From positions 186,001 through 250,000 of the forward strand of contig CANNAC010000003.1 of NCBI GenBank assembly GCA_947502495.1: a stretch of 64,000 nucleotides of DNA, read 5' to 3'. Origin of the DNA: an uncultured Flavobacteriaceae bacterium (lineage in GTDB: Bacteria; Bacteroidota; Bacteroidia; Flavobacteriales; Flavobacteriaceae). The stretch's first letter is position 1, and every line of letters begins with the position of its first letter. Shown here one piece after another: positions 1 through 64,000 of the stretch. The notes under the pieces were generated by a model. The model did no database searches and was not told the DNA's origin. It saw only the letters and a list, made by a program, of their open reading frames with translations. Position numbers and translations under genes: made by a program.

Positions 1-89
1 TACTTGTTAAGTAACACTAATTATTTATTTTTTTGATGTTGGTGTAGAAACCTAAAAACTAATAATAGCTTATAAGTTGGTTTCTACTA

Positions 90-120
90 AAGGCAAGAGT
101 TTAAACTCTTGCCTTTTTTT
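90..120 (+). terminator. Intrinsic terminator of an upstream gene outside the window
   Basis: A perfect palindrome (10-bp arms AAGGCAAGAG/CTCTTGCCTT around TTTAAA) is followed by a run of T on the + strand. It fits a rho-independent terminator for a + strand gene lying before position 1. The opposite strand has only three T after the stem, so it is a poorer terminator for the minus-strand response regulator that ends at 150. Bases 1-89 show no recognisable coding sequence. Confidence 0.8.
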
Positions 121-149
121 TTGAGTTGTTTTGATGTGTACGGAAGTAT

Positions 150-554
150 CTATTGATTTTGGGTCATATTTTCAACAAGATCAATTACTGTTTTTCTGGT
201 TACAGGTTTTATAATAAAATCGGTTATAAGTTCGTATTCTTTTGCCTTTTGGAAATCCACAGGGTCAATAGAGGAACTCACTAGATATAATGTGATTTTT
301 TTTGAAACCGTCATGGTTGTAAATTCATCTAGAAATTGCCATCCATCCATGATTGGCATATTTATATCCAATAAAATAAGCTCAGGAATATGTTTTCCAG
401 ATGCTATTGTTTGTGTTAAACCTTCAATTGCTTCTTCCCCATTATTGTAAACTGTGAAGTTTTCACAAACATCAGACAGTTTAAAAATTCTTTTAATAGC
501 AAAAATAAAAACGGGGTCATCGTCAATTAAACAGACGGAATTAATTTGCTTCAT
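150..554 (-). CDS. Stand-alone response regulator (REC domain only)
   Basis: This is a single-domain CheY-like receiver of 134 residues. The acidic pocket is D11-D13, the phospho-acceptor is D63 (LLDINMP), the switch serines are about S93-S95 and the conserved Lys is K116 (IIKP). There is no output domain, so it probably passes the phosphoryl signal on by protein contact or in a phosphorelay. Its start overlaps the end of the upstream histidine kinase gene by 14 bases, so the two are almost certainly co-transcribed and form a cognate pair. Confidence 0.9.
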   Translation of the reverse strand: MKQINSVCLIDDDPVFIFAIKRIFKLSDVCENFTVYNNGEEAIEGLTQTIASGKHIPELILLDINMPIMDGWQFLDEFTTMTVSKKITLYLVSSSIDPVDFQKAKEYELITDFIIKPVTRKTVIDLVENMTQNQ

Positions 555-2058
555 ATCTTAAATATATTGAGAATGTTGTACCATCATTAACTTTACTAGC
601 AACTTCTACTTTACCGTCCATGGCATCAATTTGATTTTTTGTAATGTAAAGACCTAAACCTCTAGCATCTTCATGTTGATGAAATGTTTTATATAAACCG
701 AAAATTTTATCTTTATGTAAGTCTAAATTAATACCAAGACCATTGTCTTCAATATTAATTTTTACATAATTATTAATTTTCTCTGCATTAATATTTATTA
801 CAGGAATACTATCTTCTTTTTTATATTTAATAGCATTCGATAAAAAGTTTAATAAAATACTATCTAAATATGCAGGAACAGCTAGTACTTCTATTTTATT
901 ATTAATATCAATATTTATTTTAGCATTGGTATCTAGTATTTCTGCTCTAAAAGTTCCTAATGCATTATTCGTGAAATCTAATAAATTATTACTTTCTAAT
1001 TCTTGTTTTTCTTTTGTGTTAATATCTGCTACTTCATTTAAATTTTGAATCGTTTCACTTAATTTGTTTACGGCTTCACTTATTAAAGGAAAAAACTCGT
1101 TTTTAGTAGATTCTGGGATCTCTTCTTGCATTAATTCTAATAGCATTTCTAAATTACCAGAATGAGATCTTAAATTATGAGATACTATATGTGCAAAATT
1201 TTGAAGTCTTGTGTTTTGACTTTTTGTGGTTTGCAATAGGTATTCAATTTTTTTATTTATCGCTTTACTTTTCGTTATATCAATAATAGTAGATATAAAA
1301 TGCAGGGGTTTGTTTGCATCATCTCTAACTATAGAAACAGATAGTAAACAGTAAATGATAGACCCATCTTTTTTTAGATACCTTTTTTCACATTCAAAAC
1401 TATCCTTTTCACGATTAATCATTTCCTTAATGTGTATTGGTATAATGTTGATGTCCTGCGGATGAGAGAGTTTATTTACATACGTATGCATTAGCTCCTT
1501 TTTGGTATAACCTAAGTAGCTACAGAAATTTTTATTTAAATCTATAATTTGACCTTCCAATCCTACTAATGCCATGCCATTTGGCGCATTCTCTATGGTT
1601 GTGCGTATTAATTTTTCCTTGTACTCTAGTTCTTTAAAAGTGTTTGTTTTTTCAGTAATATCTTGAAAAACACCAAGTATTTTAACCACTTTATTGTTTT
1701 TTAAAATAGGAAAACCAATAGATCGTACCCATTTTAAATTGTTTTTAGCAGTCCGTATTAATAATTCGGCGTCAAACTCTTCTCCATTATTTACTGCGTT
1801 ATTAAATAGCACAGTTATTAAATCTCTATACTTTCCTTCTTCGTAAAAATGTATAGCTTCTTCCACATTTGGCGAATAATCATCTTCTACCTCATGGATG
1901 GATCTTGTCATAGCACTCCAAGTTATTTCCATGGTTTTTAAATCTACTTCCCAGGATCCAATTGCAAGGGATTGTTGTATGGTATCTAAAAAAGAATTTG
2001 TCTCATTTCCTGTTTGTGCATTTTGGATCCGAAATAACTGATTGTAAACATCTTTCAT
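541..2058 (-). CDS. Soluble PAS-domain sensor histidine kinase
   Basis: The protein has 505 residues and no evident membrane segment. Two PAS/PAC modules cover roughly residues 25-140 and 145-265. They are followed by a dimerisation/phosphoacceptor helix with the H-box around residue 294 (FAHIVSHNLRSH) and a HATPase domain with an N box (NFLSNAIKYK) and G boxes (EDNGLGI, GLGLYI). A cytoplasmic signal such as redox state or a small ligand is likely but cannot be named. It is first in a two-gene operon with the receiver protein that overlaps its 3' end. Confidence 0.9.
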   Translation of the reverse strand: MKDVYNQLFRIQNAQTGNETNSFLDTIQQSLAIGSWEVDLKTMEITWSAMTRSIHEVEDDYSPNVEEAIHFYEEGKYRDLITVLFNNAVNNGEEFDAELLIRTAKNNLKWVRSIGFPILKNNKVVKILGVFQDITEKTNTFKELEYKEKLIRTTIENAPNGMALVGLEGQIIDLNKNFCSYLGYTKKELMHTYVNKLSHPQDINIIPIHIKEMINREKDSFECEKRYLKKDGSIIYCLLSVSIVRDDANKPLHFISTIIDITKSKAINKKIEYLLQTTKSQNTRLQNFAHIVSHNLRSHSGNLEMLLELMQEEIPESTKNEFFPLISEAVNKLSETIQNLNEVADINTKEKQELESNNLLDFTNNALGTFRAEILDTNAKINIDINNKIEVLAVPAYLDSILLNFLSNAIKYKKEDSIPVININAEKINNYVKINIEDNGLGINLDLHKDKIFGLYKTFHQHEDARGLGLYITKNQIDAMDGKVEVASKVNDGTTFSIYLRYEAN

Positions 2059-2121
2059 GGTAGGTGTGGGATTAGTCCTAGCAAGTTATTGGTTTACAAG
2101 GATTAAATATGTTTTGGTATG

Positions 2122-2129
2122 CAAAGATA
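2122..2129 (-). promoter_or_regulatory. Candidate -7 promoter element of the histidine kinase operon
   Basis: On the minus strand this reads TATCTTTG, a match to the Bacteroidota -7 consensus TAnnTTTG, about 65 bases upstream of the kinase start. No convincing -33 TTTG lies at the usual distance, so the call rests on the -7 box alone. Confidence 0.45.
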
Positions 2130-2300
2130 CTATCAAAAATCCGATTAAGAGCAGTTATTTACGTTAAAATGCAGTGTTTTTTTGTTGATGTAATAATTAT
2201 AACGCCTTTTTTTGCCTTTTATACTGTGTTTGTTCCGAATGGAATAGTAATTTATTTACAGTAAAAGGACAGCTTTATACTAGAAATCGTTTACGAATAG

Positions 2301-2420
2301 AGATGCTTCGCTGCGCTCTGAAGGACAGAATTTGAATTTTCATTCAGAAGGATGCCAGAAGAGTTGTTAGCGTTATCATTTAGAAGGAGGTACGATGGTA
2401 ATCGAATAATAGAAGCATCT
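2301..2420. repeat. Degenerate copy of the 7.6-8.7 kb palindromic repeat family
   Basis: The outer arms AGATGCTTC (2301-2309) and GAAGCATCT (2412-2420) are perfectly complementary. Bases 2301-2326 are the reverse complement of a diverged left half of the repeat units at 7596-8653. Bases 2341-2365 and 2375-2420 resemble the reverse complement of the right half. Compared with the array, both stem arms differ at the paired position (T-A in the array, G-C here), so base pairing is kept. This fills much of the 2059-2511 gene-free stretch, where no coding sequence is visible. Confidence 0.6.
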
Positions 2421-2440
2421 CATGTAATGGAAATTAAATA

Positions 2441-2452
2441 CCGTAATTACGG
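2441..2452. repeat. Perfect 12-bp palindrome in the Shedu gene leader
   Basis: CCGTAATTACGG is a perfect palindrome directly followed by the hairpin at 2454-2479. It could be an operator for a dimeric regulator or part of an RNA leader. Its position about 60 bases before the nuclease start is the only functional hint. Confidence 0.5.
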
Positions 2453-2453
2453 G

Positions 2454-2479
2454 AAACCTTTTTCTGAGGTTTTTTTTTA
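2454..2479 (+). terminator. Terminator-like hairpin just upstream of the Shedu gene
   Basis: A 6-bp stem AAACCT/AGGTTT with a short loop is followed by nine T on the + strand. The hairpin lies about 35 bases before the ATG of the Shedu gene. The upstream gene is on the minus strand, so there is no obvious + transcript to end. It may be a leader attenuator or a relic. Confidence 0.45.
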
Positions 2480-2511
2480 GTGGTATATTTAGTAAGATAA
2501 ATTCAAATGAA

Positions 2512-3699
2512 ATGGAAAAAGAAAATAAAAGCGATGAATATTATGCTTTAAAGCGAACTTTAGATAAAATATATTTTTCTGAAAGATTTAAATCTAATTA
2601 CGATAAAGAAAAGAAACCAAGAAGGTTTGCTCATAAGATTTTAGATGATCAAAGGAATGAGTATTTGCTTAAAGATGAAATAACTATTGGTTGTAATTCA
2701 AATGGTAATAGGCAATTAAAAGCACTTTTTCTTGAAGATGACAGAAGGATTGCAAAATTAATTATTCAACAATTTGGAATTAACAATAATGTAATAAAAA
2801 ATAAAGCTCAAGAAGTTTCATTTCATGGGTCAGATGTAGAGCGATTATATTTGTTTTTAAAAGGGATTAAAGAAGTAGATTTTCCAAATAAAAACACATT
2901 CAATATTAAGGATTCCGAATTAGCTAAGATGTTAATTAATAAAGAACAAGCAACTCAATTAATTGAAGATAACTTTGATATATTTCAAGATGCATTAAAG
3001 AATAATATTACCTCAAAAGATTTGATAAACTTTGGATATAGAAAAGTACAATTAGAAATTTTTGAAAGATTATTAAATGAAGATGGTTTTTTCGAGCAAT
3101 ATAAAACGGATTTAAATGAAGTATCAAATGAAGGAGTTTGGCAAAAATTCTTTGAAAAAAACACATGGATTTTGGGTTATGGGCTTGATTACGTTTTTAA
3201 TTCCGAACTTGAATCTAAAAAAATGGAACAAATAACATCTGGTTCTAATGTTTATGCGAAAGGAAAAAGAACAGATGCTCTTTTAAAATCTTTGGGTGCG
3301 ATAAATTCTTTATGTTTTTGTGAACTTAAACTGAGTACAGATCATCTTCTAAAGAAGGTCAAAAGTCCATATCGTGGTGAGTCATGGCAGATTTCTGATT
3401 CTCTTTCAGGAGCAATAGCTCAAGTGCAAAGAACTTCACATAAAGCAATAAAAGAGTTTGCTTCTAAAACAGAAATGAAAGATGAAGAAGATAATCTTAC
3501 AGAGGAAAATCTGTTTTTGTATAATCCAAAATCTTTTATTTTAATTGGAAATTTAAATGAATTTATTGTTGAAGGAAAAATTAATGAAATGAAGTTTTCT
3601 TCATTTGAAATGTTTAGAAAAAATTTAAGAAACATTGAGATTTTAACTTACGATGAATTATACCAGAGAGCTTATCATATATGTTATAATAAAGAATGA
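2512..3699 (+). CDS. sduA: Shedu-type anti-phage nuclease (SduA/DUF4263 domain)
   Basis: The protein has 395 residues. Its C-terminal part (about 205-330) matches what is known of the Shedu/DUF4263 PD-(D/E)xK nuclease domain. A WQKFFEKNTWILGYG segment is followed by candidate catalytic residues D255 (KRTDALL), E271 and K273 (CELK), then Q304 (AQVQRTSHK). Residues 1-200 are a variable region without a recognised fold, as expected for sensor parts of Shedu proteins. Shedu acts as a single-gene system, which fits the absence of defence partners here. It stands alone between a minus-strand two-component system and a convergent exporter gene. The anti-phage function is inferred from the family. 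Confidence 0.8.
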   Translation: MEKENKSDEYYALKRTLDKIYFSERFKSNYDKEKKPRRFAHKILDDQRNEYLLKDEITIGCNSNGNRQLKALFLEDDRRIAKLIIQQFGINNNVIKNKAQEVSFHGSDVERLYLFLKGIKEVDFPNKNTFNIKDSELAKMLINKEQATQLIEDNFDIFQDALKNNITSKDLINFGYRKVQLEIFERLLNEDGFFEQYKTDLNEVSNEGVWQKFFEKNTWILGYGLDYVFNSELESKKMEQITSGSNVYAKGKRTDALLKSLGAINSLCFCELKLSTDHLLKKVKSPYRGESWQISDSLSGAIAQVQRTSHKAIKEFASKTEMKDEEDNLTEENLFLYNPKSFILIGNLNEFIVEGKINEMKFSSFEMFRKNLRNIEILTYDELYQRAYHICYNKE

Positions 3700-3713
3700 T
3701 AGGCTTTTAACTC

Positions 3714-5774
3714 TTACTCCCTAAAAACAGGCTTTTCAAACAACAACCATTTAAAACGTAATCCAACCTCATTAAAAGTAAAACCAGCAGCAGTTGCAGA
3801 GGCAATATTACTTCGTGTACCAAATAGGTTTGCCATACAGCGATCGGAAAATTTATACCCTAGCTTCCCTTGTATTCTGTAGGTACTTTGGCTTTTATCG
3901 TCCTCAATATATTGTAATCCTGTTGCAGCAGTCAATTCGTAAAACCATTCTTTAGGTTTCGCTATGTTTTCATCTTTAATAAGATTAGCAAATACCTCTA
4001 CAGCATTAAAGGTTTCTGGTGAGAAATACACCGTTGGTACTTGGTTTTTAAATGTAATGTATTGGTAGTTTACACCTGCTTTAAGCGATGGTTTTGGTAA
4101 AATGTTATAGTATAAAGAAGTAAATAATAGGTTTCTCGCATTACTATCGCTTTGGCTGGTATAAAAGTATTGTGTAAACCAACCTAAGTTAAAGTTTGTG
4201 TTTAAACTATAGTTTGCATAATAGTTGTTTTGCACGATTTCACGATCTAATAATTCGGCATTAAAACTTTGTAATTCACGTTTGTAACCAACCGTTAAAT
4301 CTTGTAGTTTAAAGGGTTTAATATTAAAAGATACATCGGTTAAAAGTTGGGTATAATCATTTGTAGTTGCTTTTGCAGATGTCAATCCAGCAGTACCTTT
4401 AAAGGTTACGTTTGGTAATAATTGATAAGATAAACCTAAACTAAAGTCGTTAGAAGTTGCATCGTTATTAGTAACGGCATTGGTGGTGTTTCTGTAATTA
4501 TAGCTTGCTAATACTTTAAATTTTGTAGAAAACGGAAACTCGATATTGTTATTAAACGCAAAGGCTTCGTTATCGCCATTATCAAAGGTATAAGATGTTT
4601 TTCCTTCGTAAAAAGGAGTAAATGTGGTGTTGAGGTTTTTAATAAAGTTGGTCGCATCTTTTTGATTTTCGTAAAACTTTAAGGTGTTTTCTGCAGAAAT
4701 ATAAGCAGCTTCATATTTACCTAAAGCTTTTAATGCATTTGCGTTTCCCAAGTTACCATCAAAAGAAGTACTATCATTCACCAAAATCTGATCGTAGTCT
4801 TTGACACTCTTTTTAAAATCACTTTTATAGATATGAAGTGTAGCACGTAAAGCTAATAACCAGTTTTCGTTAGGTTTGGTTTCTATTAAATTGGCGATAA
4901 GCGTATCTGCTGTTTTGTATTTTTTATTCCAAATTAATGCTTGAATTTGTCTTTCGGTAGTTGGTTGTATTAATTTTGGATTGGTATCACTTCCTAAACT
5001 TTCAAAAGCTTGATTACTTAATTGTAATGCCTCTTTTTCTTTTCCGTTTAAATGCGAAACTAAAGCTAAACCGTTTAATGCTGTGATTTTATTTTCAGGA
5101 TTTTCAGCTAGAATGTCATAGGTTGCTTTGGCATCTTCTAAACGATTGGCAATTAAATATAAGTTGGCTAAGTTTAATAAGGTGTCTTTATCATTATCAA
5201 AAAGTGTAAGGTTTTCTTTTAGTAATGCTTCCGCTTCATCGTATTTTTGCGATTGTTGTTTTTGGTAAGCATATCCTAAATACATGTATTTTTTAGAGGT
5301 TAATGCATTTGGGTTTCCTGGTAATACTTCTAGTGCTTTATCTACATATTTTAAAGCATCTTCATATTCTTTTAAATTAGAAAGTGTGTTGGCATAACTT
5401 AATAATGCAGGAAAGCTTTTCGGATCTTCATCTATCAAACCTTTAAAATAGGTTTTGGCTTTAGGGAAATTACTATTCCATAATAAAGACTCTCCATAAT
5501 TTAGTTTCACCTCAAAATCGGTTGGGTAATCTGCTAGTAGATTTGTAAAAAGCGTATTCGCTGCTTCTGGTTTTCCGTTTAATCCAATAGCACGACCATA
5601 ACATAGTCTCGCCGTTTTATTGTCTGGATGTTCTTTTAATATATTTTGGAAAAACGTTTCCGCTTTAGCGTACTTACCTGTTTCTAAATAGGTAAAGCCT
5701 TCTTGCATGTCTTGTGCATGGCTAAAAAAAGCTGTTAATAATAAGATAAGTAAGGCAAAAAATTTAAGTTTCAT
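3714..5774 (-). CDS. TPR outer-membrane exporter protein (PgaA/BcsC-like layout)
   Basis: The ATG at 5774 is preferred over one 33 bases upstream because it gives a clean signal peptide (MKLKFFALLILLLTAFFSHA). About 380 residues of tetratricopeptide repeats follow (LETGKYAKAE, AKTYFKGLI and similar). The last roughly 290 residues consist of alternating beta strands that look like an outer-membrane barrel and end in a long hydrophobic strand. Periplasmic TPRs plus a barrel are the layout of the PgaA, BcsC and AlgK/AlgE exporters of synthase-dependent polysaccharides. It is divergent from the STAS-flippase unit and probably exports the polymer made by this locus. Confidence 0.7.
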   Translation of the reverse strand: MKLKFFALLILLLTAFFSHAQDMQEGFTYLETGKYAKAETFFQNILKEHPDNKTARLCYGRAIGLNGKPEAANTLFTNLLADYPTDFEVKLNYGESLLWNSNFPKAKTYFKGLIDEDPKSFPALLSYANTLSNLKEYEDALKYVDKALEVLPGNPNALTSKKYMYLGYAYQKQQSQKYDEAEALLKENLTLFDNDKDTLLNLANLYLIANRLEDAKATYDILAENPENKITALNGLALVSHLNGKEKEALQLSNQAFESLGSDTNPKLIQPTTERQIQALIWNKKYKTADTLIANLIETKPNENWLLALRATLHIYKSDFKKSVKDYDQILVNDSTSFDGNLGNANALKALGKYEAAYISAENTLKFYENQKDATNFIKNLNTTFTPFYEGKTSYTFDNGDNEAFAFNNNIEFPFSTKFKVLASYNYRNTTNAVTNNDATSNDFSLGLSYQLLPNVTFKGTAGLTSAKATTNDYTQLLTDVSFNIKPFKLQDLTVGYKRELQSFNAELLDREIVQNNYYANYSLNTNFNLGWFTQYFYTSQSDSNARNLLFTSLYYNILPKPSLKAGVNYQYITFKNQVPTVYFSPETFNAVEVFANLIKDENIAKPKEWFYELTAATGLQYIEDDKSQSTYRIQGKLGYKFSDRCMANLFGTRSNIASATAAGFTFNEVGLRFKWLLFEKPVFRE

Positions 5775-5817
5775 GTTCTGGTTTTTAATCATTTGCAAGT
5801 TAGGCATTCATTTCCAT

Positions 5818-5847
5818 TCATTCATCTACAGCAATCGTCCACTCGTC
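5818..5847 (+). promoter_or_regulatory. LytTR/AlgR-like operator upstream of the STAS gene
   Basis: Two 9-bp direct half-sites, TCATTCATC (5818-5826) and CCACTCGTC (5839-5847), are separated by a 12-bp spacer that starts with TACAGCAA. Nine-base repeats with a 21-bp period are typical of LytTR regulators, and the half-sites resemble the known AlgR site. The first half-site begins exactly 62 bases before the candidate -7 box at 5880, the same distance as at 8686. Confidence 0.55.
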
Positions 5848-5879
5848 GAAATCCAATGGAATCTCATAGCTTTCCATTG

Positions 5880-5887
5880 CATCTTTG
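5880..5887 (+). promoter_or_regulatory. Candidate -7 box of the STAS-flippase operon
   Basis: CATCTTTG differs from TAnnTTTG only at the first base. There is no -33 TTTG, which would suit a promoter that depends on an activator bound at 5818-5847. The STAS start codon is 40 bases downstream. Confidence 0.45.
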
Positions 5888-5926
5888 CATCAGAAATCAG
5901 ACACAAACAAAACAAAAATAACAATT

Positions 5927-6205
5927 ATGGCACTAACAATTACACAGCAAAACAACATCATTACATTAGAAGGTGTATTAAACATAACTACACTAAGTAG
6001 TTTTAAAAATCACTTTATCGCTATTTTAAATACGAATAAAGAAGTGACTTTAGATATAGATAAGGTTACCGAAATGGATGCATCTGGAATGCACGCATTA
6101 AAAGAAATGTACACCAATGCAATCTATAACAACAATATCTTTTTTGTGGTTGGTTATGGTTGTAAAGATGTTTACGAAGATTTTAAATATCCAAACGTAG
6201 CCTAA
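5927..6205 (+). CDS. STAS-domain protein (anti-sigma-factor antagonist-like)
   Basis: The protein has 92 residues from the ATG at 5927. The in-frame ATG at 5885 overlaps the putative promoter and is less likely. The whole protein is a SpoIIAA/STAS fold with the switch motif DASG at residues 51-54, where S53 is the residue usually phosphorylated. It lies 28 bases upstream of the flippase in the same operon. Such proteins normally work by partner switching with a serine kinase and a phosphatase. Neither is in the window, so its partner must lie elsewhere or be one of the locus enzymes. Confidence 0.75.
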   Translation: MALTITQQNNIITLEGVLNITTLSSFKNHFIAILNTNKEVTLDIDKVTEMDASGMHALKEMYTNAIYNNNIFFVVGYGCKDVYEDFKYPNVA

Positions 6206-6233
6206 TTAGTACTAACAAACACCACAGAATAAG

Positions 6234-7475
6234 ATGCAAGCTTTATCTATATTAAAATCGAAAAAAATAACTCCAGAACAAGTATTTATGCTAAGTGTAT
6301 TAGCAGTAAATGGAGGTAATTATTTGTACAATCTTATTTTAGGTCGTGTATTAGGTCCAGCACAGTTTGCAGATGCAGCGGTGTTAATTACTTTTTTATT
6401 AGTGCTATCTTTTGTAGCGATGACCTTTCAATTAGTAACTGCAAAATTTTCAGTGGTTTTTGAAAACGATACGTTTAAGAATTTTGTCTCCAAGATTTAT
6501 AAAAATGCAACGATTGTTGGATTGGGATTGGGTGCGTTAATCATTGTATTTGCAAACCAACTACAAGTCCTTTTTAATACATCGTCTTCTAGCATGTTTA
6601 CCATTTTTGGAATTGGAGTGCCTTTATACTTTTTAATGAGTGTGAATCGCGGTGTGTTTCAAGGGAAAAAAGAATTCAAATCTTTATCGATTACCTATCA
6701 AGCCGAAATGTTAAGCAGATTAATAATCACTTTAGCTTTAATCTTCTTATTTGATATACAATCTTCGGTGGTGATTGCAATTGGTATTTTAATTTCTTTC
6801 GGATTTGGATTAGTGCCTTTTAAATTTAAAAATCTAAACTTTAAAAAGACGATTGCTATAGAAGCAAACCAGTCGAAACAAGTAAGAAGCTTTTTTATCA
6901 TTACAGCCTTTTACGAGTTCACACAGATTATAATTAACAATAGTGACATCTTATTAGTGAAACATTACTTTGATGCGTACGAGGCAGGATTATATGCTTC
7001 ATTAGCCTTAATAGGTCGTATTGTTTACTTCGTAGCTTGGATGTTTGTGATGTTGCTATTACCAACAGTCGTTCAGCTTAAAAAAGAAGGAAAAGAAACC
7101 GCGCCAATTTTATTTAAATATGTTGGTTACATCGCAGCAATTGCAACAGCAATCGTAATTGGTTGTGCATTGTTTCCAGAAACTGCAATTACTATATTAT
7201 TTGGAGATAGCTATTTAGCCATGGCGCCACTTTTATGGAAATACGCTTTAGCAACTGGTTTGTTCGCTATATCCAACATCTTTGCGTACTACTATTTATC
7301 CTTAGACAAGTTTGTTCCTGTAGTAATTTCGGGAGTCTTCGGAATGCTTCAAATGGGATTAGTTATCTTTTTTCACGATAGTTTAGAACAAGTAGTGCAC
7401 ATGCAAATTGTAGCAATGGTTTTATTGTTAGTAGTGCAGATCTTCTTCTTCGTTTTGAATACGAAACGTAAGTAA
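6234..7475 (+). CDS. Wzx-like polysaccharide flippase (MOP superfamily)
   Basis: The 413 residues are almost entirely hydrophobic helices (about 11-12 segments). They begin with the NYLYNLILGRVLGPAQF segment seen in oligosaccharide flippases of the polysaccharide_synt family. A short charged C-terminus (NTKRK) ends the protein. It probably moves lipid-linked or nascent sugar across the inner membrane. It follows the STAS gene with a short gap. The next gene downstream is the repeat-embedded GIY-YIG gene, so this transcript appears to end here, although no hairpin terminator other than the repeats is visible. Confidence 0.8.
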   Translation: MQALSILKSKKITPEQVFMLSVLAVNGGNYLYNLILGRVLGPAQFADAAVLITFLLVLSFVAMTFQLVTAKFSVVFENDTFKNFVSKIYKNATIVGLGLGALIIVFANQLQVLFNTSSSSMFTIFGIGVPLYFLMSVNRGVFQGKKEFKSLSITYQAEMLSRLIITLALIFLFDIQSSVVIAIGILISFGFGLVPFKFKNLNFKKTIAIEANQSKQVRSFFIITAFYEFTQIIINNSDILLVKHYFDAYEAGLYASLALIGRIVYFVAWMFVMLLLPTVVQLKKEGKETAPILFKYVGYIAAIATAIVIGCALFPETAITILFGDSYLAMAPLLWKYALATGLFAISNIFAYYYLSLDKFVPVVISGVFGMLQMGLVIFFHDSLEQVVHMQIVAMVLLLVVQIFFFVLNTKRK

Positions 7476-7595
7476 TAAAAAAAGAATTTTATATTATTAG
7501 TCTATATAAAGGAAAGGGCTGTGGTTTTATACTGCAGTTTTTTCAGTTTATAGCATTTAGTTATTTAGAGTCAATAGGTTAGTTAGAGCAAACTT

Positions 7596-7883
7596 GTCAT
7601 TCCGAGCACAGCGAAGAATCTAAATAAAGAAAAGTGAATATAGAAAAGAGATTCTTCCGTCATGCTTCCTTCTGAATGACAACATCGTTTATATTTAGGC
7701 CTCATAATGTTTTCAGAGCCACTATGTCATTCAGAGCACAGCGAAGAATCTTTAATAAATCAAACTATATTTTCAAGTTGAGATTCTTCCGTCATGCTTC
7801 CTTCTGAATGACAACATCGTTTATATTTAGGCCTCATAATGTTTTCAGAGCCACTATGTCATTCAGAGCACAGCGAAGAATCT
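7596..7883 (+). repeat. Palindromic repeat array, left block (units A, B and half-unit C)
   Basis: Unit A is 7596-7680, unit B is 7726-7812, and a left half (C) covers 7858-7883. Each full unit has outer arms GTCATTC(C/A)GA and TCTGAATGAC and inner arms AAGAATCT/AGATTCTT, with an asymmetric internal bulge and an AT-rich loop. A and B have different loop sequences. The 45-base spacers at 7681-7725 and 7813-7857 are identical. Half-unit C ends about 40 bases before the GIY-YIG start. Bases 7476-7595 show nothing else recognisable. Confidence 0.9.
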
Positions 7884-7922
7884 CAAAGATGAAAAACATA
7901 ATATTTTTATTTATATTGAAAC

Positions 7923-8228
7923 ATGAAAACAAAAGGCTCACACAATTATTATGTCTACATACTAACCAATAAGAATAAAACAGTGCTTTATACAGGAGTA
8001 ACAAATAATCTAGCCGAGAGATTATATTTTCATAATAATCCACTTCCTTTTTCAAAAGCTTTTACAGCTAAGTATAAATGTTCTTATCTAATTTATCACG
8101 AACATTTTTTTGAGATTGAAGATGCAATTAAAAGAGAAAAACAAATTAAAGGAAAAAGTAGAGCAAAAAAGGATTTGCTAATTAATTCCTTTAATCCGGA
8201 TTGGACTTTTTTGAATGCTAGCATTTAA
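7923..8228 (+). CDS. GIY-YIG endonuclease, small single-domain, inside the repeat array
   Basis: The protein has 101 residues and one GIY-YIG domain of the UvrC-N/YhbQ-like type. Motif residues are VYI at 11-13, YTGV at 23-26, R33, H37 and the metal-binding E72 (KREKQIKG). No DNA-binding module is fused to it. The gene is bounded by half-unit C on the left and full unit D on the right, and it splits the exopolysaccharide locus. The family is annotated as a nuclease, but no cellular role is firmly known. The position among palindromes suggests a link to repeat maintenance or mobility, which is an inference. Confidence 0.85.
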   Translation: MKTKGSHNYYVYILTNKNKTVLYTGVTNNLAERLYFHNNPLPFSKAFTAKYKCSYLIYHEHFFEIEDAIKREKQIKGKSRAKKDLLINSFNPDWTFLNASI

Positions 8229-8288
8229 TAAAAAATATTTTTCAAACCGATTTGTCTTTCATAGCATTATGTCATTTAGAGCGAACTT

Positions 8289-8653
8289 GTCATTCCGAGC
8301 ACAGCGAAGAATCTAAATAAAGAAAAGTGAATATAGGAAAGAGATTCTTCAGTCATGCTTCCTTCTGAATGACAACATCGTTTATATTTAGGCCTCATAA
8401 TGTTTTCAGAGGTATTATGTTCAGCAGAAAGAATTTGTCATTCCGAGCACAGCGAAGAATCTAAATAAAGAAAAGTGAATATAGGAAAGAGATTCTTCCG
8501 TCATGCTTCCTTCTGAATGACAACATCGTTTATATTTAGGCCTCATAATGTTTTCAGAGCCACTATGTCATTCAGAGCGCAGCGAAGAATCTTTAATAAA
8601 TCAAACTATATTTTCAAGTTGAGATTCTTCATTCATGCTTCCTTCTGAATGAC
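8289..8653 (+). repeat. Palindromic repeat array, right block (units D, E, F)
   Basis: Unit D is 8289-8373, E is 8437-8521 and F is 8567-8653. D and E have the A-type loop and F has the B-type loop, so E-spacer-F (8437-8653) is a near-copy of A-spacer-B (7596-7812). The spacer at 8522-8566 is identical to those on the left, and the one after D keeps the first ~38 bases. The 13 bases just before D also resemble those before A. The GIY-YIG gene is thus flanked by near-identical direct copies of about 217 bp. Bases 8229-8288 carry only a short partial repeat (from 8271). Confidence 0.9.
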
Positions 8654-8685
8654 AATATTATAAATAGTAAAACGACATCTTCTTA

Positions 8686-8715
8686 CCATTCGTCTACAGC
8701 AACATGCAACCTATC
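8686..8715 (+). promoter_or_regulatory. LytTR/AlgR-like operator upstream of the GT4 gene
   Basis: The strong half-site CCATTCGTC (8686-8694) is followed by a 12-bp spacer that starts with TACAGCAA and a weaker half-site CAACCTATC (8707-8715). The arrangement and the distance to the -7 box are the same as at 5818. It lies just beyond the repeat array, so the glycosyltransferase has its own regulated promoter. Confidence 0.55.
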
Positions 8716-8747
8716 TAAAGTTACCGGATTTAATGCCTTTTAAAACG

Positions 8748-8755
8748 CAAATTTG
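8748..8755 (+). promoter_or_regulatory. Candidate -7 box of the GT4 gene
   Basis: CAAATTTG differs from TAnnTTTG at the first base only. It starts exactly 62 bases after the start of the first half-site at 8686, and the GT4 ATG follows about 40 bases later. No -33 TTTG is present. Confidence 0.45.
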
Positions 8756-8793
8756 TAGTGTAATTAAGAAATAACATATTAAAAAAATATAAA

Positions 8794-10014
8794 ATGAAAC
8801 TAGCAATCGTAACCGCATATCCACCAAGCAAAGTAACCTTAAACGAGTACGCTTACCATTTAGTAAAGCACTTTAGACAAAAAGAAAATGTTACTGAAAT
8901 TGTTTTACTTACAGATAAAACGGAAGGTGCAAAAGATATTGCTTTTACAGAAAACGGTTGCAAGATTACAGTGAAAGAATGTTGGGCATTTAATAGCTAC
9001 ACAAACATTATAAATGTGACTAAAGCGATTAACAATACACAACCAGATGCCGTGTTATTCAACTTACAATTCATGAAGTTTGGAGACAAAAAAGTAGCAG
9101 CAGCTTTAGGCTTAATGTTACCATTAGTTTGTAAGCTGAAAAAGATTCCAAATATTGTGTTATTGCATAATATATTAGAAGAAGTAGATTTAGGTTCTGC
9201 AGGATTTACAAGCAGTAAAATCTTGCAAAAAGTATATGGTTTTATAGGAACTAGCTTAACAAAGTTAATCTTACAAGCAGATACGGTTGCAGTAACGATG
9301 CAAAAATATGTGGACGTTTTAGAGAAAAAATACAATGCTACAAATGTGACTTTAATTCCGCATGGAACTTTTGAAATCTCTGAAGAAAAACCAGAATATA
9401 GCTTACCACAAGGACCATTACAAGTGATGACTTTTGGGAAATTTGGTACTTACAAAAAAGTAGAAGGTATGATTGAAGCGGTGGAGAAAGTAAGAGCCAC
9501 TACAGGATTAGATTTGGAGGTTGTTATTGCAGGAACCGACAACCCAAATGTACCTGGTTATTTAGCAAAAGTACAAGAAGACTATAAGCATGTGTCACAA
9601 GTACGTTTTACAGGTTATGTAGAAGAATATGAAGTGCCAACCTTATTTAAAGAAAGTGCCGTAGTCGTATTTCCATACACATCAACAACAGGAAGCTCGG
9701 GTGTTTTACACCAAGCAGGAAGTTATGGTAAAGCAGTAGTGATGCCAGATTTAGGAGATCTTGCTTTATTAGTAAAAGATGAAGGTTATAAAGGAGAATT
9801 TTTTGAGCCAACTTCTGTAGAAAGTTTAGCAAAAGCAATTGAAGCTATTGTAACCAATGAAGCACACCGAATTGCTTTAGGAAAAGCAAACTATGAAGCT
9901 GCAACAGCATATCCAATGGAGAAAATTGCAGATATGTACGTATCCCATTTTGATAGAATTATAGCTAAAAAAACACCTCAGAGTAAAAATGCATTAAAAC
10001 CTACTAATGCATAA
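8794..10014 (+). CDS. GT4-like glycosyltransferase of the exopolysaccharide locus
   Basis: The protein has 406 residues with the GT-B fold. The N-terminal half has the sugar-acceptor pattern (IVTAYPPSK). The C-terminal half (about 210-390) is the Glycos_transf_1 domain with TFGKFGTYKKVEG, RFTGYVEEYEV and the nucleotide-sugar loop SSGVLHQAGSYGKAVVMP. The canonical ExxxxxxxE motif is modified: Gln stands where the second Glu is usual. It lacks membrane helices and is probably a peripheral inner-membrane enzyme that adds a sugar, perhaps mannose given ManA in the locus. It has its own predicted LytTR-type promoter. Confidence 0.8.
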   Translation: MKLAIVTAYPPSKVTLNEYAYHLVKHFRQKENVTEIVLLTDKTEGAKDIAFTENGCKITVKECWAFNSYTNIINVTKAINNTQPDAVLFNLQFMKFGDKKVAAALGLMLPLVCKLKKIPNIVLLHNILEEVDLGSAGFTSSKILQKVYGFIGTSLTKLILQADTVAVTMQKYVDVLEKKYNATNVTLIPHGTFEISEEKPEYSLPQGPLQVMTFGKFGTYKKVEGMIEAVEKVRATTGLDLEVVIAGTDNPNVPGYLAKVQEDYKHVSQVRFTGYVEEYEVPTLFKESAVVVFPYTSTTGSSGVLHQAGSYGKAVVMPDLGDLALLVKDEGYKGEFFEPTSVESLAKAIEAIVTNEAHRIALGKANYEAATAYPMEKIADMYVSHFDRIIAKKTPQSKNALKPTNA

Positions 10015-10120
10015 GACACAGTACATCGACACCTTTTTTTGTCCCAAAACAATTAAGAAACCAATAATTATGTAGAAGGAAATATTATGGAAGAATTTAA
10101 TAATTGAACGTACTTATTTA

Positions 10121-10146
10121 AGATTCTTCGCTTTGCTCTGAATGAC
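10121..10146 (-). repeat. Solitary half-unit of the palindromic repeat
   Basis: AGATTCTTC followed by GCTTTGCTCTGAATGAC is, on the minus strand, the left-half motif of the 7596-8653 repeat units with a few changes. It lies alone in the 10015-10179 gap between the convergent GT4 and hydrolase genes. It may serve as part of a termination structure. Confidence 0.7.
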
Positions 10147-10179
10147 AAAAAAATAAGAATCAAAAACGAACTAAAAATA

Positions 10180-11694
10180 CTAGTTAGTAATGTATTGAAA
10201 CGATGCCTTTTTTGCCCCATTTTTATCGATAAACCCAAAATGTTTTTGGGTATTTCGACGCCAAGGTCTGCTACCTACAACAGCAGTTGGTACATCCACA
10301 AAATCATATAAAGTCCAAGACATAAATTGCAACGCATTAGCAGCAATAATCTCTTGGATTTTTTTGTGGTAATTGGCTTGATCTTCTGTAGAAGAACCAA
10401 GAGGTTTCCAGAAACCGCTATAGGAAGAGATTCCAAATTCTTGTAATACCAATGGTTTGTTAGGAATGTCTTTACGCATCGTTTTTATAGCGGCATCCAA
10501 CTCGCTTAAATCTTCATAATAATGAAACGAAACAATATCTACTTTATCTTTTAAAATAGGAGCGCTTTGTGTGTTAGACCAACCAATAGTTACGGGATGT
10601 TCTGCATCTACAGATTTTACTAAATCGATCATATTATCCAACCAAGCGATAACCATATCTTTTCCTCTAGATTCAAAATCAAGGTTTGGTTCGTTTTTAA
10701 TATCCCAAGCAATAATAGCGTTGTGGTCTTTAAAAGTGGAGACTATGGTTGCTGCGTGACGCTGATTTAAGGTCCAACTCATCACCGAATAATCGCCATA
10801 AAAATCAAATAAAGTCAACACGACTTTTAGGTTGTTCTCTTCCGCAGCATCTAAAGTTTGTTTTAGTTTTTCTAGCTTTTTCGGATTTACATCTGCTTTT
10901 CCAAAATCATCATATTGCACAAAAATTCGAACCGAATTCAAACCAGCATCTTTTATAATCTTAAAGTCGTTAGCAATAATGTCTTTCGAAAAAGCGTCTC
11001 CAAACATATTCCAAGGCGTTGCTTTCGGATAATAATTAATGCCTTTAATAATTAAACTATCGGTTTCTATTTTTGCTGTTTTTGCTTCAAAAGGATTACT
11101 GCTTTCTTTTACCAAATGTCTAATTCGCCAAAAGCCATCTTCTAACAAAAACACCATTTTGTAAGTAGATGTTTCGGTTGTTTCTAGTACTAATTTTTCG
11201 GCTTTAAAAACCCGTTTATACTCTACAACATCTCTATCTGTAATCACAGCTAATTGTCCGTCTTCACTAAAAAATTCTAAAGTTGGATTGTGGTTTAATG
11301 TGGTCGCTTCAATGGTGGAGTTTTCAGCTTTGTTCAATTCGATAAAAGCATATAAATTTTCTCTGGCACTATCGGTGTAATAATCTTTTATACCAGCAGT
11401 TTTATTCGTTTTATAAGCGATTTGTTTTACATACCAAGCATCTAAATAATCATTTTGTAAGGCATTTAGATTTTCGGTATCCATTGGTCGGCCTTCATTA
11501 GTTAAAGGTTCCCAAATTAATTTCGGAGCATATTGTTCTACTTTTTGTATTTCGGTATGCAGCATGGTGCTTCTATCTGCTCCAGTATTTAGGTAGCTAA
11601 AAAGCGCACTAATACCAGAAATAATCAAGGCTACAATCATAATATATGAGATTATTAATATGGTACGTAGTATGTTTTTATTAAGACCTACCAT
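10180..11694 (-). CDS. Membrane-anchored GH5-like glycoside hydrolase
   Basis: The protein has 504 residues. An N-terminal transmembrane segment (about 10-32) anchors it. Residues about 35-205 form an extracytoplasmic domain of unknown function. Residues about 215-500 form a (beta/alpha)8 barrel of the GH5/GH2-TIM type, with acid/base E335 (DIKNEPN) and nucleophile E419 (VLQEFG). In synthase-type polysaccharide loci a hydrolase (BcsZ, PslG, AlgL) trims or clears the polymer in the periplasm, and this enzyme probably does the same. It overlaps the upstream Ig-like gene by 7 bases. Substrate is unknown; a beta-mannan or beta-glucan is plausible. Confidence 0.75.
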   Translation of the reverse strand: MVGLNKNILRTILIISYIMIVALIISGISALFSYLNTGADRSTMLHTEIQKVEQYAPKLIWEPLTNEGRPMDTENLNALQNDYLDAWYVKQIAYKTNKTAGIKDYYTDSARENLYAFIELNKAENSTIEATTLNHNPTLEFFSEDGQLAVITDRDVVEYKRVFKAEKLVLETTETSTYKMVFLLEDGFWRIRHLVKESSNPFEAKTAKIETDSLIIKGINYYPKATPWNMFGDAFSKDIIANDFKIIKDAGLNSVRIFVQYDDFGKADVNPKKLEKLKQTLDAAEENNLKVVLTLFDFYGDYSVMSWTLNQRHAATIVSTFKDHNAIIAWDIKNEPNLDFESRGKDMVIAWLDNMIDLVKSVDAEHPVTIGWSNTQSAPILKDKVDIVSFHYYEDLSELDAAIKTMRKDIPNKPLVLQEFGISSYSGFWKPLGSSTEDQANYHKKIQEIIAANALQFMSWTLYDFVDVPTAVVGSRPWRRNTQKHFGFIDKNGAKKASFQYITN

Positions 11695-12905
11695 AGTTTC
11701 TTGTTATTAAATGTTTTGTCTATTCCTGCAGTTTCTACACGGAAATTATACGTGTCATTTTCGTAAACGGCTGGCTTCAAATAAAAGGTGACGTAGCCAT
11801 TAAAAGATGTTTTTGTAATGGTATCCAGAAGTGTATTGCCTTTGTAAATTAAAAGGTTGACATGTAAACCATCCGGAATCATTTGCTCCATAAAACTTTG
11901 TAAAGGACCAACTAAAACTTCTCGGTTTTTGTTAGTAAAGGCAACGTCAAAATCGTCGATAACACTTTGATAGTCTAAGGTAATCGTATTGCTTTCTGCC
12001 ATACCATCTACATAGGCTTTTATGCTCCAATTGTCTTTAAAATCGGGATGGATGATTTTAGAATGTGCGACACCTTCAATAGTAGTTCCTGTGGTTTTTA
12101 ATATGTTTCCACTTGCATTCGTAATAAAAAAGGTGACAAATGTACCGTCACTAACCACATTATCTTGCTTGTCTTTTAGTACAGAAGTATTGAAAGTAGT
12201 CACCTGATTGCCGTCTGCATAATTATGTGGTCGTTTTGCTGAAATAGTAAAATCTGTAGGAATTGCAGCCCATACATTAATAGTGAATTCTTTGGAATTG
12301 ATACCTAAACTTTCTGAAGACACTAACATGCGTCCGCTTTCTCTTTTCGAATTAATATTTCGATAAGAAATTAAGTTCTTGGTGAAAACAGCATTATTTT
12401 CTTCGGAAGCTAAAAACTGAAACTTCGCATTTACCTTCGTGTTTGTTGGTACAGGATTATCTAAAGAATCGGTTGGAATAACAACCAACATAGTATAATC
12501 TGTTCCTCCGGCTTCTATACTTGGCGGACCAATATAGGTTTCCATGGTTGCCACTTCTGCTTTAGGATGCATATAGAATTGACCAGAAATAGATGTGTTT
12601 TCATCTAATAACTTCCAGTTAATAACACCAATTTTTCTGGTGATGTTTTGTGGAATTATATATTGAAGTGCATTGTCTTTTACTATAGCTGAGATCAAAG
12701 TTGATCCATAACTATTCGAACAATAGAGTAATGGTTTTTCGCCTTCGGAAGCCGTAAATTTTAAAACCACAGCATTTCCAACTGCATAATCTGTTTGTGT
12801 CGTTAATAATTGGATAGGATTTGTAGCTTCGTTGTTTTGCACAACAGCAAACGATGATAATAAAATCAAGCCTAAAAGAAACATGTATGTACGTTTAAGT
12901 TGCAT
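11688..12905 (-). CDS. Secreted Ig-like/invasin-type beta-sandwich protein
   Basis: The protein has 405 residues with a cleavable signal peptide (about 1-22). The rest is beta-rich with segments typical of Big_1/invasin-like Ig domains, for instance TFNTSVLKDKQDNVVSDGT followed by VTFFITNASG. The C-terminal ~90 residues look like a further beta-sandwich. No catalytic motif is recognised. It sits between the GT-C-like gene and the hydrolase in a tightly overlapping three-gene operon, so it may be a periplasmic scaffold or polymer-binding partner. Confidence 0.6.
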   Translation of the reverse strand: MQLKRTYMFLLGLILLSSFAVVQNNEATNPIQLLTTQTDYAVGNAVVLKFTASEGEKPLLYCSNSYGSTLISAIVKDNALQYIIPQNITRKIGVINWKLLDENTSISGQFYMHPKAEVATMETYIGPPSIEAGGTDYTMLVVIPTDSLDNPVPTNTKVNAKFQFLASEENNAVFTKNLISYRNINSKRESGRMLVSSESLGINSKEFTINVWAAIPTDFTISAKRPHNYADGNQVTTFNTSVLKDKQDNVVSDGTFVTFFITNASGNILKTTGTTIEGVAHSKIIHPDFKDNWSIKAYVDGMAESNTITLDYQSVIDDFDVAFTNKNREVLVGPLQSFMEQMIPDGLHVNLLIYKGNTLLDTITKTSFNGYVTFYLKPAVYENDTYNFRVETAGIDKTFNNKKLW

Positions 12906-15900
12906 TAATTCGGACTTCCTATATATGTGTTAATTTCTATTTTAATATAACTAAAATCGGGATGGTCAATTTTTTGTAATTGTGCATCGCTATGATTTTC
13001 AATTCTGTTTGGCACTATTTTTCCAGCAATAGCATCGTTTGGTAAACCATTTACAAAAATGTTTTGCATGTCTGTATTTATGATTTTTACTGCACCATCT
13101 TTTAGTATTTCGTATTCAAAATCTTGCTTACGTTGTTGTCTTACGCCTTCTTTTACAAATAGATGATCTACCCAAAGCATCTCTTTATTTTGGTCATAGT
13201 AAGTCACTAAAAGCTGCGGTATGGTAATTTCTTGGATGCCGCTATTAAATAAGTTTCCGTTGATGGTGCCTTCTTGAATAGTAATGGCGCTTAACACGAC
13301 GTTTTTATACAAGTCAGATCCAGATACATTTCCTGCAATTTGTAAGTTGAATTTAGTGGGTTGTTCTTCAAATTCAATAGGCGTAAATTCGTCTGGATTA
13401 AACGTATCCGGAATAGAATCTTGCGTTCTAGACCAGGCAATCCCTTCAAAATTAATACGGAAACTACTCGATTCTTTCGGCATTAATTTATGCTTCACAT
13501 GATACTTTGCATTATATGTTGCTAGTTGTTTATTAGTATCGTTGTATAAGGTTCCTTTTAAAATAACATCTGCAGGTACATTGTCTATATTTTGGATTTC
13601 CCCAATAATAGCATAACTGCCATCATACTGCACTAGTTTTGCGGAAACCACTTCTAAAACAGGTTGTTTTAAAATGTCTTCATGATGGGTTTGTTGTGTG
13701 GTAATACGTCGTCTACCTTGGTTAAAATACTTGGTTGCATTAGCAGAATAGAGTTGGTCTGGCGGTAAATCGTTGTTTAAATCGTCTGGTTGTAAATACC
13801 ATTTTCCTTTTCGTTTGGATAGCGATTTATAATCCACTTTTTCAATTTTCTCTAAAGGCGTAATCCATTGGCTAGTCACTTTCGCCGAAACGGTACTATC
13901 GTTGTGTTTGGTGATTTCGGTTGCAATAGCATCCATTTTTGCATAGCTACTTAGTAAACCATCGGTTACCGAAATCTCTAACATGTATTGTGCAATTGGT
14001 AACTGATTTTCAGGATCGATTAAACTATGCGCTTTTTCAAATTCTTTAAAATCTAAAGCGTCATAATAAGCAATAATGGCATTTTCCGGACTGCGTTGCG
14101 AATCGTTTTTGAGGTAGAATAAATAAATACCATAAAACACGGCAACCGCTAATAGTAAAGACCAGATGTGCGTAATACGTAAAACATTTCTATTAAACTT
14201 ATTATAAGTCGTTGGAAACTTTAAGAAGTCAGGAATGGGTTTGATTCTTGTTTTTAACATGTTTACCCAAAGCATTTGTATGTTTAAAACAAAGGCAATT
14301 AAAACGGTTAAAAACGGAATAATTCCCCACATTATTTTTAGCCATTTGGCAACATCTTCTTTTGGTAAAATAGATGAAACAGGTGGAATGTTTAGTCGTT
14401 CCCAAACCATGATGCCATTTTCTAACTGACGTAAACGTTGCCAACCACAGAAGTAGAGAATGGGATCGTAAAACTTATCGTTAGAAAAAATGTATTTGAG
14501 ATTGTATTTTTCTGGAGTGGTTAAAAACTGCTGAAGCGAACCAATTCCGGCAACACCTTTAAATTTGGAGTTTTCTAAACGCTCGATAGGCCTAGTGGTT
14601 AATTCGGGTAATCGTCTTGCGGAATGGTAATTCCCATCCACTGTCATCGCATTCGTTTGTGCGCTTAACCAAGCCATTTGATCGCCAAAACCAAGAGTTA
14701 AAAACCGCCATTTATCGTGATCATCTTGATTTAAGAAATTCACGATAGGTAACATCTTTATTTTCTGTGGTTGCGATGGTCTAAAATAGTTTAAACTCAT
14801 GGTAAACACAACCATAAACACCATGAGTCCAGCTAAGATTCCGCCAATAATACGATGGTAAATAGCGCCTAATTTGTTCTGAATTAATTCCTTTAAATCG
14901 CCTTCTACAAAACGATAGGTAAATTCGCCCAACATAGGTATAGATAAGATCGAAGCCCAAAGAGTAAATCGGTCTAATGTTAAAATATTGAAGGCCGTTT
15001 CCCCTAACATTTTTAAAGGTACAGGCGTGGTTCCTCCAGTTCCTAAAATGGTACAAATAGTTATAGATAAACCAAAAAACAAGTAGCGTTTGCTATAATA
15101 TCTGTAGAATATATACGGTAATAATACGAGTAATATTCCCCAGGGAATTAGAAAGAATACCAATCCAGAAGAGGTGATTTCCAAAAAATTATCACGAGAA
15201 CCATGCGGAATAGGAACTTGGGTAATTGGGTTGGCTTTCGAGTTTAACCAATACGGAAAAATGCATCCTATAATTAAAACTAAGGATAACATTCCGAAGC
15301 TTACAATACGTTTAAACAATTTGAAAAAGCTATTCAAAAATATTTTGAAGGTGACTTCTTTCATCGAGTTTACTTGTTCACGTGAAACATCCATAATGAC
15401 CATTCCTATTAAAGGAAAGATAAAAAAGATCATCCCGAAAATGGGTGTCACATGATGAGAAGTCACGGTAACAGCGATTAAAGATAAGGAGGTTGCTAAG
15501 TACCATTTCTTACCTGTTTTTAGCCACAAATAAATTTCTGGCAAGGCATGCATTAAAACAGATACACCTATTATACTTGGTAATTGTCCGAAAATATGAA
15601 GCGTTTCTACAAAAGAAGAACTAAATACTGCTAAAATAGCAGCATAACCAGCAACCGTTTTGTTGGCTGTCATCATTAAAGAAAAACGATAGGCTCCTGT
15701 AATAAAGAGGACAATTGCAATTAAGGCAACACTAAACATCCCGAATTTTAAACCACCAATCATAGACAGCAGTCCAATAGATTGATGTACTAACGGCGGA
15801 TAACTCTGTACCGTAAAACCAGTATACCATTCATAATTCCATGGTTCAAACCAGCTATTTGCATAATGATCTGCAAAAAACAGGTGTATAAGCGCATCAT

Positions 15901-15994
15901 AAGTAGTTTCCAAAGTGAAAAATATGGCACTACCATGAAATGCTAATCCTAAAAGGATGGCAACGATTAAGTATTTATTTGAGGTTTCTTTCAT
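12905..15994 (-). CDS. Large GT-C-like membrane protein (PTPS-related membrane family)
   Basis: The protein has 1029 residues. The first ~430 residues contain about 10 membrane helices and the motif NYEWYTGFTVQSYPPLVHQ near residue 55. This is typical of the membrane family annotated as '6-pyruvoyl-tetrahydropterin synthase-related', which looks like a GT-C transferase using a lipid-linked sugar. Residues ~430-545 face the periplasm, followed by two more helices (about 555-575 and 610-630). The last ~400 residues are beta-rich, including an NTF2-like stretch (ENAIIAYYDALDFKEFEKAHSL). It is the first gene of the operon with the Ig-like protein and the hydrolase. It may be the polymerase of the locus, which is an inference. 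Confidence 0.65.
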   Translation of the reverse strand: MKETSNKYLIVAILLGLAFHGSAIFFTLETTYDALIHLFFADHYANSWFEPWNYEWYTGFTVQSYPPLVHQSIGLLSMIGGLKFGMFSVALIAIVLFITGAYRFSLMMTANKTVAGYAAILAVFSSSFVETLHIFGQLPSIIGVSVLMHALPEIYLWLKTGKKWYLATSLSLIAVTVTSHHVTPIFGMIFFIFPLIGMVIMDVSREQVNSMKEVTFKIFLNSFFKLFKRIVSFGMLSLVLIIGCIFPYWLNSKANPITQVPIPHGSRDNFLEITSSGLVFFLIPWGILLVLLPYIFYRYYSKRYLFFGLSITICTILGTGGTTPVPLKMLGETAFNILTLDRFTLWASILSIPMLGEFTYRFVEGDLKELIQNKLGAIYHRIIGGILAGLMVFMVVFTMSLNYFRPSQPQKIKMLPIVNFLNQDDHDKWRFLTLGFGDQMAWLSAQTNAMTVDGNYHSARRLPELTTRPIERLENSKFKGVAGIGSLQQFLTTPEKYNLKYIFSNDKFYDPILYFCGWQRLRQLENGIMVWERLNIPPVSSILPKEDVAKWLKIMWGIIPFLTVLIAFVLNIQMLWVNMLKTRIKPIPDFLKFPTTYNKFNRNVLRITHIWSLLLAVAVFYGIYLFYLKNDSQRSPENAIIAYYDALDFKEFEKAHSLIDPENQLPIAQYMLEISVTDGLLSSYAKMDAIATEITKHNDSTVSAKVTSQWITPLEKIEKVDYKSLSKRKGKWYLQPDDLNNDLPPDQLYSANATKYFNQGRRRITTQQTHHEDILKQPVLEVVSAKLVQYDGSYAIIGEIQNIDNVPADVILKGTLYNDTNKQLATYNAKYHVKHKLMPKESSSFRINFEGIAWSRTQDSIPDTFNPDEFTPIEFEEQPTKFNLQIAGNVSGSDLYKNVVLSAITIQEGTINGNLFNSGIQEITIPQLLVTYYDQNKEMLWVDHLFVKEGVRQQRKQDFEYEILKDGAVKIINTDMQNIFVNGLPNDAIAGKIVPNRIENHSDAQLQKIDHPDFSYIKIEINTYIGSPN

Positions 15995-16062
15995 TTAAAG
16001 CCTAAGCTATAACAATATGGTAAAGATAAATAAATATTATAGTGCTTCGGTTTTTAATTATC

Positions 16063-16083
16063 TACAGCAATCTACCATTCGTC
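16063..16083 (+). promoter_or_regulatory. LytTR/AlgR-like operator upstream of the REC-GT2 gene
   Basis: TACAGCAA (16063-16070), four bases, then CCATTCGTC (16075-16083) repeat the layout seen at 5827-5847. CCATTCGTC starts exactly 62 bases before the -7 box at 16137, as at 8686. TACAGCAA is 21 bases further from the -7 box than in the other two copies, a shift of one repeat period. A second half-site at 16096-16104 is weak. The 15995-16175 region is the shared divergent promoter region with the GT-C-like operon. Confidence 0.5.
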
Positions 16084-16136
16084 GACACTTAGCTATAGGT
16101 TAAACTAAATAACAATTTTAGGGCTGTCTTCTCTTG

Positions 16137-16144
16137 TACATTTG
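16137..16144 (+). promoter_or_regulatory. -7 box of the REC-GT2 / ManA operon
   Basis: TACATTTG is an exact match to TAnnTTTG, 32 bases before the start codon. No clear -33 TTTG is found around 16114. Confidence 0.6.
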
Positions 16145-16175
16145 TACCATCAACAACAAATAAAAATAACTTATT

Positions 16176-17360
16176 ATGAAAGTTTTAGCCATAGATGACC
16201 AACAATTAGTATTACTTCCTTTACAAAAGAGATTAGTAGAATTAGGTTATGAAGTGAAAATAGAAACGGATGCAACTAAAGGGTTAGAATTATATGAATC
16301 TTTTAATCCAGATTTAGTTATAGTAGATATTAATATGCCATTTGTTTCTGGTTTAGATGTTGTAAAACATATTAGAATTACTAAAAATTCGCAAACACCA
16401 ATTATGGTTTTATCTGGAGATACAAAAGATGAAACGATTACAGAAGGTTTCGATTTAGGAATCAACGATTACATGAAAAAGCCATTAAGCTTAAACGAGA
16501 TTAGTGCTCGTGTAAAAAGATTAATTGGAGCTCCTGAATTACAAACCACAGTAACTAAAAGTGATGTAATGATTCAAGAGCGTTGTGTTGGTGTTGTTAT
16601 TCCTTGTTATAATGAAGAAGAACGTTTGTTAAGTGATGCGTTTATTAACTATATCGATAAAAACTCTGGTTACCATTTATGTTTTGTAAACGATGGTAGT
16701 AAGGATAAAACATTAGAAGTTTTAAAAAACTTACAAAAAGGAAGAGAAGATTTTATTACGGTTTACGACTGTGAGAAAAACGGAGGAAAAGCAGAAGCTG
16801 TTCGTTTAGGAATGTTACACATGGCTAAAAAAGAAGATTTAGATTATATCGGGTTTTTAGATGCCGATTTATCTACAGACTTAGCAGATTTTGATGATTT
16901 AGTGAAGACGATTGAAACTTCGGATTTTAAAATTGTAAGTGGTTCTAGAATCGCTAGAATGGGAGCGAATATTACTAAAGAATCTGCTAGAAAAATAATC
17001 AGTTTAACCATTAATTTTATTATCAGAAAGATCTTAAAAATGGATTTTAAAGACACACAATGTGGAGCTAAAATCTTTCGTAAAGACGTAATACAAATTG
17101 CTTTTGGGAAGCAGTTTGTTACCCAATGGATTTTTGATGTAGAAATATTTAAAAGAATGCGTATCCATTTCGGATTAAAAGAAGCCAAAGCAATGCTTTG
17201 TGAGCAACCATTAAAAAGATGGATTCATGCAGATGGTTCTAAATTATCGATGAAAGATTCTATAAAAATTGTTGGACAATTAGGACAAATAGCTTGGGTG
17301 TACAGAAACAAAAAACAAGTCGTGAAAACAGCAGTTTCTACCGATTTACATGTAGCCTAA
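16176..17360 (+). CDS. Response regulator-GT2 glycosyltransferase fusion
   Basis: The protein has 394 residues. Residues 1-120 form a complete receiver domain: acidic pair D7/D8, phospho-acceptor D51 (IVDINMP), switch S80 and K101/K102. Residues ~135-370 form a family 2 glycosyltransferase of the dolichyl-phosphate-sugar synthase type, with VVIPCYNEEE and the metal/nucleotide motif D229-A-D231. There are no membrane helices. The catalytic domain is the output, so phosphorylation would control sugar transfer directly instead of DNA binding. It leads an operon with the degenerate GT2 and ManA, and a LytTR-like site precedes it. Confidence 0.9.
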   Translation: MKVLAIDDQQLVLLPLQKRLVELGYEVKIETDATKGLELYESFNPDLVIVDINMPFVSGLDVVKHIRITKNSQTPIMVLSGDTKDETITEGFDLGINDYMKKPLSLNEISARVKRLIGAPELQTTVTKSDVMIQERCVGVVIPCYNEEERLLSDAFINYIDKNSGYHLCFVNDGSKDKTLEVLKNLQKGREDFITVYDCEKNGGKAEAVRLGMLHMAKKEDLDYIGFLDADLSTDLADFDDLVKTIETSDFKIVSGSRIARMGANITKESARKIISLTINFIIRKILKMDFKDTQCGAKIFRKDVIQIAFGKQFVTQWIFDVEIFKRMRIHFGLKEAKAMLCEQPLKRWIHADGSKLSMKDSIKIVGQLGQIAWVYRNKKQVVKTAVSTDLHVA

Positions 17361-17387
17361 TTACTAATAGTTAAAACGTCTTAAATC

Positions 17388-17873
17388 ATGAAAACAGGAA
17401 TCATCATCATCTTTCATAACAATGACAATGAAATGGACACTTCTTTTTTTATTGAACAAATAAAGCAAACGTCCAATTTAGAATTGTGTTTAGTAAACAA
17501 TGATAGTAAGGACAGTACTTACGAATTGCTAAATGAAGTAAAAGATTCTTGTGATAATGTATCTGTTATTAATATTCGAAAGTTTAAATCGGATGTAGCA
17601 GCAGTAAAAGCTGGAGCAAGATTCCTTTTTAGTGCGTTTCAACTAAAAAATGTAGGTTATGTTTCTATAAATATGTTAAATACTAAATACCATGGGTTAA
17701 ATAGTTTAATTGAAATGATAGCCGAAAACCAAGAGGTTATTATTAATTATAGCCACAAACCTCAAAAAAAGAAGCAAACCTTATTTCAGAGTTTATTCTC
17801 TGTTATCGATTACTTAAAAAATCTAGAAATCGAGAATCCCTTTATCCAACTTCAATATCAAAGAAACCTTTAA
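17388..17873 (+). CDS. Short degenerate GT2-like protein
   Basis: The protein has 161 residues that follow the N-terminal half of a GT-A fold (IIIIFHNNDNE, LVNNDSKDSTYELL, then AAVKAGARFLF). Where an active GT2 has DxD, it has SIN (VSINMLNT), and the acceptor half of the domain is missing. It is probably not an active transferase and may bind or regulate the neighbouring REC-GT2 enzyme. It lies 27 bases after that gene and 12 bases before manA. Confidence 0.65.
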   Translation: MKTGIIIIFHNNDNEMDTSFFIEQIKQTSNLELCLVNNDSKDSTYELLNEVKDSCDNVSVINIRKFKSDVAAVKAGARFLFSAFQLKNVGYVSINMLNTKYHGLNSLIEMIAENQEVIINYSHKPQKKKQTLFQSLFSVIDYLKNLEIENPFIQLQYQRNL

Positions 17874-17885
17874 AAAGCAACAGTT

Positions 17886-18887
17886 ATGAAAGTATATCCA
17901 ATAAAATTCAATCCAATATTAAAAGAGAAAATCTGGGGAGGAAACAAACTAGGAAACCTTTTAGGAAAAGATACAGATAAAGAAAATGTAGGTGAAAGCT
18001 GGGAGATTTCAGATGTAAACGGAAACATTTCAGAAGTTAGTAACGGCACATATAAAGGAGCGAATTTAAAAGAGCTTATTGAAGCACATGACGCAACGCT
18101 ATTAGGAGCAGATAACTTTGCAAATTTTGGTTATAACTTTCCGTTATTAATTAAATTTTTAGATGCAAAAACAGATTTATCGGTACAAGTACATCCAGAT
18201 AATGTAATGGCTAAAAAGCACCATAATTCTTTTGGGAAAACAGAAATGTGGTACATTATGGATAGTGATGCTAATGCAGATATTGTTTTAGGTTTAAAAG
18301 ATAAAACAACAAATCCAGAATTATTAAATCACATTAATGCAAATAATGTAGATGCTGTTTTTAATAGAGAAGAAGTAAAGAAAGGCGATAGTTTTTTTAT
18401 TCCAGCAGGAAAAATTCATGCTATTGGAGCAGGAGTTTTAGCTGCCGAAATTCAACAAACATCAGACATTACGTATCGTGTTTACGATTGGGATAGAACG
18501 GATGACTCTGGACAAAAAAGAGAATTACATACCCAATTAGCAGAACAAGCAACCAAGCAGTTTGATTCTAACGGAAAAGCAGTATATGATTTACAACCAA
18601 ACGCTAGTGCAAGTTTAGTAAACTGTGAATATTTTACAACCAACATTTTAGATGTAACCAATCATCAAGTGAAAGATTATAGCAACTTAGATTCGTTTGT
18701 GATCTTTATGTGTGTGGAAGGCGAAGCAGAAATAACTGCAGGTTTACATACCGAAACTGTAAAAATGGGAGAAACTATTTTAATTCCTGCAAATGCAGAA
18801 GAAGTTGTGTTTAGTTCTACTAATGCAAAATTATTAGAAGTTTATGTCGATAAAGGAATCGTGCAAAACATGCAACAAGCTTCTTAA
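17886..18887 (+). CDS. manA: Mannose-6-phosphate isomerase, class I (short form)
   Basis: The protein has 333 residues, typical of the short bacterial class I enzyme. It starts with FNPILKEKIWGGNKLG and has the zinc site QVHPDN and a downstream SFFIPAGKIHAIGAG cupin segment. It interconverts fructose-6-phosphate and mannose-6-phosphate, the entry to GDP-mannose. Being the last gene of the REC-GT2 operon suggests that the polymer contains mannose or a GDP-mannose-derived sugar. Its end faces the pigment cluster 12 bases away with no visible terminator. Confidence 0.92.
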   Translation: MKVYPIKFNPILKEKIWGGNKLGNLLGKDTDKENVGESWEISDVNGNISEVSNGTYKGANLKELIEAHDATLLGADNFANFGYNFPLLIKFLDAKTDLSVQVHPDNVMAKKHHNSFGKTEMWYIMDSDANADIVLGLKDKTTNPELLNHINANNVDAVFNREEVKKGDSFFIPAGKIHAIGAGVLAAEIQQTSDITYRVYDWDRTDDSGQKRELHTQLAEQATKQFDSNGKAVYDLQPNASASLVNCEYFTTNILDVTNHQVKDYSNLDSFVIFMCVEGEAEITAGLHTETVKMGETILIPANAEEVVFSSTNAKLLEVYVDKGIVQNMQQAS

Positions 18888-18899
18888 TAAGCAACACAT

Positions 18900-20189
18900 T
18901 TACACACGCTTATCAATGACCAAAATAGGCTTTCTACTCATTGCTGGAAACTGTAGTTTAATAATTTCCTTTTTATCATGAAAGGCAATCCTTGGCGCAA
19001 CACGAAGTTTGGCTCTAAAGTGATCTTTTATATGAAGCAATAATTTTTCGGAAGGATTTGTTGCAGCAATTTTAATTAAGATTTCGTCGGTACCAATTTC
19101 ATTATGCGAAAGTTCAATAACATAGGCTTCAACGTCATTAAAATCATTTAAAATATTATCCATTGCTGGCGGATACAAAGTGGTTCCTTTATATTTTATC
19201 ATTTGTTTTCTTCGACCAACAACGGGTCCTAAGCGCATCGTGTTTCTACCACAAGCACAAGCTTCTTTATTTGCTTTTACCATGTCGCCCGTTTTAAAAC
19301 GTAACAAAGGCATGCCTTCTATACCAAGTGTTGTAATGGTGAGTTCACCAACTTCTCCTTCGGCTACTATATTATCTTTATCATCTAAAATCTCCACAAT
19401 GATTAATTCTGGATGTTGATGTCCACCTTGTTGGTGTTCACACTCGGTAAATGCCGTGTTCATTTCGGTAGAAGCGTAGGTAGAAAACAATTCAATATCC
19501 CACTTTTCTGTAATTTTTTGCGATAAGGTATTTAAACTAAAATCTTGATTTCGTAACGGTTCGCCAATACAGATAGCACCTTTTACTCCAGATGCATTTA
19601 CATCGATATTATGTTGCTCTGCGTATTCGATTAATTTTAATAAAAAGGAAGGAACTGCAATTAGATACGTTGGTTGAAATTTTAAAATAGAATCCCATTG
19701 TAATTCTGGTATTCCAGCACCTACACGAATGATTCCTGCACCAAGTTTACGAACACCAAGAAAGTAGGCTAATCCAGCCATAAAACGTCTGTCTATGGTG
19801 GTCATCAATTGCACAACATCTTCCTTGCCAACTCCTGCACAAGCAAAAGAAATAGCTTCGTTGTATGCTAAACGCTCTAGGTCATTATCGGTTAAAGCAA
19901 AAGTTACAGGATCTCCTAAAGTCCCAGAAGTAGTGACGTAATCAATGATTTTACTTTTAGGTACACATAAAAAATCATCATTATGTTGTTGTAGTTGATC
20001 TTTTGTTGTCACCGGAATTTTAGATAAATCTTCAATAGATTTAATAGCATCTAAAGCAATATTGTTTTCTGAAAACACGCGTTTGTAATACGTAGAGTTC
20101 TCCTTTAAATACGCTAATAATTCGGCTAACTTTTCTTCTTGAAAAGCTTTTATTTCTTGTGTAGATGCTTGTTCTATTTTAGGAATCAT
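18900..20189 (-). CDS. AMP-dependent acyl/aryl-CoA ligase (PaaK-like) of the pigment cluster
   Basis: The protein has 429 residues. Adenylation motifs are present: TTSGTLGDPVTF (P-loop), STYASTEMN (A5), LLRFKTGDMVK (A7/A8 region) and the PaaK-type C-terminal domain beginning near GRRKQMIKYKGTTLYP. It probably activates an aromatic acid such as 4-coumarate from the tyrosine ammonia-lyase, as the starter of the aryl polyene; whether it loads CoA or ACP is unknown. It is the last gene of the minus-strand cluster and overlaps the previous one by 4 bases. Confidence 0.8.
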   Translation of the reverse strand: MIPKIEQASTQEIKAFQEEKLAELLAYLKENSTYYKRVFSENNIALDAIKSIEDLSKIPVTTKDQLQQHNDDFLCVPKSKIIDYVTTSGTLGDPVTFALTDNDLERLAYNEAISFACAGVGKEDVVQLMTTIDRRFMAGLAYFLGVRKLGAGIIRVGAGIPELQWDSILKFQPTYLIAVPSFLLKLIEYAEQHNIDVNASGVKGAICIGEPLRNQDFSLNTLSQKITEKWDIELFSTYASTEMNTAFTECEHQQGGHQHPELIIVEILDDKDNIVAEGEVGELTITTLGIEGMPLLRFKTGDMVKANKEACACGRNTMRLGPVVGRRKQMIKYKGTTLYPPAMDNILNDFNDVEAYVIELSHNEIGTDEILIKIAATNPSEKLLLHIKDHFRAKLRVAPRIAFHDKKEIIKLQFPAMSRKPILVIDKRV

Positions 20190-21865
20190 AAATCTAATTT
20201 CCTTTTAATTTTCTTAATATATTTTTCTAATTCCTCTTGATCTGGAACGGTTGTAATCTCCTTGGTTTTTGCCGTTTCAAAAGCGTGTAATGCTGCTGTA
20301 TAAAACCCTTTTTCGTAATAGTATGTACCCACAAGATAATATACTTCCCAATATTCTGGGTTTAGTTGGATGGTTTCGGTAAGTTTTTCTAAAGGAATAT
20401 GCGCATCGTCACCAATAGCATGCTGTAATTCTTTACTGGCTATTCTATATGCTTCATAATTTCTATAAGCTTCGGTAAACTGAAAAGCATCTGCTTCAAT
20501 TGTTAATTCGGGTTTTGAAAGATTTAATTTGGATGCAGAATTAGCACTGAAAACTTCATCTAAATCATAAGCCACAAAAGCTCCTAATTGATACGGATTG
20601 GAAGAAACCCAAACCTGACGTTCTTCGGGTTTAAAAACAATACCATGATGCGCTAATAGCTGATTTAAGGCTTTTTCATTACCATAACCAATAGCTTTGT
20701 CGTGCAAACCATCTTTGTTTCTTAAAATGTCTACCGCGTCTTGTACGTTTAGTTTTTCCGTTGCACCTATAAGTTCTTCCAAACGCTCGTAACGATATTG
20801 CGAATGGCTTTCTACAATTGCTTTTAAGTTATTCTTGTCTTCCGCGTAAGCGTCACTTTGAAAATGATTGGTACAAATAAGTTGGTTGGTATTTGCGACT
20901 TCGTAAACCCCAAAATTCTTAGGAGACACTTCTATGGTAACGGCTTTTTTGTCTTTTGCACTACCAACAAAAATAGATTCCGAAACAAAAACCTGACGCT
21001 TTTTAGCAATAGCAATAGCTTCTTCAATATTGGTTGCGTATTGTAAAATTTCACGATTTAAAATAGAAATCGGTGTTTTTGCAATCCACGGAATTTTAGA
21101 TTTCCCAGCATTTATAGTAACTGTTAGTCCGTGTTCATTCATTCCCGAAACCACACCAATCATTCCTGGCCAAGTAACCGACATAAATTTATAGCCTTCG
21201 GTTGGATTTACAAACGCTACGATTTTGTTTTTTGCGAAATCATCGCCAGCGTAGAAATCGAGATTTCTTCCAATTAATAATTGTCCGTCTTCGGTTTTAT
21301 TTCCCCAAGCAGCAAAAGAAGAACAGCCAACCAACATTAAGTCTTGCATGGCGTGACCAATATCGTGTGCGCCATGCAGATACATGACTCTTAAATAGTT
21401 CTCGGCAATATGATTGTACTCATTGGACGCGTATTTGGAGAGTCCGAAAATCTCTGATTTATATGCTTCCGGAATATGTAAATACATTTTGCGGTTGTAG
21501 AATGCTAAAACTTTACGCAATAAATATTGCTTGAATTTGGAAGGTACTAAATCGTCAATCTTACTTAAAAAAGCATCCTCTTGTATTTTAAATAAATCTT
21601 CGGTTAGCAAACCCGTATTTAAACCAATTTGATAGGCATTTCCTTCCACAAAAAGTTCGTAAGAACCATATTCATTTTTTGCAAAACTGTTGTTTCCAGA
21701 AGTGAATGTAGAATCGTTAATCGTTATTTTTTCAGAAATTGTAGCATCATAACCACTAACATCTGGAATATCATGAATGGACTTGGAGATACCACAAGAA
21801 GTGAGTACCGCAAAAAGTACGACAACTAAAAACGAAGGATAACTATTAAAATTTTTAATCTTCAT
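20186..21865 (-). CDS. C45-family acyltransferase/hydrolase lipoprotein with TPR tail
   Basis: The protein has 559 residues. It begins with a lipoprotein signal (AVLTSCG), so it is probably anchored in an envelope membrane. The central part is an Ntn-hydrolase of the acyl-CoA:6-APA acyltransferase type (peptidase C45), with predicted nucleophile C181 in VGCSSFAAWG and an N-rich GRNLDFYAGDDF segment. A short TPR-like region ends it (EYWEVYYLVGTYYYEKGFY). Autocatalytic cleavage before C181 is expected from the family. In this cluster it could acylate, deacylate or mature the pigment outside the cytoplasm. It overlaps the CrtI-like gene by 11 bases. Confidence 0.75.
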   Translation of the reverse strand: MKIKNFNSYPSFLVVVLFAVLTSCGISKSIHDIPDVSGYDATISEKITINDSTFTSGNNSFAKNEYGSYELFVEGNAYQIGLNTGLLTEDLFKIQEDAFLSKIDDLVPSKFKQYLLRKVLAFYNRKMYLHIPEAYKSEIFGLSKYASNEYNHIAENYLRVMYLHGAHDIGHAMQDLMLVGCSSFAAWGNKTEDGQLLIGRNLDFYAGDDFAKNKIVAFVNPTEGYKFMSVTWPGMIGVVSGMNEHGLTVTINAGKSKIPWIAKTPISILNREILQYATNIEEAIAIAKKRQVFVSESIFVGSAKDKKAVTIEVSPKNFGVYEVANTNQLICTNHFQSDAYAEDKNNLKAIVESHSQYRYERLEELIGATEKLNVQDAVDILRNKDGLHDKAIGYGNEKALNQLLAHHGIVFKPEERQVWVSSNPYQLGAFVAYDLDEVFSANSASKLNLSKPELTIEADAFQFTEAYRNYEAYRIASKELQHAIGDDAHIPLEKLTETIQLNPEYWEVYYLVGTYYYEKGFYTAALHAFETAKTKEITTVPDQEELEKYIKKIKRKLDL

Positions 21866-23393
21866 GGCTGTTAGATTCTAAAATCTTATCTAATAAATAA
21901 TCTTTACCAAGAATTTCGGAACAGGTAATAATAGCACTTATCGTTACTCCTAAAATACCATGCATGTTTAAACTTTGTCCTGTGAAAAATAGATTTTTTA
22001 TTTTCGTTTTAGGCGATAAATGCGAGTGTAAAGGTTTGTTTACATCCTTTACATAGGCATACATAGAACCGCGATTACTACCAATATAATCTCTATAAGA
22101 TAATGGTGTTGAGGTGTAATACGTCTCGATACAATCTCTAAGATTTGGAAATTTTTTCACCAACTCATCAATCAACGTTTCTGCTTTTTGGGTTTTAAAC
22201 TGCTCGTAGGTTTGTCCTCTTTCGTTTTTATTAGCAACGGTATTATGTGTGTCTTCCCAAGGTTTTACTTCGTCATAATTCATGTAGGTCATCACGGCAA
22301 TACTATCGCCAAAGCCGTTAGAATTTTTCTTAATCCCCATCGACATCATATAACCTTCTGGCCAACTTTCTTGGGTGTAATTGTGCGAATCCCAAACCTT
22401 ACTAGAATCTTTAAAATGGTAGAAATTCTTATTTTGGTATTTAAAAGTATCTGGTTTTAGAACCAGGTATAACGTGAAAGCAGCAATGGTACTTTCAATT
22501 TTTTCAATTCTATTGGTGTACGATTTTCTAAACTTATCTTCACCTACCATTTTTACGGTAAGTTTCGGTTCTATATTCGAGATAAATAAATCGCCTTTAA
22601 TTTCAATTCCTTTGGTGGTGGTTGCCGAAGTAATTAAACCATCTTCAAAGCCAAATGTAGAAACTTCATGATGTTTGTATACTTCTCCGCCTTCCGCTTT
22701 TAAGCGTTTAACAAGTACTTTGGTAATCTGACTTCCGCCATTTACACAGCGATACGAACTCTGTATGTACGAGTTTGTAGAAAGAGCATGTACAAAAAAT
22801 GGTGTTTTATTTTGGTCTCCAGCATATAAATAATTGGAACCTGCTAAAACTGCTTGAAGCTTTTTATTGGTGGTAAAGGAGTTAATATATTCTTTTGCTG
22901 GAAGCTGAAAAATCTCTGCATCATCATAATAAGGTTTTCCTTTTTCAAGAGAATATAAAGGGAATTTTTTGCAAGTTGCTTGTAGCTTATCGCAGTACAT
23001 TCGGATGCCTTCTTCCTCTTCAGGAAAATCTTCTAATAAATTTTTTATGAAGTTATCATAACCTTGCGCATGTTTGTATTCTTTTGGGTCTCCATCAAAA
23101 GAGATAATATCAAAACCATCTTCATCCATTTTATGAAGCTGTATGCCGTCTAAAATATCAATATATTTAAAGTATTGATGTAGGTTTTGTCCTTCGCTTA
23201 AACCGCCAATATAATGCACTCCAGTATCAAAAATGGTTTTGTTACGCACAAAGGTTTGTAGGTTTCCACCGTATTGATTGTTCTTTTCTAAAACACAAAC
23301 ACTCTTTCCTTCTTTAGCAAGAATGATTGCAGAAACCATTCCTGCAAGACCACTTCCTACTATTACAACATCATAATGTTCTTTGTACTTCAA
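21855..23393 (-). CDS. CrtI/phytoene-desaturase-like FAD oxidoreductase
   Basis: The protein has 512 residues. The dinucleotide-binding motif VVIVGSGLAGMVSA lies at residues ~8-21, followed by LEKNNQYGGNLQTF and DTGVHYIGG. The C-terminal FAD motif (MHGILGVTISAIITCSEIL) is present. The family includes carotenoid desaturases, isomerases and RetSat-like saturases. There are no other carotenoid genes here, so it probably modifies the polyene chain or the resorcinol alkyl chains of flexirubin. It ends 4 bases after the upstream gene begins its intergenic gap and is translated within the same operon. Confidence 0.8.
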   Translation of the reverse strand: MKYKEHYDVVIVGSGLAGMVSAIILAKEGKSVCVLEKNNQYGGNLQTFVRNKTIFDTGVHYIGGLSEGQNLHQYFKYIDILDGIQLHKMDEDGFDIISFDGDPKEYKHAQGYDNFIKNLLEDFPEEEEGIRMYCDKLQATCKKFPLYSLEKGKPYYDDAEIFQLPAKEYINSFTTNKKLQAVLAGSNYLYAGDQNKTPFFVHALSTNSYIQSSYRCVNGGSQITKVLVKRLKAEGGEVYKHHEVSTFGFEDGLITSATTTKGIEIKGDLFISNIEPKLTVKMVGEDKFRKSYTNRIEKIESTIAAFTLYLVLKPDTFKYQNKNFYHFKDSSKVWDSHNYTQESWPEGYMMSMGIKKNSNGFGDSIAVMTYMNYDEVKPWEDTHNTVANKNERGQTYEQFKTQKAETLIDELVKKFPNLRDCIETYYTSTPLSYRDYIGSNRGSMYAYVKDVNKPLHSHLSPKTKIKNLFFTGQSLNMHGILGVTISAIITCSEILGKDYLLDKILESNSHED

Positions 23394-23397
23394 TATT

Positions 23398-26300
23398 TTA
23401 TTTTTTTAAGATACTAAGTGTATCGTTTTCTATTTCTACTTTAAAACCTAGGGATTTTAAAGTTTCAAGATATAAATTTCGGCTGTCTTTTAATAATACA
23501 AAAAGATTTACAGTATTTGCTATGTTTTTTATTTCATTTTCGGAAACTCCTTCTAGATTAAGCATAGCAACATTAGCCTTGTTTTGTGCTGTTTCTTCTA
23601 TCGAATTACAAACCGAAATTTTATAATGTGTATTTGGTATATAGCTGTTTCTAGCGATTGCTCTTTCATTTTCATCTTGGATAAAAGTAAAAATTTTCCT
23701 ATCCGGATGATCTAAAGCCAATAGGAAATCTAGTTGTCCGGAATCTTTAGAGAAATGAATAATACTAGCTTTTTCGTTTAAAGTATTTAAAAGCGCTCTG
23801 TAATTTTTTGCGTTGGTCTTTAAGTCGGCTTTTACTTTATGGTAAAGCGCATCTCCTTTATATCTAAAGTCTTCTAAAACAATGCGATGGAAATAGGTTT
23901 CGTGTTCTAGTTCTTCACGAAGTAGGTGAAACTCTTTCTTAAAATATGCACTAATTCTTTTTGTTTTTTCTCTAGAGGTTGTACCGAAACTTACGTCTTC
24001 CGCAGGAATTCTATCTAATATTTTTATAGTAAGGTGCTCTCTTTTTATGATAAAGCTTCCTTTTGGTAGGACTTCTGAATTCCCATGAATAAGGATAGGA
24101 AGAATATCTAGATTTAATTCTTCGGCTAAGAAAAAAGCACCTTTATGAAAGCGTTTTATTTTGTTGGTATAGGAACGTGTTCCTTCTGGAAAAGCCATTA
24201 AAGAATAGCCTTGTTCTAATTTGGTTTTTAAATGGGAAACACCGCCATCAATACCGTTAGAAACCGGATAAAAACCAGCCATTTTTACAGTTCTACCAAA
24301 AACTGGCGAGTTGTAAACCCAATCGTTTACCAAGAAAATAATTTTTGGAGACTGCATACCAATTGCTAGAATATCTAGAAAAGAAGTATGGTTAGCGATG
24401 ATTATTGCCTGCTTTTTAAAGGTTTCGTTATTTAGATTTAGTGTTTTTACTTTAACAAATGGATTGGTAAAAAATACAGATCGCATGAACTTAGAAAGCA
24501 CTTGATGAAACCATGGCATTTTTATTTTTTTGGAAAGCGGAATAAGTGGAAATACTATTGCAGCTATTATTCCTAAAACAAATCCACCAATACCATAATA
24601 CCCAAAAGAAAAAAGTGCATGTAATAATAAATGAAAGGTAATTGGTCTTTTGGTTTTGCTTCCAATAAATAATTTAAAAAGTAAAGGCTGAATACTAAAC
24701 GAAATGAGCAACGCAGACAAAATACCAATGATAGAAACCAAAGAGATAGAATGTAAGGCTGGATGCTTTGCAAAAATTAAAACGCCGACACCTAAAATAG
24801 TAGTTATAACCGAAAGGATAATAGAGGTTTTATGTGTTGGTAAAGCTGCTTCTCCAGTCTTATATTCGTGCAATAAACCGTTGGTGATAAAGATGCAATA
24901 GTCGATTCCTAAACCAAAAATAAAGGTAGAAATAATAATATTGAAAATATTAAATTGAATACCAAATAATCCCATCACACCAAGCGTTGCCAACCATGTA
25001 AGCGCAATTGGTATTGCTGTCACTAAGGTTAAAGAAATGCTTCGATAAAAGAGTAACAACAATAGTAAAACTACAATAGAAGAATATAAAACCAAACGAT
25101 TAAAGTCGGTTTTAAGATTCCCTAAAAAGGTTTCATTCATGTGTTTTCTATCTACAACAATGGTTTGTTTGAAATTTTTAAAAGTATCTACTAAGTTTTG
25201 CGTGTTTTCATCCTGCACTTTTACTAAAGTGGTAACCGTAGAGAAATCGTCTTTGGTTGTAATATAGTCTTCCGTAGAAATGGTTTTTAATGCTTTAAAA
25301 TCAGCAACAGAAAGTGGTTTAAACGTGTTTTCTAAATGTGCATAAAAAGCTTTAAAAGTAGTTGGCTTAAACCCTAGAGTTTTTCCGCTTTCAATTAAGT
25401 TTTCCTTGGTGTTTTGTATGTTTTGGGTAGTCCAAAAACGATTCCATGCATTGATTTTTTCATTTTGGATGACTTCCGATTGCACTAAAGAACCGATAGA
25501 GCTAAACTGGATAATATTATTCTTTTGTTGCAAACCTTTTAGTAACGGAAAAATAGCATCGTTCACTTGTAATGCTTCTTGTTCTGTTTTTCCGTAGGCA
25601 GCCAAATACACCGATTTGGAAGAAATGTTAGTCAGCGCATCCAATCTTTGTTGCGCATCGATTAACGCTTGAGGCTCAAAATTAAGGGTATTTAAATCTT
25701 TATTAAAAGTAACTTTATTATAGGTAAAAGCACTAATGCTTATCAGAATAGCCAAAGCAATTAAAACCCATTTGTTTTTATGCAAAGGATATGATGCAAC
25801 ACGATCTATAATGTTTTTTTTGTCCGTGGTTTCAGCTTTTGTACGATACACTTGCGGAATAAAAAGTAACGCAAATACCGAAGCTCCTAAAACGCTAATT
25901 GCAGCAAAAATTCCTAAATCTTGTAATGCTTGCGATTCAATAAAAAGCAGACATAAAAAGGCTAGAGCAGTCGTTAAGCTACTCATTAAAATAGGTTTTG
26001 TGATTTCGGTATATAACTGTTTTATATTGTTATTACTACGAATATGCGTAAGAATATGCAATGCGTAATCTAAAGTAACCCCAAGAAGTACCGAGCCAAT
26101 TCCTAAAGAAATAGCAGAGATTTTACCACGAATTAAATACAGTAAACTAACCGCTAAAAGTGCACCTAAAACAGTTGGTGTAAATAGTATTATTGGTACA
26201 CTAAGTTTTTTATAAAACAGAATTAGAATCAGCAATAAAACCGTAATGGCAATACCAACAGTAAGCTGAATGTCTCTTTTTATCTGCTTAGCATTTGCGA

Positions 26301-27075
26301 CAGCAATTAGTGCTCCACCAAAATATTCTCCGGTTACTTTGTCTTGAAAAGTAGTGTTAAGCTGTTCTTGTAAAGCGTATAAATTATCTGCAAAAGTAGC
26401 GTTTTCTGCAGTTTCACTAGACGCGAAAGTTGGCGTAATAAAAAGCAGTACGTTGTTTTTGTCTTTGCTAATTATAAATCCGTTGTGTAAGGTAAAGTCA
26501 TCCCCGAAACTGAGTTCTTGTAATTTCTTTAAAGCGATAAAAGATAAACCTAAAGGATCTTTTAAAATAGTTTCTTTTGCTACAAAGCCAGAAGGTGAAA
26601 TGATGGTTTTATAATTGGCATTTGTAGTATTTTGAATACTGTCTTTATGTAGCTTTTGCTGAATCGCTTGGTAATCGGTTGTATCTAAAAATAAAGGGAG
26701 ATTGTTGTAGACAAAGTCTAAGGTGTTCATTACATCTTCATCTGCAACTTGTCCTTGAATTTCTTTTATATATGCTTCGGAAGTATTAGAAATACTATCT
26801 ATAAATGCCGTTGCATATTGGGTTAAATCGTCTGTGTTTCCGTTTTCTTTACGCTGAATATTTACAATTATCTTATCGGCAAAATTAACCTGTTTTAATA
26901 CTTTTTGCGCCTCGGAAGATTTTTCGCTTTGCGGAATAAGTTTCGTTATATCTTCTTCAAATTCAATATTCGAAGCAAGAAAGAATAAACCAATAATTAA
27001 TGACAACAAAATACCGATACTCAAAGGTTTTTGCGACGCTATACGTTGGTATATGTTATAAAACAGCTTATCCAT
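23398..27075 (-). CDS. MMPL/RND exporter fused to PlsC acyltransferase and a C-terminal Rossmann-like domain
   Basis: The protein has 1225 residues. Residues 1-840 form an MMPL/RND-type pump: a first helix, a periplasmic domain, helices with GXXXD-like segments (GVTLDYALHIL, GLGIDYCIFIT), and a second such repeat. Residues ~865-1060 form a 1-acyl-glycerol-phosphate acyltransferase domain with NHTSFLD at ~893 and FPEGTRS at ~962. The last ~150 residues (from NAKNYRALLNTL) look like a methyltransferase-type Rossmann fold without a clear SAM motif. A pump with its own acyltransferase suggests coupling of lipid acylation and export of the pigment. It overlaps the GT2 gene by 8 bases. Confidence 0.85.
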   Translation of the reverse strand: MDKLFYNIYQRIASQKPLSIGILLSLIIGLFFLASNIEFEEDITKLIPQSEKSSEAQKVLKQVNFADKIIVNIQRKENGNTDDLTQYATAFIDSISNTSEAYIKEIQGQVADEDVMNTLDFVYNNLPLFLDTTDYQAIQQKLHKDSIQNTTNANYKTIISPSGFVAKETILKDPLGLSFIALKKLQELSFGDDFTLHNGFIISKDKNNVLLFITPTFASSETAENATFADNLYALQEQLNTTFQDKVTGEYFGGALIAVANAKQIKRDIQLTVGIAITVLLLILILFYKKLSVPIILFTPTVLGALLAVSLLYLIRGKISAISLGIGSVLLGVTLDYALHILTHIRSNNNIKQLYTEITKPILMSSLTTALAFLCLLFIESQALQDLGIFAAISVLGASVFALLFIPQVYRTKAETTDKKNIIDRVASYPLHKNKWVLIALAILISISAFTYNKVTFNKDLNTLNFEPQALIDAQQRLDALTNISSKSVYLAAYGKTEQEALQVNDAIFPLLKGLQQKNNIIQFSSIGSLVQSEVIQNEKINAWNRFWTTQNIQNTKENLIESGKTLGFKPTTFKAFYAHLENTFKPLSVADFKALKTISTEDYITTKDDFSTVTTLVKVQDENTQNLVDTFKNFKQTIVVDRKHMNETFLGNLKTDFNRLVLYSSIVVLLLLLLFYRSISLTLVTAIPIALTWLATLGVMGLFGIQFNIFNIIISTFIFGLGIDYCIFITNGLLHEYKTGEAALPTHKTSIILSVITTILGVGVLIFAKHPALHSISLVSIIGILSALLISFSIQPLLFKLFIGSKTKRPITFHLLLHALFSFGYYGIGGFVLGIIAAIVFPLIPLSKKIKMPWFHQVLSKFMRSVFFTNPFVKVKTLNLNNETFKKQAIIIANHTSFLDILAIGMQSPKIIFLVNDWVYNSPVFGRTVKMAGFYPVSNGIDGGVSHLKTKLEQGYSLMAFPEGTRSYTNKIKRFHKGAFFLAEELNLDILPILIHGNSEVLPKGSFIIKREHLTIKILDRIPAEDVSFGTTSREKTKRISAYFKKEFHLLREELEHETYFHRIVLEDFRYKGDALYHKVKADLKTNAKNYRALLNTLNEKASIIHFSKDSGQLDFLLALDHPDRKIFTFIQDENERAIARNSYIPNTHYKISVCNSIEETAQNKANVAMLNLEGVSENEIKNIANTVNLFVLLKDSRNLYLETLKSLGFKVEIENDTLSILKK

Positions 27076-28264
27076 TTTGTAGTGTTGTGTTCTTTTTTTT
27101 GAAAAAGGTAAAGAATATAAAACTTATTATACCAAATACAATAGCAGAAATTGTTGCTAGTGCAAAACTACCTACAAGATATGTTTTTAGATGGGCTGTA
27201 ATATCGAAACCGCTTTTAAACATATCTAAAGTATACTTAAAATCTAAACCTAAAATACGTTGCCCAATAACCGAACTTCCATATAATATAAACGGAATAA
27301 AAGGAGGTAAGCTCACGTTAGAAAAGCCAAAAGCAATCGCTTTATTTAGTTTAAATAGTATGGCTAATGCTATTACGAGTAATGTTTGAAATCCCCAAAA
27401 AGGAGATATCCCAATAAATACACCAAGTGCAACAGATAATGCTTTTTTGCTTGGTGCATCTTGATGCCCTAAAAAGTCTTCGACAAAGAATCGTTTAATT
27501 CCTTTTTTTTTTAAATTCCGAAATACATTTCTTGGCTTTATATAAAACGCTAAGATTAAAATTAAGCAAGTATTTAAAATGCTAATTCTGGTAAAATCTT
27601 TAAAAGGTCTGAAGTGTGAAACGCGTTCACTTTCATCATACAATACTTTTATAGGAATATTTTTTACTTCTACATCATTCCATGCAGATTTTACGATGAC
27701 TTCTATTTCAAATTCGAATTTCTTCGTATAAAACTTTAATTTTTCTAAAGCTTTTAAAGGATACATTCGAAACCCGGACTGTGTATCTGTGAGTTTAATT
27801 CCGGTTTCAAACCAAAACCAGAAGTTAGAAAACTTATTACCAAAGCTACTTTTTCCAGGAACGCCTTCTTGTTCCATGTTTCTTGCACCAATAAGTAATA
27901 GGTTTTTATTTTCGGCTTGTTCTAAAGCTGCTACAAATACTTGTATGTCTTCCGGAAAATGTTGTCCATCAGAATCAATAGTTATTGCATAATCATAACC
28001 TAAAGCTGTTGCTTTAATAAAACCTTGGCGTAACGCATTTCCTTTACCTTGGTTTTTTGGAACCAAAATATGATGAACTTGTGTATACTTTTCTAGAATT
28101 TGAGAAGTGCTATCTGTAGAACCATCATTAATAATAATAATGTTTTTTGTGTATTGCAAAACCCCATCGATTACACGTTGTAAAGTGCGCTCGTTGTTGT
28201 ATGTTGGAATTAACACACAGATTTTCAGACTGTTTATTTTATTAATTAATAGCTCGTTAGTCAC
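27068..28264 (-). CDS. GT2 glycosyltransferase with C-terminal DUF2062 membrane domain
   Basis: The protein has 398 residues. Residues ~14-235 form a GT2 domain of the dolichol-phosphate-mannose synthase type (CVLIPTYNNE, NDGSTDST, D97-S-D99). Residues ~260-390 form a DUF2062 domain with several hydrophobic helices (ALSVALGVFIGISPFWGF). This two-domain architecture recurs in aryl polyene and flexirubin clusters. It may glycosylate a lipid carrier or the pigment; the sugar is unknown. It follows the hypothetical gene at 28284 by 19 bases. Confidence 0.85.
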   Translation of the reverse strand: MTNELLINKINSLKICVLIPTYNNERTLQRVIDGVLQYTKNIIIINDGSTDSTSQILEKYTQVHHILVPKNQGKGNALRQGFIKATALGYDYAITIDSDGQHFPEDIQVFVAALEQAENKNLLLIGARNMEQEGVPGKSSFGNKFSNFWFWFETGIKLTDTQSGFRMYPLKALEKLKFYTKKFEFEIEVIVKSAWNDVEVKNIPIKVLYDESERVSHFRPFKDFTRISILNTCLILILAFYIKPRNVFRNLKKKGIKRFFVEDFLGHQDAPSKKALSVALGVFIGISPFWGFQTLLVIALAILFKLNKAIAFGFSNVSLPPFIPFILYGSSVIGQRILGLDFKYTLDMFKSGFDITAHLKTYLVGSFALATISAIVFGIISFIFFTFFKKKNTTLQNG

Positions 28265-28283
28265 TTAGAAAAGTGTTTTCTTT

Positions 28284-28781
28284 TTAGGAGTCTAAAATTA
28301 ATGATTTTTCTTCATCTGTAAAGGCTTTAGACTGTAAAATATAGTCTTTTATGTGTTTTTTTAATGCAGAAGATTTTATGCTACTAAATTGTTTTAAGAT
28401 AAAGCGTTTGTCTTCTTCTATATTGCCTTTGTATTTTAAAAGCTTTGGTGTGTTTTCTTGAATACCGATACGAATAAAACGTAACTCTACATTATTAGGG
28501 CTTTCTGTAATAGTGTATTCTACTAAAGTAACGCCTTCTACAAAGCCTTCTTTTTTTCCTTTTAAGGTTTTAGCGTGTTTGGCAACTAATGCTATTGCAG
28601 CACCTTTGTATGCTACAAGTTCTACCTTATCTTTTTTGGTAACTGTTGCTAAAGAAGCATTGAAAGCTTCGGTTTTCGTCTTGTCTTGCGCAGCTATTTT
28701 GTAGGCATCTCTAACAGCATCTAAATTTAAAGATTGTAGACTTAAGCTTATTGCCGTTATTAATAAAATTAGTAGTTTCAT
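28284..28781 (-). CDS. Hypothetical exported protein of the pigment cluster
   Basis: The protein has 165 residues with a short signal peptide (MKLLILLITAISLSLQS) and no recognised motif. The mature part is mixed alpha/beta with a repeated Lys-rich character, including VTKKDKVELVAYKGAAIALVAKHAKTL in its first half. It is encoded between the outer-membrane/dehydratase genes and the GT2 gene and is presumably periplasmic. I do not recognise a function beyond its place in the cluster. Confidence 0.65.
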   Translation of the reverse strand: MKLLILLITAISLSLQSLNLDAVRDAYKIAAQDKTKTEAFNASLATVTKKDKVELVAYKGAAIALVAKHAKTLKGKKEGFVEGVTLVEYTITESPNNVELRFIRIGIQENTPKLLKYKGNIEEDKRFILKQFSSIKSSALKKHIKDYILQSKAFTDEEKSLILDS

Positions 28782-28797
28782 TTTTAGTTTTTATAAA

Positions 28798-28822
28798 CCT
28801 ACAAGGTCTTTAAACCTTGCAG
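28798..28822. repeat. Intergenic inverted repeat between dehydratase and hypothetical gene
   Basis: CAAGGT (28802-28807) and ACCTTG (28814-28819) form a short hairpin within the gap between two minus-strand genes. There is no long T run, so it is more likely a repeat element or an RNA processing signal than a strong terminator. Confidence 0.5.
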
Positions 28823-29188
28823 TTATTTTTCTATAAAGTTACTAGTCAATTTTAATGCCACGGTTTCATCAAACTTGGTAGTATTTTTTACTTTATAACC
28901 TTCTTCGGTTTCACTAATGTCTAAAGTGAGTTCTAAATCTGGTGTTTTCTCCGGATTTATAATGGCCATAAACTTAATGTTACTAGAAGATTGCATCATT
29001 AATTTTTTACCAACAACACCTTCGGTTAACTCTTTAATAATTTGCATCATGCAAACTCCTGGAGTTACAGGGTTTCCTGGAAAATGTCCTTTAAAGATAT
29101 CATGATCTTTGTTAATGGTAATGTTTGCAGTTGTCAGATTTTCGACAACTGCTACATTATTTACGGTATAAAAGTCTTTTAATTGCAT
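28823..29188 (-). CDS. FabZ-like 3-hydroxyacyl-ACP dehydratase (hot-dog fold)
   Basis: The protein has 121 residues from the ATG at 29188. A start 36 bases further upstream would overlap the preceding gene and is rejected. The hot-dog motif FKGHFPGNPVTPGVCMMQ carries the catalytic His and the typical P-G-V turn. It probably dehydrates 3-hydroxyacyl-ACP intermediates to build the conjugated double bonds of the polyene. It is one of three hot-dog proteins of this type in the cluster (others at 45095 and 45559). Confidence 0.85.
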   Translation of the reverse strand: MQLKDFYTVNNVAVVENLTTANITINKDHDIFKGHFPGNPVTPGVCMMQIIKELTEGVVGKKLMMQSSSNIKFMAIINPEKTPDLELTLDISETEEGYKVKNTTKFDETVALKLTSNFIEK

Positions 29189-29192
29189 CGTT

Positions 29193-29819
29193 TTATTTAC
29201 TAAAATCAAATTTATAAGAAACACCTATTTGAAAAACACCATTTAAGTTGTTTTTGTCATAATCTTCATCATAATATGGATCGCTACTGTCTCCAAATTC
29301 TGAAAAACCGTCATCATAATCAATGATACCTTGTTTGTAACGTGCTTCTACAGATAAACCAAAAGGGAAATCATAACCAATTCCACCAATAAATGTAATA
29401 TCTACAGGAGCAGTATCATCATTGTAATCGTAATAATATCCGGAATAATCATTCTGTATATTATCGCCAACTTTTATATCTATTCCAGGTCCTATTAGAA
29501 AATGTAAACCAACATCAGGAATTGGAGAAAACTTATTTATTACAGATAAGCCTACATATTGTAATTCTAAATCTCTTCCTCCAGAAATGTTACTGTTTGC
29601 TCCTTGTCTAGAATAGGTGATTTCCGGCTGCAGTGCATAAATACTAGCTAATTGCATTTCTAAAAAAGTACCAAAGTAAAAGTCTGTTTTTGTGTCATAA
29701 TCTATGTTACTTATATTTGCGAAATTCGCACCAGTTCGAACTCCTGGTTTAAAGGTTACTTGCGAAAAAGCGGTTGTACCGGCAATAAGTAATGCGAAGC
29801 TTAAAATAATTTTTTTCAT
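29193..29819 (-). CDS. PorT-like outer-membrane beta-barrel protein
   Basis: The protein has 208 residues with a signal peptide (MKKIILSFALLIAGTTAFSQ). The pattern VTFKPGVRTGANFANISNI and alternating hydrophobic strands, ending VFQIGVSYKFDFSK with a terminal aromatic-rich strand, are typical of eight-strand Bacteroidota barrels (outer membrane protein beta-barrel/PorT family). It could help place the pigment in the outer membrane, but the family has no fixed role. It precedes the dehydratase by 4 bases. Confidence 0.75.
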   Translation of the reverse strand: MKKIILSFALLIAGTTAFSQVTFKPGVRTGANFANISNIDYDTKTDFYFGTFLEMQLASIYALQPEITYSRQGANSNISGGRDLELQYVGLSVINKFSPIPDVGLHFLIGPGIDIKVGDNIQNDYSGYYYDYNDDTAPVDITFIGGIGYDFPFGLSVEARYKQGIIDYDDGFSEFGDSSDPYYDEDYDKNNLNGVFQIGVSYKFDFSK

Positions 29820-29867
29820 TAGTTTTTTGTTTGTTGAAAATAATTTGAGGTTGGTAAAGTATAAAAT

Positions 29868-32036
29868 TTAGTTCTTTTTAAGAAGTATTTTGCCTTCATA
29901 AAATAAATAGGCTTCTTCTAAAAAAGATACCATGTCTGGCCAGTTTGCAGCGGGTTCAAAATAATTTTGATAATATTTATTGGTTTTAATAGTTAAAACA
30001 TTATCGGTAACCACTGCTTCACTAGTAAATCCTCCAGTTTGATTTTGAACGTTTTTATTCAATTTTTCTAGTCCTTGTACCGAATATCCTTCCGGAATCG
30101 TTAGCGATATATTGTTGCTATAGGATCTAGGATAGTTCATGTAAACATTGTTATCTCGTTGTTTATGTTCTTCGTCGATATCTGCTTGTCCTCCAATAAG
30201 TTTTCCTATTAAAAGGATATAATTATTACCTGCTTTTCGAATAAGTTCTTCTTTTAAAGTAAAGGCTTCTTCAAATTCTAAAGGATCTTCTACACCAAAA
30301 CGACCATTGTTTAACACGTTAAAAGTGTAATCTTCAATTTCTAAATCGTATTCGCTTTCCGTTTGCTTTTCTAATTCTTTTAGTTGTTTTTCCTTTTGCT
30401 TATCTAATAAACTTTTATACTCTTTTTTATAACGAAGTCTATCTTTTTCCTTTTTAACTTGATCTAAAACAGGTTCTGTGCCATACTTTTTATGATCTTT
30501 ATATATATAATCATAAAAGTTTAATCGATCCTTTTGTGCATCTACTTTATTGTGTCCTGTGGTTGCCGACATTCTGTTTATTTGCATTCCAGAAAAGTCT
30601 TCTTCCAATGTAATTGCAATAGATTCTGTAGTGTTATTTATGTTGTGATTGGAAGCAGGTAAACTTGTTAATTGAATATCTTCAATATGTTTTCTATCTA
30701 CTACTTTTAAAGCATAAGCCTTTGAGTTTTCTAACAACGATGATATTTGGTTCACTGTCGAAAATTGATTAAAATGCTCGATGTACAAAGGGTTTTCCGT
30801 TAGAATTTTTAATACAAAATCTACATTGTCTTCCAGAAGTAAATCTTTAATTAAGCCATTGTATCTTTTGGTACCAATTAATATTTCGTAATCTATTTTA
30901 TTATCTTTTAAAAAGGCTGCAAAGAACTTGATGAATTGGGCATCGGAATTAAAAATAATCGGGTTCTTATAATAACCATAAGGATACATGATATCGCTTT
31001 CGTCTAGCACAAATGCTTCTACATAATTGGTGAAGTATTTATGGCGAATAAAATAAAATGCTTCCGTTACTTTATGTTCGTCATTTAAAAAATCCTTGCC
31101 TTTTAAGAATCGCTCTACATCTCCAAGGTTTCCATACGGACTGAATTTGTCTTCGTATAGATTAAAAATTTCTTCCTTATTAATATCCTTTTTAATCGTA
31201 TTTACATCGGTTGGCATAAATGCATTTGCTCTTTTTTCGTGCTTCCTTGTTCTAGCAAATAAGACTTGAAACTTATATGCAGGAAGTGCTACTAAAGGAT
31301 AAAACCATCTTGGAAAATCATTAGACGCTACATTTTGCATTTTAAAACCATATAGTCTTGTTTTGTTTTCTTTAGAAAGTGCAGCATAGGTTTCTAATTC
31401 TGGTGCATTATTATACGTATTTAAACTCACAAAGAAATCTTTTTCGGTTTCTAAAGAAAATTTAAAATCTAGAATAGGATAATGCTCTCCAACAATATCT
31501 TCAACAGCATCAAATTGATACAAGTCGTTTTCACTTACAATGATATTGGAGTAGAAGTAATAATCTAAAATATCTCCTTTTTCCAGATTCGGAATGGCAA
31601 GTTTATTTTCGTCTTCTTCTTTTATCGCTTCGTTGTCTACGTCTATTTGAATTTCTTCACCATCAGGTTTAATAATTTTAACACCTAGTATAAAGGTGTT
31701 TAATAAACCTTGGATGTGAGCTGTTTTTTGGAATTTAAATTCTGAAAAATCATTCACAGCAACTTGATCTAATAGTTTTACTTGCTCGTGTTCTATTTTG
31801 GTGTATTCGATACTATTATGCGGTCTGTTGTAGATGTATTTTACTTCTCTAAATAGTGTTATTGCAGATTGATCTTCTAGATCAGCTGGTATAGTAATAG
31901 CGCTGAAGTCCTTTTTCTCACTCCAAATATATTCTTTTACACTAGCTTCTTTTTTTAAATGCTCTTTCGATTTTTTTTGTGCGAAAGTAGGTAGGCTCAT
32001 TAAAAATACTAGTGCTATAAGTAATGCTTTATTCAT
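29868..32036 (-). CDS. DUF3857 protein with a degenerate transglutaminase-like domain
   Basis: The protein has 722 residues with a signal peptide (about 1-19). It follows the DUF3857 plus transglutaminase layout of its neighbour at 32042. At the place of the catalytic Cys loop (GDCKG in the neighbour) it has NSDAQFIKFF, so Cys is absent and enzyme activity is unlikely. A Lys/Glu-rich coiled-coil stretch (KEKDRLRYKKEYKSLLDKQK region) lies around residues 525-560. It is probably a periplasmic structural or regulatory partner of the active paralogue. It is encoded 5 bases after it. Confidence 0.75.
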   Translation of the reverse strand: MNKALLIALVFLMSLPTFAQKKSKEHLKKEASVKEYIWSEKKDFSAITIPADLEDQSAITLFREVKYIYNRPHNSIEYTKIEHEQVKLLDQVAVNDFSEFKFQKTAHIQGLLNTFILGVKIIKPDGEEIQIDVDNEAIKEEDENKLAIPNLEKGDILDYYFYSNIIVSENDLYQFDAVEDIVGEHYPILDFKFSLETEKDFFVSLNTYNNAPELETYAALSKENKTRLYGFKMQNVASNDFPRWFYPLVALPAYKFQVLFARTRKHEKRANAFMPTDVNTIKKDINKEEIFNLYEDKFSPYGNLGDVERFLKGKDFLNDEHKVTEAFYFIRHKYFTNYVEAFVLDESDIMYPYGYYKNPIIFNSDAQFIKFFAAFLKDNKIDYEILIGTKRYNGLIKDLLLEDNVDFVLKILTENPLYIEHFNQFSTVNQISSLLENSKAYALKVVDRKHIEDIQLTSLPASNHNINNTTESIAITLEEDFSGMQINRMSATTGHNKVDAQKDRLNFYDYIYKDHKKYGTEPVLDQVKKEKDRLRYKKEYKSLLDKQKEKQLKELEKQTESEYDLEIEDYTFNVLNNGRFGVEDPLEFEEAFTLKEELIRKAGNNYILLIGKLIGGQADIDEEHKQRDNNVYMNYPRSYSNNISLTIPEGYSVQGLEKLNKNVQNQTGGFTSEAVVTDNVLTIKTNKYYQNYFEPAANWPDMVSFLEEAYLFYEGKILLKKN

Positions 32037-32041
32037 ATGTA

Positions 32042-33943
32042 TTAAGACTTGGTTAGAATTATTTGTTCGTTATAAATGGCATTTAATTTTGTTATTGCAG
32101 CGTTCCATGCTTCAAAATCTGCTGTGGTAATTGTTGCTTTTTTTATTTCGAATTCCTTTTTATAAACAATGTAGTCGGATTCTTTTTCTAGAGAAACACT
32201 AATTTTAAAGTTGTCGGTATCTACAGAAAAAGATTCTGGTAATGTAGAAACGGTATATGTTTCTGGAATTTTTAAACGCATTTCGGTAAGCACATCTTTC
32301 TTGTAAGCAAAATTGTAATTGGTCTGTCTTTCTTCAAACGTATAGTTGTCAAATTCTTTATAGAAATCTAAATCAATATACATTTCATTATCAAAAGAAG
32401 AAACGGCATTGCTGTGTTTTAAAGCATAGTTGACATCAATTTTTGCTTCTCTATTTTCTAGGTTAGAGGTTTCTATATCACTAATCAAAACGTTTCTATT
32501 ATAGCTGGCTAAATAATTTTTTAGTGCTTCCTGTTTTTTATTGCTTTTTAAATTATTGAAGTTATATAAAAAATCGGCTCTACTTTCTCCTTCATATGCT
32601 CTGCTGGCTAGACCTTCTATTTCTTCGTTTGTAATGGTTGCATTAAATAAAAAAGACTCTTTGTTGCGGGAAGAGGTACTTGTTGGAACTTCTTCTAGTA
32701 AAAACGAATCATTATCTTCTATCATACTTTGTTTGCCTTGAATTCTTTCAGCATATTCGCCAAAGGCATTAAACTTTTCGGTAGGATCTAAAAATATCTT
32801 TTTACCATCTTGAAGTAAAGTACAAATCATATGGTTATCTACGGCAAGCGATGGCGTGCTGTAATTGTATGCAATTCGTTTGGTGCCAATCCAAGTTAAT
32901 CTAGCGTCAAAGCCGGCAATAACAAGCATTTCTTTCGCTAAGTTGGCCATTCCTTTACAGTCACCATATCTTTTTTTAAGTACGTTCTCTGCCGTTTCTG
33001 GTTTGAAGCCAGCAATACCATCTTCAAAAGCGATGTATCTAATATTGTCTTGTACCCAATAGTAAATGTTTTTAATTTTTTCTTCGTCGGAAGTAGCACC
33101 TGCAGTTAACTCGGTAACTTTTTGAGTTAATAATTCGCTATCTGTATTTATGTCTTTGGTAAGCGATCGATACCAAGTATATAGATCTTTTGTTTCGTTA
33201 AAAAGGATTTGTTTCTCGCCTTTATAAGTGAAATCTTTCGCTAATAATAAAACATGCGGATAAATATAACTCGGTCCTGGAGAGCTTTTTTCATCATAAT
33301 ATGCATCTAAATTCGATACTTGATAGGTGATTATTTTTTTGTCACCGACTTGTTCTTCGGTTTTCTGAATGTCGAAATTTTCAAAATTCTTTTCAAATAA
33401 TTCTATGTGTAACCATTCCGGAATTTCAATCACAATCTTTCTGCTTAAACTAGGGTATTCACTTGTAAAGTAGATACTAGTAAAGTATTTGATGTCTTTG
33501 GTATGTTTTATCGATTCGAAAAAATACGTATAACCTTGTGTTGGGAAATCGACATTAGCGAATTTTACGCGAGCGTCATTATGAAATAAATCGTTGTCTG
33601 TATAAGAAACATCTTTGCTTAGAATACGTGCTTCCTTTTTGTTTCGATAATAGAATTGAAACTTTTCAATTTTCGATTCCCCATCATAAAAGATGGGTTT
33701 TTGAATATCGGATCGGTAATTGATATTCATTAAGTGTTCTGTCGTGTAATTATTTACAGCAACTTTATTGTCTTCTATAGCGAAAGTAACTAGGTTATCA
33801 CTTTCTAATAAAACAATATCTTCTTCGTCATAAATGCTTCTTAGTTCTTTTGCTTTGGAAACATCTTCTGGCGTAGGGTCCATTTTTTTCTGACAGTAAC
33901 CAATAAACGGAAGCAGCAAAATGATTAAAAATATTTTTTTCAA
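32042..33943 (-). CDS. DUF3857/transglutaminase-like exported protein, active-site complete
   Basis: The protein has 633 residues with a signal peptide (MKKIFLIILLLPFIGYC). Residues ~50-230 form the DUF3857 beta region. The transglutaminase core has a full triad C329 (RYGDCKGMA), H371 (DNHMI) and D386 (FLDPTE). Such proteins are common in flexirubin clusters, where the substrate is unknown. The triad would permit peptidase, transferase or acyl-transfer chemistry in the periplasm. It overlaps the lipoprotein gene at its 5' side by 4 bases. Confidence 0.85.
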   Translation of the reverse strand: MKKIFLIILLLPFIGYCQKKMDPTPEDVSKAKELRSIYDEEDIVLLESDNLVTFAIEDNKVAVNNYTTEHLMNINYRSDIQKPIFYDGESKIEKFQFYYRNKKEARILSKDVSYTDNDLFHNDARVKFANVDFPTQGYTYFFESIKHTKDIKYFTSIYFTSEYPSLSRKIVIEIPEWLHIELFEKNFENFDIQKTEEQVGDKKIITYQVSNLDAYYDEKSSPGPSYIYPHVLLLAKDFTYKGEKQILFNETKDLYTWYRSLTKDINTDSELLTQKVTELTAGATSDEEKIKNIYYWVQDNIRYIAFEDGIAGFKPETAENVLKKRYGDCKGMANLAKEMLVIAGFDARLTWIGTKRIAYNYSTPSLAVDNHMICTLLQDGKKIFLDPTEKFNAFGEYAERIQGKQSMIEDNDSFLLEEVPTSTSSRNKESFLFNATITNEEIEGLASRAYEGESRADFLYNFNNLKSNKKQEALKNYLASYNRNVLISDIETSNLENREAKIDVNYALKHSNAVSSFDNEMYIDLDFYKEFDNYTFEERQTNYNFAYKKDVLTEMRLKIPETYTVSTLPESFSVDTDNFKISVSLEKESDYIVYKKEFEIKKATITTADFEAWNAAITKLNAIYNEQIILTKS

Positions 33944-34545
33944 TTTGTAATAGATTTGAGGTTGATTTTCAACTTAATATTAGAGTGAATGATCTCTATT
34001 TGTTGTGCAATATTATCATTTAAATCGGTAAACAGAAATCTCACTTTTTCTTTATGGCTATTTGCTCTAATGATTTTGGTGATTTCTGGAGATTCAAAGT
34101 AGTAGTAGGTTTTATTATCTAAGCTTGTTTTTTTGATGATTTCATCCGTAATAACGTAGTTTTTTTCTGCTATTAAATGCTCCGTAATTAAAACTTTGAA
34201 ATCTTTTTTTAATACGTTGATTAGTATTTTTTTGTTAAGATCGTCTAGAATATAATTTACGGTAAAATCGTCTTTATTAAAAGTAAAATCGAATAGCTTG
34301 TTTCCCATTTCTGTGGTGAAAACAATTCTATGGTGTTGGTCGCCTATTTTTTTTACAATAAAAATTCCGCCAAAAGCATTATCGTAAACTTCTATATTGG
34401 CTTTGTAAATATAGTCTTGATTGGGATTTGCAAAATACGGATTGCTAATATTGCCAGTTAAAGTAGTTGCTACAAAGTTGTTTTTTTTAGGAAACGATGC
34501 ACAGCCAAAAAAGATAAAACATATACTAATTAGTAAATATCGCAT
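33940..34545 (-). CDS. Small outer-membrane lipoprotein, possibly LolB-like
   Basis: The protein has 201 residues with a lipobox (FIFFGCASF) and a mature part made of alternating beta strands (YKANIEVYDNAFGGIFIVKK, HRIVFTTEMGNKLFDFTF). This beta-barrel-like strand order and its direct overlap (20 bases) with the lolA-like gene suggest a LolB-like receiver partner. Sequence identity to LolB is too low to claim this by eye. Confidence 0.55.
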   Translation of the reverse strand: MRYLLISICFIFFGCASFPKKNNFVATTLTGNISNPYFANPNQDYIYKANIEVYDNAFGGIFIVKKIGDQHHRIVFTTEMGNKLFDFTFNKDDFTVNYILDDLNKKILINVLKKDFKVLITEHLIAEKNYVITDEIIKKTSLDNKTYYYFESPEITKIIRANSHKEKVRFLFTDLNDNIAQQIEIIHSNIKLKINLKSITN

Positions 34546-35143
34546 TATCTAATGTTTGGTTTAGTACTTTATTGCTGAATACTATTTTGGTATAATCTTG
34601 TGAAGGTTCTAACATTTTCACTTCTATAACATCTCCTTTGCTATTAAATGTAATATGAAATGCTTGAATGTATTTGGCGAATTTTTTGTCTTTCGGCATA
34701 AAATAAACCAAGCTATTTTTGTCTTTATGGAAGTATTCTATGCTAAACTCTGCTTCATCAAACATATCGCCTTTTACACTGCTAATAATAAGTTTGTTTA
34801 GCTGTTTAAACATCTTATTACTACCAATATCGACATTACTCTTGTTGCCTTCATCATTAATGAAAAGGGTTTCGTCTTTAAATAAAACCGAGTATTTAAA
34901 GGGAGCTACATATTCCCATTTTACTAAATCGGGTGCTTTAAAAGCTAGTTTTCCAGAGGTTTCAATATCATTATCTAAAAAATCTAAATGTTTGTATTGC
35001 ACAAAATCACTAGAAATGGTTTTGGTGGTAGTTGCTAAGGCTTTTACTTTAGATTTTAAAGTCATCGCTTCTGTGCTATTCATCGGTGTTTGAGCTTGTA
35101 CAGCAAAAACGGTGAAAAATAATATATAGACTAGTTTACGCAT
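34526..35143 (-). CDS. LolA-like periplasmic lipoprotein carrier of the pigment cluster
   Basis: The protein has 205 residues with a signal peptide (MRKLVYILFFTVFAVQA). It shows the LolA pattern: SDFVQYKHLDFLDNDIETSGKLAF, then PDLVKWEYVAPFKYSVLF, and the later FHITFNSKGDVIEVKMLEPS. LolA ferries acylated lipoproteins across the periplasm. A second copy inside aryl polyene clusters is thought to carry the hydrophobic pigment or its precursor. It overlaps both neighbours. Confidence 0.85.
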   Translation of the reverse strand: MRKLVYILFFTVFAVQAQTPMNSTEAMTLKSKVKALATTTKTISSDFVQYKHLDFLDNDIETSGKLAFKAPDLVKWEYVAPFKYSVLFKDETLFINDEGNKSNVDIGSNKMFKQLNKLIISSVKGDMFDEAEFSIEYFHKDKNSLVYFMPKDKKFAKYIQAFHITFNSKGDVIEVKMLEPSQDYTKIVFSNKVLNQTLDNAIFTN

Positions 35144-35912
35144 ATGCTTTTATTTGGAATAGGTTGTCTATAGTAATAGACGTTATTTTTTCTTGTTGTA
35201 AAAATAACAATAACTGTTCCAAAACAGCAATTGTTTTATCGCTAGTATCGTGTAATAAAATAACATCGCCCTTTTTTAGGTTTTTGGTTACTCTATTAAA
35301 AACTCTTTTTTCTGTTATATTTCTAGTATCTAGCGAGCGTTTGTTCCACCCAACAGGCTGTAGCTTTGTCACTTTTAAAGCACGTTTAATTCTTGGATTG
35401 GTGACACCAAAAGCAGGTCTGAAGAGTTGCGGTTCTAAACCAATTTGTTGGGTAATGATGGTATTGGTTTGTTGCAATTCTGCAAGGACTTCTTCGGTAG
35501 AAAAGAATCCGAAATTAGTACTATGTGAAAAGGTGTGATTACCAATGGTGTGACCTTGCTCTACAATGCTTTTGAATATTTCTGGATGCATTTCTATGTT
35601 TTTTCCAATACAGAAAAACGTAGCTTTTGCATTATATTTTTTAAGAAGTGCTAAAACTTTAGGTGTGTATTCTGGATTTGGACCATCATCAAAAGTGATG
35701 GAAACATGGTTTTTAGCGACAGATGGGTTTGAAATTAAAGAGGTAAAATGATAGTTCCAACCTATTAATGAAGAACCTGCAACAGTAATTAGAAACCAGG
35801 CAAATAGGAATAAAATAATATACCCAAACGAAAAATTATAAAAGCTGTAAGCAAGTAACAAACCAATAAGAATTAGGCTTGAAATTATATTTACAGATTT
35901 AAATTTTAGCAT
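35136..35912 (-). CDS. Membrane-anchored polysaccharide deacetylase (NodB domain)
   Basis: The protein has 258 residues with two N-terminal hydrophobic segments (about 10-50). The NodB homology domain follows: TFDDGP (metal Asp pair), HTIGNHTFSHS (His metal ligands), RPAFG and LLHD. The enzyme removes acetyl groups from N- or O-acetylated substrates at the cell surface. Here it could act on the glycosylated or acylated pigment, or on cell wall polymers. It overlaps the CLF-like gene by 7 bases. Confidence 0.85.
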   Translation of the reverse strand: MLKFKSVNIISSLILIGLLLAYSFYNFSFGYIILFLFAWFLITVAGSSLIGWNYHFTSLISNPSVAKNHVSITFDDGPNPEYTPKVLALLKKYNAKATFFCIGKNIEMHPEIFKSIVEQGHTIGNHTFSHSTNFGFFSTEEVLAELQQTNTIITQQIGLEPQLFRPAFGVTNPRIKRALKVTKLQPVGWNKRSLDTRNITEKRVFNRVTKNLKKGDVILLHDTSDKTIAVLEQLLLFLQQEKITSITIDNLFQIKAYA

Positions 35913-36967
35913 TGTTTTAGTAACGTGAAACTATGATTTTCTCCACGATACTGATTGTATAACAAGATAGTTTTAAAGGATGTTGTGTCTGTATGATTCG
36001 CTTTCACAACCTCAGGAAGGGTTTGTGTTTTAAGTACTTTAGAAGCTAACCAGAATCCAAAAGAAGACGCTGTGTTAAACTCACCGCATAAGTGTTTATA
36101 ATTGGCTTGTTGTGTGTTTTTAAAACCTTCCGCTAAAGTAGTATAAAAAGCATCGAAATCTACATCGCCATTATTTCCAAGAATTAAAACATCTACATCT
36201 TCGATATTTAAATTGCTTCCGTTTAAAAAGTGAATTGCTTCTTGTACAACTTCTGTTTCCGCTAAAGTATTATAGGTTTTAATAGCAACAACTTCGGCAT
36301 AGGTTGAAGCTTGTTTTTCATTAGAAAGCACAAAGAAATTAGCGCCTTCACCAAAAACGGCTCCTTTTGTTTTAGAATCTAATACTTCGGAGGTTTTCAC
36401 AGCTTCCGCTTTAACTAGATGCACTAATTTTTGAATTTCAGTAGTATGTTCTCCTAATTCGTCTACACCACCAATTAAGATGTTTTTTTCTTCGTCTAAT
36501 TCTAATTGCAATTTAGCGTCTATCAAAGTAGATTCAAAAGAAGTACTAGCATGCACGTAGGTGAAATTATAGCCTTTACATTGAAGCTCTAAAGCTATTT
36601 GTCCGCCAACCGTATTATGTGTCGATTGAATAAACGAAGTAGGAGTAAGGTATTGCTCGTCGTTATCAATAATAGCACTTACAAATTTTTCGGAATCGCG
36701 AACACAACCCATTCCTGTTCCTGTAATAATGGCATCTACATTTTCTAATCCAGATTCTTGTATTGCTATTTTTGAAGCTACCACTCCCATTTTAATTCCT
36801 TTAGCCATACGTCTTGCTGCAGCTGGCGGAATATATTCTTTGTAATTAGGATGGATAACTGGAAGTACATTGGCTTCGTAATCTTCAATTGTATCTAAAA
36901 ACGAAGTGTTATCCAATGTTTTTTGAGCAGAAATAGAAGCGATGCTATTTATATAAACGTTCTTCAT
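35906..36967 (-). CDS. Chain-length-factor-like ketosynthase (no catalytic Cys)
   Basis: The protein has 353 residues from the ATG at 36967; the longer start at 37003 would lie inside the upstream gene. It follows the KAS fold but has HASTSFES where the active paralogue has STACSSAANS, so the nucleophile Cys is replaced. The second His motif is also lost. This is the pattern of a chain length factor that pairs with the active ketosynthase at 36970, ending 3 bases before this start. It should shape the chain-length pocket of the polyene synthase. Confidence 0.8.
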   Translation of the reverse strand: MKNVYINSIASISAQKTLDNTSFLDTIEDYEANVLPVIHPNYKEYIPPAAARRMAKGIKMGVVASKIAIQESGLENVDAIITGTGMGCVRDSEKFVSAIIDNDEQYLTPTSFIQSTHNTVGGQIALELQCKGYNFTYVHASTSFESTLIDAKLQLELDEEKNILIGGVDELGEHTTEIQKLVHLVKAEAVKTSEVLDSKTKGAVFGEGANFFVLSNEKQASTYAEVVAIKTYNTLAETEVVQEAIHFLNGSNLNIEDVDVLILGNNGDVDFDAFYTTLAEGFKNTQQANYKHLCGEFNTASSFGFWLASKVLKTQTLPEVVKANHTDTTSFKTILLYNQYRGENHSFTLLKQC

Positions 36968-36969
36968 AA

Positions 36970-38172
36970 TTATTGCTCTTTTGAAAATATTACGGTAGAA
37001 CAATTTCCACCAAAACCAAAGGAGTTAGACATTACAGTTTGCAATGGCTTTTCTTTTAATGCTAGTTGTGGTGTAATGTTAAATTCCTTCATCTGTGTTT
37101 TAAAATTCAGATTAGGGTAAATGATATTGTTTTGTAATGCTAAAACGGAATATACCGCTTCAATGGCACCAGCAGCAGCCAGGGTATGTCCGGTGTATGC
37201 TTTGGTAGAACTAAAGTCAGGAACGTTTTTGCCAAAGACTCTAATAATTGCTCTTCCTTCGGATAAATCGTTATTTCCAGTTGCGGTTCCATGCGCATTC
37301 ACGTAATCAATATCTTCGGGGTTGTAACCAGCAATATCTAATGCTTTTTGCATGGCAAGGGTTGCTCCGTCTCCGTTTTCGGAAGAAGCCGTTTGGTGGT
37401 ATGCATCATTCGCATTACCATAACCTTTTACGTAAGCAAGTACTTTTTTGTTTTCTGCTTGTACTACTTTATCGGATTCTAAAACTAAAAAAGCAGCAGC
37501 TTCCCCAAGATTTAAACCTTTGCGGTTTTCATCAAAAGGTGTGCTATAGGTATCCGATAAAATCATCAAGGTTTTAAAACCGTTGATGGTAAATTTAGAT
37601 AAGCAATCTGTTCCTCCAACAACCACACGATCTAGTTGCCCAGATTTTATTAATCGAGCGCCAAGCATTATGGAATTTGCAGCAGAAGAACATGCAGTAC
37701 TTATGGTGGTAACTAGGCTTTTTTCTATACCTAATTGTTCTGCAATTTTTTGTGTAGAATCACCAGCATGATGACCTTCAATATATTTTTGAGTGCTTTT
37801 ATCTTCTAAATAATCATAATAATAACGCTCTGTCATGTCCATACCACCAACACTAGTTGATGAAATTAAACCTGTTTTGTATGCATTAATATCTGTAATT
37901 CCAGCATCTTGTATTGCTTGTTTTGCAGCTACTGCACCAAGAAGTGCGGTTCTAGAATAATTATTATCTGAAGTTAAACCAAGTTGTTGCTCTAAAGCTT
38001 CATTGGTAAAATCAATCTCTCCAACCATAATATCATTTACATGATTGGTTTTAATTTTAGAAACTCGAGAGATTCCTTTTTTACCTTGTATAAGCGACTG
38101 GTAATTTTCTGCAACATTGTTTCCAATGGCAGATATAATTCCCATTCCTGTTATAGCAACTCCTTTGCTCAT
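36970..38172 (-). CDS. Beta-ketoacyl-ACP synthase (FabF-like), active
   Basis: The protein has 400 residues and all three catalytic residues: C161 (STACSSAANS), H294 (NAHGTATGNN) and H329 (KAYTGHTLAAAG). It probably condenses malonyl units onto the aryl or polyenyl starter as the KS-alpha of a heterodimer with the Cys-less protein encoded next. It is 9 bases downstream of an acyl carrier protein gene. Confidence 0.9.
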   Translation of the reverse strand: MSKGVAITGMGIISAIGNNVAENYQSLIQGKKGISRVSKIKTNHVNDIMVGEIDFTNEALEQQLGLTSDNNYSRTALLGAVAAKQAIQDAGITDINAYKTGLISSTSVGGMDMTERYYYDYLEDKSTQKYIEGHHAGDSTQKIAEQLGIEKSLVTTISTACSSAANSIMLGARLIKSGQLDRVVVGGTDCLSKFTINGFKTLMILSDTYSTPFDENRKGLNLGEAAAFLVLESDKVVQAENKKVLAYVKGYGNANDAYHQTASSENGDGATLAMQKALDIAGYNPEDIDYVNAHGTATGNNDLSEGRAIIRVFGKNVPDFSSTKAYTGHTLAAAGAIEAVYSVLALQNNIIYPNLNFKTQMKEFNITPQLALKEKPLQTVMSNSFGFGGNCSTVIFSKEQ

Positions 38173-38181
38173 ACTTAATTT

Positions 38182-38439
38182 TTACTTAGATCTATTTTCT
38201 GTAATGTATGCAGCCATAGTATTAATAGACTCAAAAATAGAACGTCCTTCTTTTGGATCTGTTAATTTAATACCATAACTCTTATCTAACATTACAATTA
38301 GCTCTAATGCATCAATAGAGTCTAAACCTAAACCATCACCAAAAAGCATATCGTCATCTGCGATGTCTGCAATAGTCATGTCTTCTAAGTTTAATTGCTC
38401 TATAAGGTTTTCTTTTAATTCTTGTTTTAATGCGTCCAT
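38182..38439 (-). CDS. Acyl carrier protein (first ACP)
   Basis: The protein has 85 residues, a typical four-helix ACP with the phosphopantetheine site S41 in LGLDSIDALE. It is translated next to the ketosynthase pair, so it probably carries the growing polyene. The second ACP of the cluster (at 49074) may serve another stage or the resorcinol chain. Confidence 0.9.
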   Translation of the reverse strand: MDALKQELKENLIEQLNLEDMTIADIADDDMLFGDGLGLDSIDALELIVMLDKSYGIKLTDPKEGRSIFESINTMAAYITENRSK

Positions 38440-38440
38440 A

Positions 38441-39061
38441 CTATGTGTTATATAATTTTATAATGTCTTGTTTACTGTTTGTTATTGTGCCTTCTGCAGA
38501 CACTAAATATAAAAATGCTTCGTAGTTATCTTCCCCATCAAATTCTACCCAACCACAAAGTACTTGATCTGCTTTGTTGCTTGATAATAAACTATTTGAA
38601 TACGTTAACAAATGCGTTGCGTTAAAGTTTTCAAAGATAAAAAAACTATTTTCAGAATACAGCTTATATTTTATACTTATCTCACCAATGCAAATATTTG
38701 GTAATGTATATACAAAAACCGCAGGGCTAGGGAAGTAGCTTTCTTTATTTTGAATGGATTCTTGATGTTTTCTGTCTGTATCTAAACTAGATGCTTTATT
38801 AGAAAATACGATAGCAATATTATTCTCTTCTTCAGAAGATAGATTTTCATTTTTTAATAGTACATCGGCAGCTAAAAAAGCAAGTTTACTCAATTTATCC
38901 ATTTTAAAAAACTTTGGATATTTTGTGTTCTGGTCTTTGTATGCTGCTTTTATAAAAGGAGAAAACGATTCCTCTTCATCTTTATATACCACAGAACCGT
39001 TTAAAGAAACTTGATTGTTCTTTATACTGCAATAGGATTTTATGTGGTAATTGGTATTCAT
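38441..39061 (-). CDS. Truncated ketosynthase-like protein, N-terminal domain only
   Basis: The protein has 206 residues that resemble the N-terminal half of a ketosynthase (KLAFLAADVLL, NIAIVFSNKASSLDTD). No catalytic Cys is present: the nucleophile region reads SENSFFIFENFNA. The C-terminal domain with the two His is missing. Similar short proteins are found in aryl polyene clusters as '3-oxoacyl-ACP synthase' entries. It may be a structural subunit rather than an enzyme. It stops 1 base before the ACP gene. Confidence 0.7.
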   Translation of the reverse strand: MNTNYHIKSYCSIKNNQVSLNGSVVYKDEEESFSPFIKAAYKDQNTKYPKFFKMDKLSKLAFLAADVLLKNENLSSEEENNIAIVFSNKASSLDTDRKHQESIQNKESYFPSPAVFVYTLPNICIGEISIKYKLYSENSFFIFENFNATHLLTYSNSLLSSNKADQVLCGWVEFDGEDNYEAFLYLVSAEGTITNSKQDIIKLYNT

Positions 39062-39064
39062 CTA

Positions 39065-40126
39065 TTATGCTTTGCTAAAAGTAAACATCGTGTGATATTC
39101 ACCGATTTCTACATCTTCGTTAAGTTGTAAACCAGCTTCTTCTGCTATTTCTTTAAATTCTGTTGCTTTATACATTTTAGAATTTCCATTGGCAATTACG
39201 GTAAAGTAAAGCGATGTTGCTTCTAAAATAAATTTAGCGTTATCAAATTTCTGTCTGTCAGTAAAGGTTTCTATGATGATTAATTCGGAATTTTCATTCA
39301 TAGAATTCACACAAGTCTTTAGCACTTTTAGAATTTCCGCTTTTGAAAAGCAATCTAAAAACTGGCTCATCCAAATGGTTTCCGCATCACCTGGTATGGT
39401 TGGGTTATCGGAAAGCCAATCTATTTCATGCCCTTTAACGCGGTCTTCAAAACCTGCTTTTTTAACATTCGCTTTCGCTTTGTTTAATTGTCCAGGAAGA
39501 TCAATCATAGTAATGTTTACATCGCTATTGTATGTACAACATTTTACAGTAAACTTTCCTGTGTTTGCTCCGATATCAAATATTTTCTTACGGTCTTTTT
39601 TGAATAAAAGACCTAAAGCTTCTGCAAAGATATCGTCGGAATAATGGTGATCAAAATCAAACCACGATTTTTGTTGTAACGGTGTTAGTTGTGATAAACC
39701 TTCATAAACCGTTGGCCAATCTCCAAGTTCTTTCAATCCTGTAGGTTTTCCTGTTTTAATCGCTTCATCTAAATGAAATAAGCCTTTATAGCAAACCTCA
39801 TTCGTAAAATTAAGATTTACATTAACCGTTTCGTTATATGCTAAAAAGTAACCAATAGTAGTAAGTTCATAATGTTCGGTTTCGTTTTTGGAAACGATAT
39901 CAGAACTTTCGGCAATTTCTAATAATACACCAACACCATACGTGCTAAGTTTTAATTCTTCAGCAATAGCTTCTAAAGTGATTCCTCCTTTTTTTCTTTT
40001 CTCGAAAATAAGATCGAAAATACCGAGTTTTCTTAAAGATACTGTTGCTTGAAACACAAAAGGAGCCATTGCAATTTTTTGTGCTTCTTGAATTGCGTCT
40101 ATAGCTTTTATAGATTGGTTTGACAT
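39065..40126 (-). CDS. SAM-dependent methyltransferase (OMT type, winged-helix + Rossmann)
   Basis: The protein has 353 residues. A winged-helix dimerisation domain (about 15-100) is followed by a class I methyltransferase domain with the SAM loop FDIGANTGKF and the acidic motif ITMIDLPGQL. It probably methylates the aromatic ring of flexirubin, at carbon or at a hydroxyl oxygen. It sits between two ketosynthase genes with gaps of 2-3 bases. Confidence 0.85.
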   Translation of the reverse strand: MSNQSIKAIDAIQEAQKIAMAPFVFQATVSLRKLGIFDLIFEKRKKGGITLEAIAEELKLSTYGVGVLLEIAESSDIVSKNETEHYELTTIGYFLAYNETVNVNLNFTNEVCYKGLFHLDEAIKTGKPTGLKELGDWPTVYEGLSQLTPLQQKSWFDFDHHYSDDIFAEALGLLFKKDRKKIFDIGANTGKFTVKCCTYNSDVNITMIDLPGQLNKAKANVKKAGFEDRVKGHEIDWLSDNPTIPGDAETIWMSQFLDCFSKAEILKVLKTCVNSMNENSELIIIETFTDRQKFDNAKFILEATSLYFTVIANGNSKMYKATEFKEIAEEAGLQLNEDVEIGEYHTMFTFSKA

Positions 40127-40128
40127 AT

Positions 40129-41274
40129 TTAATTGGTTTTTTGAAATAAGATTGCTGTATTACAACCTCCAAATCCGGAAGCTGTTTTTAAGAATCTATT
40201 AATATTTTTTTTAGTTGTTTCTGTAATTACGTTAATTGGTTTAGTAACTCCCGAAGTTTCAAAACCTAACGATTTATACAAAGTATTATTTTTTAAGGAA
40301 TGCATTCCAACAATGGTTTCTACCAATCCGGAAGCACCTAAACTATGTCCGAAATAGCCTTTTAAACTATTTAACGGCACAGTGCTTAAGTCCATTCTGC
40401 TAAAAGCAATCGCTTCCATTTCATCGTTGAACATGGTTGCTGTTCCGTGTGCGGAAATAAAATCTACTTCTGCTGCAGAAATATTTGCTTGGGTAAATGC
40501 AGATTGCATACTTCTATATAAACCTTCTCCGGTTCTAGAAGGACCAGAAATATGGTTGGCATCATTGCAAGAACCTTCACCTAAAATGGTAACTGCTTCT
40601 TTTGCTAAAGCATCCGCATCTTTGGTTACTAGAACACTTGCCGCGACTTCCCCAATATTTATTCCTGTTCGGTTTGCATCATAAGGTTTACATGGTTCGC
40701 TGCTTAATGCTTGAAAAGAATTGAATCCAGATAAAATAAACTCTGTAATAACATCACCACTGGTAATAAATACATGATCGTAAATACCTTGTTGTATATA
40801 TCTTTTGGCAATTGCAACTGCTAGAATACCAGAAACACAGGCATTAGAAACTACAATAGCATCGTTTTTAAAATGGAAAAATTCTTTAACTTGATTCCCT
40901 AGTTCGCTTAAATATGCTCTGTCTTTATGAAACGGATTGTTTGCATCTAAAGCATCTACATTACCTTTTGTAGTAGAAATAATTAATCCTACACGGTCAT
41001 TAATTTCTATGTTAGAGGCAGTTATAACGGTACTTAAAGAAGTAATCATCATTTGCTCTAAACGGGTATAGTTTGCTTTAGTATTTAAGGTGTTAAAGTT
41101 CTCTTGTAAGGTTTCCGTAGGAATTAAAGAAGTATAGAAAGGTTCTGGTAATATCGATGTATCATCTATACGCTGTAAACCAGAAACCTCGTTGCTAATG
41201 TTAGCAACCACTGTTTCGCTAGTAAAACCTAGAGACGAAATAATATTGTTATGTGAAACGTACACTTTACTCAT
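40129..41274 (-). CDS. Beta-ketoacyl-ACP synthase, active (second)
   Basis: The protein has 381 residues with catalytic C146 (VSNACVSGIL), H276 (SAHGTATMFND) and H310 (YFGHSLGASG). It has the full set but is diverged from the KS at 36970 and lacks a fused CLF. It may extend an early stage or the alkyl chain. It overlaps the thioesterase gene by 8 bases. Confidence 0.9.
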   Translation of the reverse strand: MSKVYVSHNNIISSLGFTSETVVANISNEVSGLQRIDDTSILPEPFYTSLIPTETLQENFNTLNTKANYTRLEQMMITSLSTVITASNIEINDRVGLIISTTKGNVDALDANNPFHKDRAYLSELGNQVKEFFHFKNDAIVVSNACVSGILAVAIAKRYIQQGIYDHVFITSGDVITEFILSGFNSFQALSSEPCKPYDANRTGINIGEVAASVLVTKDADALAKEAVTILGEGSCNDANHISGPSRTGEGLYRSMQSAFTQANISAAEVDFISAHGTATMFNDEMEAIAFSRMDLSTVPLNSLKGYFGHSLGASGLVETIVGMHSLKNNTLYKSLGFETSGVTKPINVITETTKKNINRFLKTASGFGGCNTAILFQKTN

Positions 41275-41704
41275 CTAATAAGCCCACGTTTTTTTTCCAT
41301 TCCATAAAAAATTCTGGAATAGCTAATGATAAATCTCCTTCGCCAATTTTATCTACAAAAACCTGAACGGTTTCTCCTGTGCATACTAATTCGTCTTTTT
41401 GGTTATAAATTTCATAACGAAAAACCATTTTAGCAGCAGGGCTATCTATATAAATTGTTTTTATTGTAGCAACATCACCATAACGTAAAGGTCGTTTGTG
41501 GTCTGTACTTGATTTTACAATTGGTGTTGCATAACCATGATCTTTTTGGTCGAGATAAGAAATGCCATGTTTTCTACCAAAAGACTCGCGTCCATCTTCG
41601 AAATACTGAATATAATTTCCATGCCAAACAATACCTAACGGATCTGTTTCTACAAAGCGTACACGTACTTGATTGGTATGTTCTACGAGTTTATTAGACT
41701 GCAT
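41267..41704 (-). CDS. 4HBT-type acyl-CoA/ACP thioesterase
   Basis: The protein has 145 residues from the ATG at 41704. Alternatives at 41716 and 41725 would add a few residues and overlap the upstream stop more. The hot-dog motif is FVETDPLGIVWHGNY with the catalytic Asp of 4-hydroxybenzoyl-CoA thioesterases, followed by EDGRESFGRKHG. It likely frees the polyene acid or corrects stalled chains on ACP. Confidence 0.85.
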   Translation of the reverse strand: MQSNKLVEHTNQVRVRFVETDPLGIVWHGNYIQYFEDGRESFGRKHGISYLDQKDHGYATPIVKSSTDHKRPLRYGDVATIKTIYIDSPAAKMVFRYEIYNQKDELVCTGETVQVFVDKIGEGDLSLAIPEFFMEWKKNVGLLDE

Positions 41705-42959
41705 TTTTCTTTTCATTATAAACAATAGCGATTAGCGTGGTTACTATAAAAAACACGAATAGTAAACCTATTTCTGGTAAAATTTCTACAAGACCGGAAT
41801 TTCGTAAAAATACGTCGTAAAATGCATTTAATCCCCAATTCATTGGAGAAATATTAGATAAAGTTTGCATAAACTTAGGCATAATAAATACGGGAACCCA
41901 AACACCACCAAGTGCAGCTAAGATAACAACAAATGTAGCGCCAAAAGGAGCAGATTGTTCTTGTGTTTTAGCAATTGTACCAAGTAATAAGCCTAAACCT
42001 ATTGCTGCTAAACCAGAGAATAGAGCAACAACAAAAAGGAGTGGTAAACGTCCCGAAATATCTAGCGTTGGTAAACCCAATACTGGGAAAAGATACACGC
42101 CAATAGCCAACATTAATATAAATTGAATAATACAAACGCAAAGATATACTAAGGTTTTACCTCCTAAAACCGTAGCATAAGAAACGGGATTGGTACGCAA
42201 ACGCACAAAAGTACCTTGGCTTTTTTCTTTAACAATATTGATGGATAAAGGCACGATTATAAAGAAAATGGCAAATAATGTCCAAGCTGGTACGTTATGC
42301 TGTACCGAGTTTGGTATGATTTCTTCATCGTTTTTTATTGGAAGAATTTCTTTAAAGCTGATGAAATTATCCGTTTCAAAAATAGGTTCTGTTGGGTCGT
42401 CTGTTATTTGTTGTTGAAAGGCTTTATAGATAGATTGTGTTTCAATTTTTGAAATCATTTTATCTATTCCGTTTTTTACCGAAGACTTAAAAGTAAGCTG
42501 CGTTGCCGGATCAAAATATAGTTTTACTTCTTTTTTTGGAATAGGAATGGTTTCCGTTTCCCCTTCTTCATCTAAACCAAATTTAGACAAAATACCATCT
42601 ACGTTTTGGGTTACTTTTTTCTCTAAATCGGAAGAAAGATTCTCTGGAATAATGATCGCGAGTTGATACTTTCCAGAAAAAACCAAGTCTTTAGCTATGG
42701 TTTCGTTTTCTTTTACAATTACTTGAAAAGTATTAGAAGTTGCTAATCCGTCTTGTATGGTTTGTGAAACGGTACCTTTGTCGTTATCTACAATTAAAAC
42801 AGGGATTTTAGCATCGCTAATCGTTTTAAACGTGCTATCTTGAATGATGGTGATGGTAATTATAAGTACCAATGGCATTACAAATAATACCACAAGACCT
42901 CCAAAATCTTTAATTAGAAGTAAATACTCTTTATATGCCGAAGCCCAAAGTTTACGCAT
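41694..42959 (-). CDS. ABC-2 type transporter permease
   Basis: The protein has 421 residues: one N-terminal helix, a large extracytoplasmic loop (about 45-225), then about five helices (FAIFFIIVPLSINIVKEK, LVYLCVCIIQFILMLAIGV and following). This is the ABC-2/YhgE-like exporter layout. With the ATPase encoded just upstream it forms an exporter, probably for a pigment precursor or glycolipid. Confidence 0.85.
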   Translation of the reverse strand: MRKLWASAYKEYLLLIKDFGGLVVLFVMPLVLIITITIIQDSTFKTISDAKIPVLIVDNDKGTVSQTIQDGLATSNTFQVIVKENETIAKDLVFSGKYQLAIIIPENLSSDLEKKVTQNVDGILSKFGLDEEGETETIPIPKKEVKLYFDPATQLTFKSSVKNGIDKMISKIETQSIYKAFQQQITDDPTEPIFETDNFISFKEILPIKNDEEIIPNSVQHNVPAWTLFAIFFIIVPLSINIVKEKSQGTFVRLRTNPVSYATVLGGKTLVYLCVCIIQFILMLAIGVYLFPVLGLPTLDISGRLPLLFVVALFSGLAAIGLGLLLGTIAKTQEQSAPFGATFVVILAALGGVWVPVFIMPKFMQTLSNISPMNWGLNAFYDVFLRNSGLVEILPEIGLLFVFFIVTTLIAIVYNEKKNAV

Positions 42960-43695
42960 GATCTCTTAAGGCTTTTCCTGTTAAACTTAAAAATACATCT
43001 TCTAAATTATGAGCACCTGTATGGTTGCTTATTAGTGCTGCTGGTTTTCCTGTTATTATCAGTTTACCATGATCTATAATGGCAACTCTAGAACAGAAAG
43101 ATTCTGCTTCATTTAAGTGGTGCGAAGTATAAATAATAGTTGTTCCTTTTTTATTTAAACCTTGAAGAAATTCTATAATTACATTTTTAGATTGTACATC
43201 CACACCAACGGTTGGCTCATCTAAAAACAAAACCTTTGGTTCGTGTAAAATGCTTGCTATAAGATTAATACGACGTTTCATTCCTCCAGAAAAAGTGTCT
43301 ATTTTTTTATGGGCGAATTGCGATAATCCCAGTATTTTAAGATACTCTTCAATTTTATTTTTTAGATATTTCCCATGTAAACCATACATGCTTCCAAAAT
43401 ATTTTAAGTTTTCGAAAGCGGTAAGTGTAGGATAGAGTGCATACTCTTGAGGAACAATACCAATAAGTTGTTTTAGTTCATTTTTATTGCTCTGATAGGT
43501 TAAACCATTAATGGTAAAAGAACCAGAAGTTGGTTTTATTAAGGAACAAAGTATAGAAATTAGCGTTGTTTTTCCTGCGCCATTCGGACCAAGAAGACCG
43601 AAAATTTCTTTTTCTTCAATGAACAAATCAAAATCCACTACCGAAAAATCTTCGGCAGTTTTATATTTTTTAGAAATATGCTCAATGTTAATCAT
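42952..43695 (-). CDS. ABC transporter ATP-binding protein
   Basis: The protein has 247 residues with Walker A (GLLGPNGAGKTTL), Q-loop (VPQEYALY), signature FSGGMKRRI and Walker B (VLFLDEPTVGVD). It is of the CcmA/DrrA class that pairs with ABC-2 permeases. It overlaps the permease gene by 8 bases and follows the BtrH-like gene by 1 base. Confidence 0.92.
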   Translation of the reverse strand: MINIEHISKKYKTAEDFSVVDFDLFIEEKEIFGLLGPNGAGKTTLISILCSLIKPTSGSFTINGLTYQSNKNELKQLIGIVPQEYALYPTLTAFENLKYFGSMYGLHGKYLKNKIEEYLKILGLSQFAHKKIDTFSGGMKRRINLIASILHEPKVLFLDEPTVGVDVQSKNVIIEFLQGLNKKGTTIIYTSHHLNEAESFCSRVAIIDHGKLIITGKPAALISNHTGAHNLEDVFLSLTGKALRDHA

Positions 43696-43696
43696 A

Positions 43697-44692
43697 TTAT
43701 ATAGCTTTTTTTAAAGCTTTAAAAAACACTTCTTCTTTGTCTGCTATAGTTTCTAATTGTGAAGCTACTTCATTATAACCATCGGCTTTTGCGCCTCTAT
43801 TTTTATAAATACGTGAAGCATCTACAGCAAAATCACGCCATAAATCACCAATTTGAGTCATTTCTTTAGAAAGATCTGCTAGTTTGGGGTTGTTTAAAAT
43901 CTTACTAGATTCTTGTAAAAATGCTGCAAAAATATAACGAAAACCTCCGCCTCCAGTTCCTATTTCTTCTTGCATTCTTACTATTTGTCCTAAGTAATGG
44001 TTTGCTTTTTTAACACCTAATTTTTTAGGCCATTTTCTAATTTGCTTTGCAGTAAAACGAATTCCTTTAACACCAAGAACAGGCATTGGAGCTAGCATAT
44101 CTCTACAAGTATGTTTAATTCCTTTTAGTATCGCTTTCTCTAAATCTAGCTCTTTTGGGAAATTTGTTGGGTAATAAATATGTCCTTTTGGAGGTAAAGC
44201 TCCTTTAGCAAATCTTACTTTTTCAAGCTCTTTATCGGTTAAAGTGGTTACGGTTTCCATAACAGGATCGCTAATTAAATACGTTTCCTCTTCTTTACCA
44301 TAAACTACTAAATTGTGTGCGTTAAAATGAAAACGATATTCGTCTGGAAAATACGTTAAGTTATATACACCAACTTGTAAGCCAACAGGATTATTATTGT
44401 TTAAGTTCTCGTCTAAAACAGCTTTCGCTTTTTTAGGGTCTTTAAATTTTTGACGCTCTATTTTTATACCAACACGTTTTGCAAAACGTTTAAATATAAA
44501 CCCAGGCATTGCTCTGTACGTAATTGCTGGAGCATGATTCACCTTTAAAAACGGGATGTAGCAAAATAGTAATCCCGAACCAATACCAAAAACCATAGGC
44601 TCACTTACGTTAAAGCCATGATGTTTCATTAAGTTAGAAACCACACCATTTTCGCAATGCGCAGATTGATGATGTGTAAAGTTAATTTGCAT
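43697..44692 (-). CDS. BtrH-like acyltransferase of the pigment cluster
   Basis: The protein has 331 residues. The N-terminal ~140 residues match the BtrH_N pattern (HHQSAHCENGVVSNLM and FNVSEPMVFGIGSG, with Cys13). The C-terminal part fits the DUF4872 region. In butirosin biosynthesis BtrH moves an acyl group from ACP to the aminoglycoside. By analogy this protein may transfer the polyene acyl chain from ACP to the dialkylresorcinol hydroxyl and form the flexirubin ester. That transfer is inference. Its gene overlaps the upstream 135-residue gene by 11 bases. Confidence 0.75.
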   Translation of the reverse strand: MQINFTHHQSAHCENGVVSNLMKHHGFNVSEPMVFGIGSGLLFCYIPFLKVNHAPAITYRAMPGFIFKRFAKRVGIKIERQKFKDPKKAKAVLDENLNNNNPVGLQVGVYNLTYFPDEYRFHFNAHNLVVYGKEEETYLISDPVMETVTTLTDKELEKVRFAKGALPPKGHIYYPTNFPKELDLEKAILKGIKHTCRDMLAPMPVLGVKGIRFTAKQIRKWPKKLGVKKANHYLGQIVRMQEEIGTGGGGFRYIFAAFLQESSKILNNPKLADLSKEMTQIGDLWRDFAVDASRIYKNRGAKADGYNEVASQLETIADKEEVFFKALKKAI

Positions 44693-45089
44693 GTTGTAGG
44701 TTTTTAAGTTGGTCTATGGTAATTTCAAAAACATCTGCATATTTTTGAAGGATTTTATTAGATAATTTGTGGAATACTTTTGGTTTAAAATGACGTTTTA
44801 CGCGCCATTGCCAAATACCAACATAGCTGGCTAAAATTGGAAGGTCCATTTTATGGAATTCCATATAATATTCTATCGGACTGGTTTGATTGTTTTGCAC
44901 TCGGTTTTTTGCATCTTCAATACGTTGATGGATATCCTCAATTGCATTGTCTAAAGCAATAGTTTTTGGGTCCCAACCGGTGGTGTGTGCCGTTGTGTAT
45001 TCTCCATTTTCATCTACGGCATAGCATAATTCTCTAAAATTTGCGGACTCCAAATTACTTTTATCCTGAGGTACTTCGCTTTTTTTCAT
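44682..45089 (-). CDS. Unknown conserved small protein, partner of the BtrH-like protein
   Basis: The protein has 135 residues, is predicted cytoplasmic and has no signal peptide. A central helical stretch (TIALDNAIEDIHQRIEDAKN) and a C-terminal segment (QKYADVFEITIDQLKNLQ) that recalls a helix-turn-helix are visible. No family is recognised. The 11-base overlap with the BtrH-like gene suggests translational coupling and a shared complex. Confidence 0.6.
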   Translation of the reverse strand: MKKSEVPQDKSNLESANFRELCYAVDENGEYTTAHTTGWDPKTIALDNAIEDIHQRIEDAKNRVQNNQTSPIEYYMEFHKMDLPILASYVGIWQWRVKRHFKPKVFHKLSNKILQKYADVFEITIDQLKNLQHAN

Positions 45090-45094
45090 GACCT

Positions 45095-45559
45095 TTAATT
45101 TTTAGGTATTTCCTGAATAAACAAATTCAATTCACAAGATAATAATTCTTTGTTTGAAGTTGCAATAGTACACTCTAAAGTACAAATACTATAATGATCT
45201 GCATCAAACCTAGATTTTAAATTTGCCTTAGATATTATAGTGTCTCCAATAGCAGGAGAAGCAAATATGGATACTTTTTTTATAGCGGAAATGAAACCAA
45301 TAAGTTTTGTTCCTTCTCCTTCAAGATCATCTTCTTCAAAGTAACTTTTGCCAACAATGGAAGAACAAGTTTGTGCTGCGTTTTCAATTAGTCCTACTTC
45401 ATTAAATTGCATGTTTTGATCTACAAAAATGCAATCTTCTTTTATTTCAAAGGAAGTGGTTACGTGTTCATCATCAATAGATATGACATGGTCTACCATT
45501 AAAAATGGCGTACGATGTGGTAAAAATTTTGTGATATCTAGTGACTGAAACTTATTCAT
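45095..45559 (-). CDS. Hot-dog dehydratase-like protein (first of a tandem pair)
   Basis: The protein has 154 residues with a hot-dog fold and the start motif FLPHRTPFLMVDHVISID, where His and the MVD segment fit a FabA/FabZ active half-site. It may form a heterodimer with the next-door paralogue at 45559 (LIPQKTPFVMVDTLL), which it overlaps by 1 base. The pair probably dehydrates beta-hydroxyacyl-ACP in polyene assembly. Confidence 0.8.
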   Translation of the reverse strand: MNKFQSLDITKFLPHRTPFLMVDHVISIDDEHVTTSFEIKEDCIFVDQNMQFNEVGLIENAAQTCSSIVGKSYFEEDDLEGEGTKLIGFISAIKKVSIFASPAIGDTIISKANLKSRFDADHYSICTLECTIATSNKELLSCELNLFIQEIPKN

Positions 45560-45981
45560 TAGCTAGCAATAACGGTTTTCATTTGTGCAAAGGCAATTTC
45601 CTCTTCATCTTGATTAAAGGCTTTCACTTCTACCATGGTTACTCCCATAAATTCATGAAGTATGGATGCTTCGGTAGTAATCGTTTCATTAAGTTTTGGA
45701 AGTTTATTTACTTCTACTTTTTTTATAGAACCAATATAGCCTGTTGGTGCTTGTTCTCCTTTTAAGAAGAAGTCATAACCAGTATGTAAAGCAACGGTTT
45801 GTGCTAAGTTTTCTATGAGACCAGATTCTAAAAAATAATTATCTTTTACAAAAAGGTTGGTATCTAAAATAGTGAAACTAGACACGATTTTATCTGCAGT
45901 GAAATCCAACAAAGTATCTACCATTACAAATGGTGTTTTTTGCGGAATTAAATGCGATATATCTGTTATTGGTAAACCCAT
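45559..45981 (-). CDS. Hot-dog dehydratase-like protein (second of a tandem pair)
   Basis: The protein has 140 residues and is a paralogue of the protein at 45095. The motif is LIPQKTPFVMVDTLLDF: Gln replaces the His of the paralogue, so this subunit is probably not catalytic alone. A dead/active pairing in which one subunit carries the His resembles known heterodimeric aryl polyene dehydratases. It starts 1 base after the DarB stop. Confidence 0.8.
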   Translation of the reverse strand: MGLPITDISHLIPQKTPFVMVDTLLDFTADKIVSSFTILDTNLFVKDNYFLESGLIENLAQTVALHTGYDFFLKGEQAPTGYIGSIKKVEVNKLPKLNETITTEASILHEFMGVTMVEVKAFNQDEEEIAFAQMKTVIAS

Positions 45982-47115
45982 TTAGCAAACGGTTAAAAGT
46001 GCATATGCGTAAGCAAAACGGGCGCTTTCTGGAACTGAAAGTAATATTTTTTCTCCTTTTTTAAGCTTCCCAGAATTTGCTAATTCTTCTAACATAATGT
46101 AGATAGAACCTGCTCCAACATTACCTACTTTACTTAAGTTCATGAACCAGTTTTCCCAAGGGATTTCAACACCTTGCGCTACCATTTCTTTATATAAACT
46201 GTCTTTAAAGTAATACGAAGAAACGTGTGGTAAATAATAATCTATATCTTCTGGTTTTAGGTCGTGTTTTGCAATAGCCATTTTTAGACTATCTACACCT
46301 TTCACTAGTATATTTTCACTTAGAAGTTTTACATCTTGCTTCATGGCAAACAATGATTTTTTGCTCCATTGGTCGGAAGGATATTCACTCCAAGGTTTTA
46401 AAAATCCATCTTCTAATTTATCACCACCTGCATACATACATGCTTCAATTTCGTGTGCATAGGAATAACCTTCCATCCAGTCGATTTTTAGTGGATGGTT
46501 TCCTTTTGGTTCGCTTTCTAGTAAAAAAGCACCAGCACCATCAGATAGCATCCAACGTAAGAAATCTTTATTAAAGGCTAATATTGGGTTGTCTTCTAAT
46601 GTTTCTAAGTGTTTTACTTCTTCTTCAAAAGTATCCGACATCATCCAAGAAGATGTACGTTCTGATCCTGTACAAACCGCATTTTTAGTTTCACCAGATT
46701 TCACAGACATGTAGCCGTATTTAAGGGCATTCATTCCCGAAACGCATGCGCCAGAAGGCGAGTTAATCTCCAGGTTTCCGTTTTTTAGAAAACCATGAAC
46801 CATTGCTGCGTGTGATGGTAAAATTTGATCTGGACTAGATGTACCACAAGAAAGCAATTCAATATCTTCTGCTTTAAAATCTGCATCACATAAGGCAACT
46901 ACTGCTTCTTTCGTAAGTTGTGCATTATTGTGTGTGATATTGCCATTATCATCAATAGCATAATATCTAGTTTTTATTTTATTGTTACGCAAAACGATAC
47001 GTCTTCCTTTTGAAGTCTTACCGTTTATGGTACCTAGTTTTTCTTCCATTTCGTCATTTGAAATTGGACGATTTGGTAAAAATTTTGAAATTTTGTTGAT
47101 GTAAACTTCTTTCAT
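45982..47115 (-). CDS. darB: DarB-like KAS III ketosynthase for dialkylresorcinol
   Basis: The protein has 377 residues. It is FabH-like with C124 (SPSGACVSGMN), H297 (YLPHVSSYY) and N332 (GNVGAG) as the catalytic triad. In the dialkylresorcinol pathway DarB condenses two beta-ketoacyl units to a cyclohexanedione. The adjacent flavodoxin-like DarA supports the call. It ends 1 base before the dehydratase pair begins. Confidence 0.85.
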   Translation of the reverse strand: MKEVYINKISKFLPNRPISNDEMEEKLGTINGKTSKGRRIVLRNNKIKTRYYAIDDNGNITHNNAQLTKEAVVALCDADFKAEDIELLSCGTSSPDQILPSHAAMVHGFLKNGNLEINSPSGACVSGMNALKYGYMSVKSGETKNAVCTGSERTSSWMMSDTFEEEVKHLETLEDNPILAFNKDFLRWMLSDGAGAFLLESEPKGNHPLKIDWMEGYSYAHEIEACMYAGGDKLEDGFLKPWSEYPSDQWSKKSLFAMKQDVKLLSENILVKGVDSLKMAIAKHDLKPEDIDYYLPHVSSYYFKDSLYKEMVAQGVEIPWENWFMNLSKVGNVGAGSIYIMLEELANSGKLKKGEKILLSVPESARFAYAYALLTVC

Positions 47116-47124
47116 ATTAATGGC

Positions 47125-48048
47125 TTACTCTATATAATTTACAGACGAATAGTATAATTTGTCTTTTTTTATTTTATGTATTGAAAACACATAAGTCAAC
47201 AAAAATAAGATAAAAACAATTGGCGCAAGAATCCAAATCGCAAATAATAAGTAATAACTAAAAAATTTAACCCAAAAACTACGTTTAGGACTGTTTTTAT
47301 CCCCTTTAGATTGAATTAATTTTGACCATTTAGAAAAAATAACGTTTGCACGTCTATCTGTAACTACTAAAAATGGTTTAATTAGGATTGCACCTTGTTT
47401 TAAAAGGTTGTCTTGTAAATTGTTGAAATTGTTTTCTTTTAAATGTTGTGCTATAATTGGACCAAACTTTACCGCTTCATCGATGTCTTTTTGTGAAACG
47501 CCAGGTTTTGGAAAAATACCAAGGTAGCGTTCTTTTTTTGCAGAGAACATCCATTGGGCAATAGTAATAACACTTACGTGATTTATATGTCGGTCTACCA
47601 AAGCAATATTACCAACTAAATTGGCTTCTAATGCTTTTAGTTTTTTCTTCATTTTTTCCTGCGCCATAATCCACATGTTTCGGCAACCAATTACTGTAAT
47701 TACTGGTGTGTTTTTTAGGAGTTGCTTCGCTTCTGGCGTGTTTAAAAAGGAATTTATAGGAATAGAAGGTGTTAAGTACCAAACTTGATATCCTAAAATG
47801 ATGAGATCGTATTTTTTATTAAGAATCTCTGGAGAAACTGGTTTTACTTTTTCTGGGACTTGTTGAAAGGTCTCTGGGAAAGCACCATAAAACGTATCTG
47901 CTTTCCAAGGAAAAGGAAATGGCGTTTCCATTTTAATATCATGATAATCTATTTGTATAGCATCATTGGCTAAAGGAGAAACTATATTCTTTACAATTTC
48001 TGTTAATTGTCCAGATTGAGAATAATGTATAACTAAAACTTTTTTCAA
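47125..48048 (-). CDS. darA: DarA-like dialkylresorcinol aromatase/condensing enzyme
   Basis: The protein has 307 residues. The N-terminal ~190 residues form a flavodoxin-like domain (VLVIHYSQSGQLTEIV, with FMN-loop character). A C-terminal hydrophobic stretch (SYYLLFAIWILAPIVFILFLLTYVF) is a likely membrane anchor. This is the architecture annotated as DarA in dialkylresorcinol clusters, which aromatises the DarB product. The start codon is TTG (48046-48048); no nearby in-frame ATG lies upstream and the next Met is deep in the domain. It lies 9 bases from darB. Confidence 0.85.
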   Translation of the reverse strand: MKKVLVIHYSQSGQLTEIVKNIVSPLANDAIQIDYHDIKMETPFPFPWKADTFYGAFPETFQQVPEKVKPVSPEILNKKYDLIILGYQVWYLTPSIPINSFLNTPEAKQLLKNTPVITVIGCRNMWIMAQEKMKKKLKALEANLVGNIALVDRHINHVSVITIAQWMFSAKKERYLGIFPKPGVSQKDIDEAVKFGPIIAQHLKENNFNNLQDNLLKQGAILIKPFLVVTDRRANVIFSKWSKLIQSKGDKNSPKRSFWVKFFSYYLLFAIWILAPIVFILFLLTYVFSIHKIKKDKLYYSSVNYIE

Positions 48049-48139
48049 AAGATAGATTTTTTGGTAATTTCCGAATAAAAGTCTAGATATAGAAGTTTCA
48101 CTCTTTGTAAATAATAGAACTTATTAACTTTTGCGAAAA

Positions 48140-48177
48140 CGATAAAAAAACAGGAGTGTTCTTAGTTTTTTTTATCG
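48140..48177. repeat. AT-rich inverted repeat over the end of the acyltransferase gene
   Basis: CGATAAAAAAAC (48140-48151) and GTTTTTTTTATCG (48165-48177) are nearly perfect inverted arms that span the stop codon of the LpxL-like gene (48162-48164). It may form a weak terminator or a processing site between that gene and darA, which starts about 90 bases later and has a TTG start. Confidence 0.5.
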
Positions 48178-49052
48178 AAAGTTCCCCAAAAATCAAAATA
48201 GTTAAACCATTGTAAAGGATATTTATTCAACATCCAAGATACACTTTCTGTATATTCTTTTAAAAGTGCTTGTGCGTCTCTATGTTTGGCTTCTGCTTTT
48301 CTTGTGAAAAGATGGTAATGTTTGTTAGTTTCTTTCATTACATACACAAAAAGTACAGGGACTTTTAAACGGGATGCTAATAGAAATGGTCCTGCAGGAA
48401 ATTTAGCTACTTGGTCTAATAAATCTTGTGTTAGGTATTTGGAACCTGTAATATATCTGTCTCCTGTAATAACAACAAGTTCATTTCTTGTAAGTGCTGC
48501 GTTAATTTCGAATATATGCCCTAAGTCTTCTTGAATTAGAATAATTTTTACTTTCGGTTTATCGGTTACACTTTCTAGGTAAGCTTTAATGTTTGAATGT
48601 TCTGCGTCGGTAGTTAAAATACTAATGGAAGTATTTTCTTCTAGTTCGCCAAAAAAGTGTTCGGCAATTTCAAAATTACCAACATGTGCGCTTATTAAAA
48701 TACCTCCTTTTTTTTGTTTTAAGGCTTGATCAATAAGTTCGAAACCATCAAAATGATAGGTGAATTTATCGCGTAATCCCGAAGATATCGCTATTTTGTC
48801 GATGATAGTTTGCCCAAAAACATAATAGCTTTTATAGATATTTATAAAGCTTTTAAGTTTCGTGTTTTTACGTCTTTTATGGAAATAATAGTAACTGGCT
48901 TTGGTGCTATCTCCAGCAAAAAAGCAAAAGTATAACGCAACAAAATGTAGAATGAAGTATGCAGAACCAATTCCGAATGTCTTCATACAAAACACAAAAA
49001 TCTTGTATCCAAAAACAGTTCCTCTGGACTTTCCTTGCCATTCAGCAGCCAT
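48162..49052 (-). CDS. LpxL/HtrB-like lipid acyltransferase
   Basis: The protein has 296 residues with an N-terminal membrane segment (AYFILHFVALYFCFFAG) and the acyltransferase motif H123-VGNF-E128 (SAHVGNFEIAEHF), which is the HxxxxE/D pattern of lipid A late acyltransferases. It is too short and too isolated from lipid A genes to be housekeeping LpxL alone. In aryl polyene clusters such an enzyme is thought to acylate the pigment or its lipid anchor. It follows the ACP gene by 21 bases. Confidence 0.85.
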   Translation of the reverse strand: MAAEWQGKSRGTVFGYKIFVFCMKTFGIGSAYFILHFVALYFCFFAGDSTKASYYYFHKRRKNTKLKSFINIYKSYYVFGQTIIDKIAISSGLRDKFTYHFDGFELIDQALKQKKGGILISAHVGNFEIAEHFFGELEENTSISILTTDAEHSNIKAYLESVTDKPKVKIILIQEDLGHIFEINAALTRNELVVITGDRYITGSKYLTQDLLDQVAKFPAGPFLLASRLKVPVLFVYVMKETNKHYHLFTRKAEAKHRDAQALLKEYTESVSWMLNKYPLQWFNYFDFWGTFDKKN

Positions 49053-49073
49053 AAATATTTAAAGTAAAATTGT

Positions 49074-49316
49074 TTAGCCTAATTTTTTTTCAATTAGATC
49101 ATAGAAATCTTGAAGTGATTCTACATTCACAAAATCTTCTCCAACTAATTTCACGCTGAAGTTAGACTCTACTGCAACCACAAGGTCAACAAAGTCTAAA
49201 CTATCTAATTCTAGAGTGTCTTTTAAGTTTGCTTCAGGTGCTATATCATCTGATTCTACTTCAAACTCGTCTATAAGGAAATCGTTTATCTTTTCAATAA
49301 TAACCTCTTTAGTCAT
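49074..49316 (-). CDS. Acyl carrier protein (second ACP)
   Basis: The protein has 80 residues with the phosphopantetheine Ser at residue 39 (LELDSLDFVDL). It is encoded between a ketosynthase and the LpxL-like gene, so it may carry an acyl chain for condensation or for that acyltransferase. It is diverged from the ACP at 38182. Confidence 0.9.
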   Translation of the reverse strand: MTKEVIIEKINDFLIDEFEVESDDIAPEANLKDTLELDSLDFVDLVVAVESNFSVKLVGEDFVNVESLQDFYDLIEKKLG

Positions 49317-49322
49317 ATTGTA

Positions 49323-50540
49323 TTATAATTTTTTTATTATTAATGCTGAATTTGTTCCACCAAATCCAAAGGAATTCGACAAAAATACATCAAATTTTTT
49401 ATCTAGCGTTTTACTTACTAGATTTAATTTTTTAGCATCCTCATCTGGCTCTTCCAAATTAATGTTAGGGGCAATAAAATTATTTTGCATCATTAGCATA
49501 GAATATACAACTTCACTAGCTCCAGCCATCCAGCACTCGTGTCCAGTCATTGATTTTGTAGAACTTACATAAGGGCCATTTTCTCCAAAAACTTTAACTA
49601 TAGCTTTGGCTTCATTGGTATCTCCTACAGGAGTTGACGTTGCGTGGGCATTAACGTACTCTATTTCGGATGGTTTTAAATTAGATTGTTCAATTGCTTT
49701 AGCCATTGCTCGTGATGGTCCATCTACGTTTGGCGTAGAAATGTGTTCCCCATTAGACGAAAAACCATAACCAATAATTTCGGCTAAAATTGGTGCTCCA
49801 CGTTTTATAGCAGATTCGTAGCTTTCTACTACTAAGGTAGCTGCGCCACCACTTGGTACTAAACCATCTCTGTTTTTATCGAAAGGTCTAGATGCTTTTT
49901 CGGGGTTTTCTAGGTTCATGGCGAAAACACCAAGACCATCAAAACTTCCCATAGCATATTTGTTAATTTCTTGTGCTCCTCCACAAATAATACAGTCTTG
50001 TAATCCGCTTCTTATGAGTTGAAAAGCCATGCCAATAGCATGAGATCCACTAGCACAGGCAGCACTTATTGTAAAATTTACTCCAGTAAGGTTAAAAAGC
50101 GTAGAGAGATTCATGGTTACCGTAGAATTCATAGCTTGAAAAATAGCACCAGAGCCAACAAGTGTAGTGTCTTTTTTCTCTCTTATTTTATCTACAGAAT
50201 CTACAATAGCCTTTGCAGTACTATCATTACCATAAAGGATACCTACTTCGTTTTTCTTTAAAAAATCGATATCTATTTTAGCATTTTCTAAAGCTTCGAT
50301 GGTTGCTACATAAGCATATGCTCCTTCGTCTCCTAAGCTAATACGTTCTCTTCTTGTAAGTTGTTTTTTTAGATTTGGTTTTTCTACCATTCCTGTTAAT
50401 GGAGAACGATAACCAAAATCTTTTCGTTCTTGGTCATAGACAATTCCAGACTTTCCATTATATAACGAATTCTTTACTTCTTCTAGGTTTTTTCCTATGC
50501 AGGAATAAATCCCCATCCCTGTTATAACAACACGTTTCAT
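49323..50540 (-). CDS. Beta-ketoacyl-ACP synthase (FabF-like), active (third)
   Basis: The protein has 405 residues with C162 (SAACASGSHAIG), H299 (NAHATSTPVGDTN) and H334 (SMTGHECW). It is the most FabF-like of the cluster. It is 18 bases after the ketoreductase gene and 6 bases before the second ACP gene, so these three form a complete condensation/reduction module. Confidence 0.9.
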   Translation of the reverse strand: MKRVVITGMGIYSCIGKNLEEVKNSLYNGKSGIVYDQERKDFGYRSPLTGMVEKPNLKKQLTRRERISLGDEGAYAYVATIEALENAKIDIDFLKKNEVGILYGNDSTAKAIVDSVDKIREKKDTTLVGSGAIFQAMNSTVTMNLSTLFNLTGVNFTISAACASGSHAIGMAFQLIRSGLQDCIICGGAQEINKYAMGSFDGLGVFAMNLENPEKASRPFDKNRDGLVPSGGAATLVVESYESAIKRGAPILAEIIGYGFSSNGEHISTPNVDGPSRAMAKAIEQSNLKPSEIEYVNAHATSTPVGDTNEAKAIVKVFGENGPYVSSTKSMTGHECWMAGASEVVYSMLMMQNNFIAPNINLEEPDEDAKKLNLVSKTLDKKFDVFLSNSFGFGGTNSALIIKKL

Positions 50541-50558
50541 ACTAACTGTAAAATTATT

Positions 50559-51290
50559 TTAAGAGTAAATTCCTCCATTAATATTTATTACTTCACCAGT
50601 AATATAAGAAGACTTTTTGGAAACTAAAAAGGAAACTAAATCTGCGACTTCTTGCGCTTCACCAAAACGATTTGCGGGAATCATTTTTTTAAGTTCTTTT
50701 TCATCTAATTCTGCAGTCATATCCGAATTTATAAATCCGGGAGCTACAGCATTTACAGTTATTTTACGTTTAGCAACTTCTTGGGCTAGTGCTTTTGTAG
50801 CAGCAATAATTGCTCCTTTTGCAGCAGAATAATTGGTTTGCCCTGGCGTTCCTTTTACACCAGAAACCGAAGCGATGTTTACAATACGACCATAACGGTT
50901 TCTAAGCATTTTTTGGATGGCATAATTGGTAACGTTAAAAAATCCATTTAAGGATGTATTGATTACGCTTTGCCAATCTTCTTTAGGCATCCACATAAAC
51001 AAGCCGTCTTTTGTGATACCTGCATTATTAACAATTACTTCTATTAATGCATCTGGATTTGCTTCTTGCCAAGCATCTAGTTTTGATGTTACTTCTTCTG
51101 CATCTGTTACGTTAAAACCAATAATTTCTCCAGTATTTCCTGCTGCTTGTACTGCTTTTAAAGTCTCTTTTGCGGCAGCTTCATTACTGTTGTAGTTTAT
51201 TAATATGTGATAGTCTGTATCTATTGCTAGTTGTGAGCAAATGGCTTTACCAATTCCTCTGGAACCACCTGTTATTAGGGCACATTTCAT
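50559..51290 (-). CDS. 3-oxoacyl-ACP reductase (FabG-like)
   Basis: The protein has 243 residues, a short-chain dehydrogenase with TGGSRGIGKAI (NADPH binding, residues 7-17), NNAG (88-91), S141, Y154 and K158 (SxxxY...K; motif TNYSAAKGA). It reduces the beta-keto group after each condensation. Its function in the polyene is strongly suggested by the FabF-like and ACP neighbours. Confidence 0.92.
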   Translation of the reverse strand: MKCALITGGSRGIGKAICSQLAIDTDYHILINYNSNEAAAKETLKAVQAAGNTGEIIGFNVTDAEEVTSKLDAWQEANPDALIEVIVNNAGITKDGLFMWMPKEDWQSVINTSLNGFFNVTNYAIQKMLRNRYGRIVNIASVSGVKGTPGQTNYSAAKGAIIAATKALAQEVAKRKITVNAVAPGFINSDMTAELDEKELKKMIPANRFGEAQEVADLVSFLVSKKSSYITGEVININGGIYS

Positions 51291-51364
51291 GTGTTAGTGT
51301 TTGTTTTTTGTAAGTGTAATTAGATTTGGAAATTTTAATAGATATGTTCTCTAGATATTTAAGG

Positions 51365-52492
51365 TTATTGAAATAACTCTAACTGTTTGTACCATTTGTT
51401 TTTTAGTACTTCCCCTTTCGTATTTATATAACCCCAAACTTTTTCCTCTTTTACTCTAGCGATCCCATTCTTAAAACCTTTTTCGTTGTTCTTTTTAAAG
51501 ATAGAAAAACCTCCAGCAGTAATATTGTATTTATCGTCTATTACTTTTTCTCCAGAAGTGTTTATGAATCCCCAAAGTTTGTCTATTTTAATAGGAGCTA
51601 AGCCGTCTTTACTAAAAATTTCGGCATCTCTGTATTGTAAGGATATAACTACTTTTCCGGTAGTATCAATATAACCCCATTGTTTATCTCTAGAAACTGG
51701 AGCAAGACCGTTTACAAAAGCTCTAACTTTGTCAAAGCTTGGTTCTATAATCCAATCGCCACTTTTATTGATGTATCCAATTTTATCGTTTTTCTTCGCA
51801 TAGGTAATATCTCCATTAATAGAAAAGTCCCAAATTTTTTGAGCGCCATCTACTTTTTTAAATTCGCCATTAATGATTAGTCCATGACTTTCGCCAAGCG
51901 TTGCTACAACATTACCATTGTACACATTAGAAACACCATCATATTTAGTTTCCACAAAATAGTTTCCAGTTTTGTCTACTAATCCCCATTTTTCACCTTC
52001 TCTAACTTTTGCATATCCATTTTCAAAATCGAAAGCTTTATTAAATTTAGGTTCGATTACTACCGTTCCAGAAGTGTTAATAAAACCTACGTTATCTCCT
52101 TGTCTTACTTGTGCTAGACCTTCAGTGAAATCATAAATTTTATCGGTAGCAACATCTGTTAATATTTTTTCACCTTTGGTATTTATGTAAAACCATTCTT
52201 TTTTACTTAAAACAACAGCTACTCCAGAGTTGAATGCTTTGGTTTTATCGAAAGTAGGTTGTATCACCCATTCTCCTTTTCTATTAATAAAACCCCATTT
52301 TTTATTCCCGTTCATAGCTTCGGCTAAATCTTCAGAAAAGTTTTTAGCTACTTTAAATTCTGGTTGAATTGCCCATTCTCCAGCTTTGTTTATGTAGCCA
52401 AATTTTCCGTCATCATTTGCAAGTGCAAGTTCTTGTGCAAAAGTTATTGCACTTAAAAAGAATAATACGATTAATAGCGATTTCGTTTTCAT
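51365..52492 (-). CDS. Exported WG-repeat protein
   Basis: The protein has 375 residues with a signal peptide (about 1-18). Roughly ten repeats of the WG type follow, such as WGFINRKGEWVIQPTF, VGFINTSGTVVIEPKF and WGYIDTTGKVVI. WG repeats are a beta-propeller-like, poorly understood family. It lies between the ammonia-lyase and the ketoreductase genes with 74-101 base gaps, so it may have its own promoter and may not be needed for pigment. Confidence 0.85.
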   Translation of the reverse strand: MKTKSLLIVLFFLSAITFAQELALANDDGKFGYINKAGEWAIQPEFKVAKNFSEDLAEAMNGNKKWGFINRKGEWVIQPTFDKTKAFNSGVAVVLSKKEWFYINTKGEKILTDVATDKIYDFTEGLAQVRQGDNVGFINTSGTVVIEPKFNKAFDFENGYAKVREGEKWGLVDKTGNYFVETKYDGVSNVYNGNVVATLGESHGLIINGEFKKVDGAQKIWDFSINGDITYAKKNDKIGYINKSGDWIIEPSFDKVRAFVNGLAPVSRDKQWGYIDTTGKVVISLQYRDAEIFSKDGLAPIKIDKLWGFINTSGEKVIDDKYNITAGGFSIFKKNNEKGFKNGIARVKEEKVWGYINTKGEVLKNKWYKQLELFQ

Positions 52493-52593
52493 GTGTTTGA
52501 ATTTAATGGTTCATATATATTACAAGTATCATTTATACACTTCTTTGGTTAGGGAAATGTTTCGTTTAAAAGGATATTGTAGTACTTAATTAT

Positions 52594-54123
52594 TTATGCT
52601 TTGTTGTTAATGATGTAATCTTTAACAAGGTTAACATATGGATACATAGTAACGTCTTCTGTAAATATAGGAACTATTTCTCTTATCTCATCATACAATT
52701 TTTTAGTTTTTGACGAGACTTTATCTTGTACTTTTAAATATTCAATAGCTTGAACTACAGTGATTAATTCTATTGCCATAACTTCAAATGCGTTTTCAAT
52801 AACTTTTTTAGTTATTAAAGCAGCATTGGTTCCCATACTAACAATATCTTGATTATCGTTATTGTTTGGAATAGAATGCACATACATTGGATTGGACAAT
52901 GTTTGATTTTCGGCAGTTGTAGAAGTTGCAGTAAACTGCACACCTTGCATACCAAAATTTAATCCTAATTTACCAAGATTTACAAAGGCAGGAAGTATAT
53001 TATTTAAACTAGGGTTTAATAAATAGTTTAGTTGTCTTTCTGCAAGCATGCTCATTTTAGTAACTACTATTTTAAGCTTATCCATTTCTAGAGAAACATA
53101 ATCTCCATGAAAGTTTCCTCCGTGATATACATGTTTCTTTTCTACATTTACAATAGGATTATCGTTTGCAGAGTTTACTTCTTCTATTAAAATATTTTCA
53201 ACACTACTCAAAGTATCTAAAACTGGACCTAAAATTTGTGGTACGCAACGTAAAGAATAATATTCTTGTACTTTATCTTGAAAAACAGAAACATCATCAT
53301 TGTTTGCGTCGTATAAATGGTGCTCTCTTTTTCTTGTAAGTTTGCTGTCTGTTAAATGGGCACGCATACTTTTAGCAATATTTTGTTGCCCTTTATGTTT
53401 TTTAGAATTGTTTAATTCTTCCGATAAATGATCGTCATATGCTTCTACAATTTCATTAATTGCAGCAGAACAAGAAATCATCCAGTTTAACAATCGTCTA
53501 GTATACATGGTATTTACAATACCAATTCCTGTCATTACAGAAGTACCATTCATTAAGGCTAAACCTTCGCGAAGTTCTACAGAAATAGGGGTTAGGTTTT
53601 CCTTTGCAAAAACAGTTGCAGTGGCTAATCTTTCTCCTTTGTAAAATACTTCTCCTTCACCAATTAAAACTAATGCTAAATGAGCAAGTTGTACTAAATC
53701 TCCACTAGCACCAACGCCACCATGCTCATAAATTAAAGGAGTAATGTCTCTGTTTATAAGTTCTGACATTAACTCAATTACAGATTTATGTACCCCAGAA
53801 TTACCTAAAGATAGTGTGTTTAATCTAGCAAGCATTGCTGCTTTTACGTATTGAGGAGCAATTGGGTTTCCTGTTCCAGATGCATGACTACGAATTAAAT
53901 TGTACTGTAATTGAATACGTTCAGAATCTTTAATCTTGTATTGTGCCATTGGTCCGAAACCAGTGTTTACACCATAAATTACTTTGTTTTCTGAGAATTT
54001 TTTCAGAAAGTTAAAGCTTTCTTCTACTGTTTCGAAAACAGAATCGGCTACCTTAATTTTACTGTTTTCTATTATAATTTTGTAAAAATCTTCTAATCCT
54101 AGTTTTCCGTTAAATGTTAGCAT
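52594..54123 (-). CDS. Tyrosine ammonia-lyase (aromatic amino acid lyase)
   Basis: The protein has 509 residues. The MIO cofactor triad A139-S140-G141 lies in GGVGASGDLVQLAH, with Y50, the GVNTGFGPMA loop at 51-60, and H80 in RSHASG. It closely resembles, from memory, the characterised Flavobacterium johnsoniae tyrosine ammonia-lyase. It makes 4-coumarate, the starter unit of flexirubin. It is the first gene of the minus-strand pigment cluster, divergent from the flavoenzyme at 54229. Histidase activity is less likely because no other hut genes are present. Confidence 0.9.
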   Translation of the reverse strand: MLTFNGKLGLEDFYKIIIENSKIKVADSVFETVEESFNFLKKFSENKVIYGVNTGFGPMAQYKIKDSERIQLQYNLIRSHASGTGNPIAPQYVKAAMLARLNTLSLGNSGVHKSVIELMSELINRDITPLIYEHGGVGASGDLVQLAHLALVLIGEGEVFYKGERLATATVFAKENLTPISVELREGLALMNGTSVMTGIGIVNTMYTRRLLNWMISCSAAINEIVEAYDDHLSEELNNSKKHKGQQNIAKSMRAHLTDSKLTRKREHHLYDANNDDVSVFQDKVQEYYSLRCVPQILGPVLDTLSSVENILIEEVNSANDNPIVNVEKKHVYHGGNFHGDYVSLEMDKLKIVVTKMSMLAERQLNYLLNPSLNNILPAFVNLGKLGLNFGMQGVQFTATSTTAENQTLSNPMYVHSIPNNNDNQDIVSMGTNAALITKKVIENAFEVMAIELITVVQAIEYLKVQDKVSSKTKKLYDEIREIVPIFTEDVTMYPYVNLVKDYIINNKA

Positions 54124-54182
54124 CTATATGTTTTATTCTGACTATTTTTAATAAATATTTTAATAACTAAAAGTAAAGTAGT

Positions 54183-54190
54183 TATTTTTG
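54183..54190 (+). promoter_or_regulatory. Candidate -7 box of the flavin-dependent enzyme gene
   Basis: TATTTTTG matches TAnnTTTG and lies about 39 bases before the ATG of the divergent flavoenzyme. The 54124-54228 region is the shared promoter region with the tyrosine ammonia-lyase gene; no clear -7 box for the lyase was found. Confidence 0.5.
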
Positions 54191-54228
54191 TGTGCGCTAA
54201 TTTAATATAATTAAGATAAAATACTATA

Positions 54229-55491
54229 ATGATTATGAATGAAATACATGTGGATGTTTTAATTATAGGAGCTGGACCTTCTGGTTGCGTTGCTGCTTCC
54301 TACCTTCACAACCAAGGAAAGCAGATCAAAGTAGTTGAAAAAAGCACTTTTCCTAGGTTTGTAATAGGAGAGAGTTTATTACCAAGATGTATGGATCACT
54401 TTGAAGAAGTTGGTCTTTTAGATGTTTTGAAAAATTTCGGATTTGAAAAAAAACATGGCGCTCGTTTTTTAAGAGGAGATATCGTTTGTGATTTTGATTT
54501 TAGTAAAAAACATACCGAAGGTTGGGATTGGACGTGGCAAGTGCCTCGTGCCGATTTTGATAATGTACTTGCAACCGAATTAGTAAATAGAGGTGTAGAC
54601 ATTGCTTTTAATAATGAAGTGGTAGATGTTGTGTTTGATGCAGATGGCGCTTCTGTTACTAGCATAAAAGATGAAAATGGAGAGGAATATAAAGTACATG
54701 CAAAGCATATTATAGATTCTAGTGGTTATGGTCGCGTTTTACCAAGAATGCTTGGTTTAGATAAGCCGTCCTCGATACCAGAACATTCTTCTATTTTTAC
54801 ACATGTAAAAGATTTAAAAAGACCAGAAGGCGAAGAAGGAACCATTATTACTTTTGATGTTTTAGATAAAGATACTTGGTTTTGGGTAATTCCTTTTTCT
54901 AATGGAGATACCAGTATTGGTTTTGTTGGTTTAACCGATTTTATCGATTCTTTTGAAGGAGATACCACCGAAAGAATGCAAAAAATGCTGAAACTTTCTA
55001 AATATTACCATAAGCGTTTTGAAGGATTAGATTTTAAATTTCCACCGGTTACTATTAAAAATTACGCAAAATCGGTAACACAACTTTATGGAAAAGGTTA
55101 TGCATTAACAGGAAATAGTGCAGAGTTTTTAGACCCTGTTTTTTCATCAGGAGTAACTTTTGCAACAGAATCTGCTATTTTATCTGCAAAGCTAATCACG
55201 AAAGAGTTAAATGGCGAAACCGTAGATTGGGAAACAGAATATACGGGTTATATTATGAAAGGTGTCAAAGTTTTTTCAACCTATGTGAAAGAATGGTACA
55301 CAGGAAATTTGCAAACCTTGTTTTTTCACCGACCTGAAAATCCAGATATTAAAAAACAAATTTGTGCCGTTTTGGCTGGTTATGTTTGGGATGATACCAA
55401 TCCTTTTGTTAAAAAACACGATCGACTAGTTAAGAATCTAGCTTATTTAATAGATATGGAAGTACAAGAAAAAGAAAAAGCGAACCAATAG
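54229..55491 (+). CDS. Flavin-dependent halogenase/hydroxylase-like enzyme
   Basis: The protein has 420 residues. FAD motifs are GAGPSG (14-19) and, near the C-terminus, FLDPVFSSGV. It carries the halogenase signature WxWxIP as W217-F-W219-V-I-P. A Lys pair (K74, K75; GFEKKHGARF) lies where the catalytic Lys of flavin halogenases would be. Some flexirubins carry chlorine on the ring, so a ring halogenase is plausible, but ring hydroxylation by this family is also possible. An alternative ATG lies 6 bases downstream. Its stop codon is inside the terminator stem-loop. Confidence 0.8.
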   Translation: MIMNEIHVDVLIIGAGPSGCVAASYLHNQGKQIKVVEKSTFPRFVIGESLLPRCMDHFEEVGLLDVLKNFGFEKKHGARFLRGDIVCDFDFSKKHTEGWDWTWQVPRADFDNVLATELVNRGVDIAFNNEVVDVVFDADGASVTSIKDENGEEYKVHAKHIIDSSGYGRVLPRMLGLDKPSSIPEHSSIFTHVKDLKRPEGEEGTIITFDVLDKDTWFWVIPFSNGDTSIGFVGLTDFIDSFEGDTTERMQKMLKLSKYYHKRFEGLDFKFPPVTIKNYAKSVTQLYGKGYALTGNSAEFLDPVFSSGVTFATESAILSAKLITKELNGETVDWETEYTGYIMKGVKVFSTYVKEWYTGNLQTLFFHRPENPDIKKQICAVLAGYVWDDTNPFVKKHDRLVKNLAYLIDMEVQEKEKANQ

Positions 55492-55505
55492 GTTCGCTTT
55501 TTTTT
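55475..55505 (+). terminator. Intrinsic terminator of the flavoenzyme gene
   Basis: A 12-bp stem (AAAAAGCGAACC/GGTTCGCTTTTT) with the loop AATA and a T run. The stop codon TAG (55489-55491) spans the loop/stem junction, so the last codons form part of the terminator. Confidence 0.85.
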
Positions 55506-55523
55506 ATTAATAGTAAGTGTATA

Positions 55524-56126
55524 CTATTTTGTGTTCTTGTAAAGGTGTTTCGCAAATGCTCTTCCAAAAATGATATACGCATCAGCAATTCGTTGACCAG
55601 AATTAAAATCGTAACCACCATTTCCTTGTCCTTCAATTTTTGTATAATCTACAGAGAATATAACGTCAGATGGGCTATCTGTTTTATAAACAGATAAAGT
55701 AAGTTCTACTTTAGAGTTTTTTCTAACAATACCAACATTGTATCCTGGGTATATGAAGGTAGTATGGATTTTCATCGTGTATTCTGCATCGATATCTTTA
55801 CCAACTTTAGCCATTCCATCTTTTATTCTGTCATTAAAAGTTTCAATAAACCTTGGCTCATAAAATTCTTCTCTATCGGAAAACCATGACTTTTTGAATT
55901 CCTCTCCTGTACCTGGCTCTTTTTCCTCACGTTTCGCCATTTTATCTTTTAAAAATGCTTCTTCGCTGTCATATTTAGGGATTTCAAGGTTAGAATAGTC
56001 AAATTCTACATGGTATGCAGTGATGCCTTTAAGGCTTTCCCAGTCACCTTTTTTAACGTTTGCTTTTTGTGCCAACATGATTGTCGAACAGAATAGTACT
56101 AAAATAAGAGATAGTTGTTTTTTCAT
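55524..56126 (-). CDS. Conserved hypothetical exported protein
   Basis: The protein has 200 residues with a signal peptide (MKKQLSLILVLFCSTIMLAQ). It contains GDWESLKGITAYHVEFDYS, a Lys/Glu-rich segment (MAKREEKEPGTGEEFKKS) and a beta-rich C-terminus with PGYNVGIVRKNSKVELTLSV. No family is recognised. It has a short stand-alone gene context downstream of the flavoenzyme terminator. Confidence 0.65.
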   Translation of the reverse strand: MKKQLSLILVLFCSTIMLAQKANVKKGDWESLKGITAYHVEFDYSNLEIPKYDSEEAFLKDKMAKREEKEPGTGEEFKKSWFSDREEFYEPRFIETFNDRIKDGMAKVGKDIDAEYTMKIHTTFIYPGYNVGIVRKNSKVELTLSVYKTDSPSDVIFSVDYTKIEGQGNGGYDFNSGQRIADAYIIFGRAFAKHLYKNTK

Positions 56127-56179
56127 TTTTATGAATTTAGATTCCTGCTAAAATAACTAATATTATGCCAAAGTTAAAA

Positions 56180-57130
56180 TTAACCTTTTGTTTTACTTAA
56201 TTGTGAAAGCATTTCCTTTGTAATATCTTCTAAAGAAAAAGCATGTTTCCAGTTCCAGTCTTCTTTTGCCGTAGTATCATCTATGCTCTTTGGCCAAGAA
56301 TCTGCAATAGCTTGTCTAAAATCTGGCTTGTAACTAATTTTAAAATCTGGGATGTGCTTTTGTATAGAAGCAGCAATTTCTTGAGGTGTAAAGCTAATTG
56401 CAGCTAAATTATAAGAAGATCTTATTTTAATAGCGTCTGGTTCTGCTTGCATTATGTCTACCGTTGCTTTTATAGCATCATCCATAAACATCATTGGAAG
56501 TTTTGTGTCTTCACTTAAAAAACATTCGTACGCTTTGTTTTTTAATGCTTCATGATAAATTTCTACCGCATAATCTGTGGTTCCTCCTCCGGGTAACGTT
56601 TTCCAACTAATAATTCCTGGATAACGAATACTTCTAACATCTACACCATATTTTTCATGGTAATATTCGCACCAACGTTCCCCAACTTGCTTTGTAATTC
56701 CGTAAACCGTGGAAGGTTCCATAATGGTATGTTGCGCAGTATCTTCTTTTGGAGTTGTAGGTCCGAAAACAGCAATACTTGATGGCCAAAAAACGTGATC
56801 AATTTGTTTTGTTTTGGCTAAATTTAATACATGAAAAAGAGAATTCATATTTAGATCCCAAGCTTCCATTGGGTATTTTTCGCCCGTTGCACTTAGTAAA
56901 GCAGCCATAAGATAGACTGTTTTTACGTTATGGTTTATACAACAATCTTTAATAGCATTAAAGTTTTTAGCATCTAGAATTACAAAAGGGCCAGCATTTA
57001 CTAGTTCGAGTTTTCGGGTATTAATGTCACTTGCAATAACATTATCTACACCATAAATGTCTCTAAGTTTATACGTAAGCTCAGAACCAATTTGTCCGCA
57101 AGCGCCAATAATTAAAATTTTTGAAGTCAT
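56180..57130 (-). CDS. tdh: L-threonine 3-dehydrogenase (SDR type)
   Basis: The protein has 316 residues, an extended short-chain dehydrogenase with NAD motif GACGQIGSEL (residues 9-18) and the active pair Y145-x3-K149 approximately, in STVYGITKQVG. Sequence features (LLSATGEKYP, GIISWKTLPGGGTTDY) match the SDR-type threonine dehydrogenases common in Bacteroidota. It oxidises L-threonine to 2-amino-3-oxobutanoate. No kbl gene is in the window. Confidence 0.85.
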   Translation of the reverse strand: MTSKILIIGACGQIGSELTYKLRDIYGVDNVIASDINTRKLELVNAGPFVILDAKNFNAIKDCCINHNVKTVYLMAALLSATGEKYPMEAWDLNMNSLFHVLNLAKTKQIDHVFWPSSIAVFGPTTPKEDTAQHTIMEPSTVYGITKQVGERWCEYYHEKYGVDVRSIRYPGIISWKTLPGGGTTDYAVEIYHEALKNKAYECFLSEDTKLPMMFMDDAIKATVDIMQAEPDAIKIRSSYNLAAISFTPQEIAASIQKHIPDFKISYKPDFRQAIADSWPKSIDDTTAKEDWNWKHAFSLEDITKEMLSQLSKTKG

Positions 57131-57244
57131 TAATTCCTGAAATTTAAGGTGGTCAAAAATAACACGTTTTTAAAGAAGAAAATATAAAATTCACTTAAAA
57201 TAATAACAGTCTAAAGTATTTAATAATAAAAGTAAAGAATACAA

Positions 57245-57252
57245 TATATTTG
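57245..57252 (+). promoter_or_regulatory. Candidate -7 box of the small lipoprotein operon
   Basis: TATATTTG matches TAnnTTTG and lies 23 bases before the start codon of the lipoprotein at 57275. No clear -33 TTTG is seen. Confidence 0.55.
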
Positions 57253-57274
57253 TACATATAATAGTTAATTATAA

Positions 57275-57790
57275 ATGAAAGCATTACTATACATTACCTT
57301 AATCCTTTGTGTTTTTTCGTGCAAGGACACAGATGCAACACAAGCACTAGAAAACAATACAGAGGAAACGTCTCTAAAAATAACGAAAGAAGACATTTCT
57401 AAACTTAAATATACGCAGTTTCTTCTAGATGCTAAGACAAGAAATTCTCCAGAGTTTTGGCAAAAATATTCCGAATTAAATGATCTAATTTTAAAAGTGA
57501 ATCAAGCAGATTTATCTTTTTTTAAGGAAAATAATGAATTGCTAATCGCTTTTATTAAGGACTTAAATGAAACCATTCCAGAAGAAGTAGATACACCAGC
57601 AATCCAGGCTAGATTAGTGGCATTAGAAACGCAAATGTTAAAGTTAGAAGGTGTTGTAAATTTATCGCAACCAGGAAAAAAGGAAACGCTTTTAGTTGTT
57701 AGAGATTTTTTAGCTGCATTTTCAAATCTTAACCTTCAAATAAATAAGAAGTTTGAAAGAGAAGCTCAAAAAATTGAAAAGCCATATTAA
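57275..57790 (+). CDS. Hypothetical lipoprotein
   Basis: The protein has 171 residues with a lipobox (CVFSCKD, Cys at about residue 16). The mature part is alpha-helical with heptad-like stretches, for example ALETQMLKLEGVVNL. No function is recognised. It probably forms an operon with the SnoaL-like lipoprotein that follows 1 base later. Confidence 0.7.
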   Translation: MKALLYITLILCVFSCKDTDATQALENNTEETSLKITKEDISKLKYTQFLLDAKTRNSPEFWQKYSELNDLILKVNQADLSFFKENNELLIAFIKDLNETIPEEVDTPAIQARLVALETQMLKLEGVVNLSQPGKKETLLVVRDFLAAFSNLNLQINKKFEREAQKIEKPY

Positions 57791-57791
57791 T

Positions 57792-58322
57792 ATGAAACAT
57801 ATATATGTATTCCTTTTAGTAATAGTAGTTACTTCTTGTACTAAAAAAGCCGAAGAAAAACAGATAGTTTCCTCTTCAGAAATTAAAAAAGAAATTAATA
57901 CCAATGTAGATGCTTGGCATGCAGCTGCTGCGGAAGCAAACTTGGATGCCTACTTTAATTTAATGACTACAGATGGTGTTTTTATAGGTACAGATGCTAC
58001 CGAAAATTGGCAAAACGAAGCTTTTAAAGTATATTCAAAACCATACTTTGATAAAGGGAAAGCATGGAGTTTTACTGCAATAGAAAGAAATATTTATATA
58101 TCGGAAGATAAAAATACGGCATGGTTTGACGAATTATTAGACACACAAATGAAAATTTGTAGAGGATCTGGTGTTCTAAAATTAGAAGATAATACATGGA
58201 AAATTGCACACTACGTTTTATCTATTGCCATACCTAATGAGAACGTAAATGAGGTCGTTGCTATAAAGAAAGCTTCAGATAGTTTGTACATTAAAAAACT
58301 AGTAGAGAAAGCTACCCATTAG
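57792..58322 (+). CDS. SnoaL-like (NTF2-fold) lipoprotein
   Basis: The protein has 176 residues from the ATG at 57792. The in-frame start at 57753 lies inside the upstream gene and is rejected because the lipobox (VVTSCTKK) then falls too far in. The mature part has the pattern of the SnoaL-like/DUF4440 family (WHAAAAEANLDAYFNLMTTDGVFIGTD), with conserved VDAWHAA. Such domains bind small ligands or act as enzymes; the role here is unknown. Confidence 0.8.
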   Translation: MKHIYVFLLVIVVTSCTKKAEEKQIVSSSEIKKEINTNVDAWHAAAAEANLDAYFNLMTTDGVFIGTDATENWQNEAFKVYSKPYFDKGKAWSFTAIERNIYISEDKNTAWFDELLDTQMKICRGSGVLKLEDNTWKIAHYVLSIAIPNENVNEVVAIKKASDSLYIKKLVEKATH

Positions 58323-58345
58323 TTTTATGACGATTTATAAAAGGA

Positions 58346-58377
58346 AAAGCCTTACTGTTTTCAGTAAGGCTTTTTTT
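58346..58377 (+). terminator. Intrinsic terminator of the lipoprotein operon
   Basis: A 12-bp perfect stem AAAGCCTTACTG/CAGTAAGGCTTT with loop TTTT and a T run on the + strand, 24 bases after the SnoaL-like lipoprotein stop. Confidence 0.9.
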
Positions 58378-58465
58378 ATTAATATTTTGTTAAAGATGTA
58401 ACTAAATTAATATTTGGCAGTCTTTTTAGCATTAAATTGTAACCAAAACAAAACACTAATTAAAA

Positions 58466-60556
58466 ATGAAAACCAACTTTAAAAAACTATCACTACTTAG
58501 TGCAGTCGCTTTTATAGGTTTAGTATCTTGTAAAGAAGAACCTAAACAGGAAGTAGCAGTAGTAGAAAAAACACCAGGAATCAATCTAGATTACATGGAT
58601 ACTAGCATTCCTGCTAGCGAGGATTTCTTTAAACACGTTAACGGGAAATGGCTAGAAACTAACGAGATTCCAGATGATCAAGCAACTTGGGGAAGTTTTC
58701 AAGAACTTCGTAAAAAAACAGATGATGATGCCTTAGCTATTTTAAAATCTGCTATGTCAGATAATAAAGATTTAGGAAACATTCAAGTACTTCCTGGTTC
58801 TGACCAAGAAAAAGCAGTATTCTATTACCAAACGATAATGGATACTATTAGCAGAAATAAAGCAGGTATTGATCCAATAAAACCATATTTAGCAAAAATT
58901 GAAGCGATTAAGAATGTAGACGATCTACAAGCTTTCATGATTGAAATGGAACCAAAAGGTGGTGCTGGTTTATACGGATTTGGTGTTGGTAGTGACCCGA
59001 AAGACAGTAATAGAAATGTTGCCTATTTAGGAGGTGGAAGTACTGGATTGCCAGATAGAGATTACTATGTAAAAGATGATGCCGATTCTAAAGAAAAGAG
59101 AGAAAAGTATGTCGCACATATTACAAGAATGCTTCAGTATTTAGGAGATAGTGAAGCAGAAGCAAAAGCACAAGCAGACCAAATTTTAGCTTTCGAAACT
59201 AGATTAGAAGAAGCTAAAATGGACAAGGTAGAGCGTCGTGATGCACGTAAACGTTACAATCCTCGTTCTATTGCAGAGGTTCAAAAAATGGTTCCTACAG
59301 TAAACTGGAAAAACTTTTTATCAGGAATTGGTGTTAAAGAATTAGACACGGTAATTATTGGCGATTTAGGATACTTTAATAGATTACAAGAAGTATTAGC
59401 AGAAGGCAACGTTAGTGATTGGAAAGCCTATTTAAAATGGGATACATTTAATGGCGCAACTGGATATTTAAGTACAGATATTGAAACTGCTAATTGGGAG
59501 TTTTACGGAAAAGAATTGAATGGATCTAAAGCACAAAGAGCTAGAGATGAACGCGCTTTAGGATCTTTAAATAGAACTATTGGGGAAGCTTTAGGGAAAC
59601 TATATGTAGATAAAAAATTCCCGCCAGAAGCGAAAGTGAAAGCAGAAAAAATGATTAAAAACGTAATTTTAGCTTTCGAGCACAGAATTAATAAACTGGA
59701 TTGGATGAGTCCAGAAACCAAGAAAAAAGCAATTGAAAAGCTTAGAGCAACACAAGTAAAAATAGCATATCCAGATGTATGGAAAGATTATTCTGCATTA
59801 GAGGTTAAGAGTGTGGAAGATGGTGGTACTTATTTACAAAACTCTTTAAATGCAAGTGCATGGAACTTTAAGAAAGATTTAGATAAGTTAGGGAAACCTG
59901 TAGATAAAAGCGAATGGTATATGGCACCACAAGTGGTGAATGCATATTTTAATCCTTCATACAACGAGATTGTATTTCCTGCGGCTATTTTACAAGCCCC
60001 TTTTTATAACTATACTGCAGATGATGCTGTAAATTATGGAGGAATTGGAGCTGTTATTGGACATGAAATTTCCCATAGTTTTGACGATTCTGGTTCTAGA
60101 TATGATAAAGATGGAAACTTGAATAACTGGTGGACAGATGAAGATTTAACACAATTTGAAGGATTAGGTAAAGCATTAGCAGATCAATATAGTGCTATTG
60201 AAGTGTTACCTGAAACCAATATTAATGGTGCTTTTACTTTAGGGGAAAACATAGGTGATTTAGGAGGTGTTCTTGCTGCTTATGATGCTTTACAAATGAG
60301 TTTTGAAGGTAACAGACCAGCAGATATTGATGGGTACACAGCAGAACAACGTTTCTTTATGTCTTGGGCAACAGTTTGGAGAATAAAAATGCGTGACGAA
60401 GCTTTAAAAACTAGAATTAAAACAGATTCACATTCTCCAGGAATGAATAGAGCTGTACAACCTTTATTAAATATAGATGCTTTTTACGAAGCGTTCGGAA
60501 TTAAAGAAGGAGATAAAATGTATATCGCTCCAGAAGATAGAGTTAGAATCTGGTAA
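58466..60556 (+). CDS. pepO: M13-family metallopeptidase lipoprotein (PepO/neprilysin-like)
   Basis: The protein has 696 residues with a lipobox (GLVSCKEE). The catalytic zinc motif is H533-E534-x2-H537 (GHEISHSFDD) and the second motif is E594-x3-D598 (ENIGDLGG). The N-terminal lid is typical (FFKHVNGKWLETNEIP). The C-terminal segment (VQPLLNIDAFYEAFGI) matches the family end. The lipoprotein signal and the absence of a long membrane helix mean it acts in the envelope on peptides. It ends before the bidirectional terminator at 60576. Confidence 0.92.
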   Translation: MKTNFKKLSLLSAVAFIGLVSCKEEPKQEVAVVEKTPGINLDYMDTSIPASEDFFKHVNGKWLETNEIPDDQATWGSFQELRKKTDDDALAILKSAMSDNKDLGNIQVLPGSDQEKAVFYYQTIMDTISRNKAGIDPIKPYLAKIEAIKNVDDLQAFMIEMEPKGGAGLYGFGVGSDPKDSNRNVAYLGGGSTGLPDRDYYVKDDADSKEKREKYVAHITRMLQYLGDSEAEAKAQADQILAFETRLEEAKMDKVERRDARKRYNPRSIAEVQKMVPTVNWKNFLSGIGVKELDTVIIGDLGYFNRLQEVLAEGNVSDWKAYLKWDTFNGATGYLSTDIETANWEFYGKELNGSKAQRARDERALGSLNRTIGEALGKLYVDKKFPPEAKVKAEKMIKNVILAFEHRINKLDWMSPETKKKAIEKLRATQVKIAYPDVWKDYSALEVKSVEDGGTYLQNSLNASAWNFKKDLDKLGKPVDKSEWYMAPQVVNAYFNPSYNEIVFPAAILQAPFYNYTADDAVNYGGIGAVIGHEISHSFDDSGSRYDKDGNLNNWWTDEDLTQFEGLGKALADQYSAIEVLPETNINGAFTLGENIGDLGGVLAAYDALQMSFEGNRPADIDGYTAEQRFFMSWATVWRIKMRDEALKTRIKTDSHSPGMNRAVQPLLNIDAFYEAFGIKEGDKMYIAPEDRVRIW

Positions 60557-60575
60557 GATTTTAAGATCATAAACT

Positions 60576-60608
60576 AAAAAAGGCAACTCCTACGAGTTGC
60601 CTTTTTTT
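60576..60608. terminator. Bidirectional terminator between M13 and M28 peptidase genes
   Basis: A 13-14-bp stem AAAAAGGCAACTC/GAGTTGCCTTTTT with loop CTAC, with A and T runs on both flanks, between convergent genes ending at 60556 and 60607. Confidence 0.9.
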
Positions 60609-62907
60609 ATTTAATAATTATACTGTTTTTAGTCACAATTGCATCATTTAATATAAACGGTTTTGGCATCATGTGTGTTTCTCGTTGTGCTACATTAAGG
60701 GATTTGTTGGTGAGCAAATCATAAGTGGCTTCATACACTTGTATGCTTGTTTTTTGCGAAGTAGGAACCGTGAAAATCATATCTAAAGGTTCGTTGTCTG
60801 CTACGTAGTAACTAAACAAGCGATTGTTTAATCTTTCGTTAAAAACAGTTCCCGTAGTTGCATCTTTTTTAGCAGAAATACCATTGATTACAAAAGAATT
60901 AAAAATGTTTGTACTATCTGAAAAGATTTCAAAACGTGCTGCATTACGTTGTGATGTTAAACAAATAGCGATTTTTCGTTCGCCATTAATAATCGTATCG
61001 TGGGATATTTCAATCTTAGGTTTGGCAATATCTTTTACTGCTGCGTTTTTTGTAAACGTAAAACTCGACTTATATTTACTACCAATCGTATTTTTAGAAA
61101 GTGCCGTAGCACGGTCTGGATTATTGGTTAAAAAGCTTTCGGTCCAAGTATCTAGAATATCATCATAGGTTGCCCAAACCGCATTATTTTCATTGGTATC
61201 TAAAACATATAAAAGACTGTTTGGTTTTGGTGTGTCTTTGGTGAATTTAGAGTTGAAATGTGCCGTGATAAGAAAACCAATTCCGAAGACTAAAAACAAA
61301 TAAGACCACCGTTTTTTATGTTTTAAAAATCCAAATACGGAAACCAGTAAGCCAAAAATTAGAACTACAAATATGGCGGAAACAAATAGAATTTTTAAAC
61401 CTAAACCAACCGGAAACATTTTTACAAGTGGAGATATAATAAACAACACCGGAACTGCTAAAATAGCTAACAGAATTAGACTCGGTTTTTGCTGTCTTAT
61501 CATTAAAAATAAGCTTAATAAACCAAAGTACACCGGAATAATAAAAAAGCTTGCGCCTTCTAATTGTAAAGCAACTAATACACAAATAAGCAACCAGAAA
61601 ACTAATGGTGCAATGAGTAGATTCACTGGTTTTTCAGAAGCTTTAAAGACATGATAACTATAAAAACAAATAGCCAAAGTTAAACAAGTAAATGCAGCAA
61701 TATAAGCATGGCCATTATAGGTGAAACCATGTAGCATTTCTTGGTACTGCGGATACAGAAGCTTTAAAATTTCCCAACAAAAAAAAGTGAATAAACCACC
61801 AATGACAAGGCTTAAAGAAAATGGAATAAAACCTTTTAGTATGTCTTTTGCGTTTAATGATTTCTCTTTAACCCCGTAAATAAGTAATCCAATAAATCCA
61901 ATGATTGCTAAAATTAGCATGGGCCAAATCCATGAAAAAGGATAGATAATCGTTTTGAAAAATGGAACATTAAAGTACATATAATCTTCGGTACTTTTTA
62001 CATTGTTGAGGTTGGCATTACTAAAATGATAGAGTAGTGGCATGAGGTAAGAACCTTGATGCTCTAAAGTGTTTCTATCTAATCTTTCATAGGTATCTAA
62101 AGCGGTGTGGTAATCAAAATGGTCATCAATAAAAGCAAAATTAAAACCATCAATATCTTTATCTGCTCTAAAACGTGTTAAATCGGTATCGTTTGGGAGC
62201 ATTTTATAGATGCTATATGCTAAGGAGTTTGCTACAGGATATTCTGGGTTCGCCTTAACAAATTCTTTCATCAGGTTTGCATTTCCTTGGTTGGTTTCAA
62301 TAAGCATATAACTTGGTCCGCCAGAACCACGAGCTTCAAAATTTAAAACCAAACCAACATCTTTAGACCAAGGATGCTTGTTCACAAAAATATCTGCACC
62401 ATTTAATCCTAGTTCTTCACCATCCGAAATAAGAATAATAATGTCGTTTTTTGGAGTTTTATTTTCTGCTAAAAAAGCACGAATACCTTCTAGAATAGTA
62501 ACCACTCCAGAACCAGCATCACTAGCTCCAAACGAAGAATGTGGATTGCTATCATAATGCGAAAGTAGGAGCAAAGCTTTACTATTATCACTTCCTTTTA
62601 TTCTTGCTAAAATGTTTTTAGGTTTTGATAGATTGCCCCATTGACTCATGGAATAATCCTCTTGTATTTGGGTTTCTAAACCAAGTTTTTCGAGTTCTTT
62701 TACAATATAATCTCTAACCTCTTGATGTGCTTGGTTGCCTAGAAAATGTGGTTTTTTAGAAATTTCTTTTAATTGAATTAATGCACGTTGGGTAGAAAAA
62801 GAAGTTTCAGGTGCATCTATTGTCGAAATGGTATTTGGCAGTAAAGCATCAAAACTGCAATAGACAGCAAGGCCTATAATCAAGATTGCAATAAATTTTT
62901 TAAACAT
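60607..62907 (-). CDS. M28-family membrane-bound peptidase
   Basis: The protein has 766 residues. An N-terminal membrane segment precedes an M28 aminopeptidase domain with zinc ligands in LLLSHYDSNPH (His/Asp), SDGEELGLNG (Glu pair) and DDHFDYHTALDT (His). The region ~330-545 has about eight membrane helices (FSWIWPMLILAIIGF, LVIGGLFTFFCWEIL and others), followed by a C-terminal exported domain. This layout is that of ER/envelope M28 peptidases with a long membrane region. Substrate peptides are unknown. Confidence 0.9.
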   Translation of the reverse strand: MFKKFIAILIIGLAVYCSFDALLPNTISTIDAPETSFSTQRALIQLKEISKKPHFLGNQAHQEVRDYIVKELEKLGLETQIQEDYSMSQWGNLSKPKNILARIKGSDNSKALLLLSHYDSNPHSSFGASDAGSGVVTILEGIRAFLAENKTPKNDIIILISDGEELGLNGADIFVNKHPWSKDVGLVLNFEARGSGGPSYMLIETNQGNANLMKEFVKANPEYPVANSLAYSIYKMLPNDTDLTRFRADKDIDGFNFAFIDDHFDYHTALDTYERLDRNTLEHQGSYLMPLLYHFSNANLNNVKSTEDYMYFNVPFFKTIIYPFSWIWPMLILAIIGFIGLLIYGVKEKSLNAKDILKGFIPFSLSLVIGGLFTFFCWEILKLLYPQYQEMLHGFTYNGHAYIAAFTCLTLAICFYSYHVFKASEKPVNLLIAPLVFWLLICVLVALQLEGASFFIIPVYFGLLSLFLMIRQQKPSLILLAILAVPVLFIISPLVKMFPVGLGLKILFVSAIFVVLIFGLLVSVFGFLKHKKRWSYLFLVFGIGFLITAHFNSKFTKDTPKPNSLLYVLDTNENNAVWATYDDILDTWTESFLTNNPDRATALSKNTIGSKYKSSFTFTKNAAVKDIAKPKIEISHDTIINGERKIAICLTSQRNAARFEIFSDSTNIFNSFVINGISAKKDATTGTVFNERLNNRLFSYYVADNEPLDMIFTVPTSQKTSIQVYEATYDLLTNKSLNVAQRETHMMPKPFILNDAIVTKNSIIIK

Positions 62908-63020
62908 GTTTTTTGGATGTGATATTTACCTATAAAAATAGGAAATAATAATTAGGGTTTTTTTTCTTTAGGATAAATCGTTTAAAATCAGTATATTTAA
63001 GTTTATCAAAAGCTAATATT

Positions 63021-63485
63021 ATGGGTATCAAAAGTTTTCAAGGAGCAAGGAAACAGCAGAATGCTGCAGACCAAACGCAATTAAGAGTAAGTGATTATAT
63101 GACAAAGAATTTAATCACTTTTAGACCAGAGCAATCTGTGGATGAAGTTATCGAATCCCTAATTATGAATAAAATTTCTGGAGGGCCAGTTGTAAATGCA
63201 AACAACGAATTGGTAGGTATTATAAGTGAAGGAGATTGTTTAAAGCAAATTAGCGAAAGTAGATATTATAATATGCCAATGGCGAAAGATAATGTAGAGA
63301 AACGCATGGTTAAAAATGTGGATACTATGGATGGTAATATGAATATTTTTGATGCTGCCAATATGTTTTTAGAATCTAAACATAGACGTTTTCCAATATT
63401 AGAAAATGGTAAATTAGTAGGCCAAATTAGCCAAAAAGATATTCTTAAAGCTGCGTTACAATTAAAAGGACATACTTGGAAATAG
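63021..63485 (+). CDS. CBS-domain pair protein
   Basis: The protein has 154 residues. Two CBS domains cover about residues 26-85 and 90-150 (VSDYMTKNLITFRP, GGPVVNANNELVGIISEGD; MFLESKHRRFPILENGKLVGQISQKDIL). It probably binds adenosine nucleotides and regulates a partner enzyme or channel not in the window. It is divergent from the M28 gene and its end faces the zinc-ribbon gene 4 bases away. Confidence 0.9.
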   Translation: MGIKSFQGARKQQNAADQTQLRVSDYMTKNLITFRPEQSVDEVIESLIMNKISGGPVVNANNELVGIISEGDCLKQISESRYYNMPMAKDNVEKRMVKNVDTMDGNMNIFDAANMFLESKHRRFPILENGKLVGQISQKDILKAALQLKGHTWK

Positions 63486-63489
63486 TGTG

Positions 63490-63840
63490 TTAACTCTCTC
63501 GCTTTACCAAAGCATAATAGTCGCCTTCTAAAGGCAAATAACCTTGATCGTACACAAAGTAGTACACCGTTCCTGCTTTTGTGGTATATATGCTTGTGAA
63601 ATAATTAAAATCAAACCCTTTTTCTATAAGTTTTGCTCTAGAACTTTTTGTTTTTTTATCTGGGTTTAGCGCTTCTAGAATTCTATAGTTTTTTCGCAAC
63701 CTATTGTTGGTGTTGCGTATTAAATTTTTACTGTCTTTATTTACACTGTTGTTGTATGCATTTCTACAGGCATCACTGCAAAATTTCTTGTCTATTCTAC
63801 CAACAATTTTATCACCACATTCCGGACATTTTTTTTGCAT
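63490..63840 (-). CDS. Small zinc-ribbon protein (DUF2116-like)
   Basis: The protein has 116 residues from the ATG at 63840. A start 27 bases upstream is possible but adds a weak N-terminus and lies inside the previous gene. The N-terminus has the zinc-ribbon CPECGDKI and FCSDACRN (C-x2-C, C-x3-C). The rest is short and basic to mixed, with FDFNYFTSIYTTKAGTVYYF. It is a common small protein of Bacteroidota of unknown function. Confidence 0.75.
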   Translation of the reverse strand: MQKKCPECGDKIVGRIDKKFCSDACRNAYNNSVNKDSKNLIRNTNNRLRKNYRILEALNPDKKTKSSRAKLIEKGFDFNYFTSIYTTKAGTVYYFVYDQGYLPLEGDYYALVKRES

Positions 63841-63842
63841 AG

Positions 63843-64000
63843 TTATTTGTTTTCTAGTGTATACCAACGTAAGTTCATTTGCTCTTGTTCAAAATAAAAA
63901 TCTTCCACATAATGTAACCCTAGTTTTAATAATGCGTTATGAGAAGCTTGATTTCCAATTTCTGTAGTAGCATAAATTTCAGGAAGTTTTAAAACATTAA
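63843..64000 (-). CDS. GNAT N-acetyltransferase, C-terminal part (cut by window end)
   Basis: Only the last 51 codons lie in the window; translation continues beyond position 64000. The fragment has the GNAT motif IGNQASHNALLKLGLHYVED, typical of RimJ/RimL-like acetyltransferases. The stop is at 63843, 3 bases before the zinc-ribbon start at 63840, so the two genes are closely linked. Confidence 0.7.
   Translation of the reverse strand, partial: NVLKLPEIYATTEIGNQASHNALLKLGLHYVEDFYFEQEQMNLRWYTLENK

Follow-up and report, generated by a model that had tools for sequence, protein, structure and literature searches.

Solo GIY-YIG nuclease genes between tagged palindromes: a candidate mobile element and a possible enzyme for CGTC/TGTC-tagged REP repeats

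A short array of REP-like palindromes in the genome of an uncultured Flavobacteriaceae bacterium (GCA_947502495.1) surrounds one small gene for a GIY-YIG nuclease, and the locus raises the question of whether this nuclease is the enzyme that moves the repeats. We analyzed the window, a stretch of 64,000 nucleotides (contig CANNAC010000003.1, positions 186,001 to 250,000), together with homologous loci elsewhere. Our preferred reading, to which we assign a probability of roughly 0.6, is a REPtron-like mobile element with a solo GIY-YIG nuclease as its only enzyme, the nuclease being what moves the repeats. The window would then probably hold a relic-rich copy, made of gene-less units plus one copy of the gene. 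The first-pass annotation had described five full palindromic units and one half unit around a single GIY-YIG gene, as well as solitary units at 2301 and 10121; all of these were recovered, the solitary units both on the minus strand. The features are as follows.

2301..2327, minus strand: solitary diverged head, 2 mismatches
6234..7475, plus strand: left neighbor gene, polysaccharide biosynthesis protein (host context)
7595..7681, plus strand: full palindromic unit 1, with TGTC-tagged head, spacer and inverted tail ending in GACA; single-stranded DNA fold z -2.97
7682..7724, plus strand: 43-bp spacer, first of three exact copies
7725..7813, plus strand: full palindromic unit 2, between two exact 43-bp copies
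7814..7856, plus strand: 43-bp spacer, second exact copy
7857..7883, plus strand: half unit, head only (TGTC...AATCT), the left tagged repeat of the gene
7923..8228, plus strand: solo GIY-YIG nuclease gene, 101 aa, PF01541 match
8288..8374, plus strand: full palindromic unit 3, nearest palindrome 3' of the gene
8436..8522, plus strand: full palindromic unit 4
8523..8565, plus strand: 43-bp spacer, third exact copy
8566..8654, plus strand: full palindromic unit 5; single-stranded DNA fold z -4.04
8794..10014, plus strand: right neighbor gene, glycosyltransferase group 1, anchor for the empty-site comparison
10121..10147, minus strand: solitary head, 0 mismatches

The full units run from TGTC to GACA over 87-89 bp each, and all five are head-to-head pairs with the tags on the outside. 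Their stem starts with ATTC and is interrupted after 4 bp, a form that a gapless inverted-repeat scan missed, and their tails read CTA or CTT. Three units folded as single-stranded DNA all exceeded their shuffles in stability (z -2.97, -4.88 and -4.04). The flanking copies of about 217 bp noticed at first pass are indeed nearly identical (215 of 219 bases), with coordinates that had been one base off (7595-7813 and 8436-8654). The half unit reported just 5' of the gene occupies 7857-7883, ahead of a gene start at 7923; the next palindrome on the 3' side is the full unit at 8288, and no matching right half unit was found immediately 3' of the gene. With at most 3 mismatches allowed, the 4.07-Mb genome has 12 copies of the 27-nt head, eight of them inside the window, and the head pattern read backwards, used as a control, had no match in the same 4.07 Mb. 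The repeats around units (43 bp in the window, about 61 bp in the related genome G005) were considered as target duplications and dropped, being expected of any tandem array. Rfam returned two matches at the array, both far under gathering scores, and no family reached its own; a known structured RNA was rejected on these scores as the identity of the array. A gene for SduA, of the Shedu anti-phage defense, is present at 2512-3699 (PADLOC SduA, E 9e-127; Pfam SduA_C, 95 bits), and is preceded, at a distance of about 190 bp, by the solitary palindrome at 2301.

The palindromes fit a repeat class that is already described. In the account given by PMC3733652, REPs of the CGTC-tagged superfamily carry an unpaired tag CGTC, often TGTC or CCTC, followed by a stem of 8-9 bp that starts A-T, a loop of 4-5 and a tail close to CCA, and they occur mostly as head-to-head pairs with the tags outside. 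That account names Bacteroidetes, Neisseriae, A. lipoferum, S. meliloti and N. aromaticivorans. CGTC-tagged REPs are among the most frequent small repeats in Alphaproteobacteria and Neisseria. PMC3733652 states, as of 2013, that CGTC REPs appear to be without a dedicated transposase, and leaves open whether they are extinct or borrowed. The repeats studied here share with the superfamily the tag (TGTC in the window), the A-T stem start and the arrangement in head-to-head pairs, and the initial suggestion of a new type of element does not stand for the repeats themselves. The published stem of 8-9 bp and loop of 4-5 fit the alphaproteobacterial and neisserial loci, but not the short interrupted stems of the window. 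A second difference concerns the gene: the superfamily as PMC3733652 describes it has no associated transposase gene, whereas the loci analyzed here have a GIY-YIG gene between the repeats.

Following that description, we inspected homologues in a plasmid collection, in which one search matched 33 records and another 21; from these we retrieved 13 loci, including two from Sinorhizobium that are nearly identical. Paired flank repeats scoring at least 36 were present in 10 of the 13. Flanks tagged with CGTC were found in Azospirillum, Neisseria, Rhizobium, Shinella, Sphingobium and Novosphingobium. The gene of Azospirillum lipoferum lies between sufB and sufC, with CGTC-ATCCCCGC-GAAG-GCGGGGAT-CCA pairs on either side that have the stem of 8-9 bp and the loop of 4-5. 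Novosphingobium aromaticivorans and Sphingobium present perfect inverted repeats of 29 and 31 bp starting with CGTC, and the flanks of Rhizobium and Shinella read CGTC...CCA. Those of Neisseria gonorrhoeae read CGTC-ATTCCCGC...GCGGGAAT; the Neisseria CGTC form is equated with dRS3 in PMC3733652. A weak repeat pair accompanied the Aeromonas locus, and no flank repeats were found at the plasmid-collection loci of Photobacterium and R. tumorigenes. The flanks of Sinorhizobium read CCTC...CCA. At the Sinorhizobium loci L310 and L312, GIY-YIG genes are flanked by double-palindrome units of about 115 bp, which we take to resemble RIME1. The link between GIY-YIG genes and palindromes spans Bacteroidota, Alphaproteobacteria, Neisseria, a cyanobacterium and Bacillota MAGs, and the restriction to flavobacteria that had been supposed falls with this distribution.

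The window gene is assigned to GIY-YIG by Pfam (PF01541, 57.7 bits against a cut-off of 22.6). The only other Pfam match of this ORF, T5orf172, remained under its cut-off, and no DDE, HUH or serine/tyrosine recombinase was found in it. Among the columns invariant in all 16 aligned homologues are Y12, Y23, G25, R33, H37 and E72; the conserved Tyr, Arg, His and Glu are presumably the GIY-YIG active-site residues. By sequence, the closest solved structures are single-domain UPF0213 proteins (PDB 1zg2, E 1e-16; 1ywl, E 1e-11), and the GIY-YIG enzymes Slx1 and UvrC score weakly against the profile. A phage origin was rejected, the phage collection having no match at 1e-5. The host genome itself has 13 matches to PF01541, eight of which resemble the window protein. 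Other solo GIY-YIG genes in this genome adjoin other palindromes, namely TTGTCAGTTCGAGTGA in arrays at C3:478676, GTCATCCTGAACTTGTTTCAGGATCT at C1:522820 and TGTCAGCCTGAGCGCAGTCGAAG at C1:52036, a pattern that suggested the rule that each gene has its own palindrome.

Bracketing was measured with a motif-free test in which the upstream flank of each gene was aligned to the reverse complement of its downstream flank and scores of at least 28 were counted. Among relatives, 40 of 62 gene places reached this score, against 165 of 3,782 cross-paired flanks (median score 31 for true pairs and 18 for mixed pairs). The direct orientation also reached 28 in 29 of the 62 places, because many loci are tandem arrays. 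The named genomes contributed 80 loci, 77 of them usable after three were dropped for short flanks, mainly from Bacteroidota with additions from Calditrichota, Chlorobiota, Elusimicrobiota, Gastranaerophilales, Clostridia and Bacillota MAGs. Inverted flank repeats scoring at least 28 were present at 45 of these 77 loci and at only 1 of 81 control small ORFs from the same loci; mixed pairs reached the score in 1,087 of 5,852 cases, since loci have palindrome types in common. A search directed at the tag gave a concordant picture, with a TGTC-tagged hairpin within 200 nt of 103 of 189 GIY-YIG genes, compared with 1 of 29 Y1_Tnp genes and 9 of 240 background windows. This strict hairpin test found none at the remaining 86 of the 189 genes, in part because many stems fall short of the required length or are interrupted, those of the window among them. 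Because the motif was itself derived from these loci, most weight goes to the motif-free test and to the controls with Y1 genes and background windows. Enrichment of 8-mers near the genes was diffuse and pointed to pieces of the palindromes. We conclude that the association of GIY-YIG genes with palindromes is real, wide and specific. Of the proposal that a REP-like family is tied to GIY-YIG rather than to a RAYT, the preferential adjacency is strongly upheld (45/77 versus 1/81; 103/189 versus 9/240), while the confinement to flavobacteria and the novelty of the repeat are not.

The ends have a common form, consisting of a tag (mostly TGTC), a hairpin starting A-T, then C and usually T. Directly behind TGTC, a stem of at least 5 bp follows 137 of 334 tags near the genes, compared with 6.7% when the halves of different loci were mixed and 8.2% of 2,920 far tags. 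The first two stem positions in these hairpins are A in 125 and T in 124 of the 137, and the base after the hairpin is C in 119. There are 31 different stems, such as ATTCT/AGAAT, ATTTC/GAAAT, ATTGC/GCAAT and ATGCC/GGCAT: the stem sequence varies between lineages and pairing is kept, which is covariation. A weaker excess of pairing is also present behind CGTC (26/121) and AGTC (21/131), and tails in the whole set are mostly CT plus any base, with CCA in 10. Stem type was then compared with the GIY-YIG tree; of the 189 genes, 91 had an intact frame of 80-150 aa and a hairpin, and a stem type seen at least twice was present in 80 of these. The tree required 39 changes, whereas 300 shuffles required 53.3 on average and never fewer than 47, a difference to which host kinship contributes.

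Two loci provide minimal elements, each with one ORF whose stop codon abuts the right repeat. The Kaistella element (L200) has 27-nt inverted repeats that are 96% identical and measures about 390-400 bp; the element of a Clostridiales MAG (L266) has perfect 32-nt inverted repeats within 396 bp. The single L200 hairpin is weak by energy, with a stability not above that of shuffles (z 0.78). At a further locus (L313, in G155), a short GIY-YIG gene is bracketed by an inverted repeat TTGCGCCTCGATACGGGCTGTGCCCTACTCGGCGGCCG without the TGTC tag, perhaps another lineage of ends.

Comparison of occupied and empty sites bears on movement. Matching the window site with that of related strains, a check raised by the first-pass annotation, gave a mixed outcome. 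In G004, next to a glycosyltransferase that is 99% identical, the gap is 321 bp long and contains no gene and no unit; G003 has units and a gene that is 99% identical, and G001 and G002 retain degenerate pieces; G005 has the array without the GIY-YIG gene and, genome-wide, 13 heads and no short GIY-YIG gene. These differing states indicate that the array predates these species, and gene loss and gain are indistinguishable at this site. A clearer case is the E2 gene, which holds an element in G000 only, where it is enclosed by two perfect 40-bp direct copies; this 40-bp sequence is single-copy in six relatives. In this insertion 9 extra bases lie between the left copy and the element, which has no TGTC tag at either end. 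The enoyl-CoA hydratase junction is occupied by one element type in G000 and G001 and by another in G002, G003 and G004, the G004 gene being broken, and by gene-less pairs in G005 and G006. Two further gaps and the trpB|trpA junction also differ among relatives, some having an insertion there and others an empty site. In G092 a 481-bp stretch holding the element recurs at two unrelated sites with 94% likeness, and the common stretch extends 75 bp past the right repeat. A scan for target duplications scored 44 of 129 elements at 24 or more, mostly tandem arrays, and one was accepted (L059). The pair L286/L287, at two sites of G177, places a GIY-YIG element inside a repeat of about 608 bp that is 93% alike; its common ends (TAAC...GTTA) look, as we judge them, like integron attC sites, and the pair was not counted as a transposed copy. 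That element may travel as an integron cassette.

Alongside the observed bracketing of genes by palindromes, covarying stems, occupied and empty sites and one long target duplication, we infer how the repeats are recognized, cut and transferred, and that the nuclease rather than another enzyme is the mover. A complete element would measure about 400 bp and comprise a tagged palindrome, a single ORF of some 100 codons and an inverted copy of that palindrome, each end carrying CGTC or TGTC, a hairpin beginning A-T and a short C-rich tail, and the ORF stop could abut the right palindrome. Gene-less palindrome pairs, the window units included, would be its non-autonomous, REPIN- or MITE-like form. 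The predicted targets of the nuclease are tagged hairpins from its own lineage, whether single-stranded, cruciform or duplex, with a nick placed in the tag or close by. The segment released in this way, which may or may not include the gene, would be copied or pasted into short intergenic gaps, sometimes making a target duplication of about 40 bp, and arrays may be built by tandem duplication of unit plus spacer. Such an element would resemble the REPtron, with its RAYT and REPINs, in having a small gene bracketed by inverted tagged palindromes and gene-less pairs elsewhere, but the REPtron has an HUH Y1 transposase and a GTAG tag in place of GIY-YIG and (T/C)GTC. With IS elements and their MITEs it shares inverted ends, one ORF and short non-autonomous forms; it differs in its size of about 400 bp, its hairpin ends and an ORF outside the known transposase classes.

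The main rival holds that the palindrome pairs move independently, and that the GIY-YIG gene encodes a free-standing homing endonuclease: its product would cut CGTC/TGTC REP dimers, and repair of the break would copy the gene into them. It would look alike, and we consider it unlikely though serious. GIY-YIG is a classic homing-endonuclease domain, and several bacterial members of the GIY-YIG cluster reside in mobile elements according to PMC1564403. Many genomes have repeats without the gene, and a single junction can hold differing elements or gene-less units across relatives. The reuse of junctions by different elements may suit homing, yet dispersed sites occur too. Free-standing homing genes resemble the genes studied here in catalytic domain, in being small and solo and in occupying intergenic gaps, but these genes lie between matched inverted palindromes that have dispersed gene-less copies. 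The gene recurs exactly between such repeats, its stop abutting the right one; the stem type tracks the nuclease tree; and the E2 insertion brought its own repeats into a site that has no full dimer in six relatives. All three points argue against homing. If the gene homes into REPs instead, its location between them is still explained.

Co-occurrence across genomes was assessed in 148 Bacteroidota genomes by comparing the head pattern of one palindrome type with the presence of a GIY-YIG homologue. Both were present in 39, the gene only in 29, the repeat only in 17 and neither in 63 (Fisher p 8e-6, phylogeny ignored). The co-occurrence asked about at first pass is positive by these counts, although several repeat-rich genomes have no short GIY-YIG gene. 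The 17 repeat-only genomes have no homologue at 1e-10; among the 10 of these that were checked, eight had GIY-YIG frames that were all at least 517 aa and two had a gene of about 128 aa without tagged flanks. In this comparison, short GIY-YIG genes were no commoner with repeats (2/10) than in repeat-free genomes (4/14). Repeats can therefore outlast a resident nuclease or exist without one.

A RAYT or other transposase could move the palindromes with the GIY-YIG gene as a passenger, and Y1_Tnp is indeed present in the host genome (2 weak matches) and in 18 of 24 repeat-bearing genomes examined. We judge this very improbable: tagged hairpins accompany only 1 of 29 Y1 genes, Y1_Tnp matches are missing from 12 of the 21 relatives that have a GIY-YIG homologue, and no RAYT flanked by CGTC units is reported in what PMC3733652 says of the superfamily. 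Five of the 10 repeat-only genomes checked also had no Y1 match. A 185-aa Y1 transposase gene does lie among palindromes at L123 (host genome, C9:21318) and at L124; these palindromes are of a different sequence, CGCGGATTTGCAATCCGTG, and form with the host Y1 gene a RAYT-like system separate from the GIY-YIG one. Y1/RAYT was rejected as the main partner, its genes lying by other palindromes or by none of the tagged type.

Also very improbable, in our estimation, is that the palindromes are host RNA signals, such as terminators or mRNA-stabilizing hairpins, and that the small genes merely occupy the same intergenic gaps. The elements sit between co-oriented genes, and PMC3733652 places REPs mostly behind genes and regards many as probably transcribed, both in line with such a role; control small ORFs at the same loci have no such repeats (1/81), close relatives differ in presence and absence, and no Rfam family reached its gathering score in the array. 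The least probable reading, a domesticated remnant whose nuclease once moved repeats and has since taken on a host task such as cruciform trimming or the resolution of REP arrays, draws on insertions kept at the same junctions in several relatives and other genera and on the structure- or damage-specific enzymes Slx1 and UvrC, but patchy presence, several broken GIY-YIG copies and a species-specific insertion with a target duplication look selfish.

Returning to the nuclease as mover, we give about even odds to the wider proposal that solo GIY-YIG nucleases are the missing mobilizing enzymes of the whole CGTC/TGTC-tagged REP superfamily in several phyla. On that proposal, an autonomous transposable element of about 400 bp would work with a hydrolytic GIY-YIG nuclease alone, recognizing a structured, lineage-specific hairpin end without need of RAYT or DDE enzymes. 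Both the repeats and the REPtron architecture were already known; a search of titles and abstract starts, with most subscription papers and bioRxiv outside its scope, found no publication reporting this association of GIY-YIG and palindromes. A gene that recurs between palindromes, with a palindrome type that tracks the gene tree, is a concrete candidate for the missing CGTC-REP enzyme. If the proposal is true, transposition would be added to homing and repair as a process driven by this nuclease class, the element being among the smallest that are autonomous, and many small genes annotated as 'GIY-YIG nuclease family protein' would gain a function.

Two further loci are recorded for their setting. 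At L320 (G070:C14), three short GIY-YIG genes occur in about 1.6 kb, with repeats that resemble tRNA fragments (GTTCGAATCCTACTCGCGGAGCC). On a Planktothrix plasmid (L309), a palindrome-flanked GIY-YIG gene lies between a gene for an MmeI-type restriction enzyme and the DISARM gene drmA.
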